Both the position numbers and the translations under genes were made by a program. DNA of 21,405 nucleotides. Origin: Vibrio sp. 10N.286.49.B1 (lineage in GTDB: Bacteria > Pseudomonadota > Gammaproteobacteria > Enterobacterales > Vibrionaceae). Below, piece after piece: positions 1-21,405 of this stretch (the stretch's first letter is position 1; each line of letters opens with the position of its first letter). The notes below the pieces were generated by a model. That model ran no database searches. It was not told where the DNA came from and saw nothing but the letters and a program-made list of their open reading frames with translations. The stretch is taken from positions 1 to 21,405 of the forward strand of contig NZ_MCUW01000041.1 in assembly GCF_002873335.1 (NCBI RefSeq), read 5' to 3'.

Positions 1-111
1 CAAACACCACTGTCTTATACCGCTTTTATTGAACAGCAAACTCGATCAGCATTAAGGTGACCCAGCTCTGGGTCAGAGCACAAACACTACTGACTTTATC
101 GCTTATAACAG
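1..111. repeat. Imperfect direct repeat pair, about 31-36 bp, 80 bp apart
   Basis: Positions 1-36 and 81-111 share the start CAAACAC(C/T)ACTG and then a related T/A-rich tail ending in AACAG. Between them is a 7-bp inverted repeat, GACCCAG / CTGGGTC, at 59-65 and 68-74. The function is unknown. The pair may continue left of the window. Confidence 0.3.
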
Positions 112-130
112 TAATAGCCTGAGATTTATC

Positions 131-169
131 GTCAACAACGATAATCATCGTACTTTTATCGTTGTTAAC
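131..169. repeat. 14-bp near-perfect inverted repeat
   Basis: The arm GTCAACAACGATAA (131-144) faces TTATCGTTGTTAAC (156-169), with one mismatch and an 11-base spacer. The TTATCG half-motif also occurs at 97-102. No gene is close enough to assign it as an operator, so the role is unknown. Confidence 0.5.
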
Positions 170-404
170 AATAATTAAGAATACTTATTGAAGACAATGA
201 TAAAAACCTCCGATCCGCAGCGATAATTAAAACACTAATTTTAATTAAATATCATCAATTCGCTCTAGTGGAGTGCAGTATAAACTTAATAATTTATTAC
301 ATCATATCATTGTAATTTCATGTGATTTTACTTTTTAAAAATCAATCTTTAAAATAAAAAGCAAAATATATTAACAAAAACAATTTATTAATTATTTAAT
401 TCAT

Positions 405-445
405 GCTATAACCATTATAACTGTTATAGCTATTATAAGGTTATA
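405..445. repeat. Cluster of TATAAC/GTTATA inverted repeats
   Basis: GCTATAAC (405-412) is inverted as GTTATAGC (423-430), and TATAACC (407-413) is inverted as GGTTATA (439-445). The repeats therefore nest and share half-sites, as in a multi-site operator. AAGGA follows at about 455-459, but no start codon with a usable frame comes after it. Confidence 0.4.
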
Positions 446-519
446 ATTTTAATATAAGGACGAAAATAGAATTCATTGTTGAAAAACACAAACATTCATA
501 AAAACACATGAAAAACCAC

Positions 520-582
520 TGCGCTGTGACGCACTTCTAGTGCGCTAAACAGCACTTACTGTGCTTGAAGCAGCATTTGACA
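520..582. repeat. Three degenerate 21-bp tandem repeats
   Basis: Units start at 520, 541 and 562. The first two share TGCGCT followed ten to eleven bases on by GCACTT. The third is more diverged (TGCTTG then GCATTT). Each unit contains a TGC...GCA inverted element, so small hairpins also form (530-544 and 551-565). The 21-bp period is two helical turns, which suits protein-binding iterons; this is an inference. Confidence 0.4.
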
Positions 583-933
583 TCTAAATACCACAATAAT
601 AACCGCACTACCTCTTTGCAGTATCAACAGGTAACCGCTCTACCATAGAGCAAATTAACTCACCTCAAATGATCCATATTATATATAATACTATTACTTA
701 GTTTTCTGCTAGAAGCTAATAGTACTCAGGTAATAGCAGAACTGGATTTATAGAGTATGCCAAACCATAATTAAAACAAATTCTACCAGTATTTATTGTT
801 CACCCATCAAATATATTTTCCACGTTAGAATTATCATTCGACATGGACTCCCTTACATGGGCATCCTTAATAAATATTCCCTTTTTATCTAGTGTAATGA
901 AAACATATAATAGTGTTTATCGCTGTCCCTATC

Positions 934-1125
934 TCATGAAAAATCACCATAGCGAATTCGATCCAAAATGCCTAGGACTGCATCTCTTCCTTCTGGCATT
1001 CGTAGCATTTCTACTGCTGTCAAACCATCAAAAAACCATTTAGGGGAATTTAGCCATTCATCAGCTAAGCCTTCTTCTTCAAATATCTCTAAAGCGGCTT
1101 TTCTCACTTCAGTTACACTATCCAT
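934..1125 (-). CDS. Stand-alone MbcA/ParS/Xre antitoxin toxin-binding domain (DUF2384)
   Basis: This 63-residue protein matches the C-terminal domain of MbcA/ParS/Xre-type antitoxins. It shows an early Ala-Leu-Glu-Ile-Phe helix, a Trp-Leu-x-Ser-Pro segment, a Gly-Leu-Thr-Ala-Val-Glu-Met-Leu stretch and the terminal Leu-x-x-Ile/Leu-Asp-Arg-Ile-x-x-Gly helix. In known family members this domain docks on the RES-type toxin, while a separate N-terminal helix-turn-helix binds DNA. That HTH half is missing here. AGG lies about five bases ahead of the ATG, so the start is credible. The gene follows the primase-helicase on the same strand after 42 bp, which include a small hairpin (1146-1162), so the two may be cotranscribed. 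No RES toxin is found downstream. It could be a decayed antitoxin or a free domain acting on another partner. Confidence 0.65.
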   Translation of the reverse strand: MDSVTEVRKAALEIFEEEGLADEWLNSPKWFFDGLTAVEMLRMPEGRDAVLGILDRIRYGDFS

Positions 1126-1167
1126 ATCCTATACCTCGAACTATTCAAACCGATTAGGTTTGGCTTG

Positions 1168-3504
1168 CTATATAAGCAAACCCTCGTCTGGAACCTCCAC
1201 AAAACCCAACGCTCTATAACCTTTATCTCTTTTCTTAAACATCCTAGACAGCATAGGGATTTTCGAGTCGACGTAGTCGATAACTTTAACTTCATCTTTC
1301 CCTTCAAACTCACGCTGTATTCGACCAACATACTGAATAAGTGAACCTTTCCAGGATACTGGTAGTGCTAATATTAGAGTATCTAGCCTGGGTAAGTCGA
1401 AACCCTCCCCGATAAACCTCCCAGTAGCAACAAGTACTTCGGTGGTTGCTAGTTTCTCCATGACGTCTGCTTGCTGCTTTTTTTTCATTGCACCGACAAG
1501 CACTTGATGTTTAAGTCCCGTATCATCAAGTAGCTTAGATATTATATTGGCATGCTCTCTTCGCTCTGTTAATACGATAGGGACTCTTCCTTTACCAACT
1601 TCATATTTAATGTCCTCAATAATGACCTTGTTACGTTCAGAGTGCAGCATCAACCAACGGTACACATCAGAAATATGAGGTTTGGGTTCATCCGAAATCA
1701 AACTTAGCGGCACATCAAATAACAAAGCTTTCTTTTCCAATCGCTGAACAAATCGAGATCTTTGGTCAGACTTGATGCTATGCCTGACCCTACCCGCTTG
1801 CATGAAGATAATAGGGTGATGTCCATCTCGCCTTTCTAAAGTAGCACTTATCCCAACAACAAATTTGGCATGCGACTCAGATAGAACTCGTTCAAATTGA
1901 GGTGCTGACAGATGATGACATTCATCGACTATGACTTGCCCATAGTCCTGAATCAGTTCATTGACACTATTATCACTCCTGTTGAACAAACTTTGATACG
2001 TCGCAATATCGATCTGCCCTGTTGGCTTTTTCTTGCTTCCAGTCCACACTCCAACATCAACCCCCAGAGCAAAAACCTTGAGTCTCTCTTGCCATTGTTC
2101 TACGAGCTGTTTGTTGTGAACTAACACTAACGTATTAACTTTTCTTTGGCATATGAGGCCAATGGCGGTAATCGTTTTGCCAAATGCTGTAGGCGCATGA
2201 AGTACGCCATTGTCATATTGAAGAAGTTTATCAACAGCTTTACGTTGCGCTGAACGCAGGGAACCAACAAATTTAATAGTGCCTAATAGCCGCCCTTCAA
2301 TCCTCTTGTCTTCTACCTGTAACGAAATTCCATTAGAGGAACAGATATCCTCCAAATCATCCAAGCACCCTCTTGGCAAACTCAAATAGCCGCTGTCTAT
2401 CTCCGCTAGACAAATGAACCGAGCAATTCCATTTGTCGATAAGCGCAACCCCTGGGCCTTGAAGAACTTTGGATTTGAGAAAGATGCGACTTTCTTTAAC
2501 TGGGCGATTAAAGGGTTAGGGAGACTAGACAACGGGATATAGAGTCGATTAGCAATAACCGCTTGCAACACTTCAGGGCAGCCTTCTATAGCGTTCCTAG
2601 TGGGTAGAGAGCGCTCCCAAGGGGCTTGCTGACAGATATCTGCCGATGTCTGCTCTTGATGTGTTCGATTAATTAAAAGTGCTTCGACTTTTACAGGCGC
2701 TACACGTTTTGTTGAAACCAGAGCAGCCCATTGATCGGCACAAGCAACGAATGATTGGTCAACAAATGTCGAATTACCACACGACCGTGATTGCTTTTGC
2801 AATGGCAGAGCTATCAAATTGCCAATACCTCCTACTGGAAGTACATCTTGGTTGGGAAAAAGCCTATCGTAAGACTCAAAAGATAAAACGCCATGAATTT
2901 TCATCGCTTCATCTAAGAGGAAAAAACCTAACTGACGAGCTAGTTTGGCTTCTATGGCTTGATCGAAGAAAATCCACACGTGTGCGCCATTCCCAGACCT
3001 TGAGCGCTCTAGTAGGCAATCAATTCCATTCTGTCGGCATGCATTGACATAAGCTATTGATGCTAATTGCCAGTCACTTTTGTCGAAATCAACGGCTAGT
3101 AACCAACATGTGTTGTTCGATAGCATTGGGTATAAACCAATGACTTCTTTTCCAGTTAAGTGATTATAGATCGCATCTTCATCTAAAGACTTGAACGCTT
3201 GGTTGGGACATTCTAAACATTTAGTCTTAGGTTTATTGCAGAGTCCTTGCTGCCATTCATTATGGCACGCCACTGCATAACCACTTCTCCCTTTATTGTT
3301 CTGCCAACGATGCGCATAACAATAGTCATTCCCCCTAAAGTAGGCCTTGAATAAAGCAACTTTTTGCCCTGGAGAATACTCATGTTGATCACCTGCCGTC
3401 GAGCTGGCGTTTTGAGCTAATAAAGACTGGCGGCGCTGCTCTAAATGGCTTAGCTCGACCCTTAGCTCTAAGATCTGTTGTTCAAGCCTTTGAAGCTCAT
3501 CCAT
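1168..3504 (-). CDS. Primase-helicase of the TOTE conflict system type (AEP primase plus SF2 helicase)
   Basis: The 778-residue protein has three parts. Residues 1-30 form a Glu/Leu-rich coiled coil. Residues about 45-265 are an archaeo-eukaryotic primase domain with a zinc cluster (Cys80, Cys89, Cys96, Cys99), the catalytic Asp139-Phe-Asp141, the Ser-Gly-Asn-Gly-Ala-His175 motif and the strongly conserved Tyr-Asp-Arg-Leu-Phe-Pro-Asn-Gln-Asp (212-220) and Gly-Asn-Leu-Ile-Ala-Leu-Pro-Leu-Gln (228-236) blocks. Residues about 415-740 are a superfamily 2 helicase: Walker A Ala-Pro-Thr-Ala-Phe-Gly-Lys-Thr (437-444), DECH (527-530), Ser-Ala-Thr (553-555) and Gln-Tyr-Val-Gly-Arg-Ile-Gln-Arg (724-731). 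All catalytic motifs are intact. Family proteins are thought to act against invading nucleic acid; the exact reaction here is unknown. It is divergent from the CoiA-like gene and upstream of the DUF2384 gene. GGGA about eight bases before the ATG supports the start. Confidence 0.85.
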   Translation of the reverse strand: MDELQRLEQQILELRVELSHLEQRRQSLLAQNASSTAGDQHEYSPGQKVALFKAYFRGNDYCYAHRWQNNKGRSGYAVACHNEWQQGLCNKPKTKCLECPNQAFKSLDEDAIYNHLTGKEVIGLYPMLSNNTCWLLAVDFDKSDWQLASIAYVNACRQNGIDCLLERSRSGNGAHVWIFFDQAIEAKLARQLGFFLLDEAMKIHGVLSFESYDRLFPNQDVLPVGGIGNLIALPLQKQSRSCGNSTFVDQSFVACADQWAALVSTKRVAPVKVEALLINRTHQEQTSADICQQAPWERSLPTRNAIEGCPEVLQAVIANRLYIPLSSLPNPLIAQLKKVASFSNPKFFKAQGLRLSTNGIARFICLAEIDSGYLSLPRGCLDDLEDICSSNGISLQVEDKRIEGRLLGTIKFVGSLRSAQRKAVDKLLQYDNGVLHAPTAFGKTITAIGLICQRKVNTLVLVHNKQLVEQWQERLKVFALGVDVGVWTGSKKKPTGQIDIATYQSLFNRSDNSVNELIQDYGQVIVDECHHLSAPQFERVLSESHAKFVVGISATLERRDGHHPIIFMQAGRVRHSIKSDQRSRFVQRLEKKALLFDVPLSLISDEPKPHISDVYRWLMLHSERNKVIIEDIKYEVGKGRVPIVLTERREHANIISKLLDDTGLKHQVLVGAMKKKQQADVMEKLATTEVLVATGRFIGEGFDLPRLDTLILALPVSWKGSLIQYVGRIQREFEGKDEVKVIDYVDSKIPMLSRMFKKRDKGYRALGFVEVPDEGLLI

Positions 3505-3594
3505 ATTTAGTCCCAGCGGTCGGTCCGACTACACAAGTCAGTGCGTATTAAAACATAAGAAACCACAAGCATTATTTTTAACTGTCTAACATAT

Positions 3595-3621
3595 TTGCCA
3601 AGCTTTCTAGCTTATTATGAT
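3595..3621 (+). promoter_or_regulatory. Weak candidate promoter for the CoiA-like gene
   Basis: TTGCCA (3595-3600) and TATGAT (3616-3621) resemble -35 and -10 boxes, but the spacer is 15 bp, shorter than ideal. A small AAGCT/AGCTT inverted repeat fills the spacer, so a regulator could bind there. It lies in the 151-bp gap shared with the divergent primase-helicase gene. Confidence 0.3.
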
Positions 3622-3655
3622 ACCAACACCCCAACAATTAACAGCATAACGTAAC

Positions 3656-4594
3656 ATGACAATTCAACACGTTCCTTTTGGCTTAAGAATCGAAGACCAT
3701 TCCTTTGTGGATGTCTGCGATGTCGCTCGCGGAAAAAAATGTGATTGTATTTGTCCGTCTTGTCACACTCCACTCATAGCCCGACAAGGAGAAGAGAAGC
3801 AGTGGCACTTTGCCCATGCAACTCGCAAAGTAGATAAAACCGATAAGGAGTGTGACTTTTCCTTCTTTGTTTCCGTCAGAATGATGGCAAGGCAAGTTAT
3901 CGAAACGGGTATTAGGATCGCTCTCCCAGAGTACAAGTGCACTGTAGCTCGTCAGGCTAAAGGAACCCACTTCAAAGAAGAATTTTTGGTAGCAAAACAA
4001 ACAACTATCGAACTAAAAGACGTACATAAGGAAGCAGCGTTTTCAAATTGCGTTGTCGACATTGTTGGTAAGGTTCAAGCCTTCTCTTTTGTCATATACT
4101 TTACCCACCCAAATCGCCCACTCCCTGCTAGTCTTCATGTCTCTGATAACCAACAAAGTGGTGTACTAGAAATTAAACTCGATGATACACACCACTTGTT
4201 CAAAGAAAATAGAGCTGGAACTAGGCAACTAGATAGGCTAAAGCTCTTTCTACAAAATGACCTGTCATCCAAGAGCTGGGTATTTCATCCACGAAAAGCA
4301 TCAATACAGAAAGCAGCATATCAACGTTTGAACTCGACTATCGCTAGCTATCAAGTCAATCGTCACTCAACAACTAGTCATTCTAGCCATGGAAGTCGTG
4401 TTTCCTATCAGCACAACGACCCTTGGCTTGCGCCAAGAAACAAACCGACAGCTCCACCGTCACCGTTCCCCAAAAGAACAGCTACATTCGAATGCATCAT
4501 GTGTAACTGCCAATGGCAAGCTTCATTACCAGGACAACCTACCTGCCCTAAATGTCATAACCACCTGTATGCTAGCGAGGTATCTTCGAGATAA
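3656..4594 (+). CDS. CoiA-like zinc-finger protein, possible nuclease
   Basis: The 312-residue protein opens like CoiA-family competence/nuclease proteins. A zinc finger is built from Cys33-x2-Cys36 and His51-x2-His54 in the context Cys-Pro-x-Cys ... Trp-His-Phe-Ala-His (more Cys at 29 and 31). In that family the finger precedes a PD-(D/E)xK-like nuclease core. Here Asp135 in Val-Val-Asp-Ile-Val could be the first acid, but the following strand (145-150) has no ExK. A Glu172-x-Lys174 pair further on is the only candidate, so activity is uncertain. A His/Ser-rich linker (about 236-255) and a Pro-rich stretch lead to a C-terminal zinc ribbon (Cys280, Cys283, Cys297, Cys300), which suggests nucleic-acid binding. 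It is divergent from the primase-helicase, and no strong ribosome site precedes the ATG. Restriction of incoming DNA is an inference. Confidence 0.65.
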   Translation: MTIQHVPFGLRIEDHSFVDVCDVARGKKCDCICPSCHTPLIARQGEEKQWHFAHATRKVDKTDKECDFSFFVSVRMMARQVIETGIRIALPEYKCTVARQAKGTHFKEEFLVAKQTTIELKDVHKEAAFSNCVVDIVGKVQAFSFVIYFTHPNRPLPASLHVSDNQQSGVLEIKLDDTHHLFKENRAGTRQLDRLKLFLQNDLSSKSWVFHPRKASIQKAAYQRLNSTIASYQVNRHSTTSHSSHGSRVSYQHNDPWLAPRNKPTAPPSPFPKRTATFECIMCNCQWQASLPGQPTCPKCHNHLYASEVSSR

Positions 4595-4621
4595 AGACAC
4601 ATCAAGTGTTCATTTTATTCC

Positions 4622-4660
4622 CCTGTTCATTTTTTATGAACAAACTAAAAAATGAACAGG
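4622..4660 (+). terminator. 15-bp perfect inverted repeat, likely terminator or operator
   Basis: The arms 4622-4636 and 4646-4660 are perfectly complementary around a 9-base loop and contain a T6 and an A6 run. The hairpin lies 28 bp after the CoiA-like gene, so it could end that transcript. It is also built from the half-site TGTTCA / TGAACA, which occurs four times at 4607, 4624, 4637 and 4653, so an operator role is also possible. Confidence 0.5.
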
Positions 4661-4735
4661 ATCTGATGTTCCCAGCTTTAGTTTCTCAAGGCTCAACGGG
4701 TATCTTTGCTCCCTATGTCTCACCATGTCATCCAA

Positions 4736-4837
4736 TATCCCTTTGTAGGGATATAACTCGTAAAATCCCCACAAGGGGATATGGTGGACTATATCCCCAC
4801 TAAGGGATATACTTTACCATATCCTCACTAGAGGATA
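4736..4837 (+). promoter_or_regulatory. Four HipB operators, 28-bp phased
   Basis: Four 18-bp palindromes occur at 4736-4753, 4764-4781, 4792-4809 and 4820-4837. Three match TATCC-N8-GGATA exactly and the second reads AATCC-N8-GGATA. This is the consensus established for E. coli HipB. Centres are exactly 28 bp apart (4744.5, 4772.5, 4800.5, 4828.5). They lie directly upstream of hipB, so the operon is expected to repress itself through HipB and the HipBA complex. Confidence 0.92.
4785..4813 (+). promoter_or_regulatory. Candidate hipBA promoter under operator 3
   Basis: TGGACT (4785-4790) and TATACT (4808-4813) form -35 and -10 boxes with a 17-bp spacer. The third HipB operator fills the spacer and overlaps the -10 box by two bases, so HipB binding would exclude RNA polymerase. 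Other -10-like hexamers exist at 4834 and 4844, so the start site is not certain. Confidence 0.5.
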
Positions 4838-4884
4838 ATGAGATATATAAAGTCGCACCTTAACTCTATCGAGGGTCGGAAGAA

Positions 4885-5133
4885 ATGATATATAGTCCAA
4901 AGCAACTCGCTGACATGATGCTCCTAATAAGGCAAAAGAACGGCTGGACTCAATCAGAGTTGGCCAAAAGGGTAGGCATAAAGCAAGCAACTATCTCAAA
5001 CTTCGAAAATAGTCCTGATAAGACAACACTTTCGACTTTCTTTAAACTTATTCAGGCAATGGAACTGACACTGAGCATCCAGGAAAAAGCACAAGTAAGT
5101 TCACAAGATAGCCAAGATGATGAGAACTGGTAA
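4885..5133 (+). CDS. hipB: HipB antitoxin and transcriptional repressor
   Basis: The 82-residue protein is close to E. coli HipB (88 residues). It has an Xre-type helix-turn-helix containing Gly-Trp-Thr-Gln-Ser-Glu-Leu-Ala-Lys and Gly-Ile-Lys-Gln-Ala-Thr-Ile-Ser-Asn-Phe-Glu-Asn (residues about 20-42), then helices ending in a short beta strand for dimer formation. As in E. coli, the tail is polar, probably disordered and ends in tryptophan. In the E. coli protein that tail is the degradation signal and contacts HipA. HipB neutralises HipA and represses the operon through the four upstream operators. GGAAG lies just before the ATG. The stop overlaps the hipA start by one base (TAATG), so translation is coupled. 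Confidence 0.93.
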   Translation: MIYSPKQLADMMLLIRQKNGWTQSELAKRVGIKQATISNFENSPDKTTLSTFFKLIQAMELTLSIQEKAQVSSQDSQDDENW

Positions 5134-6434
5134 TGCAAAAACTAAACGCATACATGAACGGAGAACTCGTAGGGACTCTCAATAAACAGAATAATGGTGC
5201 TCATACTTTTCAGTATGATAAGACCTGGGTAACCAGTGACAAGTCCCGACCACTATCATTGTCTCTAAAATTACAACTGCCACCTATAACTTCAGACTCA
5301 GTCATCAACTACTTCGACAACCTTTTACCTGATAGCCCAAAGGTGAGAGATAGGATCGTAGCTCGTTATAAAGCTTCATCTAAGCAGCCATTCGATCTTC
5401 TCAAAGAAGTTGGTAAAGATAGCGTCGGAGCTATTGCATTAATTTCTCCTGAACAACCTTACAAAAATGAACCACTCAATTACCAAGTCTTAGATGATAA
5501 AAAGTTGGATGCCGTGCTCTCAGCTTACAAATCTGATATCCCCCTCGGAATGGTTGAAGAAGAAGAAGATTTCAGAATATCAGTGGCTGGTGCTCAAGAA
5601 AAAACAGCACTCCTATTCGTTGATCAACAGTGGTGTATCCCCAAAGGTAATACTCCAACAACTCATATCATAAAACTACCAATTGGCGAAATACAGCAAG
5701 CAAACGCAACATTAGATCTTAAAGACAGTGTTGAAAATGAGTACCTTTGCATCGAGTTAGCTAAAGCACTAGGGTTTTCAGTTCCCAATGTCCACATGAT
5801 CAAAACTGATAACCTGAAAGCTTTAGCTGTAGAGCGATTCGATAGACGCTGGACTAAAGATAAAGCTAACTTACTCCGTCTACCTCAAGAAGACATGTGC
5901 CAAGTATTTGGTATGCCATCATCAATCAAGTACGAATCTCAAGGTGGCCCTGGTATTTCGGAAATCATGAAGCTAATCATGGGTTCAAGTAATGCTCTGG
6001 AAGATCAGTATAACTTCATGAGATTTCAAGTATTTCAGTGGGTTATAGGGGCAACCGATGGGCATGCAAAGAACTATTCTATTTATATTGAGAAGGGAGG
6101 GAGTTATCGTTTAACTCCATTCTACGATATTTTATCAGCATACCCGCTTCTGGGTGGTCGAGGCCTGAATATTAGAAAACTCAAGCTAGCAATGGGACTC
6201 AAAGCGACTAGGGGGAAAAAGTATGAAATTAACAAAATCTTACCTCGCCACTTTCTGGATACTGCTAAAGCAGTAAACTTCAGCCAAGATAAGATGCAAG
6301 AGATATTGAATGAACTGAAAGATGGATTCCCTGAAGCAATCTTACAAGTAAAAGCCAAGCTACCCGAAGATTTCCCTGAAAAGATTTCAGATTCGATTTT
6401 TGAAAATGCGACAAAGATACTTTCGAAGATTTAA
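5133..6434 (+). CDS. hipA: HipA serine/threonine kinase toxin
   Basis: The 433-residue protein aligns with E. coli HipA (440 residues), with the key residues at the same numbers. The activation-loop serine is Ser150 in Arg-Ile-Ser-Val-Ala-Gly-Ala-Gln-Glu-Lys-Thr, the catalytic Asp309 lies in Ala-Thr-Asp-Gly-His-Ala-Lys-Asn, and the metal-binding Asp332 is in Phe-Tyr-Asp. Gly22 and Asp291, the positions altered in the E. coli high-persistence allele hipA7, are wild type. In E. coli, HipA phosphorylates glutamyl-tRNA synthetase, halts translation and causes persistence, and autophosphorylation of Ser150 switches it off. The same role is expected here. The gene is second in the operon, overlapping hipB by one base. 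It is complete, with no frameshift, and looks functional. Confidence 0.95.
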   Translation: MQKLNAYMNGELVGTLNKQNNGAHTFQYDKTWVTSDKSRPLSLSLKLQLPPITSDSVINYFDNLLPDSPKVRDRIVARYKASSKQPFDLLKEVGKDSVGAIALISPEQPYKNEPLNYQVLDDKKLDAVLSAYKSDIPLGMVEEEEDFRISVAGAQEKTALLFVDQQWCIPKGNTPTTHIIKLPIGEIQQANATLDLKDSVENEYLCIELAKALGFSVPNVHMIKTDNLKALAVERFDRRWTKDKANLLRLPQEDMCQVFGMPSSIKYESQGGPGISEIMKLIMGSSNALEDQYNFMRFQVFQWVIGATDGHAKNYSIYIEKGGSYRLTPFYDILSAYPLLGGRGLNIRKLKLAMGLKATRGKKYEINKILPRHFLDTAKAVNFSQDKMQEILNELKDGFPEAILQVKAKLPEDFPEKISDSIFENATKILSKI

Positions 6435-6646
6435 TATTCAGAAAGTAAATTGATGCAATAAGCTATAGGGAGACTCCACTGACCAATAGAATATTTGGCT
6501 ATATCCAAATAAATATCTATAGCTATATTATATATAAAGACGGGGGTTCAGTTCCTTTTCAAGCAGGATTTTGATGTAACATCTTAAGTAACATCAAATT
6601 AGAACATTAACTCTAAAGCCTTATATAATGTAGATTGGTACAGCCA
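6435..6646. other. Non-coding island end with inverted repeats
   Basis: No gene is seen. TATTTGG / CCAAATA forms a 7-bp inverted repeat (about 6489-6508). TTTGATGT (6570-6577) is inverted as ACATCAAA (6591-6598) and overlaps a direct repeat of GTAACATC. Positions 6539-6555 resemble the T-arm part of ssrA (see findings). Such clustered repeats fit recombinase arm sites at an island end, which is an inference. Confidence 0.4.
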
Positions 6647-6683
6647 TTCAACTCCCGCCAGCTCCACCAAACGTTTGGAAAGG
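6647..6683 (+). repeat. att-like copy of the ssrA (tmRNA) 3' end
   Basis: Positions 6647-6669 equal the last 23 bases of gammaproteobacterial tmRNA, from TTCAACTCCCGCC to the CCA end, but the upstream tmRNA body is absent. It is therefore a displaced tail, the mark of integration into ssrA. It overlaps the 20-bp sequence CCACCAAACGTTTGGAAAGG (6664-6683), repeated exactly at 8763-8782, whose core CCAAACGTTTGG is a perfect palindrome. It marks the right end of one island and the left end of the next. Confidence 0.85.
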
Positions 6684-6712
6684 CGGTAAGTTATTGACTT
6701 ACCGCCTTTTTT
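6682..6712 (+). terminator. Rho-independent terminator after the first ssrA tail
   Basis: GGCGGTAAG (6682-6690) pairs with CTTACCGCC (6698-6706) around a 7-base loop, followed by six T residues (6707-6712). This is a textbook terminator in the direction of ssrA. It would end the tmRNA transcript if this att half became joined to the ssrA body. Confidence 0.92.
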
Positions 6713-6896
6713 GTCTTTATTTTTCGTTCGTGTGCCACTTGTACTAAAAATGCGCTATCTAAAGATATCCTCATCTGGTATTTGGCAGTTCCGCTATCAG
6801 ATTTCAAAGCCACATAGACTGCTTTTTGATGGTAGAAGATAGATCAAAGAGGCAACCAGCTAAACTCACACCAACAAATGCACTAGATAAGTACTA
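6713..6896. repeat. Island-end sequence repeated at about 8813-8960
   Basis: No gene is seen. The segment shares interrupted similarity with the DNA after the second ssrA tail. Both have ACTAAAA followed by TGCGCTATCTAA (about 6750 and 8870), then CTGG..AT.T, TTTCAAA and CTTTTTGA blocks in the same order. Together with the tails it forms a diverged direct repeat of roughly 200 bp. Confidence 0.5.
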
Positions 6897-8153
6897 TCAA
6901 ACCTGAAAATCCGTACTCAATTGCCTCCAATGTTGAATGAGAGCAATCTTGTGCTCATCTAGCATCGGTAACTCTTGTAGCTGTTCCAACCATTGAGTTC
7001 TCGCCACTTCAATTACATCCAAAAGGTGCGGCTTAATGGCAACCCAAGGTGCACCCGTTTTCTCTGACCATAATTTGAAGTTCTCCATCGTAATATCGAA
7101 CCACTGCTTGGTGCCCGCCATATTAAGAGCAAGGCTATCGTGTTCTATATATGGTGCGGTAAACACCACATCATAAAGCGGGGACAAGCGTGGAGATTGT
7201 CTATCGCCATAAATGAGCGTCCAGTTTTTTAAATGAGCGTCGCCATTACCAAGCAAGATGTTGATTAGCAACCTTCTTGCCATTTGTTGAATGTCCTTCA
7301 AACGCTCTGCGCTAGTTCGATAGAGCACGTTGCCGAGTTGCTCATAATTGACTCGTTGATACTTATCCGAGGGATAGAGGCCAAAGACCTGAGCAAAATC
7401 TTCTGTGTGAATACGACCTGCACCGCTGCGATCAAACCTCTTGATACCGTAAGCATATTGCTCATCTGGTAACCTAATACTCGGCAAGCCCTCCAGCTCA
7501 GTAAGATTTATTAATCGTACTTCTGGAATATCAGCCCCTGCAGCCTCAGCCAGCTTCATACAGGTATATTCGTTAACAGGTACGCCTTTGTGGACGGTCG
7601 ACGGCGTTTTGATAATCCAAATATCCTCTGAGATTTCCTGATCGATATGGTAACGACCATCCACATGAGATGACGAGAACTTCATCTGCACACCAGCTAA
7701 AGAGAACTTGGTATCAGCGTGTTTAACATCTATCTGCAGGGGCTCTGTCGACAAACGCTGCTCCAATGCCCAAACCGGCACATCGCCCGCTTTAATCGGC
7801 TTGGCAATGACCGCCCCCGGCAAGTTGGAGCCAAGATAGGCAAGAATTGAAAACTCATTATTGGTGTGGCAACGAAGCGCTTTAGCTGTCAATTCTCTCA
7901 ATATTCCCTCAGGCAAGAGGTTGGAGAGGACTGGAGGGATCTTATCGGTTCTAATCTGCGGCTTGTTCAAATAAGTGGGGTCAAGCATCTGCCTCAGAGT
8001 AAAAACAGGTCGAAGATGGTCAGGCATAGCGGTAAAATCAGGGTTGAAAGTCAGTATGTTTTTGCCACCAGCATAACGGGTTATCACAGCAACATCGATA
8101 CCATGAAGCTGAATCTTAAGGCCTTCAACCTTCTCTATCTGCTTACTCATCAT
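6897..8153 (-). CDS. HipA-family kinase, second and distinct type
   Basis: This 418-residue HipA-like kinase differs clearly from the HipA at 5133-6434. An N-terminal beta-rich coupling domain (about 10-120) precedes the kinase core. The candidate autophosphorylation serine is Ser151 in Lys-Phe-Ser-Leu-Ala-Gly-Val-Gln-Met-Lys. The catalytic loop is Gly-Asn-Gly-Asp305-Ala-His-Leu-Lys-Asn, and the metal aspartate is Asp328 in Leu-Tyr-Asp. All are intact, so an active kinase is expected. The target cannot be read from the sequence: some HipA homologues modify aminoacyl-tRNA synthetases other than GltX. The start codon overlaps the stop of the upstream HTH gene (ATGA), and a second in-frame ATG follows at once. 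It is the last gene of a two-gene operon that ends near the first ssrA tail. Confidence 0.88.
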   Translation of the reverse strand: MMSKQIEKVEGLKIQLHGIDVAVITRYAGGKNILTFNPDFTAMPDHLRPVFTLRQMLDPTYLNKPQIRTDKIPPVLSNLLPEGILRELTAKALRCHTNNEFSILAYLGSNLPGAVIAKPIKAGDVPVWALEQRLSTEPLQIDVKHADTKFSLAGVQMKFSSSHVDGRYHIDQEISEDIWIIKTPSTVHKGVPVNEYTCMKLAEAAGADIPEVRLINLTELEGLPSIRLPDEQYAYGIKRFDRSGAGRIHTEDFAQVFGLYPSDKYQRVNYEQLGNVLYRTSAERLKDIQQMARRLLINILLGNGDAHLKNWTLIYGDRQSPRLSPLYDVVFTAPYIEHDSLALNMAGTKQWFDITMENFKLWSEKTGAPWVAIKPHLLDVIEVARTQWLEQLQELPMLDEHKIALIQHWRQLSTDFQV

Positions 8154-8473
8154 TTATCCTCAGAACCAAACCAAAACCCAAGATCATCCTCATCGTCTTG
8201 CAGCGGGTCACTTTTCGGTACTTGGTTCAAACTTTTAAAAGTATCCTCTGTGAGAGCGTTATGCCCTTTGCTTTGCTTCGGTGAGATAGAAAGTTCCAAA
8301 TCAAGTCCTTCTAACACTCTAAGCAAGGTCGATAACTTCACATCGCTACCCGCTTCAATGCGCTGATACTGTTGCTGCTTCATGCCGATTCGCATGTACA
8401 TGTCTTTTTGCTCGATACCGAGTTTTCTGCGCTGCTCAGTGAGCAAGGTTGCGATTTCTTCTAAACTTTTCAT
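8150..8473 (-). CDS. HipB-like HTH antitoxin of the second HipA
   Basis: With the ATG at 8471-8473 the protein has 107 residues. This start is preferred over the in-frame ATG 39 bp upstream because GAGAAGA precedes it directly and the longer N-terminus does not look like an HTH protein. Residues about 5-60 form an Xre/Cro-type helix-turn-helix (Glu-Gln-Lys-Asp-Met, then Gln-Gln-Gln-Tyr-Gln-Arg-Ile-Glu-Ala-Gly). The C-terminal tail is long and acidic (Asp-Asp-Glu-Asp-Asp, Phe-Trp-Phe) and probably contacts the kinase. It overlaps the kinase gene by four bases. By analogy with HipB it should bind the four phased palindromes upstream and repress its own promoter. Confidence 0.85.
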   Translation of the reverse strand: MKSLEEIATLLTEQRRKLGIEQKDMYMRIGMKQQQYQRIEAGSDVKLSTLLRVLEGLDLELSISPKQSKGHNALTEDTFKSLNQVPKSDPLQDDEDDLGFWFGSEDK

Positions 8474-8485
8474 TCTTCTCACCAA

Positions 8486-8592
8486 ACAACCCAAAAGTTG
8501 TACCAAACACAATTAACAATATATTAGTTGTAGCGCATGTCAATAACAACTCTTAAGTTGTTAAAATGCCCACTAACAACTTAAGAGTTGTT
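8486..8592 (-). promoter_or_regulatory. Four operators of the second hipBA-like operon, 30-bp phased
   Basis: Four palindromes of form ACAAC-N6-GTTGT lie at 8486-8501, 8516-8531 (ACAAT variant), 8546-8561 and 8576-8591. The last two extend by one base each side to AACAAC...GTTGTT. Centres are exactly 30 bp apart (8493.5, 8523.5, 8553.5, 8583.5). The motif differs from the TATCC...GGATA sites of the first hipBA operon, so the two repressors should not cross-bind. Confidence 0.88.
8516..8543 (-). promoter_or_regulatory. Promoter of the second hipBA-like operon
   Basis: On the minus strand a perfect TTGACA (8543-8538) is followed after 16 bp by TATTGT (8521-8516). The -10 box lies inside the second operator and the -35 box abuts the third, so occupancy of the array would block the promoter. 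It lies 43 bp before the HTH start codon. Confidence 0.65.
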
Positions 8593-8746
8593 TAGTTAAT
8601 ATTTCTGTGAAGGTGAGGGATGCTAAGAAAAAACGCTTAATGATGAGAAAAAATGAGGTAACAAAAAAGAATAGGTACACCACTAGATACACCGCAAAAA
8701 ATCAAATCGATATTAATTTAATAAAAACAATCACATGAAAAACAGA

Positions 8747-8782
8747 TTCAACTTACGCCATCCCACCAAACGTTTGGAAAGG
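8747..8782 (+). repeat. Second, diverged att-like ssrA 3' end
   Basis: Positions 8747-8768 match the tmRNA tail with a few changes and one missing base (TTCAACTTACGCC then TCCCACCA). The 20 bases CCACCAAACGTTTGGAAAGG (8763-8782) are identical to 6664-6683. The changes would spoil T-arm pairing, so this copy is older or not under tmRNA selection. It bounds a 2.1-kb segment carrying only the second hipBA-like pair. Confidence 0.78.
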
Positions 8783-8812
8783 GCGATAACCCTTTGATTT
8801 ATCGCCCTTTTT
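8781..8812 (+). terminator. Rho-independent terminator after the second ssrA tail
   Basis: GGGCGATAA (8781-8789) pairs with TTATCGCCC (8799-8807), followed by five T residues. Its position relative to the ssrA tail matches the terminator at 6682-6712, but the stem sequence differs, so the terminator function is conserved rather than simply copied. Confidence 0.9.
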
Positions 8813-9053
8813 GTATTTATACATCTAGTTTTAGTCGTTTTGTAATGAACTTAGGTACTAAAACATGCGCTATCTAACCCTAAGTAGTACTGGAATCTAG
8901 TCGCTCCGGTTTCAAATCCCCGCTATCCACAGTCCTCTTTTTGAACATCGATTTGAAGAGCAAAAGCAAAAAACTCAACAAGCCGCCGTTTTGCACTACC
9001 GCTTGGTAGTAACGTTTTTCCATATATACGGCAACAACTTATCTCGTTGCCCT
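8813..9053. other. Non-coding sequence after the second att-like site
   Basis: No gene is seen. The first part repeats the DNA after the first ssrA tail in diverged form. A 6-bp hairpin GGCAAC / GTTGCC (9030-9035, 9046-9051) lies just after the psiE remnant on the minus strand and may be its former terminator, although only a weak T-rich stretch follows. Confidence 0.4.
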
Positions 9054-9152
9054 TTACTCATATTGCTGCTTGTTTCTGAGACCCACATACGGACAGTAAT
9101 GGTGCCCCACCCGAATAAACAGGGCTGCGGCTGCCAAAATAAAGGCAGCTGC
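9054..9152 (-). pseudogene. psiE 3'-end remnant
   Basis: Read on the minus strand, 32 codons and a TAA stop encode the C-terminus of a PsiE protein. About 22 of 32 residues agree with the end of the intact PsiE at 12751-13176, including Ala-Ala-Phe-Ile-Leu-Ala-Ala-Ala and Ile-Arg-Val-Gly-His-His-Tyr. DNA identity is only moderate, so this is not a recent copy. There is no start codon or N-terminal region: similarity stops about 36 bp from the end of the lyase gene, which uses the same reading frame. Confidence 0.85.
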
Positions 9153-9188
9153 ATAAAATCTAACGTTATATAAATAGGCAGTTTTAAC

Positions 9189-11885
9189 TTAACGCTCTAC
9201 ACGTTTAACAAGTCTGATTTCATCTAAATATCCCACGAGTTCATCACTTGGTTCACCAGAATAGCTTATTGCAAATTCATCTACCCGCACTTCAAAACTG
9301 TTGTCCGTGTACTGATTGTGTGCCATCAGTTGGTCGTTGGTATAATCATCGGTATTTACTTCCATCAGAGCAAATAATTCAAGCGTGTCATTGTCACCAG
9401 TATTGAAGTCTAACGTAACCTGGCGAAAACAGCTTTTTACGCTGCCCACATCTGCATCATCAAGTTCACTGACATGCGCACGTCTATCTGCAGCAATTGC
9501 TCCTTCATTAGGTTGGCGCAACCCAAAATGTAATGTGCTGATTGAATCGTCACCTTTACTATCGCAATAATAAACTGATGCCGTCATATCCGTATGCAGA
9601 GGTAAACCACTGACAACCTGACTGAGCCCCGGTTTTGATTCAAAATCATGAGATAATTCACTGGATTTATAACGAATTCTTGCAGAGCCATTTTCTCCTT
9701 CAGAATCATTAAACGCACTGTCTCCTGAACTTCCTACATCGCCATTACCACTGCTGCTACCTTCATATGTAGTCCAAACATCACTGCTTCCTGAATCTTG
9801 TCGCCAAAGCCCTAATTGAGGGTCGGCTACATTAGCAAATAGCTGGACACTTTTTGGCAAACCTAAAACCAACTCAGCGACACCACCACTACCGGAAACA
9901 AACTCTTTATTTACCCATGTATATTCATCTGCTTTTGCTTGTCCTTCTAACGTAACGCCATCACCGACTGCGATTCGATAAGCACCTTTAACAAACGCAG
10001 ACACGTTATAGCGAGTATTGGGCGCTAACGTCACGGCTTGTGACAGTTCACTATTAGCACCAACCATAATACTGCTGTTGCGAGAAAATGCGTCACTACC
10101 TTCGATTAACTGAACGTTTTGATATGACCACCCCTCTAAACCTTCATCAAATGAGGCATTATTTAATGGGGATTCAATCATGATGGCCACCGGCTTGGGT
10201 AACGTATAGTTTACCGGTCCAACATTCTCGTAGTTTAATGGTGCATAAATCGCTTCACTGGCGAATAGCTCATCCGCTCCTACAAGGGTTGTTTCACTGC
10301 GAACTTGACCATCTAGGTCAATATAAACCGCTTCAAACTCTCCTTTCTCATAATCACTGACTGCATCGAGGTTAGGCGAATCATTCGATAGACGATAAAC
10401 TCCGAACTGGTCTTTTTCTAATGCTGCTGAGATAAATTCAAACCCAGGCTCACCAACCCGTAAGCTATCACTATCTGCAAAAGCCTGCCCGTAGATAATA
10501 TTGCCAGTGATCTGTGAAGAAGAATCGAAGCCGCGCTCTGACTGAGTCAATACCGGGCCAATAGCAAGGTCTATTAGATTATTAGCGAGGAAAGCTTGTT
10601 TAGGGGCTGATGACTTTCCACCACCGTCGATATTGAGGCTGTTTACACTATCTACGATAGTATTATGCGCAATATGAACATTTGAGAATTCTTGGTACCC
10701 ATTGTCACCATCACCCGCACCATCAGATCCCATCATCACTATGCCGCCATGATGCGTGGTATCTTTGTAGCGAGCCCCTTCTATGTAGTTATTGGTTACC
10801 GTATGGTCACCATCAACTAGACGTATTCCGCCAGCTAACGGGTAGTCTTCTCCAAAGAAAAAGTTATTACTAATAGTCGCACCGCCACCATGCCGAGTAG
10901 TAACCGAACCATAACTGTTACGAATCGTATTGAAGCTAATCGTATTGTTTGTGCCTTTGTTTGACACAATCTCAGCTTCACCTTGAATATTCTCAAAAAG
11001 ATTACCGACAATGAATGAATCACTATCATAATGATGCGTATCACTTAGCCCTGTTCGTATTGCCTCATAGTTGTTATCGCTACTTTGTGCATACATTTGC
11101 CCCTTGGCAGGCGCTCGGTTCGCGATGTAGTTATTATAAACAATGATACCTTGTGCTAGTTCCGCAACCTTAGTCGCTTCATCCCAGCTGCTATCTACCC
11201 AACGGTTAAAAGAAATCATGGGGGATGCGGTGGTTTTACCGCTCAAGATACTATGATCTAGCCAATTGTTTTTTCCGTAGATATGAATCCACTCTCCCGA
11301 AGTCGAATCATCTGAACTAATACCTTGATCAGCATCCACATCGATAACAGCAATTTCAGTAATTCGGCAATGGTGACAAAGATCACCGGTACCAAAACGA
11401 GTGCTGATCAAATTGCTACTTGAGCTTGATGCTCCATTGAAAACAAACCCTTGCAGCTGAACGTAACTGCCACCCATAATAATTTTTGCCGACCCTATTA
11501 TTTCCACTTTCCCTGAATTTTGGGCGGCGACTTTAATGACATTGTCTTCGGTACCAACCCCACCAAAGGTAATCTCAAGATCGTTATAAGTCCCGTCAGC
11601 CAAGCAAAACGTAGTGCCTGCCTGCATATCTTTTGATACCGCGCTTTCTAACGCAGAAGTTGAGGTGAATACCTCGCTACAAATAACATCCGGAACGGAT
11701 AAAATAGCGGCAGGAAGAATATCGGCGATGACATCATGACTTTCACCTTCAGTCACTTCACCAGGAGGCTTGGGATCTACAGGAGGCGTACCGCCCGTCG
11801 TGCTGTCTCCAGTAGTATTAGAATCGCTATTACAACCTGCAAGTAATGTTGCGATGATCAAAAAACTAAGCTTACCCAACTTCAT
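9189..11885 (-). CDS. Lipoprotein alginate lyase, polysaccharide lyase family 6
   Basis: The 898-residue protein starts with a lipoprotein signal ending in Leu-Leu-Ala-Gly-Cys18, so it should be anchored in the outer membrane. A Thr/Gly/Pro linker (20-47) leads to a right-handed beta-helix (about 65-480). There Glu303, Glu305, Lys310 (Ser-Asn-Lys) and Arg331 (Arg-His-Gly) have the spacing of the calcium-binding and catalytic residues of PL6 / chondroitinase B enzymes. The usual reaction is beta-elimination of alginate. Residues about 570-898 look like two beta-sandwich carbohydrate-binding modules joined by a Ser/Gly-rich linker. The ATG at 11885 is preferred because TGGAGAG precedes it and the signal peptide starts there. 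An in-frame ATG 24 bp upstream would disturb the signal. The gene lies between a psiE remnant and intact psiE, suggesting acquisition. Confidence 0.85.
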   Translation of the reverse strand: MKLGKLSFLIIATLLAGCNSDSNTTGDSTTGGTPPVDPKPPGEVTEGESHDVIADILPAAILSVPDVICSEVFTSTSALESAVSKDMQAGTTFCLADGTYNDLEITFGGVGTEDNVIKVAAQNSGKVEIIGSAKIIMGGSYVQLQGFVFNGASSSSSNLISTRFGTGDLCHHCRITEIAVIDVDADQGISSDDSTSGEWIHIYGKNNWLDHSILSGKTTASPMISFNRWVDSSWDEATKVAELAQGIIVYNNYIANRAPAKGQMYAQSSDNNYEAIRTGLSDTHHYDSDSFIVGNLFENIQGEAEIVSNKGTNNTISFNTIRNSYGSVTTRHGGGATISNNFFFGEDYPLAGGIRLVDGDHTVTNNYIEGARYKDTTHHGGIVMMGSDGAGDGDNGYQEFSNVHIAHNTIVDSVNSLNIDGGGKSSAPKQAFLANNLIDLAIGPVLTQSERGFDSSSQITGNIIYGQAFADSDSLRVGEPGFEFISAALEKDQFGVYRLSNDSPNLDAVSDYEKGEFEAVYIDLDGQVRSETTLVGADELFASEAIYAPLNYENVGPVNYTLPKPVAIMIESPLNNASFDEGLEGWSYQNVQLIEGSDAFSRNSSIMVGANSELSQAVTLAPNTRYNVSAFVKGAYRIAVGDGVTLEGQAKADEYTWVNKEFVSGSGGVAELVLGLPKSVQLFANVADPQLGLWRQDSGSSDVWTTYEGSSSGNGDVGSSGDSAFNDSEGENGSARIRYKSSELSHDFESKPGLSQVVSGLPLHTDMTASVYYCDSKGDDSISTLHFGLRQPNEGAIAADRRAHVSELDDADVGSVKSCFRQVTLDFNTGDNDTLELFALMEVNTDDYTNDQLMAHNQYTDNSFEVRVDEFAISYSGEPSDELVGYLDEIRLVKRVER

Positions 11886-11918
11886 ATACTCTCCATGTAA
11901 ATATATCATCTTGTATTT

Positions 11919-11929
11919 TTGTAATACAA
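11919..11929. promoter_or_regulatory. GntR/FadR-type operator candidate before the alginate lyase
   Basis: TTGTAATACAA is a perfect 11-bp palindrome fitting TNGTNNNACNA, the consensus of FadR-subfamily GntR regulators. It overlaps a larger inverted repeat TTGTATT...AATACAA (11911-11929) and lies 34 bp upstream of the lyase start. Regulation of alginate genes by a GntR protein would fit; the regulator is not in the window. Confidence 0.5.
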
Positions 11930-11990
11930 TGTGATAAATAAGAAGTTTGTTCTGTGACTCTCAACACAATTACTTGAGGTGTGAAACACA

Positions 11991-12119
11991 TTGACAGGCT
12001 TACACCGTGAATCTGTGATTCAAATCTAGGATCACATCCCTTTTAGGTGACGATGCCGCTGAAGCTCTAGGTTACCGACAGACCAAATAGTCTATCGATG
12101 ACCTAAGTTGCGGTTTTTT
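11991..12119 (+). ncRNA. Candidate small RNA with promoter and terminator
   Basis: A perfect -35 TTGACA (11991-11996), a 17-bp spacer and TGTGAT (12014-12019) form a promoter. About 95 bases after the expected start lies a terminator-like structure. In it CCGC (12056-12059) pairs with GCGG (12110-12113), an inner 16-position stem (12068-12083 with 12090-12105) has 14 pairs, one of them a G-U pair, and six T residues follow. No reading frame fills the interval. The RNA would run opposite to the lyase and psiE genes. It could instead be a relic of a lost gene end. Confidence 0.35.
12056..12119 (+). terminator. Long-stem terminator-like hairpin
   Basis: An outer CCGC/GCGG pair and an inner stem with loop CAAATA (12084-12089) are followed by TTTTTT at 12114-12119. 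No plus-strand protein gene ends here, so it points to an untranslated transcript. Confidence 0.6.
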
Positions 12120-12710
12120 GGCAATAGGCGTCGGCAATCAATACTAAACAACGTCATCATTCAACTTCTGATTTTTAAATGAGCCGATCAATTCAATATA
12201 ACTCTGTAGTACTAATTGCCTTTATTACTGTGGTGTAGTTGCTCAGGTGGCATTACGATAAAACTCACAGTTCGTGGGTTATTGACTCAGTTTCATCGAT
12301 TTACACAAATCTGATACATAATTCAATATTATTGTCAGATTACATCTCAACAATATAATAAATTTCTGACGCTCAATAAATTTGAATCATTGCTTTTGGT
12401 AACATTCAACAACACGGCAACGATCAAGTTAACCACTGCACCATAAAAACGGTGGCTACTTAGAATGAGTACCTCAATGTCCTAAAGTGAAAATTTCCAT
12501 ATGGAGTATTTCGTTAATTATGTAGTGGTTTTAGTAATTTAACGATCTAGTAGCAAATAATATTTGTTCGTAAGGGTGCTTAATACCAATTAATACAGAA
12601 GCGCTCAAAGATAATTTATTACAAGATAGTTGAGTTTCTAACATCATATGATCTGGCTGCTTCTTCAATAGAGTAGCTAGGTTTAAATGATATATTGAGC
12701 GATATTGGAT
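12120..12710. other. AT-rich intergenic stretch without visible gene
   Basis: No reading frame with a credible start, ribosome site and protein pattern is seen on either strand. Short repeats occur, for example CTAGGTTTA at about 12677 recurring in the psiE terminator. It separates the acquired-looking lyase from intact psiE and may contain junk from that event. Confidence 0.5.
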
Positions 12711-12737
12711 AAAAACCTAGTTAAAATAACTAGGTTT
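12711..12737 (-). terminator. psiE terminator
   Basis: An 11-bp perfect stem (12713-12723 with 12727-12737, loop of three bases) is followed on the minus strand by a run of five T residues partly inside the stem. It lies 14 bp after the psiE stop. Confidence 0.85.
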
Positions 12738-12750
12738 ACTTAATCAGTCT

Positions 12751-13176
12751 TTACTCATCTGGCCGCTTAGTTCTGATATCTACATAAGGCCAGTAATGGT
12801 GCCCGACTCGAATCAATAACGTCGCGGCAGCGAGTATAAAGGCAGCAACAGATAGCCAAACGATTAGCACTGCATCCAACTCTTTCATGCCTAGAGTGAT
12901 ATACCGAGCTATCGCCATCATGGCGATATAGATAGGATAACGAACCGGGATTTTCCCGTTCATTACAAATTGCTGAACCATGGCCAACACTTCTAAATAG
13001 ATAAACATAAGAAGGATATCGGTCAACTGAACTCGGCGTTCAGTGAAAACGTGCATGAATTCCTCCATCATGGCAAACAGTGTTGCAAGCGTAATGGCGA
13101 CTAACAGCACGGCCTCAAGCACGTAAAAAACCTTCAAAAAAGGCTTACTAAAGGATTTCGGTAAGTGGGATGGCAT
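12751..13176 (-). CDS. psiE: PsiE-family membrane protein
   Basis: This 141-residue protein has the size and pattern of PsiE (E. coli 136 residues), a phosphate-starvation-inducible inner-membrane protein of unknown biochemical role. Four hydrophobic segments are visible at about 15-37, 50-71, 80-98 and 103-123. The C-terminus carries Ile-Arg-Val-Gly-His-His-Tyr-Trp-Pro-Tyr-Val-Asp. A second, broken copy of this C-terminus lies at 9054-9152 on the far side of the alginate lyase. The gene has its own terminator and seems to be transcribed alone. No clear Pho box is seen upstream. The ribosome site is weak (GAAGAAC). Confidence 0.85.
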   Translation of the reverse strand: MPSHLPKSFSKPFLKVFYVLEAVLLVAITLATLFAMMEEFMHVFTERRVQLTDILLMFIYLEVLAMVQQFVMNGKIPVRYPIYIAMMAIARYITLGMKELDAVLIVWLSVAAFILAAATLLIRVGHHYWPYVDIRTKRPDE

Positions 13177-13368
13177 AAACGTTCTTCAAAAATGGTTAAT
13201 CTATATTCTAGATTAGCATGCATCAGCGTTAATCGCGCAATCTCCCGTCATCACCTTTATTTTGCCATCCATAAACACTAGACACGATCCACAGCCCATC
13301 ATGCCTTTAGATAAAAGCCCCACACACATTTTGAATGCGTGTCCAATAAGGCTCTACACCATGCTCAT

Positions 13369-13395
13369 AAAAAAGGAGAAGTACAAACCCTCTCC
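13369..13395 (-). terminator. Terminator of the histidine-rich protein operon
   Basis: On the minus strand GGAGA (13395-13391) pairs with TCTCC (13379-13375) and is followed by six T residues (13374-13369). It lies about 33 bp after the stop of the histidine-rich gene. The stem is short, so its strength is moderate. Confidence 0.6.
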
Positions 13396-13427
13396 CCTTT
13401 CAAGCTCATTCGCATTTGGACAAAGAG

Positions 13428-13925
13428 TTAATTGATGCTGAGTAAGCGTCCTCGTTCTATATCCTGCTGAACGATATCTGCCGATAGGTCAGCATGGTCG
13501 TGGTTATGGTTATGGTGTTCATGGGCGTGTGTATGATCATGTTGATGATTTTTAGATTTCGCTAACTTATCCGCATCTAAGTAAGTGGTCGTTAAATCTG
13601 AACAAAAATCTTGGCTCCATAACGCTCGTGCATTGTCGTCACCCATAATCGTTTCCGCTTTAGGCCCTAGTTTATCCATGTAGAACATACCTAATTCTTC
13701 ACCGGTTGCATTAGCTTGGTTGATTAAATTGGTAAAAGCAGGCTCTTGATCCTCATCGGATAGATAGCCATTTCTATAACAAACCGTCAAACCGATAATG
13801 TCGTCACCTAGTCGCTCTAGTGCTGGACTAAAATGATTGTGACTGTGGTTATGTCCTTCCGCTACTGCCATCGTCGGCGTAACAAGTAGACATGCAAGGG
13901 TAAGTGATTTTAAAACGTGATTCAT
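13428..13925 (-). CDS. Exported histidine-rich protein, probable metal binder
   Basis: With the ATG at 13925 the protein has 165 residues and a normal signal peptide ending near Ala-Val-Ala22. An in-frame ATG 18 bp upstream would put charged residues ahead of the signal and lacks a ribosome site. Two histidine clusters (about 25-31 and 127-144, alternating His-Asn, His-Asp and His-Glu) flank a helical middle part with two cysteines (Cys49, Cys108) that could form a disulfide. Such clusters bind zinc, nickel or copper. No named family is recognised. It is last in the probable operon of the metallo-hydrolase, so a role as periplasmic zinc store or chaperone for that enzyme is plausible but unproven. 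Confidence 0.75.
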   Translation of the reverse strand: MNHVLKSLTLACLLVTPTMAVAEGHNHSHNHFSPALERLGDDIIGLTVCYRNGYLSDEDQEPAFTNLINQANATGEELGMFYMDKLGPKAETIMGDDNARALWSQDFCSDLTTTYLDADKLAKSKNHQHDHTHAHEHHNHNHDHADLSADIVQQDIERGRLLSIN

Positions 13926-14028
13926 AGGATACGGTCTCCACATCTAATGTGATTTAATCAAAGAAATTTGAGTCAACATAGTCAATAAATTTCCTTATTC
14001 ATTTCACTAATCAAACATGCCAATAGAG

Positions 14029-14541
14029 TTAGTTAACCACAATGCTCGGGGGTGCTACGGTATAAGCCATTGGGTTAACCTTCCATTTCCCTTCAGCTTC
14101 CAAACTCACCGCCAGCGCCTGAGCATCTTTACAGACATTCGCTGGTTTACCATCCGCCCAAAAAGAAGGCCCAGAGGTATACCCACACATCACTGAAAAT
14201 GCATTGGTTCCATTTTTTGTTGTGTAGTCCGTCATGATGCTGCCGCCTTGACCATGGGTGATTTTTAAAGACCCTTTATCGGCGACATGAAGCCCATCTG
14301 TTGGATTTGGCTTCACATAGGTCGTATAAGTGCCGCCCTCAGACATGTACTGATTGTCATACATGGTGTACCCCTCTTTTTCGGAAGGCATTGTCAGCTC
14401 GTAGTTTGGGTCTATAGCGGCAAGGCGTTCTTGGTTATTGGTTGCACCAGGTCGGTAGTCATGAGCATTTGATTGTCCAACGGCAAACGCTGAACCAGAA
14501 ACGATGGTGAGAATAACTACTGTGATAATGGATTTTTTCAT
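14029..14541 (-). CDS. Exported protein of unknown function, 170 residues
   Basis: The start at 14541 is chosen because TTGGAG stands seven to eight bases before the ATG and a clean signal peptide begins there (Met-Lys-Lys, hydrophobic core, cleavage after Ser-Ala-Phe-Ala20). A longer in-frame start would add eight residues with no benefit. The mature part is rich in Gly, Thr and Tyr and holds two cysteines (in Val-Met-Cys-Gly-Tyr and Asn-Val-Cys-Lys-Asp), possibly a disulfide. No known family or catalytic motif is recognised. It lies between the metallo-hydrolase (128 bp) and the histidine-rich protein (103 bp), all on one strand, so it probably shares their process. Confidence 0.72.
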   Translation of the reverse strand: MKKSIITVVILTIVSGSAFAVGQSNAHDYRPGATNNQERLAAIDPNYELTMPSEKEGYTMYDNQYMSEGGTYTTYVKPNPTDGLHVADKGSLKITHGQGGSIMTDYTTKNGTNAFSVMCGYTSGPSFWADGKPANVCKDAQALAVSLEAEGKWKVNPMAYTVAPPSIVVN

Positions 14542-14630
14542 GTTGTACTCCAAATATTGAGTCACTTACATCAAGTGATGAAAACAAAGACCGACTAACG
14601 TATTAATGGAATGTGTTTTCCTTAAGCTGA

Positions 14631-14654
14631 AGGGGGCGCCAAACGCTCCCCTTT
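14631..14654. terminator. GC-rich hairpin after the metallo-hydrolase gene
   Basis: AAGGGGGCG pairs with CGCTCCCCTT (one bulge) around CCAAA. On the minus strand, in the direction of the gene, no T run follows, so it may be a partial terminator or an RNA-stabilising hairpin inside the operon. On the plus strand TTTTCATT follows. Confidence 0.45.
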
Positions 14655-14669
14655 TCATTCTATGCCGCC

Positions 14670-16295
14670 CTATTCTTTATCGGTTCCTGAGCCTTCTCCG
14701 GGTTCCGTTGGACGAGTCACTGACTTGCGCTCTAAGTTATGATGCTCGCGCACTCTATCCACGTATTCTTGTTTCGTGTTCATGCCTTTTCTCATTGCAT
14801 CCGGTACTTGCTCTGCAGGTATCACAATGTCACTGTCAACTGGCCACTCCGTCATTAGTTCTGGCATGTAGCCCTCAGGGTAATAAAGCTTCGGATCAAG
14901 CTCTAGGTCACGGATCTCCTGCTCTTGAATATCCTCACGGCTATTTTTAGGCATCGGTATACGGAATTCAGAGCCATCAGCTAAATCAAATTGTGGGGCT
15001 CTCGCGTTAGGGAAATCCGGTAAGATCCCTTCACGTACCCAAGCATTATCCTTGGTCATGTTCACTACGATGCCATCAGGCGCTCCAAAGTGATAAGGTC
15101 CTTTCCAATGATGGCGAACCTCTGCAACCGTTTCTTCATTCAAATAAGGGTCAAATGTCATGTGAGTGGTCATGAACAATCGAGGCTGGACCTCATTGGC
15201 AACATATCCTGCGGCATACGCTGGTGTATGATGAGTATCGACGGTATAACGCGCTAGGAATGGCGGGACTCCTTGGATGATCGAAGAGACGCCAAAGGTT
15301 TCCGTTTGAAGCTCGGTAATAAACAAGTCTGCACCCTTAGCGTATTTAAGATCTAGCTCTGTTGGGCGACCATCACCAGTCCACACGAATGACAGCACTC
15401 GACCATCATCCTGGGTCCAATTTAGACGATAACCTGAAGCACCATCTTTGGCATGGCTGCGACGCCAATGGATGACTTGCACATTGTCTTGATCGTAAAT
15501 GACGCCACCGTCATCACGGAAATCAAACTCATGAACAACAATATCGTTTCCTGCTGGGAAGACATCAAATGCATCGGTATGCCAGTTCAACATTTGTTGC
15601 ATACCTTCAATCATATGGCGAGTGCCATATTCCGGGGTTGCACCACTTGGACCATAAATATTCAGCGGTTTTTCCCAACGTCCGTTCCACCCACCGAACT
15701 GATACAAGTACGGCAGGGATCCATAGTGATCAACATGCAAATGAGTAATAAATATATGGTCTAATTCATTAAGCGCTACCCCTGCCGCGACATAGTTTGC
15801 AATTGAAGCTTCACCCAAATCAAAGACAAAATTTGACCCATTACCTAATTCTACATAGATGGACGTGTTCGCTTGCCCAGGACGAATCATTGGAGAAGTT
15901 CCCATAAACGTCACTCGCATTTCATCTGGCTGAACCTCTTCAGTACGAGGGAACCAGTTAGCACCTGACACCATATGATCACCATAAGGAGCGATGCCCT
16001 CAAATATTAAGCCTTCCTTCCAGCCTGAGTCGGTTTTAGTTCGATATTCACCATTATTAACCCCACCCATGAGCACTGAAAGTACATCTTCTTCAGAGGA
16101 GTACAGCTTGCCTTTGGGTTGACCTTCTAGATATTCATCTAGCGTATCCCCTTCGTGATATTCAAATTTTTGAAGGTTTTCAATATCTGATTGAGTTTTC
16201 TTGGTGTTGTATTCCATCATAGGGTCAGCAGCAAATGCCGTCGTCGTGATGAGCATCGCCGTTGATGCTAAGGATAGTTTTGCAAAGGTTCTCAT
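14670..16295 (-). CDS. Periplasmic metallo-beta-lactamase-fold hydrolase, GntH-like
   Basis: The 541-residue protein has a signal peptide (cleavage after Ala-Phe-Ala22), an N-terminal extension of about 100 residues and an MBL-fold domain from about 125. The zinc ligands are present: Thr-His185-Leu-His187-Val-Asp189-His190, His281 (Ser-His-Ala-Lys-Asp), Asp308 (Thr-Gly-Asp-Gly-Arg) and His378 (Thr-Thr-His-Met). The layout resembles RNase Z/arylsulfatase-type MBL enzymes. It also resembles proteins annotated as GntH from the guanitoxin cluster, a naming I recall rather than have checked. No other guanitoxin gene is seen, so that name says nothing about product. The substrate is unknown. AGGTGGC precedes the ATG. 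It probably leads an operon with the 170-residue and His-rich proteins, and the LysR gene lies just upstream. Confidence 0.8.
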   Translation of the reverse strand: MRTFAKLSLASTAMLITTTAFAADPMMEYNTKKTQSDIENLQKFEYHEGDTLDEYLEGQPKGKLYSSEEDVLSVLMGGVNNGEYRTKTDSGWKEGLIFEGIAPYGDHMVSGANWFPRTEEVQPDEMRVTFMGTSPMIRPGQANTSIYVELGNGSNFVFDLGEASIANYVAAGVALNELDHIFITHLHVDHYGSLPYLYQFGGWNGRWEKPLNIYGPSGATPEYGTRHMIEGMQQMLNWHTDAFDVFPAGNDIVVHEFDFRDDGGVIYDQDNVQVIHWRRSHAKDGASGYRLNWTQDDGRVLSFVWTGDGRPTELDLKYAKGADLFITELQTETFGVSSIIQGVPPFLARYTVDTHHTPAYAAGYVANEVQPRLFMTTHMTFDPYLNEETVAEVRHHWKGPYHFGAPDGIVVNMTKDNAWVREGILPDFPNARAPQFDLADGSEFRIPMPKNSREDIQEQEIRDLELDPKLYYPEGYMPELMTEWPVDSDIVIPAEQVPDAMRKGMNTKQEYVDRVREHHNLERKSVTRPTEPGEGSGTDKE

Positions 16296-16705
16296 CGTGC
16301 CACCTATCGGTTGAGTATGTGTATGAATGAAGTTCCTTCCTCACTCCGATGCAAAGAGTTTACTCATAAACAAAAAACAGATAAATATAGCTAACAGGCG
16401 TCAATATATAAATGAGATTTATATATAAATACCTATCATCGTGATTTAAAAATAATGGCGAGCAGCTAAAACGCTCTCTGTATTGGCAGAAAATAGAAAG
16501 GGATAAATCATAATGCGATAGAAGGAAGGGTCGCTAAGTGACTAAATATTAAGAGCACTTAGCCTATTATTGGTCAAGGTTTTGACCTCATTAGAGTCTC
16601 TAGGAATCATGCGTTAGACAATGTGCGTACGACGCCTACTTAGTAGTTAGACGCTGCCAAAATAGTTCATCATCGACATCGAGCCACCGTTCATCTTGAT
16701 GATCT
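16296..16705. other. Intergenic region with inverted repeats between LysR and metallo-hydrolase genes
   Basis: No gene is seen. Inverted repeats occur at 16404-16426, at 16534-16540 with 16556-16562 (CTAAGTG / CACTTAG) and at 16572-16577 with 16582-16587 (GGTCAA / TTGACC). The last two lie after the LysR stop and may be weak transcript ends. The first is nearer the hydrolase start. Confidence 0.5.
16404..16426. promoter_or_regulatory. Perfect 9-bp inverted repeat, candidate LysR-type site
   Basis: ATATATAAA and TTTATATAT flank TGAGA, about 110 bp before the hydrolase start. The inner part fits the T-N11-A form of LysR-family sites. With a LysR gene next door it is the best operator candidate here, but AT-rich palindromes also arise by chance. 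Confidence 0.4.
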
Positions 16706-17545
16706 TTATGTGCGGCTAGCGAAAGCGTTGATCAAATCCTCTCTGATTTTACGGTGATGGTTATCATTAACGTACCGCTTATGGTAGAGCATTCGAAACT
16801 TGAACTTGCTCAAGCTAAGGGGAATGGGATGAATCCTTAAGCCTAATTTAGGAGCCCATTGTTCTGCAAATGAGCGGGTTGAAGAGGCGATATAATCGGT
16901 TGTACTCGCCAGTATCAACATACTAGAAATCGAACTGGTTTCAATTTTTACGTTACGGGGTTTTTGCTCACCTTGCGACAAAAATTCTACCGTATTCATA
17001 TCTCCGCGCTTAAGCTTTAACGCGATATGTTGTTCCTGATAGTACGCTTCTTGAGTCAGAGTCTCGCCGATACGAGGGTGATCAATTCGGGTAAGGCAGA
17101 CCGCTTCTTCTTCAAACAATGCTTCTTCTAATAACGAATGTTTCTTGCTAGACACAACATCAATTACAATATCGATCTTTTGCGTGACGAGTGCATCAAA
17201 CAATTCACTTTCATCAAGCGGAGCTTCGCTCAGCTTGATGCCATCAACACCGGTAATGAAATGAATCAAACTCTCGGTACAATACACTTTGAGATCGTAA
17301 GTATGCTTGTCTACATTATCGATAATACTTAATGGGTCTTCTATTCTGGTCGCCAGTTGCACCGCCGTACTAGTGGGAACAATGCCCCTGCCTTCCCGAA
17401 CAAAAAGTGCCTTCCCTATCACAGCTTCTAAGCGCCTGATGGCAGCACTAACGGCTGGCTGAGTTAACTCTAATTGGTCGGCAGCAAGCGTAATTGATCG
17501 CTGCTTATATACGGCGAAAAATGTCGTTAGTAGATTAAGATCCAA
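16706..17545 (-). CDS. LysR-family transcriptional regulator
   Basis: The 279-residue protein has the LysR winged helix-turn-helix at residues 1-60 (Asp-Leu-Asn-Leu-Leu at the start, then Gln-Pro-Ala-Val-Ser-Ala-Ala-Ile-Arg-Arg-Leu-Glu). An effector-binding domain follows that is somewhat shorter than usual. The start codon is TTG, supported by AAGGGG eight bases upstream and by the canonical first residues. The effector is unknown. The nearest likely target is the downstream metallo-hydrolase gene, 410 bp away, with an inverted repeat in between. The upstream threonine-aldolase-like gene, 93 bp away on the same strand, may be cotranscribed. An imperfect GGCTC/GAGCC repeat in that gap could be an autoregulatory site or a terminator. 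Confidence 0.88.
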   Translation of the reverse strand: MDLNLLTTFFAVYKQRSITLAADQLELTQPAVSAAIRRLEAVIGKALFVREGRGIVPTSTAVQLATRIEDPLSIIDNVDKHTYDLKVYCTESLIHFITGVDGIKLSEAPLDESELFDALVTQKIDIVIDVVSSKKHSLLEEALFEEEAVCLTRIDHPRIGETLTQEAYYQEQHIALKLKRGDMNTVEFLSQGEQKPRNVKIETSSISSMLILASTTDYIASSTRSFAEQWAPKLGLRIHPIPLSLSKFKFRMLYHKRYVNDNHHRKIREDLINAFASRT

Positions 17546-17638
17546 AATATTTTCCCCTTAACTCAATCTAATTGCTAGGCTCAGTACTTATTTATTATCT
17601 CAGAGCCCAACCTGAATTGGACACAAAACGGCAATGAT

Positions 17639-18703
17639 TTAAACGCAACCTTTACTCAGTAACGTTAAATACTGCCGCAGATCCTCATCCGACATGCTCA
17701 GTAATCGGTCACCAACATACCACTCAATATAACTTTGTTGTGGCAATTGCCCTCGCTGTGGATTACCCATCCATACACTCTTTTCTTTGGCTAGTGTGTC
17801 ACGGAGTTCCACCGCCCGATCATAACCAACCGGAAGATGGATATGTAACATATTGGCTTGTGGTTTCTCTGGATTTGGCGTCAACAGCGGAAATTCTTTC
17901 AGTATCTGATAAACCTGTTTCGTTCTTTCAAACAGAGCTGGCATAAGCTTGAGTCGTTGGTCAAACTGCATGGCCGCGGCAACAATATAAGGCGTACGAT
18001 GGTAAACGCTGCCACCTTGCCTATGCATCCATACGCTCGCTTTATCGATAAATGCCTTATCTCCCACCAACATTGCTCCACCTAGACCACCGATACCTTT
18101 GTAAAGAGAAACGTAGGCGGAGTTAAAACCATGTGCGATTTCATCATAGGCTTTGCCAAAGAATGCAGAAGTCTCCCAAAGGCGAGCGCCATCCATATGC
18201 AAATGAATATTAGACTGATTACAATGGTGTTTGATTGCTTCTAGCGCTTCAAAGCTCGGAAGTTGTCCTCCAATCTCTCGCATTGGCAGTTCATAAAGTA
18301 CAGCGCCAATTTCGTCGGGAATCTGGGCAATGGAATCCACTGTCCATGGTTGAAAAGGCTTACCGACGGTCAATACATTAAAGCGATTTTGTAACTGATA
18401 ACCCTGATTCTCATGAATATAGATATGACTTGATGGGTGCATTGCAACGTTATGGCAGCGTCGTTCTTCACAAGCTATTTGCAAGGCGGTCGGTTGTGTC
18501 ATGGTGCCGGTGATCACGAAAAGCCCCGACTCAAACCCAAGCAATGACGCAACCTTTTGCTCAAATGATTGGATGAGTTCTCCCTCACCGTATCTATCGT
18601 GAGCGACATGATTGTCTTTACACCATGCAGCCATACCAGCAAACATATCGGCTGGGCTTTGTTCATGGTTACCGGGTAGTACTACGCGACACTGATCCTG
18701 CAT
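17639..18703 (-). CDS. Threonine-aldolase-like PLP enzyme (beta-eliminating lyase family)
   Basis: The 354-residue protein is a fold-type I PLP enzyme of the low-specificity threonine aldolase group. The cofactor lysine is Lys202 in Ser-Leu-Tyr-Lys-Gly-Ile-Gly-Gly, and Asp171 in His-Met-Asp-Gly-Ala-Arg should contact the pyridine nitrogen. The Asp-Arg-Tyr-Gly-Glu-Gly segment near 36-41 corresponds to the conserved active-site loop. Known members cleave threonine or allo-threonine to glycine and acetaldehyde, but related proteins act on other beta-hydroxy amino acids, so the substrate is not certain. It is cytoplasmic and complete. AAGGAAC precedes the ATG well. It is followed by the LysR gene and is divergent from the nucleotidase-like gene. 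Confidence 0.82.
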   Translation of the reverse strand: MQDQCRVVLPGNHEQSPADMFAGMAAWCKDNHVAHDRYGEGELIQSFEQKVASLLGFESGLFVITGTMTQPTALQIACEERRCHNVAMHPSSHIYIHENQGYQLQNRFNVLTVGKPFQPWTVDSIAQIPDEIGAVLYELPMREIGGQLPSFEALEAIKHHCNQSNIHLHMDGARLWETSAFFGKAYDEIAHGFNSAYVSLYKGIGGLGGAMLVGDKAFIDKASVWMHRQGGSVYHRTPYIVAAAMQFDQRLKLMPALFERTKQVYQILKEFPLLTPNPEKPQANMLHIHLPVGYDRAVELRDTLAKEKSVWMGNPQRGQLPQQSYIEWYVGDRLLSMSDEDLRQYLTLLSKGCV

Positions 18704-19159
18704 GTGTTGTTCCTTTAAAACGCTAGCAATAACTCAACAATCTCATCTAGTGACCAATGAGTAAAGCAGTGTCTTCGTTTATCATAATGCTTCATAACCC
18801 CCTTAAATACGCTTTCACTCACTCGTATTTAATCCGGCTTTATTTATTCGAATAACTTAATTTATTACGAAGAGGATATATACATTATCGAAACATAAAC
18901 TTATAAACAGCACATCTATATTAATACGAACCAGCACATATCAAATAAATAAAATAAAAAACAGGCCGATATATCAGTAAAATAAATCAAAAAAAAGAAA
19001 ATAAATAATGTAATTGATTACATCACCATCCTATATAAGTTCAATAAACCCTTCACTGACAATAAGTAATCTCCCCCAACAAAAGTGTAATAAAAACTTC
19101 ACGCAAGACATCTACATTGACGCGGATTCGAGTGATTCAATAATTTAGGTGAAAGGAAA
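18704..19159. other. AT-rich divergent promoter region
   Basis: It separates the minus-strand PLP enzyme from the plus-strand nucleotidase and must hold both promoters. No gene is seen. TGTAAT-TG-ATTACA (19009-19022) is a 6-bp inverted repeat that could bind a regulator; with TGTAA-N4-TTACA it does not fit a CRP site. TATATA lies 12 bp after it. AAAGGAAA before position 19160 is the ribosome site of the nucleotidase gene. Confidence 0.45.
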
Positions 19160-21313
19160 ATGAAAATAGCATTAGGGTATAAAGCCCTGTTAGCACTCTC
19201 TGTAGCAACAGCCATGACGGGTTGCGGTAGCGAAGATAACCAAGATATAGTCAGAGATCGAAATGCAACCATCGACTTACGTCTTATGGAAACAACAGAT
19301 CTGCATGGCACAATGATGCCTTTTAATTACTTCGATAATAAGACCGATAGTAACCTAAGTTTAGCTCGTGCCGCCGTTATTATTCGTGATGCTCGTGATG
19401 AAGTAGATAATAGTATGCTCTTTGATAATGGTGACCTTATTCAAGGTAGCCCAATGGCAGATTACGTTGCTAACCTCGGTTTAGATTATTTTGAGAAACA
19501 TGGTCGCCATCCCGTTTATAAGGCAATGAACCTTCTAGATTACGACGCAGCTAATATTGGTAATCATGAATTTAACTACGGCATAGCGTTTATGGAACAG
19601 TCTATTGAAGGTGCGGAGTTTCCTTACGTCGTTTCAAATGTTTGGAAATATGATGAATCCGTTGCTGGCACGTACGGTACATTCGAGAACACTTGTTCGC
19701 CACGTATTGAACACAAGGATTTTTATGATTTTGCGGAATCAGCATTTAACACAGTTGCCCCATACGAAATCCTTGATAGAACATTCAAAGCAAGAAACGG
19801 TGAATCCTACACGGTAAAAGTTGGCGTTATCGGCTTTACCCCTCCTGGCATCATGGGATGGGACAAATCACATTTAGAGTGTGAAGTCTTGGTGTCAGAT
19901 ATAAAAACCACCGCTGAATATTATGTGCCTAGAATGCTAGAAGATGGGGCTGACATCATTGTTGCGGTTCCACATAGTGGCCTATCAAACAGTGACAATG
20001 CCACTCCATTCCAAGACAACGCAACTTGGGAGCTTGCACAAATTGATGGTATTGACGCCATTATGTTTGGCCATGATCACAATAACTTCCCAACCGATGC
20101 CGGTACTTATGATGGGATGGAAGGTGTTAATGGACCTAAGGGAACTATCTTTGGTAAACCTGCTGTGATGCCAGGTTCATTAGGCGATAAAGTCGGTGTT
20201 ATTGATCTTGTCATTCAAACCAGTAACAGCGGCGACTCATGGGTTGTTAATTATCCTGAAAGTTCAGCTCAGCTAAGAGGCTTACCTGAAAACCCAGACT
20301 TGGTTGCTGACGATATTGTTTCAGTAGTCAAAGCCGATCATGATAATACTGTCAGTTATATGGAAGAGCCAATTGTTGCTATCGAGCAATCAATCAATAG
20401 CTTCTTCTCTGCTGTTGAACCTGATCTTTCGATTCAAATCGTAAATGAAGCTCAATTTAATTGGGGTGTCAAACAAGTTGCCGAAGGCAATCTAGCCATG
20501 GAAGAAGAAGCAATTCTGATTTCAGTTTCTGCACCATTTAAAGGAGGCCGTGACGGTAATCACAACTACACAAATATTGATGGTGACGTACTCACTAACG
20601 CCAGTGTTGCCGACCTATACAACTTTGACAACAACACACCTGCGGTTCTTAAGCTCACGGCAGCGGATGTCAAAAAGTGGTTAGAAGCCATTGCGTCTCA
20701 GCAATACCGAACTGTCGCCATTGATAATGATGATCTTCTATTTAACGAATTTGATAGTTACAACTTTGATGCATTTTATGGCGGTTGGAATGCTGCCGGA
20801 GAAAGCATTGAAATGAGTTACACTATCGATGTTGGTGTAGAGCCAGGATACAAAGTAGATGATACTGGTGGCCTAATATATGACGACAATAATCAAGCAA
20901 TTCCAAACGACGGTGTCAATCGAATCTCCAATTTAACTTACGACGGTACCGACGTAGACGATGAGCAAATATTTTATGTCGTAACAAATAACTACCGCGC
21001 TACAAATACAAACATACCTGGCGTAGGTAACGCAACACTAGTTCTTGAAGATGCAGCATACTCAAATCGAGAACTCGTCAGCCAATATCTGCAAGAGCTT
21101 GCTGAAGCGCTTGGCGGTGATGTTCCGTTAGTTCGCTTTGAGAACATGAATAACTATGAACTAGCAGGGCCTACAGGCATCAAAGTTCAATTCTTATCCG
21201 GTCCTGCAGGGCAAGAGTACTCAAACACATTAGACAATGTTACTTGGACGGAAGATACGGGTAGCATGGGTGATAAACATGGCTATTCTGTCTATCTCTA
21301 CTCCTTTGACTAA
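19160..21313 (+). CDS. Lipoprotein 5'-nucleotidase / 2',3'-cyclic phosphodiesterase family
   Basis: The 717-residue protein has a lipoprotein signal (Met-Thr-Gly-Cys22) and a calcineurin-like metallophosphatase domain with the two-metal motifs in order: Thr-Asp-Leu-His-Gly (46-50), Asn-Gly-Asp (90-92), Gly-Asn-His-Glu (134-137), a Pro-His-Ser-Gly motif and Gly-His-Asp-His. The C-terminal part is the 5'-nucleotidase substrate domain, with long Asp/Asn-rich loops. UshA and CpdB relatives release nucleosides and phosphate from nucleotides outside the cytoplasm. Here the protein would be membrane-anchored, which is less usual. Which substrate it prefers cannot be read. Length is somewhat above CpdB. 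The frame stays open for 29 codons after the stop (see next entry). A good ribosome site (GGTGAAAGG) precedes the ATG. Confidence 0.85.
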   Translation: MKIALGYKALLALSVATAMTGCGSEDNQDIVRDRNATIDLRLMETTDLHGTMMPFNYFDNKTDSNLSLARAAVIIRDARDEVDNSMLFDNGDLIQGSPMADYVANLGLDYFEKHGRHPVYKAMNLLDYDAANIGNHEFNYGIAFMEQSIEGAEFPYVVSNVWKYDESVAGTYGTFENTCSPRIEHKDFYDFAESAFNTVAPYEILDRTFKARNGESYTVKVGVIGFTPPGIMGWDKSHLECEVLVSDIKTTAEYYVPRMLEDGADIIVAVPHSGLSNSDNATPFQDNATWELAQIDGIDAIMFGHDHNNFPTDAGTYDGMEGVNGPKGTIFGKPAVMPGSLGDKVGVIDLVIQTSNSGDSWVVNYPESSAQLRGLPENPDLVADDIVSVVKADHDNTVSYMEEPIVAIEQSINSFFSAVEPDLSIQIVNEAQFNWGVKQVAEGNLAMEEEAILISVSAPFKGGRDGNHNYTNIDGDVLTNASVADLYNFDNNTPAVLKLTAADVKKWLEAIASQQYRTVAIDNDDLLFNEFDSYNFDAFYGGWNAAGESIEMSYTIDVGVEPGYKVDDTGGLIYDDNNQAIPNDGVNRISNLTYDGTDVDDEQIFYVVTNNYRATNTNIPGVGNATLVLEDAAYSNRELVSQYLQELAEALGGDVPLVRFENMNNYELAGPTGIKVQFLSGPAGQEYSNTLDNVTWTEDTGSMGDKHGYSVYLYSFD

Positions 21314-21403
21314 CGCCTTCATCACTTACTGAATGTAGGCAACAAGCCGATAACCATTAACGGTAATAAAGTACCTGCTTATGCAGTAATGCCGTTCACT
21401 TAA
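21314..21403 (+). other. In-frame open tail after the nucleotidase stop
   Basis: After the TAA at 21311-21313 the same frame runs 29 codons to a second TAA (21401-21403). The last twenty residues look protein-like (Asn-Lys-Pro-Ile-Thr-Ile-Asn-Gly, Val-Pro-Ala-Tyr-Ala-Val-Met-Pro-Phe-Thr). This may be chance, a relic of a longer C-terminus or stop-codon readthrough. A small CTGC/GCAG hairpin also lies here. Confidence 0.25.
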
Positions 21404-21405
21404 GA

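Follow-up and report, generated by a model that had tools for sequence, protein, structure and literature searches.

A primase-helicase gene of Vibrio sp. 10N.286.49.B1 lies between a small DUF2384 gene and a divergent gene for a CoiA-like protein, and the question raised by this locus is whether the three genes act as one DNA-conflict system. The window, i.e., the whole stretch of DNA analysed, is 21,405 nucleotides long and corresponds to an entire contig (C41). The features of interest are listed in Table 1. The original prediction regarded the trio as a single defence module beside hipBA (4885-6434). We found all three ORFs intact and at the coordinates given there, hipBA adjacent, and ORF strands and Pfam agreed on a stand-alone DUF2384 domain encoded on the strand of the primase-helicase (PH) and on a divergent CoiA-like gene. 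The dN/dS values, 0.055-0.167 for PH, 0.132-0.335 for the CoiA-like gene and 0.096-0.326 for DUF2384 (only pairs with unsaturated dS), indicate that the ORFs are not due to chance and that, as judged from these ratios, PH and the CoiA-like gene are under purifying selection.

Table 1. Features of the locus and the evidence for each (positions in the window).
Feature	Position	Strand	Evidence or comment
Stand-alone DUF2384 (Xre/MbcA/ParS toxin-binding domain), 63 aa	934-1125	-	Pfam, dN/dS, orthologues
Primase-helicase (PH), 778 aa: Cys cluster, AEP PrimPol, SF2 helicase	1168-3504	-	Pfam, PADLOC, NCBIfam, solved relatives, conserved motifs, dN/dS
PH/CoiA-like divergent region, 151 bp	3505-3655		27-bp block at 3585-3611; putative control role
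CoiA-like protein, 312 aa	3656-4594	+	Pfam, 113 homologues, CoiA_nuc register, AlphaFold2 model, structural neighbours
Four HipB-type operators before hipBA	4736-4837		Operator scan and shuffles
hipB	4885-5133	+	Neighbour, outside the PH/CoiA-like pair
hipA	5133-6434	+	Neighbour, outside the PH/CoiA-like pair

The intact AEP primase and SF2 helicase that had been predicted were both recognised by Pfam, with the checked catalytic residues kept. The AEP PrimPol domain occupies residues 47-275 (AEP-TOTE, PF22548, E = 1.2e-90), with a Cys cluster at C80, C89, C96 and C99, and an XPB/RadD-like SF2 helicase spans residues 415-746 approximately (ResIII, DEAD and Helicase_C matches). Among 95 PH sequences longer than 700 aa, including that of the window and leaving out the truncated G107 and G289 copies, the four Cys and the key residues of the motifs DFD, GxGxHxW, FPxQD, TAFGKT, DECHH and QYxGRxxR are 99-100% conserved, and Ala440 96%. 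The solved relatives are RAD25/XPBII for the helicase, whose closest named homologues are XPB/RAD25 and RadD, and 7nqd, a CAPP, for the AEP part, aligned at the DxD, HxWIFF and FPxQ...GGxGNLIxxPL motifs. PH matched a CRISPR-associated PrimPol model of PADLOC 2.0.0; among the seven window proteins scanned (934-8512) no cas operon was found, the matches being to PrimPol and, weakly, to helicase-type models, some of them of Cas3, and thus within this set PH does not lie inside a CRISPR-cas operon, as a CRISPR-associated CAPP would. Instead, a PrimPol domain with a DxD site followed by a helicase in a single chain is the layout of the helicase type of CAPP_A, the non-CRISPR branch. On sequence grounds, PH is a non-CRISPR 'CAPP-helicase', an already known architecture: the excerpted text of the CAPP study (PMC8211822) describes non-CRISPR CAPPs as mostly PrimPol plus helicase and typically located in mobile elements. 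PH shares the AEP motifs and the architecture of this type, but is paired with a CoiA-like protein and lies near toxin-antitoxin genes; no demonstrated function of the architecture was found in the partial texts of the literature searched. The term 'TOTE-type' used in the prediction holds for the Pfam domain name (PF22548), which PH shares with the TOTE conflict systems, but not for the rest of such an operon (TPR, OB, TBP and Effector, in the excerpted PMC12458937), as Pfam gave no match for TPR, OB/cold-shock or TBP in eight window proteins (934-11909), on a contig that ends 934 bp beyond DUF2384.

The second member of the locus resembles CoiA, a PD-(D/E)xK competence factor (PF25164 plus PF06054; PMC1189080, in excerpt), in its N-terminal zinc ribbon, in the register of E126 and D135 and probably in its central fold, and differs from it in lacking a CoiA_nuc match and the ExQ motif and in having an extra C-terminal zinc-ribbon-like part. 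The two predicted zinc modules were recovered as a CoiA_N ribbon (E = 1.5e-8; 34.4 bits, cut-off 26.3), matched at E ≤ 1 in 68/68 members of the set A3 (68 of the 120 listed CoiA-like homologues; 278 found), and as a C-terminal Cys set, C280, C283, C297 and C300, conserved in ≥99% of the 113 homologues compared. CoiA_nuc (PF06054) had no Pfam match at E ≤ 1 in the window protein and was absent among the 25 listed of the 79 Pfam families found in A3, whose profile reached a best E of 0.44 against PDB sequences. In hhalign, the CoiA-like family and that of the CoiA_nuc proteins were joined over the N-terminal zinc ribbon only, so that it is a multiple alignment with five CoiA_nuc proteins that supplies the register of the core. 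Here E126 and D135 are in register with the Glu and Asp of CoiA_nuc, ExQ is replaced by Tyr-Phe-Thr, and Tyr148 stands at the position of the catalytic Glu. The AlphaFold2 model (pLDDT 86.7), whose structural matches include an XPB-Bax1 entry, suggests that the centre of the protein is probably a PD-(D/E)xK-type nuclease fold. The description 'nuclease-like' is thus probably right for the fold, on the evidence of the structural neighbours, but canonical nuclease activity is doubtful because 112 of the 113 relatives have Tyr at the position of the catalytic Glu; an ordinary CoiA nuclease was ruled out for this reason and for the missing CoiA_nuc match.

The 63-aa DUF2384 protein, starting 42 nt past the PH stop codon, matched Xre_MbcA_ParS_C over residues 10-60 (E = 4.1e-10) and so carries the toxin-binding domain found at the C-terminus of RES-Xre antitoxins (6gw6, 8gug, 6d0h). 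Unlike these, it has no HTH half detectable by Pfam and belongs to a genome with no match for a RES toxin, which ruled it out as one half of a local RES-Xre pair. A protein database returned one match, and orthologues were identified in the genomes G131, G011, G280 and G209. As no RES gene was found in the genome, the protein, with its toxin-binding domain but no part for binding DNA, would most simply be an accessory that neutralises RES-type toxins carried by rival elements.

Do these genes recur together? PH is widespread in genomes, is present on 98 plasmid records and matched viral contigs at 7 loci (9 for the CoiA-like family), and within Vibrionaceae it is patchy (20/329 genomes). A CoiA-like gene adjoins PH at eight loci (seven in the PH tree, and G131, with a PH 99% identical to that of the window), all in one PH clade, throughout which the gene is retained, and distributed over three genera, always divergent across a common 151-bp region; the tree left out G131, G289 and the majority of the distant PHs. 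By contrast, none was found at 12 other Vibrionaceae places with the upstream side on the contig (the PH of G065 starts at a contig end), or at 76 loci outside Vibrionaceae, a number of which are truncated at a contig end. Pairing with PH everywhere was thus ruled out, since among the ORFs of the PH loci compared the CoiA-like profile matched Vibrionaceae PH loci only; at E ≤ 0.001, Pfam CoiA_N matched 5 of the 50 further genomes that carry PH, once above its cut-off. From this distribution, a single origin of the pair is probable, followed by its retention under purifying selection. DUF2384 follows PH at four of the eight loci, and also in G209, where only the N-terminus of PH remains. The co-occurrence proposed in the original prediction is therefore found for PH and the CoiA-like gene and only in part for the trio, which as a fixed unit was ruled out. 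No published description of the three genes together was found among the titles and abstract openings listed in literature searches.

PH-DUF2384 and the CoiA-like gene are divergent and do not form a single transcription unit, though the 151-bp region common to both is conserved and may have a control role. It includes a 27-bp block, TCTAACATATTTNNNAAGCNTTCTNGC (3585-3611), that is conserved and present only at the CoiA-PH loci and at two of their remnants. Scans for sigma-70 promoters and terminators gave matches at or below chance. It could be argued that PH is an independent mobile gene landing in toxin-antitoxin-rich accretion zones, with the CoiA-like gene and DUF2384 as hitchhikers kept by homologous allele exchange and not by function. 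The neighbours of PH do vary, the CoiA-like gene is absent at the other PH loci examined, CoiA-like genes and fragments also occur without PH, and the PH and CoiA-like alleles have separate histories; yet PH, the CoiA-like gene, which is the sole neighbour retained at all eight loci, and the 27-bp block remain together while everything else changes, and we regard this explanation as rather unlikely.

The hipBA genes are a separate neighbouring toxin-antitoxin module and not part of the pair. They adjoin the CoiA-like gene in the window and in G131, and in G259 they are beside a CoiA-like fragment. Four sites of the HipB operator type, TATCC-N8-GGATA, one with a mismatch and spaced 28 bp (0.54 expected on average by chance, with four sites reached in 1 of 100 shuffles), are located between the CoiA-like gene and hipB and none within 260 bp upstream of PH, so that control of PH by HipB operators was ruled out in the window. 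Elsewhere, HipB-type operators precede PH at four PH loci, the operator count upstream of PH having been compared with mononucleotide shuffles. Other PHs have a divergent hipB with such operators in the intervening region, two of them at loci of the G222/G253 type, or HigBA immediately before PH in the same orientation, or Xre-type antitoxins beside them. These arrangements would suit a scheme, in our judgement quite improbable, in which PH provides the enzyme for a broad, uncatalogued family of defence systems and toxin-antitoxin repressors govern its expression, so that PH would be turned on when a phage takeover depletes the labile antitoxin. The repressor slot would in one Vibrionaceae clade have passed to the CoiA-like protein, with its catalytically altered nuclease fold, both as a DNA-targeting partner of PH in the style of Bax1-XPB and as a regulator at the 27-bp block, DUF2384 being a relic or an accessory of the older toxin-antitoxin-linked state.

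As for the predicted ssrA-type island, tmRNA inside the window was ruled out, with no tmRNA, tRNA or Rfam match found there, but synteny in relatives bears the island out: tmRNA is 1.1-24.3 kb from PH in 6/6 CoiA-PH loci with both on one contig, G131 included (in the window's own genome and in G027 the two are on different contigs). The neighbours of other PHs include HipBA, HigBA, AbiEi/AbiEii-like, HicB and Fic proteins; set A5 comprised 118 of 121 cluster representatives (≥200 aa), and its PADLOC control, A2, overlapped it in loci and differed in make-up. Because core genes are among the far ORFs with which near-PH ORFs were compared, the toxin-antitoxin enrichment near PH may be a general property of islands. 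The island setting of PH is in keeping with a defence role.

The same setting is relevant for the idea that the genes replicate or maintain the island, in which case PH would prime and unwind the island after its excision, or else a co-resident element, while ends would be handled by the CoiA-like protein and addiction would come from the toxin-antitoxin-like genes. AEP-helicase fusions are typical of mobile elements, according to the excerpted PMC5862659 and PMC8211822, and PH neighbourhoods are rich in recombinases: Phage_integrase was found in 13/147 near-PH ORFs against 2/140 far ORFs (mechanical ORFs at the first 40 of 45 loci whose flanks were sufficiently long; first 25 of 97 near and of 175 far Pfam families), and a serine-recombinase-type gene, named by Pfam in one Vibrio member and by clustering in the others, is within 6 kb of PH in 8/20 Vibrionaceae loci, five of which are CoiA-PH. 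Nevertheless, the helicase is XPB/RadD-like SF2 and not of the hexameric replicative type, no recombinase is fixed beside the Vibrionaceae PHs, and one PH-bearing plasmid that was inspected encodes a RepA of its own at a distance of about 2 kb. Thus, island maintenance seems to us unlikely, although it deserves some weight. A host-serving accessory of DNA repair or replication restart, combining XPB/Bax1-like excision repair with repriming, is improbable: XPB/RAD25 and RadD are the nearest named helicases, the structural search with the CoiA-like model also retrieved XPB-Bax1, and human PrimPol reprimes stalled replication (PMC8961649, in excerpt), but PH is patchy and located on islands and plasmids, whereas a more even spread would be expected of housekeeping repair.

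A role against foreign DNA seems likely for the PH/CoiA-like pair. As a tentative, possible reading, which is the best we can offer, the locus would be an island-borne, two-gene divergent DNA-conflict module at ssrA that acts on incoming or branched DNA, rather than a system of three fixed genes; the original interpretation is supported in part, for a pair that recurs in one clade. The CoiA-like protein would bind free or branched DNA through its zinc ribbons and altered nuclease-shaped core, either ssDNA that enters by transformation or conjugation or intermediates of phage or plasmid replication, and would then direct PH to it; PH would unwind this DNA and prime or copy the ssDNA, spoiling it for recombination or replication. 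Such a scheme would resemble the archaeal Bax1-XPB partnership (6p4w, 6p4o) with a PrimPol added: both comprise an XPB-like helicase and a partner with a nuclease fold, a probable one in the CoiA-like protein, but PH carries the PrimPol, the CoiA-like protein lacks the standard catalytic Glu, and the two are likened by resemblance and not by sequence. A barrier to incoming DNA has been reported for Ppol-Hel of the Thermus mobile element ICETh2, a primase-polymerase plus helicase (PMC7693054, PMC9751324), the phenotype being tied to addAB mutations in PMC9751324; Ppol-Hel is encoded by separate genes, unlike PH, and is likened to it by description and not by sequence. At the locus, no catalogued anti-phage system was matched by its full gene set in PADLOC 2.0.0, whose models did not match the CoiA-like and DUF2384 proteins at E ≤ 1.

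Islands and plasmids commonly carry non-CRISPR PrimPol-helicases, and a lineage in which one of these has stayed with the same partner in three genera, allele exchange notwithstanding, provides a concrete pair for testing. If the CoiA-like protein does target PH to foreign or branched DNA, this would show how a nuclease fold can be of use when its standard catalytic residue is missing, and competence-type nucleases, XPB-like helicases and PrimPols would be joined in one mechanism.

The primase-helicase (PH, 778 aa), the CoiA-like gene (312 aa) and the stand-alone DUF2384 gene were all confirmed as originally observed. The window is the whole of contig C41 of a Vibrionaceae genome of 5.1 Mb in 89 contigs, and its features are collected in the table. 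The PH and CoiA-like start codons lie 151 nt apart, and hipBA comes next after the CoiA-like gene. The solved structure closest to the AEP half of PH was 7nqd, which we take to be a CRISPR-associated PrimPol, and the solved proteins closest to the helicase half were RAD25/XPBII. In 95 PH sequences longer than 700 aa, a threshold that left out the truncated copies of the related genomes G107 and G289, conservation was 99–100% at D139, D141, H175, W177 and D220, at the key positions of the TAFGKT, DECHH and QYxGRxxR motifs and at cysteines 80, 89, 96 and 99, and 96% at Ala440.

Features located in the window
Feature	Position	Strand	Remarks
81-bp tandem array, inner part	1–104		counterpart longer in G131 (L023 12001–12692)
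DUF2384	934–1125	minus	start 42 nt past PH stop codon
PH	1168–3504	minus	AEP-TOTE 47–275, SF2 helicase about 415–746 (Pfam)
27-bp block	3585–3611		in the PH/CoiA-like intergenic region
CoiA-like gene	3656–4594	plus	divergent from PH
Four HipB-type operators	4736–4837		TATCC-N8-GGATA, one mismatched; 28 bp spacing; before hipBA
Second hipBA-type pair	6897–8512		convergent; HipA 418 aa, HipB-like 120 aa
Large protein	9189–11909		chondroitinase B domain (E=7e-52); lipoprotein-like start by eye

The tandem array is likely behind the contig break at the window start; G131 also carries a 191-bp array (L023 13568–15504).

A divergent CoiA-like gene adjoined PH in 8 of the 21 Vibrionaceae PH places (own genome, G131, G279, G011, G295, G280, G027 and G107, the CoiA-PH loci), and was split over two frames in G011. 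At 12 of the 13 other places, with the upstream side covered, no CoiA-like gene was found; at the 13th, G065, the contig end falls at the start of PH; a CoiA-like gene of 37% identity lies on a separate contig of this genome, and PH is absent from the 1.5 kb around it. A tree was built from 41 PHs, omitting that of G131 (99% identical to the window PH); the seven CoiA-bearing PHs in it formed one clade with support 100/99, and none outside this clade had a CoiA-like gene. The CoiA-like family profile found no match in the ORFs of 76 non-Vibrionaceae PH loci, some ending at contig ends, and Pfam CoiA_N was above cut-off in one of 50 PH genomes outside Vibrionaceae (five at E ≤ 0.001). Since the pair was met in one PH clade and at none of the other PH loci covered, it probably had a single origin.

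The support for the pairing was weaker starting from the CoiA-like relatives, which were present in 43 of 329 Vibrionaceae genomes (E ≤ 1e-10) and adjoined PH in 8 of these. Ten were near full length with at least 55% identity, namely the eight paired copies, G209 and G072. In G209 (L130 / L205) a deletion took nearly all of the adjoining PH, leaving about the first 53 matched residues, and the CoiA-like and DUF2384 frames are still open; G072 had no PH at E ≤ 1e-60. Fragments of 54–82% identity occurred in six further genomes (G254, G259, G315, G202, G208 and G308), and the surroundings were covered in the first five: the G254 fragment adjoins an N-terminal PH remnant, that of G259 adjoins hipBA, and no PH was seen in the covered surroundings of G259, G315, G202 and G208. 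The remaining relatives (24–49% identity) had no adjacent PH where surroundings were inspected. Five of the eight paired copies showed dS of only 0.02–0.11 across two genera, so that the well-separated lineages are about three.

The pairing has persisted through allele exchange. Window and G131 DNA were 98–100% identical in PH and DUF2384, about 88% in the CoiA-like gene and mostly 96–99% in hipBA, and G279 and G295 had nearly the same CoiA-like gene (dS 0.02) with clearly different PHs (dS 0.82), indicating that the genes were exchanged separately while adjacency was kept. The 27-bp block of the 151-bp intergenic region was present, one mismatch at most, in all the CoiA-PH loci, the G209 deletion and the G254 remnant, and at no PH locus lacking a CoiA-like gene, even with up to three mismatches. 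From these comparisons we take it that selection has acted on the pair together with its putative control region; kept adjacency and block could also result from a conserved recombination target. The dN/dS values (Nei-Gojobori, which yields no value for saturated pairs) were 0.055–0.167 for PH, 0.132–0.335 for the CoiA-like gene and 0.096–0.326 for DUF2384, so that each of them behaves like a genuine gene.

The DUF2384 protein corresponds to the toxin-binding C-terminal half of an Xre antitoxin, without the HTH half; no RES toxin was found in the own genome. Because its carriers (own genome, G131, G011, G280 and G209) are scattered over the PH clade, the gene was probably ancestral there, with later loss or replacement in G279, G295, G027 and G107. 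Behind PH, G295, G027 and G107 have a 175-aa gene instead, and its product in G295 resembles DUF6088/AbiEi, under Pfam cut-offs. Longer DUF2384-domain proteins are encoded about 1 kb or less from PH in loci L054 and L112, and an Acinetobacter lwoffii plasmid has one directly upstream of PH as well as a downstream HTH gene and hipA. Of 50 other PH genomes, 34 contain the domain at some position.

Other toxin-antitoxin (TA) families were also met near PH. In tallies of the first 25 families listed for each set, the 147 ORFs nearest PH (40 loci) included DUF6088 (3), HicB (3), AbiEii, HipA_C, Fic and ParE_toxin (2 each), none of them listed for 140 ORFs 4.5–6.9 kb away; HTH_3 did not differ (3 vs 4). 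At L029, L032, L033 and L035, one lineage of the 41-PH tree, hipB and PH are divergently arranged. The region between the two genes contains a pair of HipB-type operators spaced 28 bp apart, each with one mismatch, about 75–132 bp upstream of PH (about 0.12–0.14 expected by chance in each locus); HipB may thus control PH in this lineage. The second hipBA-type pair of the window is also near hipBA in G131 and G259. Several of ten annotated plasmid regions inspected, nine with PH, have TA genes near PH, and by annotation the Paracoccus, Pantoea and E. coli regions have none there. These neighbourhoods suggest frequent control of PH by TA-type repressors, but with TA genes being common in islands, linkage could not be told apart from background.

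PH occurs in 20 of the 329 Vibrionaceae genomes (21 places, two truncated; E ≤ 1e-60) and is far wider across a one-genome-per-species set, in which at least 572 of 585 candidate stretches, from several phyla, encode a relative (best 80 of 572 kept). It was matched by 98 of 72,556 plasmid records (E ≤ 1e-50) and 11 of 50,697 phage records (E ≤ 1e-20), no phage match spanning 80% of PH. The PHs of G205 (L040) and an A. baumannii plasmid (L153) are nearly identical, suggesting a recent transfer between orders (Vibrionaceae, Acinetobacter); HigBA is directly upstream of both and of the G236 PH, on the same strand. In passages of PMC8211822, PrimPol plus helicase is the most prevalent architecture of non-CRISPR CAPP (CRISPR-associated primase-polymerase) and typical of mobile elements, so that PH itself belongs to a known protein kind; no role for the architecture was found in the literature searched.

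PH and tmRNA share a contig in six of the eight CoiA-PH loci, at 1.1 (G279), 7.1 (G295), 13.0 (G280), 18.6 (G011), 20.5 (G107) and 24.3 kb (G131); the own genome and G027, with the two on separate contigs, are outside this count. CoiA-like genes without intact PH have tmRNA at 0.2 kb (G072) and 23 kb (G209), and the 13 other PH places lie at 13–55 kb (five), not near (five) or are not assessable (three). Two tandem tmRNA matches were noted at the ssrA region of G222:C1:748867-749801. Of 118 neighbour cluster representatives from 20 Vibrionaceae loci, four were matched by type I methylase models and three by SWI2/SNF2 defence-helicase models (ZorD, DpdE, DrmD), which probably hit the same proteins (E ≤ 1e-15). 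In the 25 entries listed for the 140 ORFs 4.5–6.9 kb from PH (40 loci), type I methylases numbered two and ZorD did not appear; the comparison is only suggestive, since the two sets share loci and differ in composition. A serine-recombinase-type gene lies within 6 kb of PH in 8 of the 20 loci. At L062, L074, L075, L076, L078, L082, L084, L086, L093, L107, L111 and L117, mainly alphaproteobacterial, one to three opposite-orientation genes of a single cluster follow PH, and look like tandem tyrosine recombinases, judging by a Pfam tally and the annotation of a Paracoccus plasmid.

In the reading that we favour, though at less than an even chance, PH and the CoiA-like protein would form a DNA-conflict module: the CoiA-like protein would find foreign DNA that is free or branched, and PH would unwind it and prime on it, thereby spoiling it. 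Less probable, in descending order, are maintenance of the element itself, mere hitchhiking of the genes in accretion zones, and a repair function. The Thermus ICETh2 Ppol case points to an ability of such enzymes to influence DNA uptake. That phenotype was later tied to addAB mutations, according to PMC9751324, a warning for any knockout of this locus. The original reading of the three genes as a defence module is thus supported in part: the defensible claim is a conserved divergent two-gene module of PH and the CoiA-like gene in one Vibrionaceae PH clade, to which DUF2384 is a variable addition.
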